In this document: one piece after another, positions 1-35,831 of the stretch | Layout: each line of letters opens with the position of its first letter | How positions within the stretch are numbered: position 1 is the stretch's first letter | Source of the DNA: a virus | Strand: one strand, 5' to 3' | Virus record (IMG/VR): IMGVR_UViG_3300050015_000093 | Location: 1 to 35,831 of that record | DNA length: 35,831 nt | Notes under the pieces: generated by a model | Told to the model about the DNA's origin: nothing | Database searches by the model: none | Seen by the model: only the letters and a program-made list of their open reading frames with translations | Program-made: the position numbers and the translations under genes

Positions 1-83
1 AAACTGGGGATAATTCCAGTTAGGTGGAGCAAATACAAGGTTCCTATCAACGCCATTCCCGCAATCCAACTGCCCATAATCAT
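1..83 (-). CDS. Small membrane protein, partial (runs off window start)
   Basis: Minus-strand frame starting ATG at 83 (alternative ATG at 77) and open to base 1. The visible 27 residues are hydrophobic (GSWIAGMALIGTLYLLHLTG), one membrane span. Its ATG overlaps the TGA of the 18-codon ORF upstream by four bases (ATGA), the same coupling used throughout this window. No family is recognised. Being divergent from the lysis genes, it could be an accessory lysis or membrane-signalling peptide; this is inference. Confidence 0.4.
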   Translation of the reverse strand, partial: MIMGSWIAGMALIGTLYLLHLTGIIPS

Positions 84-136
84 TTAAATAACGCTATGCA
101 GATAAGATAGAAAATTACTACGTACGCAGGCCACAT
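80..136 (-). CDS. 18-residue hydrophobic peptide
   Basis: ATG at 136 on the minus strand, preceded by a strong purine-rich ribosome binding site (AAAAAGGAGTGAAGGAAT just upstream). It encodes MWPAYVVIFYLICIALFK, almost wholly one membrane helix, and stops in a 4-base overlap with the next minus-strand ORF. The site and the overlap argue it is translated despite its size. Function unknown. Confidence 0.4.
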   Translation of the reverse strand: MWPAYVVIFYLICIALFK

Positions 137-160
137 ATTCCTTCACTCCTTTTTACCAAC

Positions 161-189
161 AACATACATCAATTACCTTTAAATGTAAA
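161..189 (-). promoter_or_regulatory. Candidate leftward promoter
   Basis: On the minus strand TTTACA (189-184), a 17-base spacer, then TATGTT (166-161). It lies 25 bases upstream of the 18-codon minus-strand ORF and would drive the two small membrane ORFs at the window edge. Confidence 0.45.
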
Positions 190-204
190 GCAAATTCACA
201 CCCT

Positions 205-228
205 GAGTCGATTGACTCTATTTTTTTT
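205..228 (+). terminator. Short stem with T8 tract, possible terminator or attenuator
   Basis: GAGTC-gatt-GACTC followed by TATTTTTTTT. The stem is only 5 bp, but the T tract is long. It lies directly before the ribosome binding site of the first rightward lysis gene, so it may end upstream readthrough or attenuate the lysis genes. Confidence 0.4.
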
Positions 229-242
229 GCAGGAGGTGCAAA

Positions 243-428
243 TTGGCAGATGAACATGATAAATTAATACCTTTGCACGAAGAATTATTCAAACAACTCC
301 GAAAAGATACGGACAAACTGTTGAAAACGCTAGACGATATTCACCTTTGCGTATTGATCCTGCTCGGCAGCTTGGCGCTTTTTGTATTTATGAACCACGA
401 TAAATTATTAAGTGGGGTGATAAAATGA
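243..428 (+). CDS. Small membrane protein of the lysis block
   Basis: 61 codons with a TTG start, chosen because AGGAGGTG at 231-238 sits at normal spacing. The N-terminal half is charged and helical; residues about 37-52 (CVLILLGSLALFVFM) form one membrane span, so the likely topology is cytoplasmic N-terminus with a single TM. It overlaps the next ORF by four bases (ATGA). No named family recognised; position suggests a holin or antiholin accessory. Confidence 0.6.
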   Translation: MADEHDKLIPLHEELFKQLRKDTDKLLKTLDDIHLCVLILLGSLALFVFMNHDKLLSGVIK

Positions 429-748
429 GATTTCTTCTGATTATTTTGGTAATTGGCTTTAACTTTGTTCTGTACGATGTTTTTATATGGCAAGACAATG
501 TTCCGGTGGTGGCGGTAACGGAAGCTAATCATACCGCACGCCTAGACAGCACAATGCCAGTAGTTGATCCACCGGTCGTCAAAGTTGCTGATACGGTAAC
601 TTATACCCCTATCCATGTTGCGGAGGCTGCGGCTAATCCTCACAGTGTCACAGACCCGAACACTGTCAATATATTGCACCAAGTTATGGAGTACGGGGGC
701 TCATACAGCGAGAGGGCAGAATACTATAATTTCGGACCGATGAAATGA
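425..748 (+). CDS. Membrane-anchored protein of the lysis block
   Basis: 107 codons. Residues about 3-20 are strongly hydrophobic (signal anchor); the rest is polar and rich in Val, Thr and Pro, as expected for an exported segment. It starts inside the previous gene's stop and ends inside the next gene's start, so it is translationally coupled on both sides. No family recognised. Confidence 0.6.
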   Translation: MRFLLIILVIGFNFVLYDVFIWQDNVPVVAVTEANHTARLDSTMPVVDPPVVKVADTVTYTPIHVAEAAANPHSVTDPNTVNILHQVMEYGGSYSERAEYYNFGPMK

Positions 749-990
749 AGTTTATCAAAAAATCAATCCGTGACCTTTTTTCTACTCTCTACGACGATAA
801 CCAATTTAAACTTATGTCAATGCCCCGTGTATGGTGCGCCATATCGGGGCTTTGTGTTATCGCAGCCTGGATCTCTGAGCAGTATTTCGGGTTGAAATTC
901 GCAGGGTGGACGCAGTTGGTGGCATGGGCGATTGCCTGTTTAGGGGCTTATGCAGCCAAAAAATACGTGGAGAAGGATAAGATACCATGA
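745..990 (+). CDS. Two-TM small protein, holin candidate
   Basis: 81 codons. Two predicted membrane helices at about residues 29-47 (WCAISGLCVIAAWISEQYF) and 52-72, with a charged C-terminal tail (KKYVEKDK). Small size, two spans, basic tail and position three genes before a lysin fit a class II-like holin, which would form the membrane lesion that releases or activates the lysin. The holin call is inferred from topology and context. Confidence 0.5.
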   Translation: MKFIKKSIRDLFSTLYDDNQFKLMSMPRVWCAISGLCVIAAWISEQYFGLKFAGWTQLVAWAIACLGAYAAKKYVEKDKIP

Positions 991-1133
991 GCGACTTATG
1001 CGCTGGTTGCAAACTTGACAAAGACCGATGCAAAGAGCGTGGTTATTGCCTGATAGTAAAGACACTAGAATATTTGGAAGTCGAGAAGCAAATGTGGAAA
1101 GAAGCGGAAAATCGGGAATGGGTGGTACCATGA
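987..1133 (+). CDS. 48-residue Cys-containing protein
   Basis: ATG at 987 overlaps the previous stop (ATGA) and its own TGA overlaps the next ATG (1130-1133). It encodes CxxC at residues 5-8 plus Cys15 and Cys21, then a charged helix, so a small zinc-binding knuckle is possible. Tight coupling on both sides argues it is real. Function unknown. Confidence 0.55.
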   Translation: MSDLCAGCKLDKDRCKERGYCLIVKTLEYLEVEKQMWKEAENREWVVP

Positions 1134-1579
1134 CAAATGAGAAAGGAAGCGAGATCATGCTAAATTTAAGTTTTATGGATATTGCCGAACGTGCAGCCCG
1201 GGTGGCGGTGGAAAACGGATTACCTAATATTGACCCTCGCTGGCTTTATGCTCAATTCGTCCACGAGAGCGACAACTTCACTTCGCGACTCTTCCGAGAG
1301 AATAAAAACTTCGGAGGGTTAACGCAGGAAACTCCAAACGATAGTTTGCAACCTGATGGCAATTACTACTACATGAATTTTGAAACCTATAAAGACTACG
1401 CAGATTATCTAGGGAAATACTTGACCGGATACATTGACGGAGGAGTTGACAAGGCCGAAACTTTGGCCGAGTATATTACCGCTTTAAAGGTGTCGCCAAG
1501 TGGAGAATATTTCGGCGATAGCCTAGAAAACTACCTTTCAGACTGCCAAAGGATATACGATCAGGAGTTTTCTGTCTAG
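1130..1579 (+). CDS. Endolysin, glucosaminidase-like
   Basis: 149 codons. The core matches the FlgJ/N-acetylglucosaminidase fold: AQFVHES at residues 41-47, with Glu46 in the place of the family catalytic glutamate (AQxxxES), followed by ENKNFGGL, the equivalent of the NNLFGIK element, and a C-terminal DYxxYLxxYL segment typical of the domain. It would cleave peptidoglycan glycan strands at lysis. No signal peptide is visible, so export would depend on the holin. ATG 1130 is favoured by the 4-base overlap; ATG 1157, with AAAGGAAG upstream, is a good alternative start. Confidence 0.75.
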   Translation: MTNEKGSEIMLNLSFMDIAERAARVAVENGLPNIDPRWLYAQFVHESDNFTSRLFRENKNFGGLTQETPNDSLQPDGNYYYMNFETYKDYADYLGKYLTGYIDGGVDKAETLAEYITALKVSPSGEYFGDSLENYLSDCQRIYDQEFSV

Positions 1580-1647
1580 ATTGTCATGTGAAGCCACACA
1601 GATGGTCAAGGTGGCACGAAACCAAATAAAAGACAGCGACGTAAGGG

Positions 1648-2022
1648 GTGATTACTATTGGCACGCTACAAACTAACAAAAACTATCTTATTGGTGCTGG
1701 TGTTCTCGTTTTGCTTGGGGTATTCGGCTATTGGTTATACCTCACCCACATATCAGGCGACGGAACAGGAGCTAACAAAGTTAGACAGCAACTTGGAAAT
1801 GCTATCCAGCAACAATCAGAAGCTGCTGACACAATTAAGTCAGTCGAAAGTGGAATTGGAAATAGCGTCAAATCAGTTGGCAACATTGAAAACACAGTTA
1901 GCCACATTGCAAACACAAACGCAACTAGCATTGCAACAGCAACAGACAGCACAAGCCTCATTGCTGACAGCCAACGTATCCTTCGAGAAATTCGCCAAAG
2001 AGGAACGAGCAAAACAAGATAG
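1648..2022 (+). CDS. Spanin-like membrane protein, frame A of an overlapping pair
   Basis: 124 codons, GTG start. Residues about 13-33 (YLIGAGVLVLLGVFGYWLYL) form a TM segment; the remainder is polar and heptad-like (SVESGIGNSVKSVGNIENTV) and ends in a basic tail (ILREIRQRG). This is the topology of an inner-membrane spanin: N-terminal anchor with a long periplasmic helix. It lies almost entirely inside another long ORF in the +1 frame (1658-2083). Both have sensible membrane plus coiled-coil design, so I list both. Its ribosome binding site is weak; it may share the AAGGGGTG at 1643-1650 or be coupled. Confidence 0.5.
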   Translation: MITIGTLQTNKNYLIGAGVLVLLGVFGYWLYLTHISGDGTGANKVRQQLGNAIQQQSEAADTIKSVESGIGNSVKSVGNIENTVSHIANTNATSIATATDSTSLIADSQRILREIRQRGTSKTR

Positions 2023-2083
2023 ACTGAAACTGGAAAGAAATGGACTGATAGTGGCAGTAGCCTATTTGTTGCTTAGGAAGTAA
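1658..2083 (+). CDS. Spanin-like signal/coiled-coil protein, frame B of an overlapping pair
   Basis: 141 codons, TTG start 7 bases after AAGGGGTG. Residues 1-29 are a classic signal sequence (basic, then LLVLVFSFCLG); residues about 33-110 are a Gln/Leu-rich coiled coil (repeats of ATLKTQ and ATLQTQ); residues about 128-139 are a second hydrophobic stretch ending LLLRK. A protein held in the envelope at both ends with a coiled coil between suggests a spanin-type disruptor. Cys19 lies in the signal but the preceding residues are not a canonical lipobox. It is followed immediately by a terminator, closing the lysis operon. Confidence 0.6.
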   Translation: MARYKLTKTILLVLVFSFCLGYSAIGYTSPTYQATEQELTKLDSNLEMLSSNNQKLLTQLSQSKVELEIASNQLATLKTQLATLQTQTQLALQQQQTAQASLLTANVSFEKFAKEERAKQDRLKLERNGLIVAVAYLLLRK

Positions 2084-2088
2084 GTTTT

Positions 2089-2113
2089 GGGGCAGAGAAA
2101 TCTGTCCCTTTTT
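2089..2113 (+). terminator. Rho-independent terminator after lysis genes
   Basis: GGGGCAGA-gaaa-TCTGTCCC (one G-U pair) followed by TTTTT. It sits 6 bases after the stop of the last lysis gene. Confidence 0.8.
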
Positions 2114-2117
2114 ATTG

Positions 2118-2149
2118 ACTTGACTTTGTGGTGACATGTCAAGTATACT
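2118..2149 (+). promoter_or_regulatory. Promoter with palindromic operator for RHH gene
   Basis: TTGACT (2120-2125), 18-base spacer, TATACT (2144-2149). Inverted arms ACTTGAC (2118-2124) and GTCAAGT (2138-2144) cover the -35 and touch the -10, and a perfect 10-bp palindrome TGACATGTCA lies at 2132-2141. Paired half-sites within a promoter, directly upstream of an RHH gene, suggest autoregulation. Confidence 0.65.
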
Positions 2150-2167
2150 AGAGGTGGAGGTGATAAT

Positions 2168-2317
2168 ATGGGAGATCGAAAAGACTCTGCAATTCAGTTT
2201 AGACTGCCAAGGGAGCTGCACAAAAAGTTTATGGCCATATGCGAAAAGGAAAGCCTATCTGCCGCCCAGTGGTTACGGAAACAGGTTGAAATGCGAGTTA
2301 AGGAGGAAGAGAAATGA
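2168..2317 (+). CDS. Arc-like ribbon-helix-helix regulator
   Basis: 49 codons, preceded by GGAGGTG at 2156-2162. The pattern is Arc/MetJ type: AIQFRLPRELHKKF gives the strand and first helix, and ESLSAAQWLRKQVEMRV the second helix. It probably binds the palindromic operator in its own promoter. It overlaps the next gene by four bases. Too short for most automatic ORF cut-offs, but the motif and the site are clear. Confidence 0.7.
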   Translation: MGDRKDSAIQFRLPRELHKKFMAICEKESLSAAQWLRKQVEMRVKEEEK

Positions 2318-2565
2318 AAAACATTGAAGGAGCACTAAAGTTGTTAAGCGAATATATAGGTGAATTTGGCGGTGGTTGCGGAGATAATAGCCTTGGAATA
2401 GGTGCTAAGTTTCGCGTTGCATACGCACAGCAAGAACTAGCCTCTCTAAAACAACACTTGAAAGAAATTGAGTGGGGAACAGAAAGGATGTGTCCTGCTT
2501 GTTGGGAGAGCGAACGAAACGGACACAAGTTTGATTGCTGGCTGCACCTAGTCATCAAAGATTAA
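2314..2565 (+). CDS. Small protein with C-terminal zinc-binding motif
   Basis: 83 codons, ATG after AGGAGGAAGAGAA. The N-terminal 55 residues are helical; the C-terminus has CPAC-x8-GH-x3-CWL (residues about 60-77), a Cys/His cluster seen in many small phage proteins of unknown role. Second gene of the two-gene operon driven from 2120; a terminator follows at once. Confidence 0.65.
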   Translation: MKNIEGALKLLSEYIGEFGGGCGDNSLGIGAKFRVAYAQQELASLKQHLKEIEWGTERMCPACWESERNGHKFDCWLHLVIKD

Positions 2566-2591
2566 CCCGGCTTAACAGCCGGTTCTTTTTT
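2564..2591 (+). terminator. Rho-independent terminator
   Basis: CCGGCT-taac-AGCCGG stem followed by TTCTTTTTT, overlapping the stop of the preceding gene. It isolates the non-coding region downstream. Confidence 0.8.
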
Positions 2592-2639
2592 GCCAACTCA
2601 TTAGTATATGCAACATCTTGGTAAAATATTCTTTATTTG

Positions 2640-2669
2640 TTGCAATTTCCACAACATACATGGTATAAT
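2640..2669 (+). promoter_or_regulatory. Strong promoter driving a non-coding segment
   Basis: TTGCAA (2640-2645), 18-base spacer, TATAAT (2664-2669), with an extended -10 TG at 2661-2662. It lies just after a terminator and has no protein gene for 700 bases downstream, so its product is probably RNA. A very similar -10 block recurs at 32372. Confidence 0.7.
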
Positions 2670-2675
2670 TTATAT

Positions 2676-2872
2676 AACAAAATAAATATGCCCCCAAGCG
2701 TTAGAAGCGCCTAGAGGCTATTCCTACTGACTGTGCCACAATCAATAGGAAGATTTCGAACCAATCGTAACATATTGCTGAATTGTTAGCAATAGGGAAT
2801 GGGTGGAAATCTTAAATAAATATGTGCGCAATTAGTAGGACAAACAGTTTAATAACTGGGTGTCCCTTTTTT
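2676..2872 (+). ncRNA. Candidate structured non-coding RNA, about 200 nt
   Basis: A promoter at 2640-2669 and a strong terminator bound a gene-free unit. The terminator is GGACA (2838-2842) and CAGTT (2845-2849) nested with AACTG (2854-2858) and TGTCC (2861-2865), then TTTTTT. Visible helices: TTCCTA/TAGGAA (2721-2726/2746-2751), GATTTC/GAAATC (2752-2757/2806-2811) enclosing TATTGCT/AGCAATA (2773-2779/2788-2794), and GCC-taga-GGC at 2709-2718. An 11-base direct repeat AAATAAATATG occurs at 2680 and 2814. Size and architecture resemble regulatory RNAs such as 6S, but I recognise no signature sequence of a known class. The exact 5' end is inferred. Confidence 0.55.
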
Positions 2873-3325
2873 GTTATCTGGAATTGAATATCGATCAATA
2901 AGCGGTTTGGGGTTAAACGTGTAAAATACCCTCCCTTTTTCCCAAGGGATTATAATAATGGGCTTGCCTAGTGGTATCGAAGGATATTATGAAAGCGACA
3001 GTACCTTTCTTCTGTCGTGTCGGCAGTAGGTAAGCGCAACCATTAAAAGCGCGGTGTGGATTTCCGGTGTCCTATGGGACAAGGGTACATGTGAAGAACT
3101 GGACGGAAATGGTTCGATGAAGCATGTAGACGAAAGTCTGGAAGTTAAGAAAGGATGAAGCGAGGCGAAGCGACACGATAGGATCTGCTTATAATACTTT
3201 TCTCTGGTGCATTCCGAATATAAAGTTTTTCGGCGTGTATCAGGGTGAAGTCTATTCTCTCTTCTCTCTATCCTCCTGGATCTATATTAAAACATGGAAC
3301 GTGTCAAACAATATCATTCTTTAAT
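2873..3325 (+). other. Gene-free, hairpin-rich region
   Basis: No plausible ORF on either strand. Helices seen: GACAG/CTGTC (2997-3016), TGTCC-tatg-GGACA (3068-3081), a long arm TACATG/CATGTA (3086-3091/3123-3128) containing GAAC/GTTC, AGAC-GAAA-GTCT with a GNRA tetraloop (3128-3139), and CCGAA/TTCGG (3214-3233). It could be a second structured RNA, the 3' part of a larger RNA extending from 2676, or a cis element of the partition module downstream (centromere). No iteron-like repeat array was seen. Confidence 0.4.
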
Positions 3326-3364
3326 ATTGACTTATAATATCATATATGTTATGATAAAGTCAAT
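3326..3364 (+). promoter_or_regulatory. Promoter wholly embedded in a long inverted repeat
   Basis: TTGACT (3327-3332), exactly 17 bases, TATGAT (3350-3355). The outer arms ATTGACTT (3326-3333) and AAGTCAAT (3357-3364) are perfect inverted repeats, and the inner arms TATCATA (3338-3344) and TATGATA (3350-3356) are also inverted. A repressor bound here would mask both promoter boxes. The first gene downstream is RHH-like, a natural candidate autorepressor and perhaps centromere-binding protein. Confidence 0.65.
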
Positions 3365-3379
3365 AGGGAGGTGATAAAA

Positions 3380-3634
3380 ATGACGTGTTCCACTGAAGCA
3401 GAAAATACCAGTATGAGAAAGACATTACAAGAGTTCTTTGATGCAAACAATCCCAGTTTAAAACCCACTCCTAAGTATACTGAATTAAACAAAGCTACAC
3501 TAATATACATAGAAAATGAACTTTCTGACGAACTAGACAGCTATTGTAAGGGAAGAAAAGGAATGAAAAGCAAGATAACTAATGATGCTCTAAAATTTTA
3601 CTTTAATGCTGTTAAAAATAATAAATTAAAGTGA
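3380..3634 (+). CDS. RHH-like protein upstream of parA
   Basis: 84 codons, ATG 3380 preceded by AGGGAGGTG. The N-terminal half is disordered-looking (NNPSLKPTPKYTE); the C-terminal half reads as an RHH fold (KATLIYIENELSDELDSYC, then KGMKSKITNDALKFYF). The C-terminal block closely resembles that of the gene after parA (KGMKTQIINEALELFF), so the two are probably paralogues. Likely a DNA-binding partner or regulator of the ParA ATPase, as in ParG/Omega-type systems. Confidence 0.6.
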   Translation: MTCSTEAENTSMRKTLQEFFDANNPSLKPTPKYTELNKATLIYIENELSDELDSYCKGRKGMKSKITNDALKFYFNAVKNNKLK

Positions 3635-3658
3635 CCGCTTCGGCGGTTTTCTTTTTTA
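3633..3658 (+). terminator. Rho-independent terminator, UUCG tetraloop
   Basis: ACCGC-ttcg-GCGGT stem followed by TTTCTTTTTT, overlapping the stop codon of the RHH gene. It separates that gene from parA, so the two are transcribed separately. Confidence 0.8.
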
Positions 3659-3684
3659 TTCTGGAAGGAATATCCTATTTTTAG

Positions 3685-3713
3685 TTGAATACATATTCAA
3701 AACCATTTATGCA
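3685..3713 (+). promoter_or_regulatory. Candidate parA promoter with palindrome
   Basis: TTGAATA-ca-TATTCAA is a perfect 16-base palindrome at 3685-3700. Its left arm doubles as a -35 (TTGAAT), with a weak -10 TATGCA at 3708-3713 after 17 bases. It lies 48 bases before parA, so it is a candidate operator for autoregulation of the partition genes. Confidence 0.45.
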
Positions 3714-3760
3714 ATCGAAAACGAAAGTGTAAATGAAAATGAATATGGAGGTGTTTAGTA

Positions 3761-4594
3761 ATGGCAACAACTATCAGCGTTAACTGCCAAAAAGGTGGAG
3801 TGGGCAAGACCACATGCTGTCTACTGCTGGGGTACAATCTTGCCAAAAGAGGGTACAAAACTTTGATGATTGACTTTGACAGCCAGGGGAACCTTTCGTA
3901 TGCGGCCCGGGCCGGGCAGAATATCTACGATCATACCAAAAAGACTTCGTTTGAGGCAGTCAAGACAGGAAGTGTGAAACCGTTCATTATTCCAGCCTTA
4001 CACGCAACACAAGGAGAACCTAAAGAGATCGAAAATCTTTTTCTAGTTCCAGCAGAGGACTGGCTGTCTAATCTTGCCTATTATATGTACGTTGAATGGA
4101 GAGTAGCTAATTCGGAAGGGTTTAGGAAGTCGGAGTACATGTATCTATTAAAACATGCTCTAAACCCCATACAACACGACTTCGACTACATACTTATAGA
4201 TTGCCCACCTTCTCCCGGGGAACCAACCAGACTTGCCCTGGCTGCTTCTGATTGGAGTTTGATTATCATGCAAAGCCAGATATTCTGCTTTGATGCTGTC
4301 GGGCGGTTTGCAGAGATTATGGAAGGGGTGCAGAAGCAATTCAATCCTGTTTTAGACGTTCTCGGAATTGTGCCAACATTGATGGATAGCAGGGCCAACT
4401 TAGACGCAGGGATAGTCAAACATGCACGGGCGGAGTTTGGTGATTGGGTAACGGATACAATTATTCATTCCAAAACAAAGGTGAAAGAGATTGCTGTAGG
4501 AATACCGGTTAACCTTAATAAAAAAGAACGTGATGCCTTAGACCAGTATAATGAGTTGACTTGCGAGGTGTTGAGACGATGCCAAACGCACTAG
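3761..4594 (+). CDS. parA: ParA-type partition ATPase
   Basis: 277 codons, near the usual size for small ParA proteins. It carries the deviant Walker A KGGVGKTT at residues 11-18, the A'/switch element LMIDFDSQGNLS at 35-46 and Walker B ILIDCPPSPGEP at about 143-154. GGAGGTG at 3747-3753 fixes the ATG. ParA ATPases form ATP-dependent dimers on nucleoid DNA and position a plasmid through a centromere-binding partner. No N-terminal helix-turn-helix is present, so this is the short form that relies on a separate DNA-binding protein, matching the RHH genes on both sides. It suggests the prophage replicates as a low-copy plasmid. Confidence 0.85.
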   Translation: MATTISVNCQKGGVGKTTCCLLLGYNLAKRGYKTLMIDFDSQGNLSYAARAGQNIYDHTKKTSFEAVKTGSVKPFIIPALHATQGEPKEIENLFLVPAEDWLSNLAYYMYVEWRVANSEGFRKSEYMYLLKHALNPIQHDFDYILIDCPPSPGEPTRLALAASDWSLIIMQSQIFCFDAVGRFAEIMEGVQKQFNPVLDVLGIVPTLMDSRANLDAGIVKHARAEFGDWVTDTIIHSKTKVKEIAVGIPVNLNKKERDALDQYNELTCEVLRRCQTH

Positions 4595-4893
4595 AACGTA
4601 TGAGGAACAACAAGAATGTTAGGGCCGATAGCGAGGAAGTAAAGGACTTGCTTGACAACAACATTTCCGACAATGAAAACATAAACGAAAGCGAAAACAC
4701 TTTCAACAATGTAACCGCTTACATAATTGCCAACAAGAAACCTAAGTTTGAAGAACTACACAAGAAGGATACTTTTTGGGTAAAGAATGAAGTGCTAGAA
4801 AAATTGCATGAGATAACCAAGGGTAACAAGGGGATGAAGACACAGATCATTAATGAAGCATTGGAATTATTTTTTAAAGTAAATAAAATATAA
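4579..4893 (+). CDS. RHH centromere-binding partner of ParA (ParG/ParB-like)
   Basis: 104 codons. ATG 4579 lies inside the end of parA (16-base overlap) with GAGGTG upstream, so it is coupled to parA. The N-terminal half is highly charged and flexible (Asp/Asn/Glu-rich, DNNISDNENINESEN); the C-terminal half is RHH-like (DTFWVKNEVLEKLHEITK, then KGMKTQIINEALELFF). A flexible tail plus RHH domain directly after a small ParA is the layout of ParG-type partners, where the tail stimulates the ATPase and the RHH binds the centromere. No ParB HTH domain. Confidence 0.65.
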   Translation: MPNALERMRNNKNVRADSEEVKDLLDNNISDNENINESENTFNNVTAYIIANKKPKFEELHKKDTFWVKNEVLEKLHEITKGNKGMKTQIINEALELFFKVNKI

Positions 4894-4906
4894 GGAGAGG
4901 GAGAAT

Positions 4907-5026
4907 ATGCAGACAAAATTTAACATTCTTGTAATTTTGTTAATTTCGATGTGCGGCGTTCTTATATATTTTAATACTATTGACATTGAAAAGCTTATCA
5001 AGGCAATCGAAATAGCGAATAGATAA
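4907..5026 (+). CDS. 39-residue single-TM protein
   Basis: ATG 4907 after AAGGAGAGGGAG. Residues about 5-22 (FNILVILLISMCGVLIYF) form a membrane helix, followed by a short charged helix (DIEKLIKAIEIANR). Third gene of the parA operon, followed by a terminator. Function unknown. Confidence 0.5.
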   Translation: MQTKFNILVILLISMCGVLIYFNTIDIEKLIKAIEIANR

Positions 5027-5039
5027 GTTTAACCACATC

Positions 5040-5067
5040 ACCGCCTGCCCGGGGCGGTATTTTTTTG
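5040..5067 (+). terminator. Rho-independent terminator of the par operon
   Basis: ACCGCC (5040-5045) pairs with GGCGGT (5053-5058), followed by ATTTTTTT. Confidence 0.8.
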
Positions 5068-5079
5068 CCCATTTTTAGA

Positions 5080-5111
5080 CAAACAAAAATCACAGCTAGT
5101 AAAACTGTGAT
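5080..5111 (-). terminator. Rho-independent terminator of the leftward RHH gene
   Basis: On the minus strand ATCACAG (5111-5105) pairs with CTGTGAT (5095-5089) and is followed by TTTTGTTTG. A second hairpin, ATAGCCGTC/GACGGCTAT at 5134-5164, spans the gene's stop codon and may add to termination. Confidence 0.65.
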
Positions 5112-5144
5112 AGAACGAAAATGTTCAGATAGGATAGCCGTCTC

Positions 5145-5366
5145 TCAGGGGCAGGGACGGCTATCTTCTTTAGTTGAGGTACGCGGTTGTTTCTGGTTCG
5201 TATTGGTTGCAATAGGCCCCCTTTTTTCGTCTTCTTTTGACAGAAGATACTCTTCTACTATGATGTTTAGCATATCATTTCTTTTTCGCTTGTTTTCAGT
5301 GCACAACACCTCCAACTTTTCAAAAGTATCATCTGAAAACTTTACTGTTGTTTGTCTATTTCTCAT
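5145..5366 (-). CDS. CopG-like ribbon-helix-helix regulator (leftward)
   Basis: About 73 codons from ATG 5366; GTG 5375 is an in-frame alternative. RQTTVKFSDDTFEKLEVL gives the strand and first helix, and RKRNDMLNIIVEEYLLS the second helix, typical CopG/RHH. The C-terminal tail is basic and polar. It is divergent from another RHH gene at 5559 and shares the intergenic region with it, so the pair may form a genetic switch. Confidence 0.65.
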   Translation of the reverse strand: MRNRQTTVKFSDDTFEKLEVLCTENKRKRNDMLNIIVEEYLLSKEDEKRGPIATNTNQKQPRTSTKEDSRPCP

Positions 5367-5401
5367 CCCTAGCACCCCTTCTATTAAGTTATTTTAAATA
5401 T

Positions 5402-5429
5402 ATTGTATCACAAAGAAGTGCAAAGTAAA
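5402..5429 (-). promoter_or_regulatory. Leftward promoter of the divergent pair
   Basis: On the minus strand TTTACT (5429-5424), a 16-base spacer and TACAAT (5407-5402), 36 bases before the leftward RHH start. Confidence 0.55.
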
Positions 5430-5488
5430 CATATTTTTTATTTTTAATAAATATTCTATAAAATTTCCCTATTTTGTAATATTATGTC

Positions 5489-5523
5489 TTGCAAAGTTCA
5501 AAGTAGTCCTTTATAATATAAAG
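5489..5523 (+). promoter_or_regulatory. Rightward promoter with overlapping palindrome
   Basis: TTGCAA (5489-5494), exactly 17 bases, TATAAT (5512-5517). CTTTAT-aat-ATAAAG (5509-5523) is an inverted repeat centred on the -10, and AAAGTAG occurs twice nearby, giving a plausible operator. It drives the RHH and antirepressor-like genes. Confidence 0.65.
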
Positions 5524-5558
5524 TAGGTCGAAGGAATACTTTAAGAGGGGGTGAACGT

Positions 5559-5711
5559 ATGATACAAAAATCTATTAGACTGACTGCTGAACACGTTATG
5601 AAAATTAAAGAGATTTCAAAGCAGGAGGGCGACAGAAGTCCGGCATCTATTATTAGGGAAGCGATTGACCTTTACTACAAACAAAGACATGCGGAGTCGG
5701 CAAGCGACTAA
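5559..5711 (+). CDS. Small ribbon-helix-helix regulator
   Basis: 50 codons, ATG 5559 after AGAGGGGGTGAA. QKSIRLTAEHVMKIKEIS is the strand/helix 1 and RSPASIIREAIDLYY the helix 2 of a CopG-type RHH. First gene after the strong promoter at 5489 and divergent from another RHH gene, so likely one side of an early regulatory switch. Confidence 0.65.
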   Translation: MIQKSIRLTAEHVMKIKEISKQEGDRSPASIIREAIDLYYKQRHAESASD

Positions 5712-5729
5712 AGAAAAGGAGAGTGCCTA

Positions 5730-6455
5730 ATGAACGAGCTAATCACAATTTCGGGAGTAAGAGGCTACATAGATGAAGCCGGGGTAGCACAGTTGAATTT
5801 GGAAGATGTGGCAAGAGGACTAGGGTTTACACAAACAGCTTCTGGTAGTGGCAACGAGGTTGTTAGATGGGAAAGGGTTGCATCGTACCTGATTGACTTA
5901 AAATTCGTCATCCCCACTTGTGGGGACGCAGAGCGCAAGGACGTAACATTTATCCCCGAAAATATCTTTTACCGTCTAGCCATGAAAGCCAAGAACGAAA
6001 CAGCTGAAAAATTTCAAGCTGTGGTGGCTGACGAAATCCTTCCTGCCATCAGAAAGACCGGCGGCTATATGGTAAAGCCTATGACCGTCGAGGACATGAT
6101 TATTGCCCAGGCAACCTCGGTAAAAGAATTAAAATCACAGGTCAGCGAACTTTCTCAAACCGTAGGCAAGCTGGCAGAAATACAATCCCATAAAGCGGAA
6201 GTCGTCCAGTCGCTCCCCCCGGTCAATCCGCTAACCCAGCGAGCGCAACTCAACCAGATTGTCCGAGGGTATGCGGAGCGCAATAAGGTGGAGTACCGGG
6301 ACGTGTGGGGCAGCCTTTACGGAGAGTATGGCAGCCGGTACAGTATCAATCTCAAAACTAGGGCGAAAAATCGCCAACAATCACCAATGGATTACGCGCA
6401 ATATAATGGACAACTTTCTGATGTGTTAGCGCTGTCGATTGAATTATTTTGTTAA
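5730..6455 (+). CDS. Antirepressor-like protein (BRO/ORF6N plus ORF6C-type)
   Basis: 241 codons, AAAGGAGAGTGCCTA before ATG. The N-terminal region (about 1-110) has the BRO/ORF6N-like pattern: LNLEDVARGLGFTQ early and, near its end, IFYRLAMKAKNETAEKFQ and VADEILPAIRKTGGY. A coiled-coil linker lies at about 125-150. The C-terminal region (about 165-241) has the ORF6C-like pattern QLNQIVRGYAERN...VWGSLYGEYGSRY. Such proteins act as antirepressors or DNA-binding regulators in temperate phages. Located at the head of the early operon, after the RHH pair. Confidence 0.7.
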   Translation: MNELITISGVRGYIDEAGVAQLNLEDVARGLGFTQTASGSGNEVVRWERVASYLIDLKFVIPTCGDAERKDVTFIPENIFYRLAMKAKNETAEKFQAVVADEILPAIRKTGGYMVKPMTVEDMIIAQATSVKELKSQVSELSQTVGKLAEIQSHKAEVVQSLPPVNPLTQRAQLNQIVRGYAERNKVEYRDVWGSLYGEYGSRYSINLKTRAKNRQQSPMDYAQYNGQLSDVLALSIELFC

Positions 6456-6511
6456 CAAGTTTTTGGAGCAAAGCGGTGACATTCAAGCTGTAAATTAAGG
6501 AGGCGTAACCA

Positions 6512-6547
6512 ATGGCCGAGGTGTTAAGAAGGAGGATGGGGTTGTGA
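6512..6547 (+). CDS. 11-residue ORF with strong ribosome binding site
   Basis: ATG 6512 is preceded by AAGGAGG at good spacing and encodes MAEVLRRRMGL, with its TGA overlapping the GTG of the next gene by four bases. It may be a leader peptide that feeds ribosomes to the Cys-rich gene, or a remnant. Low certainty as a functional product. Confidence 0.3.
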   Translation: MAEVLRRRMGL

Positions 6548-6813
6548 GTTGCAAAGACAAAACAAATGGCGAGTGCAGGGCACCTTACCAGCGCGATTTG
6601 TGCCCTGTGTATGTAAACGGGCGTTGCTGCGAGGATGGGGAAAGTAACATGACCTGCAAACACGAACTGAACGGCTTCTGCACATTGCCGCCCAGCCACG
6701 GCGCAAAGACCTGTCCGGCTGGAAACGGTGACACGTGTTGCGCGGTGTGCGAGGGCAGAGGATACTGCCAGGACGTTTGCACAGAAAATAAGGAGGTAAC
6801 AAATGATGAGTGA
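6544..6813 (+). CDS. Cys-rich protein with tandem duplicated module
   Basis: 89 codons, GTG start after AAGGAGGATGGG. It contains 13 cysteines. Two modules share a layout: Cys-Lys, three residues, Asn-Gly, one residue, Cys, a Pro, Cys-Pro, Gly and Cys-Cys (residues about 3-29 and 38-66). A final block is CAVCEGRGYCQDVC. No signal sequence, so zinc or iron-sulphur coordination in the cytoplasm is more likely than disulphides. Function unknown; it begins the run of small early genes. Confidence 0.6.
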   Translation: MSCKDKTNGECRAPYQRDLCPVYVNGRCCEDGESNMTCKHELNGFCTLPPSHGAKTCPAGNGDTCCAVCEGRGYCQDVCTENKEVTNDE

Positions 6814-6883
6814 CATTATCGATGGATTTCTGGCAGTAGCCTGTTTGGTTGTGTTGGCGGTACTGGCGGCGGTGGCAGGATGA
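6803..6883 (+). CDS. 26-residue single-TM peptide
   Basis: ATG 6803 after AAGGAGGTAACAA, overlapping the previous stop and the next start (6880). Residues about 9-25 (FLAVACLVVLAVLAAVA) form one membrane helix. The strong site and double overlap support translation. Function unknown. Confidence 0.5.
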   Translation: MMSDIIDGFLAVACLVVLAVLAAVAG

Positions 6884-7053
6884 AGAAGATACTTAAAATC
6901 GTAACGGTAGAAAATTGCGACGAATGTGAATGGCTTGATACTTATGGCGATAAAATTGGTTTTTGTGATAACACAGACGAAGGACGGGTAATATCCGATA
7001 CCAACACAATCCCGGAATGGTGTCCACTAAAAGATTACAAGGAAGGTGAGTAG
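6880..7053 (+). CDS. 57-residue zinc-binding-like protein
   Basis: ATG overlaps the previous TGA. CDEC at residues 13-16 with later single Cys residues (GFCDN, EWCPL) gives a four-Cys pattern common in small phage zinc proteins. Function unknown. Confidence 0.55.
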   Translation: MKKILKIVTVENCDECEWLDTYGDKIGFCDNTDEGRVISDTNTIPEWCPLKDYKEGE

Positions 7054-7272
7054 ATGAAAAACAATGCCAAAACTATAAAAATGCTGATACTGGCAGAGGC
7101 GACAAGGGTGATGGAATTGCTCAACAAAATTCCAGAAGAAAACTTGAAGAATATGTATGAGTATTCCAGCGATGTTGCAAGGAACAAGGCGGAGTTGAAG
7201 GCTAAGATGGCAGAGTTGCGGCGCGATACGATGGCGATGGAGAACATTATATATACCTGGGTTAGTAAGTAA
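7054..7272 (+). CDS. Helical small protein
   Basis: 72 codons, ATG follows the previous TAG directly, with GGAAGGTGAG upstream. Charged and alpha-helical throughout (NKAELKAKMAELRRD), likely a short coiled coil. No family recognised. Confidence 0.5.
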   Translation: MKNNAKTIKMLILAEATRVMELLNKIPEENLKNMYEYSSDVARNKAELKAKMAELRRDTMAMENIIYTWVSK

Positions 7273-7358
7273 TGGCAATATTCAATCCAATTGTATGGGC
7301 GGTGGCATTGATTTTGTGGATCATGATTGCATGGGCGTGGTGGGTGTTTTGGGTATAA
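7272..7358 (+). CDS. 28-residue Trp-rich TM peptide
   Basis: ATG 7272 overlaps the preceding TAA by one base (TAATG). It encodes AIFNPIVWAVALILWIMIA plus WAWWVFWV, one membrane helix with six Trp. Possibly a membrane regulator; evidence limited to the start overlap and composition. Confidence 0.4.
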   Translation: MAIFNPIVWAVALILWIMIAWAWWVFWV

Positions 7359-7435
7359 AAAAGCTACCTTTGCGAGAGGCAGCTAAAGAAAAAATATGTT
7401 GTGCTAATTATAGCGCAGAAAGAGGCGAAAGTAAA

Positions 7436-7636
7436 ATGTCAACAATGTCAGCAAATTGTCACCTAGAACCAGACGAGGAAATTAAGTTGATACTTTATGC
7501 AGATACCAACGGGGATGGAGAACGGTATTTTGTGTTTGACATTAACGGTATGGGGCTGTTTATGAGCCCGGAGCAGATGGAAAAGGCCGTAGATAAGATT
7601 AATAAGCGATATGCGGAGGCGGCAGACAATGGCTAG
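7436..7636 (+). CDS. Hypothetical small protein
   Basis: 66 codons from ATG 7436; an upstream in-frame extension to 7295 exists but reads across the TM peptide and looks spurious. The protein is acidic with strand-like segments (EIKLILYADTNGDGERYFVF) and a C-terminal helix. It overlaps the HNH gene start by 8 bases. Function unknown. Confidence 0.45.
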   Translation: MSTMSANCHLEPDEEIKLILYADTNGDGERYFVFDINGMGLFMSPEQMEKAVDKINKRYAEAADNG

Positions 7637-8252
7637 ATTGTACGCGGGAACAATTATTAACAGATGGACGCTTATTCAAAATATTGATAATGAAATGTGG
7701 GTTTGTAGATGTTCTTGCGGAAAAATAAAAAACGTCATTGTACGAAACGTAATAAGAGGATTTTCTAAAAGTTGCGGATGCCTTAATAAAGAGGTTAATA
7801 CCCAGAGATCGCTTCTAGCATATTCACATACTCCATTATGGAATCGATGGGTTGCAATGCGACAAAGATGCAATGACGAAAATTGTAGCAATTACGAAAG
7901 ATACGGAGGAAGAGGAATTAAAGTTTGTGATGAATGGGATAAGTCGTATTTATCTTTTAAGGACTGGGCTATTAAAAATGGATTTAGCGAAACGTTGGAG
8001 ATAGATAGGATAGACAATAATGGAAACTATTCACCCAATAATTGCAGGTTTGCAACAACGAAAGAAAACGCAAACAATCGGCGCAGTAATGTATTTCTTA
8101 CAATTGGTTCGGAAACACACAATATTAAATGGTGGTCGGAAGAAGCCGGGATAAATTACGGAACAATACAATCTAGGAGAAGATACGGATGGTGTGATGA
8201 AGACTTAACAAAACCAGTAGACAGGAGGCGTAGAAATGGGAACGCTTTATAA
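7629..8252 (+). CDS. HNH-type homing endonuclease, free-standing
   Basis: 207 codons; ATG 7629 chosen because GGAGG at 7615-7619 precedes it. The N-terminal region has a zinc-ribbon-like set (CRCSCG, SCGC). The core follows the phage HNH pattern: YGGRGIKVCDEW, IDRIDNNGNYSPNNCRFAT, NNRRSN. The C-terminus has one DNA-recognition repeat (IGSETHNIKWWSEEAGINYGTI). It probably makes a site-specific break in related phages lacking the gene. It sits between early genes with short overlaps and shares the core with the gene at 16294. Confidence 0.75.
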   Translation: MARLYAGTIINRWTLIQNIDNEMWVCRCSCGKIKNVIVRNVIRGFSKSCGCLNKEVNTQRSLLAYSHTPLWNRWVAMRQRCNDENCSNYERYGGRGIKVCDEWDKSYLSFKDWAIKNGFSETLEIDRIDNNGNYSPNNCRFATTKENANNRRSNVFLTIGSETHNIKWWSEEAGINYGTIQSRRRYGWCDEDLTKPVDRRRRNGNAL

Positions 8253-8730
8253 CTTGACAGCCGCGTATCAACAACTAGCTGAAAAATTAGAAGGTTGCGA
8301 CGAACAAACGCAGATCGATACATTAGAGGGCAGTGCTGAATTTGACAACATCGAGCAGAAAGCCGCTGGCATATGCAAGATGCTATCAAACTGGCAAGGT
8401 GATATATCTGTGCTGGACAAGGAAATTAACCGCCTGACAAGCCACAAAAGGACCATGGAGAACAGTATCAAGTCGGTAAAAGAGTACCTTAAACAAAATA
8501 TGGAAGCGTTGAAGCTGGACAAGATTAAAGTCGGTACGTTTTCCATATCGCTGCAGAACAGTCCGGCTGCGCTTTCGATTACTGACGACAAACTTCTGCC
8601 TGTTAAATATTGGGAAGTTATTCCACAAAGTTTCAAGCCGATGAATGACAAGATTAAGCAGGATTTGAAAAATGGGATTGCGGTTCCAGGAGCGACACTA
8701 ACAACCGGAAAAAGTTTACGAATTAGATAA
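8236..8730 (+). CDS. Gp157-like phage protein
   Basis: 164 codons, CAGGAGGCGTAGAA before ATG. It has the Siphovirus Gp157 layout: an N-terminal helix (YNLTAAYQQLAEKLE), a coiled coil with paired charges (IDKEINRLTSHKRTMENSIKSVKEYL) and a beta-rich C-terminus (GTFSISLQNSPAALSITD...PVKYW). Gp157 proteins are common beside recombination genes and are linked in streptococcal phages to host resistance phenotypes, but their mechanism is unclear. Next to the annealing protein here, consistent with the family. Confidence 0.75.
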   Translation: MGTLYNLTAAYQQLAEKLEGCDEQTQIDTLEGSAEFDNIEQKAAGICKMLSNWQGDISVLDKEINRLTSHKRTMENSIKSVKEYLKQNMEALKLDKIKVGTFSISLQNSPAALSITDDKLLPVKYWEVIPQSFKPMNDKIKQDLKNGIAVPGATLTTGKSLRIR

Positions 8731-8744
8731 GGGAGGACAGAAAC

Positions 8745-9425
8745 ATGAACATGAAGCATTACAACAATCTCAAAACTCTTCCCGCTGATGCGTTAAAACC
8801 AATATTGGCAGGACGATTGAAGGGGAAATCGGACATTAACCCGCAATGGCGCGTTGAAGCAATGACCAAAGAATTTGGCGTGTGCGGCATAGGTTGGAAA
8901 TACGAGATTGCCGAAACATGGACTGTCCCTGCAAGCGGAGATCAACTTTTAATATTTGCACAAATCAACTTGTACGTCAAAGACGGTGAGGCGTGGAGCG
9001 CGGCTATTCCTGCAATCGGCGGTGACTTTGTTGTCAAAAAAGAAACAAGCGGCCTATACGTAAACGACGAAAGTTACAAAATGGCTGTTACCGACGCGCT
9101 GGGTGTGGCAATGAAATTCTTGGGCGTGGCCGCTGACGTATACCGAGGGTTGGCGAATGATACTAAATACGGGCGCGAGAAGCCACAACAACTACCTGCC
9201 AAGACGAATGTATCACCTACCCCACAAATACCCGCTACAGCGAAGCTAGACGGCATGACAGTAATGCAGATGGCGCACCTTGTCAACTTGGCCAAAGAAA
9301 AGTCAGTGACCGCCGATATGCCTGCCATTATGCAGAAAGTCGCAGGTGTCGGCAGCACCAAGGAATTGACCAAGGATCAAGCTGACAAAGTGATCTGCCA
9401 CTTGCAAGAGTTGGTGACGACGTGA
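8745..9425 (+). CDS. Single-strand annealing protein, Rad52/Sak-like
   Basis: 226 codons, GGGAGGACAGAAAC before ATG. The N-terminal 150 residues match the phage Rad52-like annealing layout: LKGKSDINPQWRVEAMTKEFG, GIGWKYEI, a central GGDFVVKKETSGLYVNDESYKMAVTDALGVAMKFLGVAADVY. The YKMAVTDALGxAxKxLG block is the most diagnostic part. The C-terminus after about 155 is a proline-rich linker and a small helical domain. It would anneal complementary ssDNA during recombination-dependent replication, working with the ATPase and SSB-like genes that follow. Confidence 0.7.
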   Translation: MNMKHYNNLKTLPADALKPILAGRLKGKSDINPQWRVEAMTKEFGVCGIGWKYEIAETWTVPASGDQLLIFAQINLYVKDGEAWSAAIPAIGGDFVVKKETSGLYVNDESYKMAVTDALGVAMKFLGVAADVYRGLANDTKYGREKPQQLPAKTNVSPTPQIPATAKLDGMTVMQMAHLVNLAKEKSVTADMPAIMQKVAGVGSTKELTKDQADKVICHLQELVTT

Positions 9426-9477
9426 GCGCAGTCATAAAAGCGATAAAGTAGTTTATGCCTATTATCCGGCACTACAA

Positions 9478-9594
9478 ATGGAGAAGTTGATAGCCGAATT
9501 AGAAGTAGCAAAATGTAAAATTATGACTTACTTGATAATCATTAAAGATCAACAAGATGAGATTGACAGGCTGTTTGATCTGGGAAGGAGATGA
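9478..9594 (+). CDS. 38-residue helical peptide
   Basis: ATG 9478, TGA 9592-9594. It encodes MEKLIAELEVAKCKIMTYLI then IIKDQQDEIDRLFDLGRR, an amphipathic coiled-coil helix. Only a weak ribosome binding site is visible. It ends just before the ATPase start. Uncertain. Confidence 0.35.
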   Translation: MEKLIAELEVAKCKIMTYLIIIKDQQDEIDRLFDLGRR

Positions 9595-9598
9595 AAAC

Positions 9599-10228
9599 GT
9601 GGGTATTCCTGTTATGATCCTGGGAAATTCGGGAAGTGGAAAGTCTACTTCAATGAGAAATTTCGATATAGGAGAGATTGGCATATTCAACGTAGCAAGC
9701 AAGCCTCTACCCTTTCGAAAAAAGCTAAACAAGGTAGATGGCGCAACCTATGGACTGATAGAAAAAACCCTGTCAGCGGCTAACCTGAAGCGTTACGTGA
9801 TAGACGATAGCCAGTATTTAATGGCCTTTGAAATGTTTGACAAAGCGAAGATTACCGGCTATGGAAAGTTTACCGACATGGCCTTGAATTTCAAGGGACT
9901 GATTGACTTTGTTGTTAAAAGAACACCGGCAGATTGCATCGTTTATTTCATGCACCATACACAAATTACCGAATTGGGGGTTAAGGCAAAGACGGTGGGC
10001 AAAATGCTTGACGATCAGCTTACGGTGGAGGGCTTGTTCAGTATAGTGCTACGAACGAAGGTAGAGAATGGAAAATACACCTTCACCACCCAAACGGATG
10101 GCAACGACACTGTTAAAAGTCCGATGGAGATGTTCGAGAAAGAAATTGATAATGATTTGAAATTCGTGGATGAGCAAATACGTGCCTATTGGGACTTAAA
10201 TAAAACAGAAAAGGGGATAGAAAAATGA
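9599..10228 (+). CDS. AAA/RecA-like phage ATPase
   Basis: 209 codons from GTG 9599, chosen for AAGGAG just upstream; a longer in-frame ORF starts at 9557. Walker A GNSGSGKS lies at about residues 9-16, Walker B-like YVIDDSQ at about 66-72 and a conserved YFMHHT strand at about 118-123. This is the AAA_24/Sak4-like ATPase group found with phage annealing proteins, thought to act in recombination or replication. It overlaps the next gene by four bases. Confidence 0.7.
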   Translation: MGIPVMILGNSGSGKSTSMRNFDIGEIGIFNVASKPLPFRKKLNKVDGATYGLIEKTLSAANLKRYVIDDSQYLMAFEMFDKAKITGYGKFTDMALNFKGLIDFVVKRTPADCIVYFMHHTQITELGVKAKTVGKMLDDQLTVEGLFSIVLRTKVENGKYTFTTQTDGNDTVKSPMEMFEKEIDNDLKFVDEQIRAYWDLNKTEKGIEK

Positions 10229-10743
10229 GAGATTTGAATTTGTCAGAAGTTGTCGAAAATCAAGAGTTTGCACGAGTATTACCAGGTGGTTATATTTGCA
10301 GAATTATGTCAATCGACGATGTTGTTGATCGGGAATATCTAAAAATTGAATATGATATTGCCGAAGGAAACTTTGCCGGGCGTTATCAGGAACTGTACAA
10401 CAGCAGAGGTTTTTGGGGAGGTAACTTCATTCGGTCGTACAAAGAAAAAGCATTGCCATTCTTTAAAGGGTTCATAACGGCGGTTGAAAATTCTAACAAG
10501 GGTTTTATTTTTGACAATGATGAATCGAAGTTATTCGGAAAAATTGTCGGAATTGTACTCGGCGAGGAAGAGTATACCAAGAAAGATGGCAGTATTGGCG
10601 TGAGATTGTACGCTAATCAAATTAGAAGCGTTGAACAGATCAGAAAAGGCGTAGAAGTGCCAGCAATGAAGCGGTTAAAGCAGGATAGCGGAGCCACGCA
10701 ATTTGGCAAAGAAGTATTCTCTGACGTCGATGTGCCGTTTTAA
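10225..10743 (+). CDS. SSB-like protein (DUF669-type)
   Basis: 172 codons. The beta-rich body (GGYICRIMSIDDVVDREYLKIEYDIAEG) and GRYQELYNSRGF fit phage DUF669-like single-strand-binding proteins. The C-terminus ends DVDVPF, matching the acidic tip (DDDIPF) by which bacterial SSBs recruit partners. It is coupled to the ATPase upstream and overlaps the next gene by one base. Probably coats ssDNA for the annealing and replication proteins. Confidence 0.65.
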   Translation: MRDLNLSEVVENQEFARVLPGGYICRIMSIDDVVDREYLKIEYDIAEGNFAGRYQELYNSRGFWGGNFIRSYKEKALPFFKGFITAVENSNKGFIFDNDESKLFGKIVGIVLGEEEYTKKDGSIGVRLYANQIRSVEQIRKGVEVPAMKRLKQDSGATQFGKEVFSDVDVPF

Positions 10744-11321
10744 TGAACAGCGATAAGATAATTTTAAGTTTATGTTCTGGAACCGGTTCGTGGGAAAAGC
10801 CGTATATCGAAAACGGCTACGACGTTAGACAAATAACCCTGCCAGACAATGATGTACGGCTATATGTACCTCCTGATAATGTGTATGGAATACTGGCAGC
10901 CACTCCCTGTGACGAATTTTCAATAGCCAAGCATTTTCACGGCAAAGGAAACTATACTCACAACTTTAAGGCCGGACTAGAAATTGCCGCGGCGTGTTGC
11001 CGGATAATTTTGACCTGCAAGCCCAAGTTTTGGGCGATAGAAAACCCAGCAAATGGACTGATTAAAAGGTGGATGAAAGAACCGCTGTTTACCTTTAACC
11101 CTTGGGAGTATGGCGACAACTACCAAAAAGGAACGGCGATATGGGGCGGGTGCAACGTGCCTACTCCCACAACAACTGAAAAACCAGAGGGGATGATTAA
11201 ATTTTCGATGTTAAAAAGTAAAGATATTTGGCCGGAATTTTACGGAATTTATACGAGGCAGGAACGAAGGGCGATTACGCCACCGGGGTTTGCAAGAGCG
11301 TTTTATGAAGCCAATCGGTAA
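10743..11321 (+). CDS. Compact cytosine-5 DNA methyltransferase-like protein
   Basis: 192 codons. Motif I is LSLCSGTGSWEKPY (about 8-21); the motif IV catalytic Cys is in AATPCDEFS (about 53-61), motif VI is ENPANG in place of ENV, and a late ITPPGFARAF resembles motifs IX-X. It lacks the usual target-recognition region and is about half the length of a typical C5 methyltransferase, so target and activity are uncertain. It may methylate phage DNA to escape restriction. Confidence 0.6.
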   Translation: MNSDKIILSLCSGTGSWEKPYIENGYDVRQITLPDNDVRLYVPPDNVYGILAATPCDEFSIAKHFHGKGNYTHNFKAGLEIAAACCRIILTCKPKFWAIENPANGLIKRWMKEPLFTFNPWEYGDNYQKGTAIWGGCNVPTPTTTEKPEGMIKFSMLKSKDIWPEFYGIYTRQERRAITPPGFARAFYEANR

Positions 11322-11333
11322 GTAGGTGAAGGA

Positions 11334-12128
11334 ATGTCACAGGGAAATTTCATTCCAATATGTAGAGATATTTTTGAACATTGGATATACCAGGATGCAG
11401 ATTATTTAAAAGTTTGGTTGACGATGTTGGGAAGGGCAAGGTTCTCGTTTGTTCCCAAAGTAGACTACTGTCAAGGAATTAAGTATACGCAAAATAGGAG
11501 CGAATTTTTATATGGCAGGAAATATTGGAGCGAATTAACCGGGGTTGGCGAACAGCGGTTGAGGACGTTGTTAAAAAGACTAATCAAGGAAGAAATGATT
11601 GTTAACATATCGACTACTTCTAAGTTTACAATATATTCCATCAAAAACTATGAAAAATTCAACCAGCACATTAACCAGCAAGAAACGCAGGCAGAACAAA
11701 GGTTTGATGGCGTTTGCCAACCAGCAGAGCAACCTGATAGCAACCAGCACCTAACCAGCAGCCAACCACAAAAGAATAAGGTAGTAACAAAGATAAAGAA
11801 TGTTAATAAGAATACCTATAGCGAATTTGTGACACTGACACCGGCTGAACACGAGCGACTAACAACAGAATTCGGACAAGTTGCCGTTGATAGGATGATT
11901 GAAATCCTTGACAACTATAAAGGTTCTAACGGCAAAAAGTATGTTGACGATAACAGGGCTATAAGGAATTGGGTTATTAAGCGGTATCAGGAAGAAAAGT
12001 CTAAACAGCCAGAACAAAAACAATCTGTAGCTGATAAGGCAAGGGAGATATCAGATAGATATGAACAACGCCACGGCATCAAGACTAATAGCGGCAACGA
12101 AAGAAGTATTTCCGTCGTCGAAGAATGA
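11334..12128 (+). CDS. Replisome organiser / replication initiator
   Basis: 264 codons, TAGGTGAAGG before ATG. The N-terminal part (about 1-115) has the phage replisome-organiser winged-helix pattern: FEHWIYQDADYLKVWLTMLGRA...YGRKYWSELTGVGEQRLRTLLKRLIKE. A low-complexity Gln/Asn linker follows at about 118-155, and a DnaD-like C-terminal part (TPAEHERLTTEFG...RAIRNWVIKRY). Such proteins bind iterons at the origin and recruit the helicase loader. Iteron-like repeats lie in the DNA of the linker, so the gene probably contains its own origin. Confidence 0.75.
   Translation: MSQGNFIPICRDIFEHWIYQDADYLKVWLTMLGRARFSFVPKVDYCQGIKYTQNRSEFLYGRKYWSELTGVGEQRLRTLLKRLIKEEMIVNISTTSKFTIYSIKNYEKFNQHINQQETQAEQRFDGVCQPAEQPDSNQHLTSSQPQKNKVVTKIKNVNKNTYSEFVTLTPAEHERLTTEFGQVAVDRMIEILDNYKGSNGKKYVDDNRAIRNWVIKRYQEEKSKQPEQKQSVADKAREISDRYEQRHGIKTNSGNERSISVVEE
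11661..11830 (+). repeat. Iteron array and AT-rich flank, candidate replication origin
   Basis: AACCAGCA occurs exactly at 11661, 11673, 11719, 11742 and 11753, with degenerate copies at 11731 (AACCTGAT) and 11764 (AACCACAA). Spacings are 12, 46, 23 and 11 bases. An AT-rich stretch follows (11770-11830). Repeats inside a replication initiator gene next to an AT-rich element are the layout of lambda-type and many Bacillota phage origins. The repeats also encode the Gln/Asn-rich linker, so a purely coding explanation cannot be excluded. Confidence 0.6.
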
Positions 12129-12633
12129 CACTGACAGCACAATAGATATTTGGATGGGCTTATTCGGCAACAGGGATGATGGGCTGATGGAAAGTGCAAT
12201 CCGCCTTTGTTGGCTAAGTTGCAAGTTTTTCCCCTCTCCTGCCGACATAACAGAAGCAATCAGGGAAGTGCAAACTGACATTTCAATACCTGACAACAAA
12301 AGGCTGGAAAGATCCAAGAATTACGACTCACCTATTATTGCCAAAGTGATGGAAATGATGCGAAAAGGTGAAATAACTAAATTCGTGGCCGAAATGTCAA
12401 TCGAACCGGAGTTGACCGACTATGCAAGATCGAAATTCCCCAACTTGTCAGACGAACTAATTCGCAAAAATTACCTAGAAATCAGACAAGCATATGAGGG
12501 AGTGGATAAATGTTTTGGCTGCATGTGGTCGTTCGGAGATTGTGTTGATAAGGGCCACTTCCCTGTGATGGAGCTGTCGGCTAGCGGATGGATCAGTTTA
12601 CGGTGGCATAGATGCCAGAAAGGAGCAAAATGA
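12061..12633 (+). CDS. Helicase loader/inhibitor-like protein (G39P-type)
   Basis: 190 codons. ATG 12061 lies 68 bases inside the initiator gene; kept because the N-terminus (ATASRLIAATKEVFPSS, then IDIWMGLFGN, then FFPSPADITEAI) matches the helicase loader/inhibitor domain. The C-terminus has a CFGCMWSFGDC cluster with a later His and Cys, a probable zinc site. It likely delivers the host replicative helicase to the origin through the adjacent organiser; no phage helicase gene is seen here. Confidence 0.6.
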   Translation: MNNATASRLIAATKEVFPSSKNDTDSTIDIWMGLFGNRDDGLMESAIRLCWLSCKFFPSPADITEAIREVQTDISIPDNKRLERSKNYDSPIIAKVMEMMRKGEITKFVAEMSIEPELTDYARSKFPNLSDELIRKNYLEIRQAYEGVDKCFGCMWSFGDCVDKGHFPVMELSASGWISLRWHRCQKGAK

Positions 12634-12887
12634 CGGAAATAGACGGAAAAGTTGCGGAAATTAAAACAACAATAGAAAAAATGATTGACAGGATGTTTAA
12701 GCGTTATTATTACCACGTTTGTTTTGTAACAGACAAGACAATCGGCGACGTAGAAGTATCGGCAATAAAAAAGATTATCACAAGATCAGATATAGACTTG
12801 CTGAGGGAAGTTGTGGCAGAAGGATTGAAAAAAGATGGTTGCACAATAGTAAGTTTTCAACTGTTGAGAAAGGAAGGCTGGTTATAA
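12630..12887 (+). CDS. Hypothetical helical protein
   Basis: 85 codons, AAAGGAGC before ATG 12630, which overlaps the previous stop (ATGA). Helical N-terminus, then VSAIKKIITRSDIDLLREVVAEGLKKDG and a C-terminal strand. No family recognised. An alternative in-frame start at 12612 has no better site. Confidence 0.5.
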   Translation: MTEIDGKVAEIKTTIEKMIDRMFKRYYYHVCFVTDKTIGDVEVSAIKKIITRSDIDLLREVVAEGLKKDGCTIVSFQLLRKEGWL

Positions 12888-12908
12888 TGCCCAGAAAGGG
12901 GTTAGACA

Positions 12909-13205
12909 ATGACTAACATCGAGCGCATGACCCTCTACGAGGCAGGTCAGTCGGACAAGCAGATCGGCAACGCAACATTTTATACCTCTGCCGCAATCGC
13001 ATCGTGGCGATACCGTCTAGGACTGCCAATCAACAAATTTAACAAGGCGCTGGACAAACAGCGTATGGAACTGTATCTGCTCAACAAATCGGACAGTGAA
13101 ATAGCGGATGCAACAGACAGAACAAAGTCTGGTGTCCAGCATTGGCGCAAAAGTAATAATTTGCCGAGCCATTTTAAAGCTAAAAGAAAAGGGGTGGCAT
13201 ATTGA
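12909..13205 (+). CDS. Tandem helix-turn-helix protein
   Basis: 98 codons. Two similar halves: RMTLYEAGQSDKQIGNAT...SAAIASWRYRLGLPIN and RMELYLLNKSDSEIADAT...KSGVQHWRKSNNLPSHF, each a short HTH of the type seen in small phage DNA-binding proteins. Basic C-terminus. It starts after AAAGGGGT and overlaps the next gene by four bases. Probably a transcription or replication accessory factor. Confidence 0.6.
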   Translation: MTNIERMTLYEAGQSDKQIGNATFYTSAAIASWRYRLGLPINKFNKALDKQRMELYLLNKSDSEIADATDRTKSGVQHWRKSNNLPSHFKAKRKGVAY

Positions 13206-13525
13206 TACGCACACCTATCCAGAACATCAGGCAATCTCTATCCCCAGACGATTGCCAGTCAGTTATCGAGTGTTTCTGTCTGCTCAATAGAGTTGCCGAC
13301 AAGGTAAAGATGGATCGTAAAAAGATAGATAAATTCCTAATTGCCTATATATCGCTGCGAAATGGCAGAAGAAAGAATAGCCAAAATCAACCTATATGGA
13401 ACTTGGCTAGGGTTGACGAGATTGCGAAGTTGCGAGAAAGCAAGATGCCCTGGAAAGATATTGCTGACAAATACGGATGTGCGGATCATGCAGTAGCGCA
13501 GGGATTTAGACGGTACAGGAGGTAA
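13202..13525 (+). CDS. HTH protein of the early operon
   Basis: 107 codons, TTG start after AAAAGGGGTGG and overlapping the previous TGA. The C-terminal ARVDEIAKLRESKMPWKDIADKYGCADHAVAQGFRRYRR reads as a homeodomain-like HTH with a basic recognition helix. The N-terminal half is helical (DKVKMDRKKIDKFLIAYISL). Function unknown beyond DNA binding. Confidence 0.55.
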   Translation: MIRTPIQNIRQSLSPDDCQSVIECFCLLNRVADKVKMDRKKIDKFLIAYISLRNGRRKNSQNQPIWNLARVDEIAKLRESKMPWKDIADKYGCADHAVAQGFRRYRR

Positions 13526-13530
13526 GGACA

Positions 13531-13866
13531 TTGGCTATCAATAGCAAGCAAAAGGGTAAACGCGGCGAACTCGAATTTTGCTCAAAGATGAAAGAACATG
13601 GCTTTATTGTTAAAAGGTCAGTCCAGTATTGCGGCAACAACGAAGCGGCTGACAATGCGGATGTGATCGGGTTGCCCGGGATACATTGCGAGATCAAGCG
13701 AGTGGAGAAGCTCAATATTACCGACGCTGTCAACCAAGCTGCAAGGGATGCTACTAAGGGAAATCTGCCAACAGTATTTCATCGTAAAAATGACGAGGAA
13801 TGGCTTTGCACGATGCTATTATCTGACTGGGTGAAAATATACAGGGAATGGGGATGCCCATTTTAA
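13531..13866 (+). CDS. PD-(D/E)XK nuclease, Holliday-junction-resolvase-like
   Basis: 111 codons, TTG start after AGGAGGTAAGGACA. Active-site pattern: GKRGELEF (Glu13), NADVIG (Asp44), then HCEIKRVEK with Glu54 and Lys56. This is the order of archaeal Hjc-like and other small phage resolvases, about the same size. It would cut branched DNA formed by replication and recombination before packaging. Confidence 0.7.
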   Translation: MAINSKQKGKRGELEFCSKMKEHGFIVKRSVQYCGNNEAADNADVIGLPGIHCEIKRVEKLNITDAVNQAARDATKGNLPTVFHRKNDEEWLCTMLLSDWVKIYREWGCPF

Positions 13867-13968
13867 CCCATAGCAAGCGCAGTATGCCCAAGGTGGCGAG
13901 AAGCAGGATAAAGCGATAGGTAAGTGTACAAGGCAAACAAAATAAGCGCATAAGGGAATGTGAGCGAT

Positions 13969-14280
13969 ATGAATATAGCTTCTGAGTTAATGAAACAGCG
14001 CGAAGAAAAGCCCTATAAATTGGCGGTCATCGAATTAGCAGGAATATGCCGGGAACTGGAAAAACAATTGCGAGCCAGCGAAGCGAGCAATACTGCATTA
14101 GCTAAGGCGTTGGACGCAACAAATAAAGTAAAATCATTTATGACGATGCCCAGAGCATACTGGGACGATGAATGGTCGAACGAGAAAAGATATGATGCCG
14201 CAAAGAAAGAGATGGATAAATATAATCTATTATTATCTGCTGGAAAAGTTAATAAAGCATTGGCAGGTGCCAAATGTTGA
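13969..14280 (+). CDS. Coiled-coil hypothetical protein
   Basis: 103 codons from ATG 13969; GTG 13960 is an in-frame alternative. An N-terminal coiled coil (ELAGICRELEKQLRASEASNTALAKAL) and a C-terminal helix. No family recognised. It follows a short gene-free gap of about 100 bases. Confidence 0.5.
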   Translation: MNIASELMKQREEKPYKLAVIELAGICRELEKQLRASEASNTALAKALDATNKVKSFMTMPRAYWDDEWSNEKRYDAAKKEMDKYNLLLSAGKVNKALAGAKC

Positions 14281-14417
14281 CTTACCTTGACAGCTTATCG
14301 GTAATGGTATACCTTTCCGGGTTGGTGGTTGTGCTAATTGCGCTGACTATTGCTGGATTGTATGCGGCACCGGGCCGGGAAGAAGACAAAAACGAATATT
14401 GGGGGAATGGAAAATGA
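14274..14417 (+). CDS. 47-residue single-TM protein
   Basis: ATG 14274, overlapping both neighbours. Residues about 11-31 (MVYLSGLVVVLIALTIAGLYA) form one TM; an acidic cytoplasmic tail (REEDKNEYWGNGK) follows. Function unknown. Confidence 0.5.
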   Translation: MLTYLDSLSVMVYLSGLVVVLIALTIAGLYAAPGREEDKNEYWGNGK

Positions 14418-14818
14418 ACAATCTCGGAATGACAAATGGATGGCTAAAAGACCAGACGCCTGCAATAGTCAGCGCAGGATCAGCAATGACCCGGGACGAA
14501 CTAGCAACCTTTATCGGCGAAAAGTGTGACGATATCAAACAGCTATTTGCGACCAAAAACAAAGATTACGGTATGGCAGACGATGCCTTTGCAAACTTCC
14601 GCAAGTCGGCTCACCGGGTTATCCTGCCGATGGCTCCTGGACTAGATGAGCATGAGGCAATGTTTAGGGTATTGCTTGTCCTACTCGACAAACACGCTGT
14701 TGCCCTGTCGCAAACTGGTTTGGGCGGCAATGAAGTTGATGAGCGACTAGCCGATATTGCCAACTACGCGCTGATAGCCAGGGGGATACTGGCAGACAAA
14801 AATAGGATGGTGAAATAG
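14414..14818 (+). CDS. DUF1599-like nucleotide-modification-associated protein
   Basis: 134 codons, ATG overlapping the previous TGA. Core CDDIKQLFATKNKDYG...FANFRKSA, then LLDKHAVALSQTG and DERLADIANYALIARGIL, matches the DUF1599 family (all-alpha, MazG-related), whose ExxD-type residues are thought to bind metal and hydrolyse nucleotides. It is followed without a gap by a second MazG-like protein, suggesting the pair edits the dNTP pool during infection. Confidence 0.65.
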   Translation: MNNLGMTNGWLKDQTPAIVSAGSAMTRDELATFIGEKCDDIKQLFATKNKDYGMADDAFANFRKSAHRVILPMAPGLDEHEAMFRVLLVLLDKHAVALSQTGLGGNEVDERLADIANYALIARGILADKNRMVK

Positions 14819-15088
14819 ATGCGCATTAAACCTTGTCCGAAGTTTTACGGCAATACTCGTTGGCAACAGTTTTTCCATATTTGTTCAGAAGTATTCGAGT
14901 TATTTATTGACCTGTTGAAAAAAGATTATGTTCATGCGGCAGAAGAAGTGGTTGACTGTCAGACGAGCCTAGAAACTTTCCAGGTCGTAAATGGATACAA
15001 CGACCGTAAAAGGGCGACAGTCCGAAAACTGGTAGCAGATAAAAACTGGCGAAGAGGATATTTGTCGGAGGTGGACGGAAATGATTGA
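14819..15088 (+). CDS. MazG-like nucleotide pyrophosphohydrolase
   Basis: 89 codons, start directly after the previous TAG. The MazG signature is visible: SEVFELFIDLL (first E..E pair) and AEEVVDCQTSLETF (EExxD) around residues 23-53. MazG-like enzymes cleave (d)NTPs to monophosphates; in phages they are linked to nucleotide recycling and stress-signal control. The ORF overlaps the next gene by 8 bases. Confidence 0.6.
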   Translation: MRIKPCPKFYGNTRWQQFFHICSEVFELFIDLLKKDYVHAAEEVVDCQTSLETFQVVNGYNDRKRATVRKLVADKNWRRGYLSEVDGND

Positions 15089-15425
15089 CCTTGCAACGTG
15101 CCAAAAATGCGAGAAAGATTGGGAAGCACAGATAGAGCAGATGATGGCAGACAATACCGATTTGGAGGCAAGGATCGGGGAGTTGCGGCAAAAGTTAGCC
15201 GACTACAAGCTAAAATATGAGTATGTAGAGCAATGTAACAGGAAAAACGCAGATTATTGTGTTGAGCTTATTAAGGGGCGCAACGAACTGACCGAGAAGT
15301 TGGCTGCCAGCGAAGCGACAATATCCCTGCTAAAACTAAAATTGCAGATTGCCAATGGGCTGGTACAGCGCGGTGATGTAATGACGATGTGCCAGGTGCT
15401 GGATGGTTTTGGAGGTGATGAATAA
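15081..15425 (+). CDS. Coiled-coil protein with N-terminal CxxC
   Basis: 114 codons, GGAGGTGGACGGAA before ATG. CQKC at residues 7-10, then a long coiled coil (TDLEARIGELRQKLADYKLKYEYVEQ and RNELTEKLAASEATISLLKLKLQ). No family recognised. Confidence 0.5.
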   Translation: MIDLATCQKCEKDWEAQIEQMMADNTDLEARIGELRQKLADYKLKYEYVEQCNRKNADYCVELIKGRNELTEKLAASEATISLLKLKLQIANGLVQRGDVMTMCQVLDGFGGDE

Positions 15426-15694
15426 TGTCTGATGTGCTGGAGAGTAAAACTCAAACAATGATTGATATACTGCGAAATTTGCCTTATGATCAGAAATCGG
15501 CACAAGGTAACAATGACCCGGAGTTGTTGCACATAAACGATGGCTGGGCAGAGTCAATTGCAAAGCGGATGGAGCGGATGGATGCGGTTGTGGCTGCGGT
15601 CAGAAATACAATAAGCGCAGGCAATGAGGAAGATTGTCTGTTGATCGAATTGGCGATTGCTCTCGCAAATCTGGACGGTGATCCCCATGACTAA
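15425..15694 (+). CDS. Hypothetical acidic protein
   Basis: 89 codons, ATG overlapping the previous TAA, GGAGGTGATGAA upstream. Helical, with WAESIAKRMERMDAVVAAVRNTI as the main helix. No family recognised. Confidence 0.45.
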   Translation: MSDVLESKTQTMIDILRNLPYDQKSAQGNNDPELLHINDGWAESIAKRMERMDAVVAAVRNTISAGNEEDCLLIELAIALANLDGDPHD

Positions 15695-15875
15695 CGTACC
15701 TTGCCCGGTATGTCGCGGCACCGGATCCTGGGAAGGCGAAATATGTTTGGAGCGGTGCGAACGGTGTGATGGAGCCGGGACGATAACAGCAGAAAATTTT
15801 AGAGGGGGGGCGGCACAATGCCGGAAAAATGCCGAAAATGTCTGCGAAACACAACCAGCAGTTGCGGCGCGATGA
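15687..15875 (+). CDS. DnaJ-type zinc-finger small protein
   Basis: 62 codons from ATG 15687. CPVCRGTGSW followed by CERCDGAGTI is the CxxCxGxG pair of the DnaJ cysteine-rich domain, here alone without a J domain. Such mini zinc fingers are common in phages; role unknown. Its end overlaps the next ORF by 58 bases, so its C-terminus may be partly incidental. Confidence 0.5.
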   Translation: MTNVPCPVCRGTGSWEGEICLERCERCDGAGTITAENFRGGAAQCRKNAENVCETQPAVAAR

Positions 15876-16003
15876 AAAAGTACGATGCAGAGTGTTGGGC
15901 GTATACAGACGATTTGGGAGAGTATGTTCGTCGAGAGTCGGAGCGACTACGGCACATGGCGATATACGGATTAGTGCCGCCGCGAGGGGTGGTAAATGGC
16001 TAA
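15818..16003 (+). CDS. Small Cys-containing protein
   Basis: 61 codons, GAGGGGGGGCGG before ATG 15818. CRKC at residues 5-8 plus Cys16 and Cys26 form a possible zinc knuckle; the rest is helical (LGEYVRRESERLRHMAIYG). It overlaps both neighbours. Function unknown. Confidence 0.45.
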   Translation: MPEKCRKCLRNTTSSCGAMKKYDAECWAYTDDLGEYVRRESERLRHMAIYGLVPPRGVVNG

Positions 16004-16283
16004 ACAAATATCGTGTGGGATTTGCGCTATTTATGGGGAGACCGTTGCAATGGTGTTGGTCAATAGCTTTTTTCGCTGTCCGGAGTGCAACGCCGAATTG
16101 CATGTCAACGATAGCGGTGATGATACGTTTATCAGATCATGGCAGCGGCAACAACAATATGTGTCGATGTCCTTGCAGGAGGGCGAGCATCCTCACGGGG
16201 GCAACGATCCAACAGGCAAGAGCCCGAAAGATCGGATGCGGAAAAAGTCGATCAGCGAAACTAATTTGAATTTGTATAAGTAG
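15996..16283 (+). CDS. Zinc-ribbon protein
   Basis: 95 codons, GAGGGGTGGTAA before ATG. CGIC (7-10) and CPEC (28-31) form a zinc ribbon; the C-terminus is polar with a basic KSPKDRMRKKS stretch. Function unknown; it may bind nucleic acid. Confidence 0.55.
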   Translation: MAKQISCGICAIYGETVAMVLVNSFFRCPECNAELHVNDSGDDTFIRSWQRQQQYVSMSLQEGEHPHGGNDPTGKSPKDRMRKKSISETNLNLYK

Positions 16284-16293
16284 GAGTGATTAG

Positions 16294-16917
16294 ATGGGCG
16301 CTTTGAAATACATTAAAGTACCATTTATGAAAAGAGAATATTCCACATGGTATAGTATGGTTCATAGATGTTTAGACAAGACCCATCCTAATTATCGCGA
16401 CTATGGCGAACGTGGAATAACTGTGTGCGAAGAGTGGAAAAACGATTATCAACAATTTGTATTAGATATGGGAAATAAGCCAGCCGGATTGACGTTAGAC
16501 CGAAAAGACAATAGCAAGGGATATTACAAAGGCAATTGCCGTTGGGCTACGTATTACCAGCAATCTAGGAACCGCCGAAGCACAATAATTGCAGAAATAG
16601 ACGGAATAACAAAGTGTGCAAAAGACTGGGCTATTGATAAAAACATTAACCTTAGCACTCTATATGACAGAGTTGAAAAAGGGTATAGCCTTGAAAAAGC
16701 AATTTCAATGGGAGCATTCCATAAAACGAAAATTGTCATAAATGGAATAGGGAAAACGATTGACGAGTGGGCTACAGAAACAGGAATTAATCGGACAACT
16801 ATATACATGAGAATTCATGCGTTGGGGTGGAGCAATGAAAGGGCTATAACCAACACAAAAAGTCGCAAAAGTGTTCATGAGTGCATGTTAAATTTGGTAA
16901 GAAAAATAATTAGTTGA
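16294..16917 (+). CDS. HNH-type homing endonuclease with two recognition repeats
   Basis: 207 codons, TAGGAGTGATTAG before ATG. Same core as the gene at 7629: YGERGITVCEEW, LDRKDNSKGYYKGNCRWAT, NRRST. The C-terminus has two tandem DNA-recognition repeats, IDGITKCAKDWAIDKNINLS and INGIGKTIDEWATETGINRT, each ending in a Gly-x-Ser plus Ala-Ile unit. Last gene of the early operon, directly before a terminator and tRNA. Confidence 0.75.
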   Translation: MGALKYIKVPFMKREYSTWYSMVHRCLDKTHPNYRDYGERGITVCEEWKNDYQQFVLDMGNKPAGLTLDRKDNSKGYYKGNCRWATYYQQSRNRRSTIIAEIDGITKCAKDWAIDKNINLSTLYDRVEKGYSLEKAISMGAFHKTKIVINGIGKTIDEWATETGINRTTIYMRIHALGWSNERAITNTKSRKSVHECMLNLVRKIIS

Positions 16918-16990
16918 CAGTTGCATAATTAAGATTTACAATTGAATTACTTCTTCGCCCTTTTTTAAGTGCGACAAAACAACTCCAAGG

Positions 16991-17015
16991 CTCTGCCATT
17001 CGGCAGGGTCTTTTT
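16991..17015 (+). terminator. Rho-independent terminator of the early operon
   Basis: CTCTGCC (16991-16997) pairs with GGCAGGG (17002-17008, one G-U), followed by TCTTTTT. It lies 74 bases after the HNH stop and 13 bases before the tRNA. Confidence 0.75.
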
Positions 17016-17028
17016 CTCTGCCCAAAAT

Positions 17029-17103
17029 GCCACATTAGCACAACGGAAGTGTCTCTGCCTTGTAAGCAGGTGGGTGTGGGTTCGAGTCCTACATGTGGCT
17101 CCA
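17029..17103 (+). tRNA. tRNA-Thr, anticodon UGU
   Basis: Acceptor GCCACAT pairs with ATGTGGC (17093-17099). D arm GCAC/GTGT with a 7-base loop; anticodon stem TCTGC/GCAGG around loop CTTGTAA (anticodon TGT at 17061-17063); T arm GTGGG-TTCGAGT-CCTAC. Discriminator T then encoded CCA at 17101-17103. All helices close, so a functional tRNA reading ACA (and related Thr codons) is likely; it may offset codon bias in virion genes. Confidence 0.9.
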
Positions 17104-17141
17104 CTTAATGACCCCGCTGTCTCATGGATAGCTTGTCATAC

Positions 17142-17178
17142 GATCCCCTGCTATGGCCTCCCTCATAGCTAGGGGATC
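17142..17178 (+). other. Long hairpin downstream of the tRNA
   Basis: GATCCCCTGCTATG pairs with CATAGC-t-AGGGGATC: 14 bp with one bulged T and an 8-base loop. No T tract follows, so it is not a standard terminator. A smaller GCCC/GGGC stem comes next at about 17180-17192. It might be an RNA-processing or stability element between the tRNA and the next gene. Confidence 0.5.
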
Positions 17179-17214
17179 AGCCCCGCAAGGGCAAATAATA
17201 GTGAGGTGCTACCC

Positions 17215-17397
17215 ATGACAGTAGTAGTCCTACAAAACTCATGTACTACCTGTATCAACAAGGGCATAGAGGTCTGCCTATCGCCACGTATAATAATGGT
17301 GGATGGTGAGTGCCAGACATTTATAGACCATGACGATTACTATAATAGGTTGCTGACTAGCAGTAGATATGTTGACAATGTGAGGTGCTTACGATGA
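17215..17397 (+). CDS. Small Cys-containing protein
   Basis: 60 codons from ATG 17215, with GTGAGGTGC just upstream. CTTC at residues 10-13, then Cys21 and Cys33, a possible zinc site. It overlaps the next gene by four bases; the same GTGAGGTGCT stretch precedes both starts. Confidence 0.5.
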   Translation: MTVVVLQNSCTTCINKGIEVCLSPRIIMVDGECQTFIDHDDYYNRLLTSSRYVDNVRCLR

Positions 17398-17678
17398 CCA
17401 GTATATACAAAGATATCAAACTGACATATCCCGACGATATGCCGCTACAAGAGGCTGAAAGGTACTGCCAAGACGAGATAGATGCGTGGGTGTCAGAATG
17501 TCCAGACAAGGCGATTGCTAGTGTAGAGATTGTCCTACATGACGGCGAGGTAGAGATACATAGCTTGGAGCGCAGTCCGATCAAGCGAGTACGCAGGGTA
17601 AGCGGTTATCTTAGCACACTAGACCACTTTGGCGATAGTAAGCTGGCAGAGGAACGTGATAGGGTAAAACATTGTTAG
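17394..17678 (+). CDS. Hypothetical protein
   Basis: 94 codons from ATG 17394 after TGAGGTGCTTACG. Mixed alpha/beta, acidic (YPDDMPLQEAERYCQDEIDAWVSE), C-terminus basic (RSPIKRVRRVSGYL). No family recognised. Ends at a bidirectional hairpin region. Confidence 0.5.
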   Translation: MTSIYKDIKLTYPDDMPLQEAERYCQDEIDAWVSECPDKAIASVEIVLHDGEVEIHSLERSPIKRVRRVSGYLSTLDHFGDSKLAEERDRVKHC

Positions 17679-17684
17679 GGCAAA

Positions 17685-17706
17685 ACAAAAAACCGCCCGA
17701 AGGCGG
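17685..17706 (-). terminator. Terminator of the leftward cluster
   Basis: On the minus strand CCGCC-ttcg-GGCGG followed by TTTTTTG. It closes the minus-strand genes at 17715-18647. Confidence 0.75.
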
Positions 17707-17714
17707 CCTAGACC

Positions 17715-17882
17715 TTATAATCTAATCGAATATCCTGCGGCAATATAAAAGCCGGTATCTGTGTTGTCGAGTGATCCAATACTGTATAGCGTTTTTGCCA
17801 GTAATCTCTGATCGTATGCACGCATGGTTTGTGTGGTTTGTATTGTTTTTTCTTCTTCTGCGACAGGTTTTGGCTTTATCAT
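17715..17882 (-). CDS. 55-residue protein of the leftward cluster
   Basis: ATG 17882 overlaps the TGA of the RHH gene upstream (ATGA). The N-terminus is Lys/Glu/Thr-rich; the C-terminal half (LLAKTLYSIGSLDNTDTG, then FYIAAGYSIRL) is more hydrophobic. No family recognised. The overlap and the following terminator support it. Confidence 0.5.
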   Translation of the reverse strand: MIKPKPVAEEEKTIQTTQTMRAYDQRLLAKTLYSIGSLDNTDTGFYIAAGYSIRL

Positions 17883-18049
17883 CGTTTAGTTTCCCCCTCT
17901 TCTCCGTAGGTGTCAATTTCTATTTTGTGTAGATACTCGTCTAGTGCCGCTGCGACAATGGCGGCTTTACTTATGCCTGTGTGCTTAGCATGGGCTTCTA
18001 GCCGCTGCGCTACATCGAGTGGTAGACGGGTGCTTAGTGTTATCTGCAT
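17879..18049 (-). CDS. Ribbon-helix-helix regulator (leftward)
   Basis: 56 codons, GAAGGAGGCAATC before ATG. QITLSTRLPLDVAQRLEAHA is the strand/helix 1 and GISKAAIVAAALDEYL the helix 2 of an RHH fold. Likely regulator of this leftward cluster. A hairpin CGCCGGT/ACCGGCG (18062-18083) lies just upstream of its ribosome binding site. Confidence 0.65.
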   Translation of the reverse strand: MQITLSTRLPLDVAQRLEAHAKHTGISKAAIVAAALDEYLHKIEIDTYGEEGETKR

Positions 18050-18094
18050 GATTGCCTCCTTCGCCGGTTATCGCTGACCGGCGGCAGCTTGTGG

Positions 18095-18313
18095 TTATTG
18101 TTTGCCGTCTATGCTGTCGATTATTTTGTGTATTGCGTCTCGTTCTTGCAGCCAGATGCAACTTGTTGTGTCTTCCATTTCCTTTCCGGCGCATTCTTGC
18201 TGAATACTGTGAGCGTGGCATAAGGTTTTCATCGCCTTTTCGCATAATGCAGACCTGATTAAACTCAATTCCTTTTTCGTTACTTCCATTTTGATGATTT
18301 TTTCGATTGTCAT
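18095..18313 (-). CDS. Hypothetical helical protein (leftward)
   Basis: 72 codons, GGAAGGAGGCAAACAAC before ATG. Helical throughout (VTKKELSLIRSALCEKAMKTL and a C-terminal ERDAIHKIIDSI). Such short charged helical proteins are frequent in phages; function unknown. Confidence 0.55.
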   Translation of the reverse strand: MTIEKIIKMEVTKKELSLIRSALCEKAMKTLCHAHSIQQECAGKEMEDTTSCIWLQERDAIHKIIDSIDGKQ

Positions 18314-18440
18314 GTTGTTTGCCTCCTTCCTATTGCCGGGTAACCGCCTTGCCGGCTTGTGTTCGTTGTAAGAAAAAGTACCCTATTTTTCTTACAAATT
18401 ATCGAGTAGTTGGCGGCCCGTTTTTATGGTATCTTGTTCG

Positions 18441-18647
18441 TCATACTATCATGTCGCCTCTATGGTTGTAGTGTTTGTTGTAGTGGAATTTCTGTCCTTC
18501 TGTCAAGTCGTTATATTGGGATAGTGTTATTTGGTGTTTTGCTATGTAGTTGTTGTAATATTCGTTTGATGTTGGATCTTCCATTGTACTGCGCCAAAAT
18601 TCCCCGGCCTCTTGTTTTTCGCTTGCAATGTACTGTGTTCTTGTCAT
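18441..18647 (-). CDS. Hypothetical protein (leftward, first of cluster)
   Basis: 68 codons from ATG 18647, chosen for GGGGAGGCAAACAAAA upstream; the longer frame to 18695 starts inside the palindrome. Polar, with YIASEKQEAGEFWRSTMED and an aromatic C-terminus (GQKFHYNKHYNHRG). No family recognised. Confidence 0.5.
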   Translation of the reverse strand: MTRTQYIASEKQEAGEFWRSTMEDPTSNEYYNNYIAKHQITLSQYNDLTEGQKFHYNKHYNHRGDMIV

Positions 18648-18688
18648 TTTTGTTTGCCTCCCCGTTTTGTTATCTGCCATTATTGTAA

Positions 18689-18704
18689 CATGCAAGCTTG
18701 CATG
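18689..18704. promoter_or_regulatory. Perfect 16-bp palindrome between divergent genes
   Basis: CATGCAAGCTTGCATG lies between the leftward cluster and the rightward 18860 gene. On the plus strand it fills the spacer of TTGTAA (18684-18689) and TATATG, a weak promoter, so it is a likely operator. The RHH protein encoded at 17879 is a candidate ligand. Confidence 0.55.
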
Positions 18705-18713
18705 CGTATATGG

Positions 18714-18743
18714 GACAATAGTCCTATCTTTTTAGGTTATAAT
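18714..18743 (+). promoter_or_regulatory. Candidate promoter of the pseudoknot leader
   Basis: TATAAT at 18738-18743, with only a weak -35 (GACAAT, 18714-18719, 18-base spacer). Predicted start near 18750, just before the first pairing segment of the leader. Confidence 0.4.
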
Positions 18744-18749
18744 TAGGAT

Positions 18750-18834
18750 ATCGCAATGGCATTGGATAGGCAGGAGTTATAAACCTGCTGACAAGGTTAA
18801 CCCCTCCTTCTAATGCCTTATTTCTATTGGGGTT
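18750..18834 (+). promoter_or_regulatory. Pseudoknot-capable 5' leader
   Basis: Pairing segments in order: GGCATT (18758), GCAGG (18770) with CCTGC (18784), AACCCC (18799), AATGCC (18812, pairs with 18758), GGGGTT (18829, pairs with 18799). The AACCCC/GGGGTT helix crosses the GGCATT/AATGCC helix, giving a pseudoknot that ends 12 bases before the AGGGGAT ribosome binding site of the next gene. Could be a riboswitch, protein-binding leader or thermosensor; no known class recognised. Confidence 0.45.
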
Positions 18835-18859
18835 AATAAAATGTAGAGGGGATAAGAAA

Positions 18860-19201
18860 ATGTTAAAGGGTTCAACAATCAAGTGTCCTAATTGTCAGAC
18901 CGGACTATATAAGGTAATGGCTGACATAACCAAAGACAATATGCCCGGACAGATGATATTTGATAAGCAGATAATTCCAATGGGTAAGAAGCGACATAAA
19001 CAGGATGAAAGCGCCTTTGATCCGCAACGATGCCCCAGCTGTCATAGCGAATATTTATTGATGGATCTGCTACCCAAGTTCGCTGTACGAACTAAAACGC
19101 TACACGAACCTGAGTATTATGCCAACAACACCATATACAATAAGGCGCGGCTGGCATTATTTTTGAGGGTTGCCCCTCTACCAAACATGCTAAATAGTTA
19201 G
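18860..19201 (+). CDS. Zinc-ribbon protein
   Basis: 113 codons from ATG 18860 after AGGGGATAAG. CPNC (about 9-12) and CPSC (about 56-59) form a split zinc ribbon with a 40-residue insert; the C-terminal half is less charged. Function unknown. Its expression may be controlled by the structured leader upstream. Confidence 0.55.
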   Translation: MLKGSTIKCPNCQTGLYKVMADITKDNMPGQMIFDKQIIPMGKKRHKQDESAFDPQRCPSCHSEYLLMDLLPKFAVRTKTLHEPEYYANNTIYNKARLALFLRVAPLPNMLNS

Positions 19202-19220
19202 GTGCTTTTTTAGCACCTAA
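19198..19220 (+). terminator. Hairpin spanning the stop codon, possible terminator
   Basis: TTAGGTGCT pairs with AGCACCTAA around a T5 loop (9 bp). No downstream T tract, so termination is uncertain. The roughly 90 bases that follow contain no gene. Confidence 0.4.
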
Positions 19221-19312
19221 GAAAAACAGTCTTCGCCCTTACGCGCATAAGTCTTGCAGGGTTTTCGTGATGTAATTCGTTTAGAATACGCCCACTAGAC
19301 AGGGCATTAGAG

Positions 19313-19810
19313 GTGATCAGCATTAACAAGCTATTAGAATTCATTAACGGGGAAAGTAACGTTGTCAAAGTTGAAGTAATCATATCGAGAGAAAAAACGC
19401 AACAAGGAACCGAATATATAAGTGTTTCTGCCGAAAACAGACCGCTATATTCGTTCTGGCATAATCCCAATAAGAACAAGGGAACGCCTAAACATTCCGG
19501 AGGCAAAAAGCCTTATATAATGTTGATGATAGAAAGAATAGAAGAGATGCGAAAAAACAATATACCTAACATAGAAGATTTGATAGGCTTCATGGTATGT
19601 CTTGGAAATAATGTTCAATGGCATACTGGCAAGCTAATTCATAAGCGCAGTAAAAAACAATTAAAATATGCCGACTTATTAACGTTGTTCTCGTATGGGA
19701 AACGAAAACTAGATAGGATATTGAAAGACTTACAGGACAATAGCCTTTTGCGTAATACGGCAGAAGGTTATTTTATTTCTGACAGTCTTATTAAAAAGGG
19801 AGGCCGTTAG
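19313..19810 (+). CDS. Winged-helix-like protein
   Basis: 165 codons, GTG start; the site is ambiguous because AGAGGTG overlaps the start codon. The N-terminal half is beta-rich (VVKVEVIISREKTQQGTEYISV); the C-terminal half (QLKYADLLTLFSYGKRKLDRILKDLQDNSLLRNTAEGYFIS) reads as a winged helix of the MarR/RepL kind. Possible transcription or replication regulator. Confidence 0.45.
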   Translation: MISINKLLEFINGESNVVKVEVIISREKTQQGTEYISVSAENRPLYSFWHNPNKNKGTPKHSGGKKPYIMLMIERIEEMRKNNIPNIEDLIGFMVCLGNNVQWHTGKLIHKRSKKQLKYADLLTLFSYGKRKLDRILKDLQDNSLLRNTAEGYFISDSLIKKGGR

Positions 19811-19812
19811 AT

Positions 19813-20451
19813 ATGGCTGATAGAATAACGACATATGAACAAGCGTTTGATGGACTTTTGGGAATAGCGGTTAATGATGTATTAAGAAAAGACTATCTTA
19901 GTAAGTTGGAAGCACAAGGACATACAGAAAAAAGCATTTGCTATGCCATATTTAGAGCGCAGGATAAATTAAACGCTTATCGCAGGCAGAGCAACTTCTA
20001 TTCAATACTAACAAACGAAATAAATAAATGGTCTTGGAAAAAGGATGATCCAAGATGGCAACAATGGAGAGATAGAAAAAACGAACAAGAGAGAGCAGCC
20101 AACATAAGGAAAGAATTCTTTAGCGAACTAAGAACAAAAGAAGAGCTAAGCAGCATTGGCAAAAAAAAAAACGCCAAAGGTTTTATTTACTTTATTCAAG
20201 GTAAATGCGGCGGCGCCATCAAAATAGGATTTTCGATTAAACCGGAAGAACGATTGAAAGCATTACAGACAGGTTATCCAGACACCTTGCTTATCTTGTC
20301 TATGGTTCCCGGTTCAGAAGCTACAGAGAGGGCAATACATAAAGAGTTAGAAGCGTTTAGAATGAATGGTGAATGGTTTAGACCCGACGATCATGTGATA
20401 AGTTTTATTAAGAATGTTCAACCAGTAAAGAAATTAAGTGGAAAAATGTGA
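19813..20451 (+). CDS. GIY-YIG superfamily, T5orf172/MUG113-like protein
   Basis: 212 codons, AAAGGGAGGCCGTTAGAT before ATG. A helical N-terminal region (about 1-110, with WKKDDPRWQQWRDRKNEQERA) is followed by a C-terminal T5orf172-like domain: GFIYFIQGKCGGAIKIGFS, EERLKALQTGYPDTL, ATERAIHKELEAFRMNGEWF. The domain is a divergent GIY-YIG nuclease; the lone Glu in the last helix could be the metal ligand. Possibly a homing-like or DNA-processing nuclease. Confidence 0.65.
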   Translation: MADRITTYEQAFDGLLGIAVNDVLRKDYLSKLEAQGHTEKSICYAIFRAQDKLNAYRRQSNFYSILTNEINKWSWKKDDPRWQQWRDRKNEQERAANIRKEFFSELRTKEELSSIGKKKNAKGFIYFIQGKCGGAIKIGFSIKPEERLKALQTGYPDTLLILSMVPGSEATERAIHKELEAFRMNGEWFRPDDHVISFIKNVQPVKKLSGKM

Positions 20452-20459
20452 GATAGTTG

Positions 20460-20511
20460 TCGAGTGCGATCCTATGCCGTGGCGATAACCGACTCGAAGA
20501 CATGACGGCAT
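20460..20511 (+). promoter_or_regulatory. H-type pseudoknot candidate before a small gene
   Basis: TCGAGT (20460-20465) pairs with ACTCGA (20492-20497), and ATGCCGT (20474-20480) pairs with ACGGCAT (20505-20511). The order a-b-a'-b' gives a pseudoknot ending 10 bases before the GGAGGTG site of the 40-codon ORF. A regulatory RNA or ribozyme/riboswitch-like element is possible; no known consensus recognised. Confidence 0.45.
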
Positions 20512-20535
20512 TATATAAGTGGAGGTGATGGCTGG

Positions 20536-20658
20536 ATGAAGCGGATAACCAGATTGGTAGAGTGGTCATTTCAATTTCACACATTGTACGGACAGCAGAA
20601 CAATAGATGGCGTAACAAGATGAAAGCGTTTAAGGCGCTGAATAAGGCAGGCAAATAA
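20536..20658 (+). CDS. 40-residue basic protein
   Basis: ATG 20536 after GGAGGTGATGGCTGG. Strongly basic (MKRITRLVEWSF...RWRNKMKAFKALNKAGK), possible nucleic-acid binder. It sits alone after a pseudoknot-like leader and before the virion block. Function unknown. Confidence 0.45.
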   Translation: MKRITRLVEWSFQFHTLYGQQNNRWRNKMKAFKALNKAGK

Positions 20659-20699
20659 AACATCGTAGCGGCTGTTGTGTAGGCGCGTGGTCGGATGTG

Positions 20700-20746
20700 A
20701 GTTGACTACATTATGTAGTTGACTGACGTATTTTGTGGAGTATAGA
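20700..20746 (+). promoter_or_regulatory. Candidate late promoter with repeats
   Basis: AGTTGACT occurs as a direct repeat at 20700 and 20717. The second supplies TTGACT (20719-20724), then a 16-base spacer and TATAGA (20741-20746). ACTACAT/ATGTAGT is also an inverted repeat between the copies. It precedes the terminase genes, so it may start the late operon. Confidence 0.5.
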
Positions 20747-20783
20747 TGTGTGGGATAACTATGGATGGAGAGGTGATTTTATT

Positions 20784-21191
20784 ATGGCTGGAACTGGAGC
20801 CGTAAGAAAGTATGATGCCGAAGTTTTGGCAGATCAATTAAATGATTATATTGATGATAACGATGATCCACGATTATGTGGATTTTGTGTGGATAGAGAC
20901 AAGCCAAGGCGAGAAACATTATGGTTATTGGCTAAGGATTGTAGTAATCTATCTAACGCCGTTTCGCGTGCGAAGGAAAAATGCGAGATATATCTCACCG
21001 GCTCAACCTGTGCAATACATCCTAAAATAGCAGGTATTCGGCTTGCTGCTAATCATAATATGTATGAAAAGGTAGCAACCGAATTGACTGGCGCCAACGG
21101 TGGCGCTATCCAAGTTGAGGCAATGTCACCTATCGACAGGCAGGCAAGAATAGCTGAGTTGATGGCAAAGAGTGTTAAACTGCTAACCTAA
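20784..21191 (+). CDS. Terminase small subunit
   Basis: 135 codons from ATG 20784 after GAGAGGTG. The pattern is that of phage small terminases: RKYDAEVLADQLNDYI, LCGFCVDRDKPRRETLWLLAKDCSNLSNAVSRAKEKCEIYL (helix-turn-helix-like DNA recognition region), then a C-terminal helix. It recognises the packaging site and delivers DNA to the large terminase. Located directly upstream of the large-terminase genes, as is usual. Confidence 0.65.
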   Translation: MAGTGAVRKYDAEVLADQLNDYIDDNDDPRLCGFCVDRDKPRRETLWLLAKDCSNLSNAVSRAKEKCEIYLTGSTCAIHPKIAGIRLAANHNMYEKVATELTGANGGAIQVEAMSPIDRQARIAELMAKSVKLLT

Positions 21192-21349
21192 AATATGTCC
21201 GCGCTCAATGGAATTACCTTGTTATAGTTAACTAGATTTAGTTATTTGCAACCACAAACCAGCAAACCCGCGTAGATGCTGGATTGTTTGGTTTACACAA
21301 TATATATTATCGGACGTTGTACATATGTTCTATACAGAAAGGAGAAACA

Positions 21350-21502
21350 ATGACTGATAGAGTTAAGGAAAAGAAATGGGAATTAGATGACATTGCCTTG
21401 TTGTTCGACCACAGTTACATAACTAAAGGTGAGTTGTTGGAGATCATTGGCGTATTGGCTAAAGAGATAAAGGCGTTAAAGGATAGGTTGCCACCGTGGT
21501 AA
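21350..21502 (+). CDS. 50-residue helical protein
   Basis: ATG 21350 after AAAGGAGAAACA. Charged helix ending AKEIKALKDRLPPW. It sits between small and large terminase genes. Function unknown. The 160 bases before it hold a hairpin (CCAGC/GCTGG) and no gene. Confidence 0.5.
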   Translation: MTDRVKEKKWELDDIALLFDHSYITKGELLEIIGVLAKEIKALKDRLPPW

Positions 21503-21604
21503 TGCCACTGCCATACCCCTATCCTTGTCAACATCGTAGTCCAGACCCATGTCTAGCCAGATACAGAGTGCTGGGCATAGGCACAGCGTAGTGATACACA
21601 CTTA

Positions 21605-21629
21605 CCTATACATATTGTTGGGGTATAGG
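21605..21629 (+). other. Hairpin in the gap before the large terminase
   Basis: CCTATAC (21605-21611) pairs with GTATAGG (21623-21629). The gap 21503-21696 holds no gene and could contain the packaging (cos/pac) site, but no proof is visible. Confidence 0.35.
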
Positions 21630-21696
21630 AATAAAACAACTTAAGGGTGGTATACAGGACTTCATATTCTATTAGTGGCACAAAGGACTGATTAAC

Positions 21697-22326
21697 ATGT
21701 TAACCCCAGCAGAAGAAATGGAATTAATATCCCTTGCCGAATGGGACTTGTGGTCACGCGATCCCTGGCAATGGATCAAAGATTGCTGCTATACCATGGA
21801 TGAGGCAGACGAGGGCAAGACCAAGCGGTTCCCGGACAAGGAGTATCTATCCTATATATGTACGGCCTGGCTCAAGCATGATCTACTGGCCATACCTAAG
21901 ACCCGGCGTATGATGTTGTCATGGCTGATGATTGCCTTGCATCTATGGGCAGCGTTATTCCATCCCAATAGCGCTATCTTTGTCCAGTCCAAGAAGCAAG
22001 AGGACAGCGACTTCCTGATAGCTGATAAGCGCATGATGTTTATCTATAACAACCTGCCAAAGACGCACAGATGGCCTGTATGTGCTTATAAGTCCTGCAA
22101 CATAGCGGTAAGCAACGGTAGCTATATCAAGGCTATAGGGCAGGGTGCTGACCAACTGCGTGGCTATACAGCTTCATACATTATGCTTGATGAGTGTGCG
22201 TTTTGGGAGCAGGCAGAAGATACCTGGGCAGCTCTAAAACCTACTGTTCAGGGTGGTGGACGTGTTGTGTTGGTAAGCAGTGCGGGCCCAGGCTTCTACC
22301 AAAGAATTTGCGAAGGTGATATTTAA
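21697..22326 (+). CDS. Terminase large subunit, ATPase half (separate ORF)
   Basis: 209 codons. It carries the TerL motor elements: Walker A-like IPKTRRMMLSWL (about 66-77), an adenine-binding-region pattern, Walker B YIMLDECAFW (about 162-171) and the coupling strand VVLVSSAGPGF (about 190-200). It stops at TAA 22324-22326, just past the ATPase fold. The nuclease half is a separate ORF starting at 22326 (TAATG). It would power ATP-driven DNA translocation into the prohead. Confidence 0.75.
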   Translation: MLTPAEEMELISLAEWDLWSRDPWQWIKDCCYTMDEADEGKTKRFPDKEYLSYICTAWLKHDLLAIPKTRRMMLSWLMIALHLWAALFHPNSAIFVQSKKQEDSDFLIADKRMMFIYNNLPKTHRWPVCAYKSCNIAVSNGSYIKAIGQGADQLRGYTASYIMLDECAFWEQAEDTWAALKPTVQGGGRVVLVSSAGPGFYQRICEGDI

Positions 22327-23126
22327 TGCAAGGCGTAACAGAGTATGACACAGACCAAGGCATCCACGTTCTGCGCATCCATTATACTGCTGACCCAGAC
22401 AAGTGCAGTCCTGAGTGGGCAGCAGAGCAAAGGCGCGGCATGACAGAAGCCGCATGGCAACGAGAGATGGAGATCAACTTCAACGTCTTTGCAGGCAAAG
22501 CGTGGTATCCCGAGTTTCGCATAGATTTCCATGTTGCCAAAGAACCACTTGCAGTCATAGATGGCAGGCCAATAGCAAGAGGTTGGGACTACGGTCTTAC
22601 TCCTGCTACCATCTTCTGCCAGACCACAGCCAAAGGCCAGTTGCTAGTTCTCTATCCTGAGTTGCAATCAGTCGATTGTGGTATCCTGGCACATGGTAGA
22701 GTAGTTAAGTCAGAGAGTGCAACATACTTTTCTAAGGCTACATTCAATGACTATGGCGATCCAGCAGGCAATCAACGTTCGCAGACAGATGAGAAGACAG
22801 CTAACGATATACTACGTAGCGAGTATGGTATCAATGTGTTGCCTGGGCCTGTATCCTTCGAGGCTAGAGACAACGCCATACGTAAGTCTCTTACCACTAT
22901 GACACCCGATGGACAACCTATGATGCTGATTGACCCACGTAATACATGGTTGATAGCGGCATTTACAGGTGGTTATCACAGGAAAGAGGTGGCAGGTAGA
23001 TACCTTGAAGAACCCGACAAGAATGAGTACAGTCACATCATGGATGGATATGGATATGTGGCAAGTAGTATCAATTCTATACCAAAGAAGAAGCATAGAA
23101 CAACTCGTAGAGCGGGGGCAATGTAG
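22326..23126 (+). CDS. Terminase large subunit, nuclease half (separate ORF)
   Basis: 266 codons, ATG overlapping the previous TAA by one base, with AAGGTGAT at 22313-22320. The RNase H-like nuclease fold is complete: ARGWDYG (first Asp, about 83-89), FNDYGDPAGN (about 138-147) and HIMDGYGY near the C-terminus with the last Asp. Preceding IHVLRIHYTADPDKCSPEW is the usual TerL linker. It would cut concatemeric DNA before and after packaging. With the ATPase half it adds up to about 475 residues, normal for one TerL. Confidence 0.75.
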   Translation: MQGVTEYDTDQGIHVLRIHYTADPDKCSPEWAAEQRRGMTEAAWQREMEINFNVFAGKAWYPEFRIDFHVAKEPLAVIDGRPIARGWDYGLTPATIFCQTTAKGQLLVLYPELQSVDCGILAHGRVVKSESATYFSKATFNDYGDPAGNQRSQTDEKTANDILRSEYGINVLPGPVSFEARDNAIRKSLTTMTPDGQPMMLIDPRNTWLIAAFTGGYHRKEVAGRYLEEPDKNEYSHIMDGYGYVASSINSIPKKKHRTTRRAGAM

Positions 23127-23357
23127 ATGTCGATATTTGTTTGTGATGAGTGTGGTTGTATGGAAAATACAGCAACAGGATTTTACTGGATGAAGAAGCA
23201 GGATATGTGGGCAGATAAGACACTGACTAACAAAGCGTTGTGCTCTGATTGTGCGCCTACATCGTTTAGTGATGGCAGTAAGTCGGGATATGGTAAATGG
23301 CATAACAAATTCCCCAAGGTTCAATGGGATGGCAAGAGAGAAGTGATTAACAGATGA
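23127..23357 (+). CDS. Small zinc-binding protein
   Basis: 76 codons, ATG directly after the TerL stop. CDECGC (6-11) and CSDC (39-42) give a four-Cys zinc site. The C-terminus is polar and basic. Such proteins often sit beside phage terminases; role unknown. Confidence 0.5.
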   Translation: MSIFVCDECGCMENTATGFYWMKKQDMWADKTLTNKALCSDCAPTSFSDGSKSGYGKWHNKFPKVQWDGKREVINR

Positions 23358-23503
23358 AATGTCCTGATTGTGGCGCAGAGATGCAGCCTAACATTCGAGT
23401 CATAGACGGCAAGGAGATACCTCTACAGGGCTATCGCTGCAGCAACTATGATTGCGGCTATATCAAGCGGAAAGAGACTGTTAGAAGGGCAGGGGCGATG
23501 TAA
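23354..23503 (+). CDS. 49-residue zinc-ribbon protein
   Basis: ATG overlaps the previous TGA. CPDCG (3-7) and, after a short insert, a CSNYDCGY knuckle form a mini zinc ribbon. C-terminus basic (KRKETVRRAGAM). It does not overlap the HNH gene, which starts five bases downstream. Function unknown. Confidence 0.5.
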   Translation: MKCPDCGAEMQPNIRVIDGKEIPLQGYRCSNYDCGYIKRKETVRRAGAM

Positions 23504-23507
23504 TATT

Positions 23508-23858
23508 GTGGATAGACAGGGCAATTTTAATTCAGATAGGTTTCCTTATCGCAAGAATGAAAGTGGATTTAACCTTTGTCGAGTATGCGGTAAGCCATGC
23601 GAAGGGAACAGAACTTGCTGTGATCATAGGTGTTGGCGCGACTTCTTTATGCAAACTGATTGGCAAAGAGTACGGAGAGTGATATTCGAGCGCGACGGCG
23701 GTATGTGTATGAAATGTGGTAAGAAAGTAGACAAGAAAGGCTATCATGTTGACCATATAGAACCAATTAGCAAGGGCGGTGCGGAATGGAGTTTTAGTAA
23801 TCTGGAATTATCCTGCGCTGAATGTAATTTAAAGAAAAGTAACAAAACAGAGAAATGA
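23508..23858 (+). CDS. HNH endonuclease beside terminase
   Basis: 116 codons from GTG 23508, with GGGGCG upstream; a longer in-frame ORF begins at 23448. CRVCGKPC and CMKCGKKV are zinc knuckles around the HNH core HVDHIEPISKGG...SNLELSCAECNLKKSN, where HVDH holds the catalytic His. HNH proteins next to terminase genes can assist packaging cuts in some phages; a homing function is equally possible. Confidence 0.7.
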   Translation: MDRQGNFNSDRFPYRKNESGFNLCRVCGKPCEGNRTCCDHRCWRDFFMQTDWQRVRRVIFERDGGMCMKCGKKVDKKGYHVDHIEPISKGGAEWSFSNLELSCAECNLKKSNKTEK

Positions 23859-23867
23859 GGTGATACC

Positions 23868-24059
23868 ATGATTTACATAGTTACCGTCGGTCAGTACGAT
23901 GATTATGAAATATGCGGCGTGTTTACCAGCAAAGTAGAGGCAGAAGAAATGAGAGATAGTGTAGCAAACTATGATGATACGTTTTGGAAAGATGTCAAAG
24001 TAGAAGAGTGGAAAGATGGAGAAACGGCTAATATTTGGAATGAAAGATTTCGCACTTAG
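23868..24059 (+). CDS. Small alpha/beta protein of common phage type
   Basis: 63 codons, GAGGTGATACC before ATG. MIYIVTVGQYDDYEICGVF then SKVEAEEMRDSVANY and VKVEEWKDGE follow a pattern common in small phage proteins (beta-alpha-beta). Located just upstream of the portal; function unknown. Confidence 0.5.
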   Translation: MIYIVTVGQYDDYEICGVFTSKVEAEEMRDSVANYDDTFWKDVKVEEWKDGETANIWNERFRT

Positions 24060-24069
24060 GAGGTGACAC

Positions 24070-26250
24070 ATGGCTACAATCAAACCCGAGCGCAAGGAAG
24101 CACTCCTAAATACACTCATCCAAGATATTGAGAATAGCAAGTGGTTCGAGACTGACATCGAGCCGTTCATCATTGAGCGTTGCAAGATACAGAAATTTGA
24201 CGAAGACTACTACAACGAGAAATTTCCTGAACTATCCAAGGATTGCCGGGTAACATCTCCTTCTGTATGGGATGCCATCGAGCGCAAGTGTGCTTCGCTC
24301 ATCAAGGTATTTCATTCTACTCTTGACGTTGTACGCGTCACAGGCCATCCCAATTCCAAGAATATGCAGGAAGTTATTAACCACTTTACCCGGGTAGTCA
24401 ATCGCGGCCTACTAGTTGATTATCAGTGGTTCAAAGATGCCTTTATTAATCTCAAAGGGTTAATCAAAGTATCCTGGGTAAAAGAGTATGAGAAACAGAC
24501 AGTGCAAGGCGAGTTCACAACGGATGAAATAGATAAATTTAAACAAGAGGGCGCAGAGGTTAAGTTGTTGTCTACTGTACCTTATGACCCTATATCAGAC
24601 CCTTATATGGTTAATCCCGTTAAACACATCTGCGAAGTCAGCAAGGAAGTGTTGGTAGATGACTATCCCAAGATTGAGAATATGAGTGCCTCTGAATTTA
24701 GGTGGGACAAACACGCTAAGACTATCAAAGATGCCTACTTCACTAATTGCCGCAAGACTGTGACCATTGACTACCTGCGAAAGAACATCAAGAAGAAGAG
24801 CAGGAACGGCACAGAAAGCGGCATGTACGAGAAGGATGCAGTCGAGCGTGTGGCAAGTGGCGAAGGAGAAGAAACTGTAGACACTAACCTAGAGCAAGCG
24901 CAGAAGACTATGGCTGCTCTTGTTGTCAATAACGATAATGTGCCGCTTGACGATCCAGCGCGAACCGTGCAGATTAACGAGTGCCGCAGATACTTCGATA
25001 TTGACGGCGATGGAAAACTTGAATTTGTTTTAGTCACTATCTCTAACAAGGTGATGCTACGCATTGAAATCCTTGACAAGAAAGACCGTCACCCTATCTT
25101 CGACATATCGCCTACCATTGACACGCAGCGAGTGTGGCCAGAGAAGGGTATGATTGATGCAGCAGCGCAGTATCAACACGCTGAGACAGCACTTGTCAGG
25201 CAGTCTATTATTGCAGTTGCCAAAGGGAACAGGCCGCAGACTGGTGTAGACAGCACTAAGATAGTAGACTATGACCAACTTATCGAAGGTGCTGAATACA
25301 TAGAAATAAACGGTGATCCGCACCAAGCGCTGTTTCCTCTTGTAATTGACACTCGTCTAGCTGGCGAAACCTTACCGCTTATCCAATACTGCAAAGATAA
25401 GTTTGAGGCTGTCACAGCCACTACAGCCTATTCTATGGGGCAGGACAGTCCGACAATGAACAACACGGCTACAGGAGTGTCAATCCTTACTCAACAGGCA
25501 AACATGCCAATCGACCTTTACGCCCGCATATTCGGCGAGACAGGCAAACTCGAACTGATGAAATATCTAGGTTATCTTATCCAAAATCACCTTGAAAACC
25601 CTGTAGAGATACCTGTCCAAGATGGTGACCCAAAGGTCATTACTCGTGAAATGTTGCAGGGTAACTTTACCTATGTTATCGACAATACGCTGGGAACTGG
25701 CGTAAAAGAGCAGATGGTTCAGATTATTGGCCAGATGCTTGTTGACTATCCGGCACTTATCCAGGCTGGTATTGCTAACGAGATGAACGTCTACAATGCC
25801 AAGAAGCGGCAACTTGAAGAGGCTGGTATCAAGAATACGGATGAATTTCTGCTGCCGGAAGAACAAATTAAACAGATGATGGCAGCCAAACAGCAACAAG
25901 GACAGATGCCGCCACAAGCGCATTGGTCAGAGAATATGAAGATTGACTTCGCCACCTTACCCGATAAAGGCAAGGCTTTTATTTGCCAACAGTTAGGAAT
26001 ACCACTGCAGTCCGAAGACTTCGCACAGCAAGCGGCCGCAACATTACAGCAATCCGTCACGCAAGATGCCAACAAACATCTAGGCAGTGCATTAGAGAAA
26101 GTCGCAGTCAGCCATTTAAGTAAAGAGAGGAGCATACCTAACAATGGGCAGACCACCAACCAAGCCAACAACCAGGGCCAAAACTCCAATAGACCGCAAC
26201 AAAATTCAGGAGTTAACCAGCAGGGCCCGCCTGGGCAGTTTGGGCAGTGA
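24070..26250 (+). CDS. Portal protein, podovirus (P22-like) type
   Basis: 726 codons, the length of P22-like portals, TAGGAGGTGACAC before ATG. Helical clip and stem pattern (RYFDIDGDGKLEFVLVTISNKVML, then TQRVWPEKGMIDAAAQYQHAETALVRQ) and the C-terminal barrel-like helix. The tail (about 690-726) is a Gln/Asn-rich low-complexity stretch overlapping the next gene. It forms the dodecameric head vertex for packaging and ejection. Confidence 0.8.
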   Translation: MATIKPERKEALLNTLIQDIENSKWFETDIEPFIIERCKIQKFDEDYYNEKFPELSKDCRVTSPSVWDAIERKCASLIKVFHSTLDVVRVTGHPNSKNMQEVINHFTRVVNRGLLVDYQWFKDAFINLKGLIKVSWVKEYEKQTVQGEFTTDEIDKFKQEGAEVKLLSTVPYDPISDPYMVNPVKHICEVSKEVLVDDYPKIENMSASEFRWDKHAKTIKDAYFTNCRKTVTIDYLRKNIKKKSRNGTESGMYEKDAVERVASGEGEETVDTNLEQAQKTMAALVVNNDNVPLDDPARTVQINECRRYFDIDGDGKLEFVLVTISNKVMLRIEILDKKDRHPIFDISPTIDTQRVWPEKGMIDAAAQYQHAETALVRQSIIAVAKGNRPQTGVDSTKIVDYDQLIEGAEYIEINGDPHQALFPLVIDTRLAGETLPLIQYCKDKFEAVTATTAYSMGQDSPTMNNTATGVSILTQQANMPIDLYARIFGETGKLELMKYLGYLIQNHLENPVEIPVQDGDPKVITREMLQGNFTYVIDNTLGTGVKEQMVQIIGQMLVDYPALIQAGIANEMNVYNAKKRQLEEAGIKNTDEFLLPEEQIKQMMAAKQQQGQMPPQAHWSENMKIDFATLPDKGKAFICQQLGIPLQSEDFAQQAAATLQQSVTQDANKHLGSALEKVAVSHLSKERSIPNNGQTTNQANNQGQNSNRPQQNSGVNQQGPPGQFGQ

Positions 26251-26458
26251 ATTTAAAGAAATCATCTTCGCCTTGACCGCCGAAATGCGGCAGGAAATTT
26301 ACCGGGAGATTGAACAGGCTAATGAAATTCAACTTATGACACTAAAGGCTAGGCTTATCAACCTATCGGTATTAGAGGGCAAACTGAACGCCGTAGTCCA
26401 GCAAGGTAAGTCAGCACAGGACAAGATTATCAAGGGAGGTGCCACTAATGTCCTTTAA
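26144..26458 (+). CDS. Hypothetical helical protein overlapping portal end
   Basis: 104 codons, GAGGAGC 11 bases before ATG. It overlaps the portal gene by 107 bases in another frame; the Pro/Thr/Lys-rich N-terminus (RPPTKPTTRAKTPIDRNK) is the counterpart of the portal's Gln/Asn tail. The C-terminal helix (EMRQEIYREIEQANEIQLM) is plausible. Function unknown. Confidence 0.5.
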   Translation: MGRPPTKPTTRAKTPIDRNKIQELTSRARLGSLGSEFKEIIFALTAEMRQEIYREIEQANEIQLMTLKARLINLSVLEGKLNAVVQQGKSAQDKIIKGGATNVL

Positions 26459-26591
26459 ATTAGTTCAAAATAAGATTGCAAAGTCTGAAAACGTAAGCAA
26501 ACAGGCGGCAGGTGCCATACTTGCTAACGCTAGTCGCAAGGCTTCACCGGCGGCCAAGCGGAAAAATCCATCGCTGAAGAAGGTGAAATAA
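26448..26591 (+). CDS. 47-residue basic protein
   Basis: ATG overlaps the previous stop region; AAGGGAGGTG upstream. Basic, Ala-rich, with a KASPAAKRKNPSLKKVK tail. Short lysine-rich proteins between portal and scaffold are common in podoviruses; a DNA- or capsid-binding role is possible. It ends in a TAATG overlap with the next gene. Confidence 0.5.
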   Translation: MSFKLVQNKIAKSENVSKQAAGAILANASRKASPAAKRKNPSLKKVK

Positions 26592-26692
26592 TGGCCAAGA
26601 AACCAGTAAAGATGGATAAAATCGAGAAGAAATTTCCTGATGCAAAATTTCCTCCAAAGATGCCAAAGATGCCGAAAAAGAAAGGGTGTTAG
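26591..26692 (+). CDS. 33-residue Lys/Pro-rich peptide
   Basis: ATG overlaps the previous TAA by one base. Lys and Pro-rich (FPPKMPKMPKKKGC) with a terminal Cys. Real gene status rests on coupling only. Confidence 0.4.
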   Translation: MAKKPVKMDKIEKKFPDAKFPPKMPKMPKKKGC

Positions 26693-26695
26693 TGA

Positions 26696-26860
26696 ATGAA
26701 AGCTAGTATAGTCTTAAAAGATGGTCGTGTTATTGCCGCTGTTAACGTAATCGACACGGCGGGAATTGTGCGTGAACTTGATGAGTTTATGTTTGTTTCT
26801 GTTGGCAGTGTGGTTGTAAACAGCATGGAAGTCATTGCTATCGAATTTATTGGTGAGTAA
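26696..26860 (+). CDS. 54-residue beta-rich protein
   Basis: ATG 26696 follows the previous stop by three bases. Alternating hydrophobics (SIVLKDGRVIAAVNVIDTAG, then FMFVSVGSVVVNSMEVIAIEFIGE) suggest a small beta fold. No family recognised. Confidence 0.45.
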   Translation: MKASIVLKDGRVIAAVNVIDTAGIVRELDEFMFVSVGSVVVNSMEVIAIEFIGE

Positions 26861-26871
26861 GGAGCGTTAAT

Positions 26872-27111
26872 ATGCAAGGAACATGCAAGGACTTTCTAGG
26901 AAAACGTGGGCGCTTGGAAGGATTTTACCACGAATGTGTTAGGGCTATAACAAGAATAGTTCAGCACAGAAACTATGTTTTATGTAAAGTTTATGTTTTT
27001 ACTGGTGATATTCACGAAATAGGTGAAATTTTAGGATATTTTAACGACTTGGAAGAAGCAGAATTGTTTGGAAGTAAATTAGGAATAGAGTATGGAGTTG
27101 ATATATATTGA
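26872..27111 (+). CDS. Hypothetical protein
   Basis: 79 codons, AAGGAGCGTTAAT before ATG. Mixed alpha/beta with aromatic residues (HRNYVLCKVYVFTGD) and an acidic C-terminal helix. It overlaps the next gene's TTG by four bases. Function unknown. Confidence 0.5.
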   Translation: MQGTCKDFLGKRGRLEGFYHECVRAITRIVQHRNYVLCKVYVFTGDIHEIGEILGYFNDLEEAELFGSKLGIEYGVDIY

Positions 27112-27311
27112 CCGGAACCTATAAGGACTTCGATATCAACAAAGGATATGGTACAATCACCGGCGAGGACAAAAACCAATATTTCTGCCATTTCTCCGCT
27201 ATTCAGTCTGATCGCATATCGCTGAATGTTGGTGAGGTAGTTACCTTTGAACCTTTGGAAGAGTCTAAATGTAAACGAGGGAAGACAGCAACGCTGGTTA
27301 AACACGCATAG
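27108..27311 (+). CDS. Cold-shock-domain protein
   Basis: 67 codons, TTG start overlapping the previous TGA. RNP1-like KGYGTITGED (about 12-21) and RNP2-like YFCHFSAI (about 25-32), then LNVGEVVTFEPLEE, follow the cold-shock domain order of CspA. The fold binds ssRNA and ssDNA; in phages it may act as an RNA chaperone or antiterminator. Canonical aromatic binding residues are partly changed (WFN of CspA is DFD here), so affinity may differ. Confidence 0.7.
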   Translation: MTGTYKDFDINKGYGTITGEDKNQYFCHFSAIQSDRISLNVGEVVTFEPLEESKCKRGKTATLVKHA

Positions 27312-27350
27312 AAAGTTGGTGGTCAAGGTGCGTAAAAAACACCTTCAATA

Positions 27351-27659
27351 ATGATTGATAAAGTAAAAATTGATACAGTTATCTATGATGTGGTTGTTAC
27401 TGACAAAACTATTGTTGTCAAAGGTAGAGAATGTAAAGGTTCTGTTGACTACGATAAAAACCTTATCGAGATAGCTGATTTTCTAGGAAAAGAACAGTCG
27501 AAAGTGACATTAATGCACGAAATAGTACATGGTATGGCTTATGAAAGAGGTATTCAGTTCGGAGATACTGGCGAAGAAACCATTGTCGAAGAATTAGGAA
27601 AAGCAATAATACAGGTGGTTCGAGACAATAAAGAACTGGTTGAATATATAGGTAATTAG
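27351..27659 (+). CDS. HExxH metalloprotein, ImmA/IrrE-like
   Basis: 102 codons. LMHEIVHGM (about 54-62) is a zinc-peptidase HExxH motif; a later acidic region (ETIVEELGKAI) could provide the third ligand. The short beta-rich N-terminus and the motif fit minimal ImmA/IrrE-type peptidases that cleave regulators. Located unusually between virion genes; the site upstream is weak, so expression may depend on coupling. Confidence 0.55.
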   Translation: MIDKVKIDTVIYDVVVTDKTIVVKGRECKGSVDYDKNLIEIADFLGKEQSKVTLMHEIVHGMAYERGIQFGDTGEETIVEELGKAIIQVVRDNKELVEYIGN

Positions 27660-27683
27660 GCGGCGTTAATTCGTCGCCTTTTA
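27658..27683 (+). terminator. Rho-independent terminator
   Basis: AGGCGGCG (27658-27665) pairs with CGTCGCCT (27672-27679, one G-T), followed by TTTT. It divides the portal region from the scaffold/capsid transcription unit. Confidence 0.65.
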
Positions 27684-27759
27684 TAATTGCCGCCAAGTCA
27701 CACGACAGCGGCACAAAAAACAAGGCCAAGTCGAAAGACAGCCTATAGGAGTGTATTAA

Positions 27760-28800
27760 ATGTCAGAAGAAATTATCCAAACTACTACACCTGTTGAGTC
27801 AAGTGTTACGGCACAACCAACAAACGTAGTAACCGAAACCCCCAAGACCGACTTTAACACCCTATCCACAAAAGATCAGGGCGATATATTTGAAAAGGCT
27901 TTCATCAAGAAAGAACCTGTTGCCGAGAAGAAAGAACCTGTTGTCACTACTCCACCTACTGTAGAAAAGGAACCCACTGCCACTGAGGCGACACCTGCGC
28001 CGGTAGTTGAAAAGGAAGTGCCTTATACACCGGAAGAGATTGCGACTACAGGACTTGACAAGTTAGACCCTGCAAGGCTACCGGAAGCGTTGAAGCCTTA
28101 CTATAAGTCGATGCTGGCTGACTATACTAAAAAGACAATGGCAGTAGCCGAACAGAAGCGACAAGTAGAACAACCTGCACCTGTCCAGCAACAACCTAAG
28201 ACCATGGACAGGTTGCGCCAAGAGCGTATGCAGGATGTTTCGGCTGTAGAACAGATCATTAACGAGGGCAACACCGGCGAGAAGGTAGATTTCAATGAAT
28301 GGGACGCTGACCATCAATATGTAATGAAACGTGTCTCTGACTACCGCGTCTACAACGAGAATCAACAGAACAGCGTCAAGGCGACAAACGAACGCGTAAT
28401 TCAGCGCGAAATGTCTATTCCCGAATATCCCAATATAATGGAACAGGCAAAAAAAGAACTTGTGTCATTGGCTGGCAGTAGCTTAGATGGTCTGAATATG
28501 GCTAACAGAATTATGGAAGCCGACAACCGACTAGGTAGACGACAAGCAAGCCAAGAGGATATTGAGTTGTTGCAGACCTTTTGGGACAATTCAAAAACTA
28601 AATATAAGGCAAGCAAAATACCTAAACCTGCTACTCCTGTTACACCGGCAAAACCCGTTGTAGCAAGCGAGTCAACAGGTTCTTCTATTCCAACGGAAAG
28701 CAAGACTAAGCGTTTTAACCCCAAAGACGCAGCGAAACTTGACTCAAAAGGTCTGGCAGACTTGATGGGAATTTTCGCAACAGGGGGTAATAAAAAATAA
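27760..28800 (+). CDS. Scaffolding protein
   Basis: 346 codons. The N-terminal third is a Glu/Lys/Pro-rich disordered segment (repeated KKEPV and EKEP), followed by coiled-coil helices (KKTMAVAEQKRQVEQ, then MDRLRQERMQDV) and a small basic C-terminal domain ending FATGGNKK. This composition, and the position directly before the capsid gene, are typical of podovirus scaffolding proteins, which drive prohead assembly and are later removed. Confidence 0.65.
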   Translation: MSEEIIQTTTPVESSVTAQPTNVVTETPKTDFNTLSTKDQGDIFEKAFIKKEPVAEKKEPVVTTPPTVEKEPTATEATPAPVVEKEVPYTPEEIATTGLDKLDPARLPEALKPYYKSMLADYTKKTMAVAEQKRQVEQPAPVQQQPKTMDRLRQERMQDVSAVEQIINEGNTGEKVDFNEWDADHQYVMKRVSDYRVYNENQQNSVKATNERVIQREMSIPEYPNIMEQAKKELVSLAGSSLDGLNMANRIMEADNRLGRRQASQEDIELLQTFWDNSKTKYKASKIPKPATPVTPAKPVVASESTGSSIPTESKTKRFNPKDAAKLDSKGLADLMGIFATGGNKK

Positions 28801-28817
28801 AGTGAGGTACACATATA

Positions 28818-28964
28818 ATGGCTGGAGAAAAGAACGCATTTAGTTTTTCTAGTGAGGCAGTTAACCCCGAGGATTTACACGCCGTAGCAATGATTATTAC
28901 CCCGGAAGCTACGCCGGTATATACGGCTTTTGGCGATGGTTGGGATGTCACCAACGCCTTCCAT
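28818..28964 (+). CDS. Major capsid protein, exon 1
   Basis: 49 codons of the capsid gene from ATG 28818 (GTGAGGT upstream), ending ...TNAFH at CAT 28962-28964 before the group I intron. The next three bases are TAA, so without splicing only a 49-residue N-terminus would be made. Spliced to 29879 the frame continues as ...NAFHEWEIDALAA, matching the SU10/DUF5309-type capsid start (ATPVYTAFGDGW). Total spliced length is 310 residues. Confidence 0.8.
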
Positions 28965-29878
28965 TAATACATTGGTGGAAGTAAAATGAGGCCATATGCT
29001 GGAATAGCTTAAAGCCTTTCTTACCATAGTGTGAAAATAGAAAGGATGTGCAGAAATGCTAAGTAGCCAATCAGCAGGAAAGAGTTATGCGTATATTTTG
29101 GGAGTTTATTTAGGTGACGGTTGCGTAACAAAATACGGTGGAAGCAATACTCTAACGTTTAAGGTTAATACAATAGATACGGACTTTGCCGACAAAATAT
29201 CTAAGGAACTTTCTTCCTTGTCAAGTATAAAAATTCATCATAGTCAACAAACAGACAAAAGATGGAGTAAAGACTCTATCCTTTATCAAGTAAATTGTCC
29301 CGACAAAGATTTGTGTCTTCGACTTCGCGAGGATACGAACAATAAGAGTATAATTCCTCAATACGTTTTGAAGTGGGACAAAGAATTGGTAAAAGAATTT
29401 GTAGTTGGTCTGATGGATAGCGAAGGATATGTAAAGGGAAGAAAGACAATTAACGTCGAAAACGGTAGTACACAGTTAACAAACAGAATGTTTAGCATGG
29501 GGTTTTGTTCATGCGATACATGGTTTTACGATTTTATGCAAATTGTTAACTCGTTGGGACTCAGAACCGGCAAAGTAACCATAGATAAACCTTATAAGGA
29601 AGGGTACAAAACTCCACGGTGTTTTTCTATTAAACTACAATCGTGGGTAGATTCGGGGATGCGTTTCAATATTGCACGGAAGAATGATCGTGTTGATAAA
29701 TGGAATAGTAGTCCTGCTTATGCCCATAGAATTACAAATCCCAAACGCGCATAGGCTATCCTCAACGACTACGCGCCTTAAACGAGCAATCGTTATGATA
29801 TAGTCTGTTCTGCGTCCGAAAGGCGCAGAGGTTAGCAGAAATGACTAACCCTCTCAAATGCGTGAGAGTAACAAAAAG
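28965..29878 (+). mobile_element. Group I self-splicing intron (914 nt) in the capsid gene
   Basis: The 5' site follows CTTCCAT (28958-28964), which pairs with GTGGAAG (28975-28981) to form P1 with the required U-G at the splice site. P7 is GACTA (29767-29771) with TAGTC (29801-29805); P8 AACGA/TCGTT (29781-29794); P9 stems CTGCG/CGCAG (29810-29828), GGTTAG/CTAACC and CTCTCA/TGAGAG. The terminal G is 29878. Core sequence GATATAGTCT (29797-29806) is the S element. CATT (28970-28973) can pair with exon 2 AATG (29880-29883) as P10. Splicing restores the frame; a LAGLIDADG gene fills the middle. Confidence 0.85.
29056..29754 (+). CDS. LAGLIDADG homing endonuclease within the intron
   Basis: 232 codons, AAAGGATG before ATG. 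Two LAGLIDADG motifs: YILGVYLGDG (about 13-22) and FVVGLMDSEG (about 115-124), so one chain provides both active-site helices. The rest alternates strands and helices as in the family. It would cut an intron-less capsid gene and let the intron copy itself in. Complete and uninterrupted, so probably active. Confidence 0.85.
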   Translation: MLSSQSAGKSYAYILGVYLGDGCVTKYGGSNTLTFKVNTIDTDFADKISKELSSLSSIKIHHSQQTDKRWSKDSILYQVNCPDKDLCLRLREDTNNKSIIPQYVLKWDKELVKEFVVGLMDSEGYVKGRKTINVENGSTQLTNRMFSMGFCSCDTWFYDFMQIVNSLGLRTGKVTIDKPYKEGYKTPRCFSIKLQSWVDSGMRFNIARKNDRVDKWNSSPAYAHRITNPKRA

Positions 29879-30664
29879 GAATGGGAAATTGATGCATTAG
29901 CGGCACCTGCCGACAATGCCGTACAAGAAGGTGGATCGGTAACCGTTAACGACCACGACCTGCCTATTCGTCTCGGAAATCGTACCCAGATTATGGACAA
30001 GGGATACTACATCACCACTACTCAGGAAGCGATTGCCAAAAAGACCGGTACTCGCACTACCATCGGACAACGTATGTTACAGGCTGTCAAGGAATTAAAA
30101 CGTGATGCAAACAAGGCAATTATTGAAAACACAACCGTTGTCGCACATGCGGCGGCTACTCCTGGTAAATTCGGTGGTCTTCCGTATTGGATGGATCATA
30201 CCAACGGAACGTTCGGAACCTATGTAAACTATATTGACGCTTCCAGTACTTCCTTGACCGAGCAGAATATCATTGATGCCCTTCAGAAGATTTGGACTTG
30301 CATGGATACCGGCAATCTTGTTGGCTTTGTAAGTGGTAATAACAAAAAGAAAATTGACAATTTTACCGGCGGTTCTATCCGCAACAAAACTGCTGGCGAC
30401 ACCAAGACCGGTAGTGTAACCGATATTTACGAGACTTCGTTTGGTGATGTTACCTTCACCAAAGATCGTCAAATGGGCGATGCCAATATTTATATTATCG
30501 ACCCCGAATATTGGAAGAAAGGCTTCCTGCAACCGATGGAAAACTTGAATGTGACCGACAGTAACAACTTCACTAAGCACCGTGTTGAGAAGGTAGTTAC
30601 CGTCGAGGCCACGGTTGAATGCCGTCACCCCTCTGCCGGAGCTCGTATTTTAGGACTAGTCTAA
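29879..30664 (+). CDS. Major capsid protein, exon 2
   Basis: 262 codons including stop, in frame after splicing to 28964. EWEIDALAAPADNAVQEGG, DLPIRLGNRTQIMDKGYYITTTQEAIAKKTG and KELKRDANKAIIEN follow the SU10-type HK97-fold capsid pattern (DUF5309). An ATG at 29858 opens an ORF across the splice site, but its first codons are intron sequence. It forms the icosahedral shell. Confidence 0.85.
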   Translation, partial: EWEIDALAAPADNAVQEGGSVTVNDHDLPIRLGNRTQIMDKGYYITTTQEAIAKKTGTRTTIGQRMLQAVKELKRDANKAIIENTTVVAHAAATPGKFGGLPYWMDHTNGTFGTYVNYIDASSTSLTEQNIIDALQKIWTCMDTGNLVGFVSGNNKKKIDNFTGGSIRNKTAGDTKTGSVTDIYETSFGDVTFTKDRQMGDANIYIIDPEYWKKGFLQPMENLNVTDSNNFTKHRVEKVVTVEATVECRHPSAGARILGLV

Positions 30665-30669
30665 TCTAA

Positions 30670-30697
30670 GGGAGGGGCAAAACCCTCCTTTCTATTT
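30670..30697 (+). terminator. Terminator after the capsid gene
   Basis: GGAGGG (30671-30676) pairs with CCCTCC (30683-30688), followed by TTTCTATTTT. Confidence 0.65.
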
Positions 30698-30707
30698 TGG
30701 AGGAACC

Positions 30708-31007
30708 ATGCAAACAGTAGATTGGATTGAAACCCTTCCTGACGGTAAAATCCGTTATTGCAGGGAAATTGACCTAACCCCCTATATAATCGCCAACCAA
30801 AAGAGAAGGGAAGAAATAGGTAAAGGGTTTAGTGACGGAAGAGAAATGCGCACTGCCTATTCCGTTCCTGATCTATTTAGGACAAAGGAAATTGACCCTT
30901 TTGTCTATTATGGATTTTTTGCACCGGTCAAAGACAAGTTGTCCAAGAAAATTGCTCTGTCCAGATACCCATGGTTTAAAATCTGTGATGGCGGAGTCAG
31001 GGCTTGA
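30708..31007 (+). CDS. Hypothetical head-region protein
   Basis: 99 codons, TTGGAGGAACC before ATG. Charged, with DLFRTKEIDPFVYYGFFAP and a C-terminal KIALSRYPWF. Position between capsid and decoration suggests a head accessory. No family recognised. Confidence 0.5.
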   Translation: MQTVDWIETLPDGKIRYCREIDLTPYIIANQKRREEIGKGFSDGREMRTAYSVPDLFRTKEIDPFVYYGFFAPVKDKLSKKIALSRYPWFKICDGGVRA

Positions 31008-31031
31008 CCCTGTAGAAAAAGGAGGAATATC

Positions 31032-31460
31032 ATGTTTAAGTTTTTCGACGGAACTCGAAGAAAAAATGCCAAATCGGTAGATATTGAGCAAATGGCCAAG
31101 GCAATTCAAGGTGATATTGCTATGGCCAAGACCGCAGACGAAACTAGCGCTCACCTGGCTGTTGCCGCTGCATGGACACGCGACATTCAATTTAGACTTG
31201 TTGACGCGGCAGGAAATACCCACGAGTGGTACAACGCCACGGGGTATACGCTGACCGTTACTCCCTATGCCGGGACGATTACATTAACTCCTGCCGCTGG
31301 CGCAAACGGCGTATTTGTCAACGGTGTGTGCAAGGTTCACCTGGCGGGTAATTCTGCTTCTAGCGTGGCCGGGGCGAATACTGTTGTTATCACGGCTAAG
31401 GCAGTTAGCGGCATTACACCGTCCGGTGCCAATCTGACCTATACTTTGACGTTTAGTTAA
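31032..31460 (+). CDS. Capsid decoration protein candidate (Ig-like)
   Basis: 142 codons, AAAAGGAGGAATATC before ATG. The C-terminal two thirds (about 50-142) are beta-rich with Ala/Gly/Thr repeats (TLTVTPYAGTITLTPAAGANGVFV, then AVSGITPSGANLTYTLTFS), an Ig-like pattern often used for capsid decoration. N-terminal helix (DIEQMAKAIQGDIAMAKT) may anchor it. Position after the capsid fits. Confidence 0.5.
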   Translation: MFKFFDGTRRKNAKSVDIEQMAKAIQGDIAMAKTADETSAHLAVAAAWTRDIQFRLVDAAGNTHEWYNATGYTLTVTPYAGTITLTPAAGANGVFVNGVCKVHLAGNSASSVAGANTVVITAKAVSGITPSGANLTYTLTFS

Positions 31461-31489
31461 GGAGGGGCTTCGGCCTCTTCTTCTTTATT
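31461..31489 (+). terminator. Terminator with UUCG tetraloop
   Basis: GAGGGGC (31462-31468), loop TTCG, GCCTCTT (31473-31479, with G-U pairs), followed by CTTCTTTATT. Confidence 0.65.
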
Positions 31490-31502
31490 ATGGAGGTGAA
31501 CC

Positions 31503-32072
31503 ATGTTACTTCAAGATCAAATACTTGATATTCAATACTCTGTCGGTGATATTGAGGGGAATGTATATTCTCCTTATCAGATTATGAATGCCCTAAACAC
31601 GGTTATTCGCCAAGTAAACGCCGCTTTATCGAATGTGACTAGCGACTTGACCAAGACCAGAATACCCCTAACTCTTATTAGTGGCGCGGTGGACTTACCA
31701 CTTGATTTTGTCAAGGAAACAAGGGTAACTGACCCGGTCAGTAATTATGACTTACTGCCAAGGACAACAGAACTAAGTACTGATACCCATACCTATGAAA
31801 TATTGAACAATCAACTTATCGCCAACCTGCCAACGGTAGTTTTGACATACAAGAAATTCTTTAATGAAATGGAATTGACCATGTTAACGTCTGTGATGCC
31901 CTTTCCTGACTTTTTTAAGGATGTGGTAACATTATATACCAAAGTCACACTTCAAGGTGCTGTAGGGCAAGGTGACGCGTCTGTGTTGCCTCCTATTGAG
32001 CAAAAGGTCATGCAGTTAGTCGCTGGCAGGGGTAAAGGTAGATTATATACCAAAATGCCATTTAGAGTATAG
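31503..32072 (+). CDS. Head-tail adaptor-like protein
   Basis: 189 codons, ATTATGGAGGTGAACC before ATG. N-terminal helical region (DIEGNVYSPYQIMNALNTVIRQVN), a middle beta segment (VDLPLDFVKETRVTDPVSNYDLLPR) and a C-terminal helix (DFFKDVVTLYTKVTLQGAVGQGD) resemble P22-type adaptor (gp4-like) proteins that bind the portal. It resembles the protein at 33307 in layout, which may be a paralogue. Confidence 0.55.
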   Translation: MLLQDQILDIQYSVGDIEGNVYSPYQIMNALNTVIRQVNAALSNVTSDLTKTRIPLTLISGAVDLPLDFVKETRVTDPVSNYDLLPRTTELSTDTHTYEILNNQLIANLPTVVLTYKKFFNEMELTMLTSVMPFPDFFKDVVTLYTKVTLQGAVGQGDASVLPPIEQKVMQLVAGRGKGRLYTKMPFRV

Positions 32073-32082
32073 GAGGGATACC

Positions 32083-32337
32083 ATGACACCTATTGTAAAC
32101 GTGATTAAACTGATAGATTATATTTCCGCTTCTGCCAACACGACAAAAACATATTCATCTAAAAATGTGTACGGCTTGAAGATAAAGAATGATGGCGCAA
32201 GTTCAATTACCGTTACTGTTAACGGTTTAGTTATGACCATCTTGACGACAGAAACCTTTGAAGAAGCAGTCCAACCGACTGATACCTTTACCATTACTGG
32301 TTCTATAGCATTCCGATGCTGGGTTCGCGGTGTATAG
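32083..32337 (+). CDS. Small beta-rich virion protein
   Basis: 84 codons, AGGAGGGATACC before ATG. Beta pattern (VYGLKIKNDGASSITVTVNG, then EAVQPTDTFTITGSIAFRCW). Likely a small tail or head completion protein. No family recognised. Confidence 0.5.
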   Translation: MTPIVNVIKLIDYISASANTTKTYSSKNVYGLKIKNDGASSITVTVNGLVMTILTTETFEEAVQPTDTFTITGSIAFRCWVRGV

Positions 32338-32351
32338 GGGGGGCGATTAAT

Positions 32352-32380
32352 GTGACAAATGTTGTAATTTATGGTATAAT
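32352..32380 (+). promoter_or_regulatory. Promoter upstream of the HNH gene
   Basis: GTGACA (32352-32357), exactly 17 bases, TATAAT (32375-32380), with extended TGG at 32372. The block TGGTATAATxTATATAACA is nearly identical to 2661, the promoter of the candidate ncRNA. Confidence 0.65.
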
Positions 32381-32386
32381 GTATAT

Positions 32387-32483
32387 AACAGGATAGGTTA
32401 TGCAGACCGACAAGCACGGCGACTTCAACCGTGTTTCCTGTTTAAATTTATTTGAAGAATAACACCTTGAAGGGGTGTATTAA
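32387..32483 (+). promoter_or_regulatory. Structured leader or short RNA before the HNH gene
   Basis: ACAGG (32388-32392) pairs with CCTGT (32437-32441) around GCACGG/CCGTGT (32414-32419/32429-32434); the T-rich TTTAAATTTATTTG follows, so a short RNA could end here. Next is ACACC/GGTGT (about 32462-32477), which includes part of the AAGGGGTG site of the HNH gene and could lower its translation. A 20-codon ORF at 32400-32462 lies in the same sequence; its site is poor. Confidence 0.4.
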
Positions 32484-33266
32484 TTGAAGACTATTGAACA
32501 TGTTTTTATTAATGGTGTAGAGCATAAAATATGTGGAAAATGCAAAAGAGTTTTGCCGCTACAATTTTACACAGCAAACAAACAAACTAAAGACGGATTG
32601 TATGGTTATTGTTACGATTGTAAAAACGTGCAATGCAGAAAAGATTATGTAATCCATAAAGAAAACAAGATCAAATACACACAGGAATACAGGATTAAAA
32701 ACCATGAAGAATTCACTAAACGCAATAGAGAAAGTGCTATAAAATATTATTGGAAACATAGAGAAGTCATAATCGAAAAACATAAAAAATATAATCATGA
32801 AAATATAGAAAATATCCGTAAAAAATATCACAAAAAGCATCCCACATCTATCGCGAAAATCACAGGAAGAAAGTCTAAGATGAACCCAGAACAATACGAA
32901 AAATTAAGACAAAGGGAAATAATCAAAGAACATAGAAGAAGGGCGTTAAAATATAATGCTTTAACAACTCTTACATTTGAACAATTTAATAAATGTCTGG
33001 AATTTTTTGATTATAAAGATGCTTATACCGGACTTGAAATGGATATAGTTAGCCATGACCACGTAATACCACTTTCTGAAAGCGGAGGGTTCACGAGACA
33101 AAATATCATCCCGTGTGAAAAAGCTATAAATTCAAGTAAGAGTAACAAAAACATGGAAGAATGGTATAGGGAACAGTCTTTCTTTTCTGAAAAGCGACTT
33201 AAAAAGATTAAACAATGGATGGGACAAAAAAATAATAGCAATATCCTACAGATAGCATTTTTCTGA
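32484..33266 (+). CDS. HNH homing endonuclease with N-terminal zinc finger
   Basis: 260 codons, TTG start after AAGGGGTG. N-terminal zinc finger CGKC...CYDC (about 17-46), a long basic helical linker (many Lys/Glu), then the HNH core SHDHVIPLSESGGFTRQNIIPC, KAINSSKSNKN near the C-terminus. It has its own promoter and sits between small virion genes, as a free-standing homing element would. Confidence 0.75.
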   Translation: MKTIEHVFINGVEHKICGKCKRVLPLQFYTANKQTKDGLYGYCYDCKNVQCRKDYVIHKENKIKYTQEYRIKNHEEFTKRNRESAIKYYWKHREVIIEKHKKYNHENIENIRKKYHKKHPTSIAKITGRKSKMNPEQYEKLRQREIIKEHRRRALKYNALTTLTFEQFNKCLEFFDYKDAYTGLEMDIVSHDHVIPLSESGGFTRQNIIPCEKAINSSKSNKNMEEWYREQSFFSEKRLKKIKQWMGQKNNSNILQIAFF

Positions 33267-33306
33267 TGCTATCTTTTTATGTGTTTGAAAGGAAGTGAAA
33301 AAACGT

Positions 33307-33774
33307 ATGCTTGTGAGTGACATTATCAACCTAGTTGCTAAACGAATGGACTTAGATGTAGACGACTACGACACGCAAGTTATGATCCTGCATATCAATT
33401 CCGGCATTGCCAGAATAAATAACGGTCTAATCAAAACACTGGACTCGTTGGCAATAAAAACCTTGTCTGTAACCGGAACAACAAATAAGCCAAGTGATTT
33501 TTTTGAATTGTTGCCGGGCTATCCCGTAAAACCAACAGACACAACGCTCGAACCTTCTCTTGGTGCGCCAACAACAGTACTCGTTAAATACTTTACTACT
33601 AAGGCACCTTTAACAACGGTTGCCGACACTATCCCTATTCCTGACTACTGTATTGGTGAACTAGTCGATTATGTCTGTATCCACTTACAAAATGACCTTG
33701 AAGCTAATATTACGCAGGATGCCGCACTTGCCACTTCTGATGAAGCCCTATTGTTTGCCGCCAAAGGAGGTTAA
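33307..33774 (+). CDS. Head-tail connector-like protein
   Basis: 155 codons from ATG 33307 with AAAGGAAG upstream; GTG 33295 is an alternative. SDIINLVAKRMDLDVDDYDTQVMILHINSGIARIN gives the N-terminal helices, and TVLVKYFTTKAPLTTVADTIPIPDYCIGELVDYVCIH the core, like the adaptor at 31503. Likely fits between portal and tail. Confidence 0.5.
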   Translation: MLVSDIINLVAKRMDLDVDDYDTQVMILHINSGIARINNGLIKTLDSLAIKTLSVTGTTNKPSDFFELLPGYPVKPTDTTLEPSLGAPTTVLVKYFTTKAPLTTVADTIPIPDYCIGELVDYVCIHLQNDLEANITQDAALATSDEALLFAAKGG

Positions 33775-33777
33775 CTT

Positions 33778-35217
33778 ATGCCTGTTCAATCTACAAAGCA
33801 TCCCACACAGTTTACCATCGGCATGGGCAATATCATGGGTGGCCTATGCCTTATCGCCAATCCCGAGAGTATCCCTGATGGCACAGTGGCGCAAGCGGAT
33901 AACTGGGAGTATGGAACCCTTCTCAATCAGCCACAGGTATGCCCGGGCGTAGTAGTTCAATACGATATGACCACCGATGCAGACACACTTTTCTACGACG
34001 AAGTACACGACATTTGGTACTGCTCAACAGGCACAAGCCTATATAAGACCAACCTAACTACCAAAACCCTGTTAGGAACGCTCACAGGGGCATACAAGCC
34101 GATTTATGCTTTATATGACACTGTTGTCCTAGTAGCAAGTGGAGGGCAGATACAGAGCATTACAGGCGGTACAACGTTAGCAACTGTCGCAGGAAGTCCG
34201 TTGTCACATTGGGTAGCGCACAATAACGGCAGGGTAGAGGCAATCGATATTTTGTCTGACGTGAAAAACTATTCAGCCATAGGCGATTACAACGGCTGGA
34301 CTAACGTGCCGACCGACATTTCTTCTGCTCAATTCGTCGATGTTGGCTATAAAGATGCTTCAAATATTGCCTGCACAATCAAACTATCGACTGACAGTAT
34401 TGTTATCAAAACCAACGGTTCAGTATACCGCATAACCAATGAAAACGACTTTGCCAACATTGGATGTTACCCTGCCGCACAAAGAACGGGAGCATTTAAC
34501 CACTATTCCGGGTTGTCCTTGATGAACAAGGCTTTTTTTATTGGTCAAGAAGGTTTTAACAGTTTTTCTACTGTTACCGATTACGGTGGCGTAAAGGTGG
34601 ACGATCCAAGTCCCGGTTACATGATAAATGGCTGGTATGTCCAAAACGTGGACGTTAACGCCAGGGGTTGGCACATCCCTGGCCGCAAACAAATATGGTG
34701 CAAGACTTCCCTAATGAATGAGGTTCTGATTTACCATTATGGCATTAACGCATGGAGTAAGCGACAGTTTAAGTATCCTATTCGTGATGTATGTAGTAAA
34801 GGAATGGACGTTTATGTTGCGTATGGCACAAAGATTGCGAAGTTAGACGATAAGGTAGACACCGACGACGGAAGTCATTTTTCAGCCATATTGGCGAGCA
34901 AGCGATATTTGCCAAAGCACAAGAAATTTCTCATGAAATATATCAACTTTGTTACTTATGGATTTTTGGCAGGGAACTATATTTTGGCTGTTGGCGGCAA
35001 GGTTTTACCTGTTGCATTTACTTCAACCGGAGATATTGCCAATACGGATACCGACATTGCCAACACGGATACCGACACAGTAAACGCAAGTGATTATACT
35101 TCAAAAAAGAAGCGAACAAGAAAACGGGCAACAGCCGTTCAGATTGTTATAACCGTGCAAACAGGAAGGTTAGCAATCAGGGATATGTCAATAGATGTGG
35201 TAGAAATTGGTATGTAA
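33778..35217 (+). CDS. Tail hub/stabilisation protein, beta-propeller-like
   Basis: 479 codons, AAAGGAGGTTAACTT before ATG. Repeating Trp/Tyr-containing beta units (DIWYCSTGTSLYKTNLTTKTLLGTLTG, ALYDTVVLVASGGQIQSITGG, GRVEAIDILSDVKNYSAIGDYNGW) suggest a propeller, like P22-type tail accessory proteins (gp10 in P22). Near the C-terminus a 21-base tandem repeat (35032-35073) codes DIANTDT twice. It would complete the tail after the connector. Confidence 0.6.
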   Translation: MPVQSTKHPTQFTIGMGNIMGGLCLIANPESIPDGTVAQADNWEYGTLLNQPQVCPGVVVQYDMTTDADTLFYDEVHDIWYCSTGTSLYKTNLTTKTLLGTLTGAYKPIYALYDTVVLVASGGQIQSITGGTTLATVAGSPLSHWVAHNNGRVEAIDILSDVKNYSAIGDYNGWTNVPTDISSAQFVDVGYKDASNIACTIKLSTDSIVIKTNGSVYRITNENDFANIGCYPAAQRTGAFNHYSGLSLMNKAFFIGQEGFNSFSTVTDYGGVKVDDPSPGYMINGWYVQNVDVNARGWHIPGRKQIWCKTSLMNEVLIYHYGINAWSKRQFKYPIRDVCSKGMDVYVAYGTKIAKLDDKVDTDDGSHFSAILASKRYLPKHKKFLMKYINFVTYGFLAGNYILAVGGKVLPVAFTSTGDIANTDTDIANTDTDTVNASDYTSKKKRTRKRATAVQIVITVQTGRLAIRDMSIDVVEIGM

Positions 35218-35228
35218 GGAGGTTAATA

Positions 35229-35831
35229 ATGAGCTTATCACAAGGATTTCCCAATACTTTCAGCGTAACACAGCAGACACAAGAAGTACTAAAGAATACG
35301 GACAATGAAACCAAGAAAATATATACCGATGTTAACGGAGTTATGGCGGCAAACGGTCACGCTCACACAGGAAATGGGAGTGACGGGGCGGCGGTAAAGG
35401 CTGTTGATGTGGTCAATGTCCCTGCTGGCAACATTGCGTCAGCAACGGTGCAAGCGGCACTTAATGAGTTAGATACGAAAAAAGTTCCACTATCTTTAGC
35501 GACAACCGCAGGAGATATTCTATACGCAACTGCTACCGCCACTCTTGCAAGACTAGGAATTGTGGCAGACAAAAGATTGTTTGGCAACGCAGCCGGAACT
35601 GCTCCCGAATGGGCGACAGGAATTAAATCAGGGAAATTTACACGAGATATGACGGCTGCATCCAGCAATGTATCTTATACAGGTATTGGTTTTAAGCCGT
35701 CCGAACTGTTGGCTTTCGCGAATGTTAATACTACCGGCGTTTTTTCCATTGGTTCGACAAGTGGAGTTATGTATTATACGGGTGGTACTGTCCCTGCATG
35801 GTATACCTATACATCAATTTGCTTGCTCAAC
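35229..35831 (+). CDS. Tail fibre/appendage protein, partial (runs off window end)
   Basis: 201 codons visible with no stop, TAAGGAGGTTAATA before ATG. N-terminal helix (FSVTQQTQEVLKNTDNETKKIY), then a fibre-like segment NGHAHTGNGSDGAAV, ATVQAALNELDTKKV and Ala/Thr/Gly-rich beta repeats. GHxHTG and QAALNELD patterns are typical of phage tail-fibre shafts. It probably binds the host surface. Confidence 0.65.
   Translation, partial: MSLSQGFPNTFSVTQQTQEVLKNTDNETKKIYTDVNGVMAANGHAHTGNGSDGAAVKAVDVVNVPAGNIASATVQAALNELDTKKVPLSLATTAGDILYATATATLARLGIVADKRLFGNAAGTAPEWATGIKSGKFTRDMTAASSNVSYTGIGFKPSELLAFANVNTTGVFSIGSTSGVMYYTGGTVPAWYTYTSICLLN

Follow-up and report, generated by a model that had tools for sequence, protein, structure and literature searches.

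Described spanins rely on an outer-membrane lipoprotein anchor. According to the main survey of these proteins, about 70% of known embedded pairs have an o-spanin gene, coding for an outer-membrane lipoprotein, that begins 0.4-0.5 of the way into the i-spanin gene (PMC6139136). The Negativicutes, which include Veillonella, Selenomonas, Megasphaera, Phascolarctobacterium and others, possess an LPS outer membrane without LolA or LolB (PMC5007114). Veillonella parvula has no known outer-membrane lipoproteins (PMC10665443), and LipoP-predicted lipoproteins have been observed in a Veillonella outer-membrane fraction (PMC5491611). A search of 150 Negativicutes genomes likewise found no LolA (0/150), the E. 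coli control being positive. As these hosts lack LolA, a lipid-anchored o-spanin could hardly be sorted or delivered, and the route by which phages exit Negativicutes had been open. The overlapping gene pair described here, termed A/B, is a concrete, testable answer to that question.

The A/B locus and its lysis cassette

The window, by which is meant the whole stretch of viral DNA analysed, comprises 35,831 nt (IMG/VR record IMGVR_UViG_3300050015_000093, positions 1 to 35,831) and encodes an SU10-type portal, as identified by family search. A search of phage and viral collections disclosed no close relative of the window. When A, B, the endolysin and the portal were used as single-sequence queries against IMG/VR and GTDB contigs, no match was returned, and phage records yielded no spanin match, bar one weak fecal match. 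The features of the lysis region are as follows.

425..748, + strand: small protein whose N-terminal segment is hydrophobic, encoded farther upstream in this gene run (sequence only; no family match)
745..990, + strand: small hydrophobic protein, holin candidate (sequence only; no family match)
1130..1579, + strand: endolysin, N-acetylglucosaminidase-type (PF01832 E 9.2e-6, below the curated cut-off; PHROG endolysin E 2.2e-5)
1643..1650, + strand: Shine-Dalgarno-like AAGGGGTG, at a position suited to both ATT 1657 (A) and TTG 1658 (B)
1648..2022, + strand: ORF A, predicted inner-membrane-anchored helical protein, i-spanin-like (start GTG 1648 or ATT 1657; stop 2020-2022; 124 codons)
1658..2083, + strand: ORF B, predicted exported helical protein with a signal peptide and a hydrophobic tail at the C-terminus but without a conserved lipobox (start TTG 1658; 141 codons)
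1658..2022, + strand: dual-coding region, 365 nt read in both frames, taking in both N-terminal hydrophobic segments

In the window, the pair comes after the glucosaminidase-type endolysin and a run of small membrane-protein genes. Across relatives, the pair is immediately preceded by an endolysin whose type varies (Amidase_3, Amidase_2, GH25, glucosaminidase or VgrG3-like), at least five unrelated families being represented. This variation indicates that the pair stays with the lysis cassette as the endolysin changes. The criterion for a lysis cassette, genes beside an endolysin, is met both in the window and in its relatives.

Several other features of the window were observed in passing. 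The large terminase is apparently split into two abutting genes (21697-23126) with the junction TAATG; the ATPase-like part occupies 21697-22326 (PHROG terminase E 1e-12), and the second part, of 266 aa and without a family match, may be the nuclease half. A region of about 800 nt without a plausible gene (2566-3370) folds much more stably than its shuffles (z -4.7, 20 shuffles) and matched no Rfam family; it is possibly a structured non-coding RNA. Four genes of HNH or endonuclease VII type (7611-8252, 16294-16917, 23448-23858 and 32484-33266) are likely homing endonucleases, a high load for a 36-kb phage. A ParA-type partition ATPase (3761-4594), whose nearest counterpart is a plasmid ParA of Bacillota, suggests that the virus may persist as a phage-plasmid, and a tRNA-Thr(TGT) gene is located at 17029-17103.

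Dual coding and host range

Entry to the relatives was gained through an alignment of the window's Sak4 annealing protein, from which prophage-bearing genomes were fetched. Searched alone against 24 of these genomes, B matched only in Phascolarctobacterium (Negativicutes) and Acidaminococcus massiliensis, both Acidaminococcales, and in none of the 22 others. At each of the three first loci, from these two sources, the B homologue is overlapped by an A homologue, with the frames related as in the window. A profile built from four B members matched 131 of 380 Negativicutes genomes at E<=0.001, some only through weak coiled-coil matches; 91 loci from 76 of the 380 genomes were examined as pairs, giving 92 with the window. 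The A/B pair is also carried by IMG/VR viral contigs; these contigs were scanned with alignments of two B subgroups, an alignment of 16 B members having proved too diverse for the purpose. A set of 398 genomes, drawn from the phylum to which a Clostridia genome belongs, gave strong matches only in genomes already in the Negativicutes set, the other matches being low-scoring and mostly within much longer proteins. Two non-Negativicutes matches that were inspected are FtsEX-adjacent coiled-coil loci without an A/B pair and were rejected as coiled-coil noise. Among the genomes sampled, the pair is confined to Negativicutes. The window's own pair has no close relative (about 30% identity). Sak4-like proteins akin to that of the window occur in Clostridia, Coriobacteriia and other groups (L007-L086); the Sak4 module therefore crosses classes, and the A/B pair was found only in Negativicutes.

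The frame of ORF B is +1 relative to that of ORF A, and the same relation (A at B-1) holds in 92/92 loci, the A frame being open for about 365 nt where the third frame averages about 100 nt. Synonymous codon shuffling of B predicts a strictly open A frame in seven loci, against the 87 of 92 observed, and the third frame is open in 0/92; the few exceptions apparently reflect damaged copies or B starts annotated too far upstream. For the window's own sequence, 2% of synonymous shuffles of B retain an open A frame. The overlap is thus only moderately unlikely by chance when the window is taken by itself, and it is the comparison with relatives that brings near certainty.

Selection on both frames is evident from patterns of substitution, drawn from other family members because the window pair has no close relative. 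For pairs with 85-98.5% identity, positions 1/2/3 of B codons differ at rates of 0.058/0.094/0.123 within the overlap, versus 0.086/0.047/0.224 in the B tail beyond A's stop. Within the overlap, third-position freedom is halved, and position 2 of B, which is A's wobble position, is freer than position 1; this shift in rates at A's stop is as expected if A is also under selection. Across 18 independent pairs, substitutions that leave B unchanged are conservative in A (mean BLOSUM 0.80 vs null -0.22, or 0.15 without stops; p<5e-5), and those that leave A unchanged are conservative in B (0.41 vs null -0.84, or -0.71 without stops; p<5e-5). The window proteins also score well against HMMs of the 86 other family members, A with 101 bits, where 2000 synonymous shuffles average 30 and reach a maximum of 63, and B with 105 bits. 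A and B are both real genes, and both frames are under purifying selection. The resulting 92-locus dual-coding dataset, in which both N-terminal membrane-targeting segments derive from the same nucleotides, should be useful for work on overlapping genes.

The original prediction of two long overlapping ORFs in different frames, at 1648-2022 and 1658-2083, therefore held. It would have been refuted by stops or frameshifts in relatives, or by purifying selection on one frame only; both were tested and neither was met. Its proposal of an outer-membrane-bearing Bacillota host such as Negativicutes also held, as homologues were present in Negativicutes but absent from the other Bacillota sampled.

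Predicted architecture and translation starts

Protein A possesses one strong N-terminal hydrophobic segment (median -2.1 on the Hessa scale) followed by helix, with helices predicted at 7-35 and 41-123 in the structure model, and a conserved C-terminal region around QRI-x-R. The i-spanin criterion, an N-terminal inner-membrane anchor with a helical periplasmic domain, is met by A, its topology being predicted. Periplasmic cysteines serve intermolecular disulfides in two-component spanins; Cys is found in the periplasmic part of A in 44/87 pairs, and the window A has none.

Protein B is composed of an N-terminal hydrophobic segment (signal peptide), a helix and a hydrophobic C-terminus. It is predicted to form one continuous helix from 30 to 140, some 110 residues, with a mean pLDDT of 85.7. 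The models of A and B are single chains built with few sequences, and the long helices were not fold-searched, as matches would be meaningless. The signal peptides of B end in AxA-like sites, with a conserved YxITExEL near the mature N-terminus. The C-terminal tail, of 12-15 residues, is marginally hydrophobic (Hessa scale, median sum +1.7 over 15 residues) and ends in Lys/Arg in 82/87. Cysteine occurs in the B helix in 10/87, and the window B has a single Cys, in its signal peptide. No conserved lipobox was found in the 87 pairs, either at the B signal cleavage site or in A. Lipobox-like patterns occur in 13/87, mostly inside the hydrophobic core, away from the cleavage site and not conserved; a canonical lipobox was accordingly rejected as a conserved feature of B. 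B has this hydrophobic tail, weak as it is, but no conserved lipobox, and it fails the criterion for a unimolecular spanin, an N-terminal lipobox with a C-terminal transmembrane domain. Weak similarity to TIGR04211, a family with a signal peptide and a C-terminal anchor, extends over the helix in 12/16 B members (best E 6e-7; window B 16.6 bits vs a cut-off of 65). It remains possible, in light of these matches, that the C-terminal tail anchors B in the inner membrane, which would place both subunits in the same membrane.

The start codons are inferred. In many relatives, the ATG of A lies four bases before the start of B (ATG-N-ATG). Other loci, including the window, have a Shine-Dalgarno-like GGGGTGAT followed by ATTG, in which B starts at TTG and A is without an ordinary, well-placed start. 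B tends to use TTG where A lacks a standard start at -4 (Fisher p=7e-5), and in four loci (L094, L095, L188 and L189) the ATG at -4 is changed to ATC with A otherwise intact. The A start in such loci may be read as near-cognate (ATT or ATC), overlapping or adjoining the TTG. For the window, the original choice of GTG 1648 requires qualification: this codon may not be the start, because it sits inside the Shine-Dalgarno-like element at 1643-1650. ATT 1657, one base before the TTG of B, is a serious alternative, and the A start in the window remains uncertain. The same arrangement of Shine-Dalgarno-like element and starts as in the window recurs in relatives. A single ribosome-binding site would apparently feed two starts a few bases apart, coupling the production of both proteins. 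The pair may serve as an annotation marker for Negativicutes phages, whose A gene can be missed where it has no standard start codon.

Proposed function, rival explanations and known systems

A/B is probably a lipid-independent, spanin-like outer-membrane disruption pair, encoded by the last genes of the Negativicutes phage lysis cassette. No experiment shows lysis; position, architecture and host range are the basis on which this role is inferred, and outer-membrane disruption, topology and membrane contacts are inferences also. In the proposed mechanism, the holin and endolysin would act first and, once the peptidoglycan meshwork has been removed, A (inner membrane, N-in) and B (N-out) would associate via their helices. 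Either the C-terminal tail of B or its conserved mature N-terminus (YxITExEL) may then contact a membrane, substituting for the N-terminal lipid that a classical o-spanin or u-spanin carries, and the complex would destabilise or fuse the outer membrane. Such a lipid-free design would fit hosts without a Lol sorting system. Against this explanation, no outer-membrane contact has been identified for A or B.

The original prediction had regarded both ORFs as spanin-like, with N-terminal anchors, coiled coils and a second hydrophobic end in B. The architecture held, as hydrophobic segments and predicted helices, and the spanin-like reading is supported with the qualification that the pair departs from the canonical Rz/Rz1 form: a conserved lipobox is lacking in B, the two starts nearly coincide, and neither gene lies inside the second half of the other. 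A spanin-like mode is proposed but the lipobox criterion failed, and the pair is therefore not classed as a two-component spanin. The Rz family PF03245 had no intact match in 379 genomes, neither A nor B matched a Pfam spanin family, and their PHROG Rz-like matches are weak and could be coiled-coil noise.

A first rival holds that A/B is a canonical two-component spanin, with B a lipoprotein that bears a divergent lipobox and reaches the outer membrane by an unknown Lol-independent route. In its favour, many B signal peptides terminate in motifs such as GTC-SA or GIC-SA, which place a Cys close to the cleavage site; spanins with unusual lipoboxes are known (PMC6139136); and there are the LipoP-predicted lipoproteins of the Veillonella outer-membrane fraction (PMC5491611). 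However, this Cys is not conserved, Acidaminococcus-type B signals ending in VSLAS and others in LSFAS, the lipobox-like matches lie mostly in the hydrophobic core, and LolA is absent from all 150 genomes; this rival is considered unlikely. A second proposes that B alone is a lipid-free analogue of a unimolecular spanin, with A regulating or inhibiting B or the holin. The order of parts in B is that of T1 gp11 minus the lipid (PMC6139136), and A usually starts first and has a single membrane anchor. Nevertheless, A is conserved wherever B is, under its own constraint and with a conserved C-terminal region, which makes this reading improbable without excluding a regulatory role. A third, that the pair has some other envelope role in late infection or lysogeny, e.g. 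surface exclusion or protection, draws on a weak match of B to PHROG 1625 (bacteriocin production or immunity) and is very unlikely, given that throughout the class the pair keeps its place immediately behind endolysins of unrelated families. Finally, the idea that only B is a real gene and that ORF A is open by accident, a possibility not negligible in a 35-kb scan when judged from the window's shuffles alone, is all but excluded and was rejected on the open-frame count, the codon-position and conservative-change tests, and the window A score, well above the null maximum.

Returning to the preferred, lipid-independent reading, a bolder version envisages a class-wide outer-membrane disruption system of Negativicutes phages, whose two proteins are co-initiated from overlapping starts (ATG-N-ATG or ATT/TTG) on the same ~365 nt. 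The balance of evidence tips slightly towards this version which, if true, would represent an independent solution to lysing diderm cells that lack Lol lipoprotein sorting. The open-licence literature searched yielded no description of spanins in Negativicutes phages or of the A/B architecture; an earlier one elsewhere is not excluded.

Among known systems, A/B resembles lambda Rz/Rz1 in that two proteins, one of them inner-membrane-anchored and helical, are encoded by the same DNA in +1 related frames beside an endolysin. In contrast to Rz/Rz1, A and B start within a few bases of each other, their N-terminal hydrophobic segments share DNA, and a conserved lipobox is lacking. In common with P2 LysB/LysC, A/B is an overlapping gene pair after an endolysin; however, its overlap is near-complete, about 365 nt from the 5' ends, and there is no o-spanin lipobox. 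Like the unimolecular spanin T1 gp11, B combines an export signal at its N-terminus with a periplasmic segment and a hydrophobic C-terminal one, but it has no conserved lipobox and is always paired with a second protein from the same DNA. The similarity to TIGR04211 (SH3 domain and C-terminal anchor) is weak and lies over the helix of B; in contrast to that family, B has no SH3 domain, occurs in a phage lysis context and is dual-coded.
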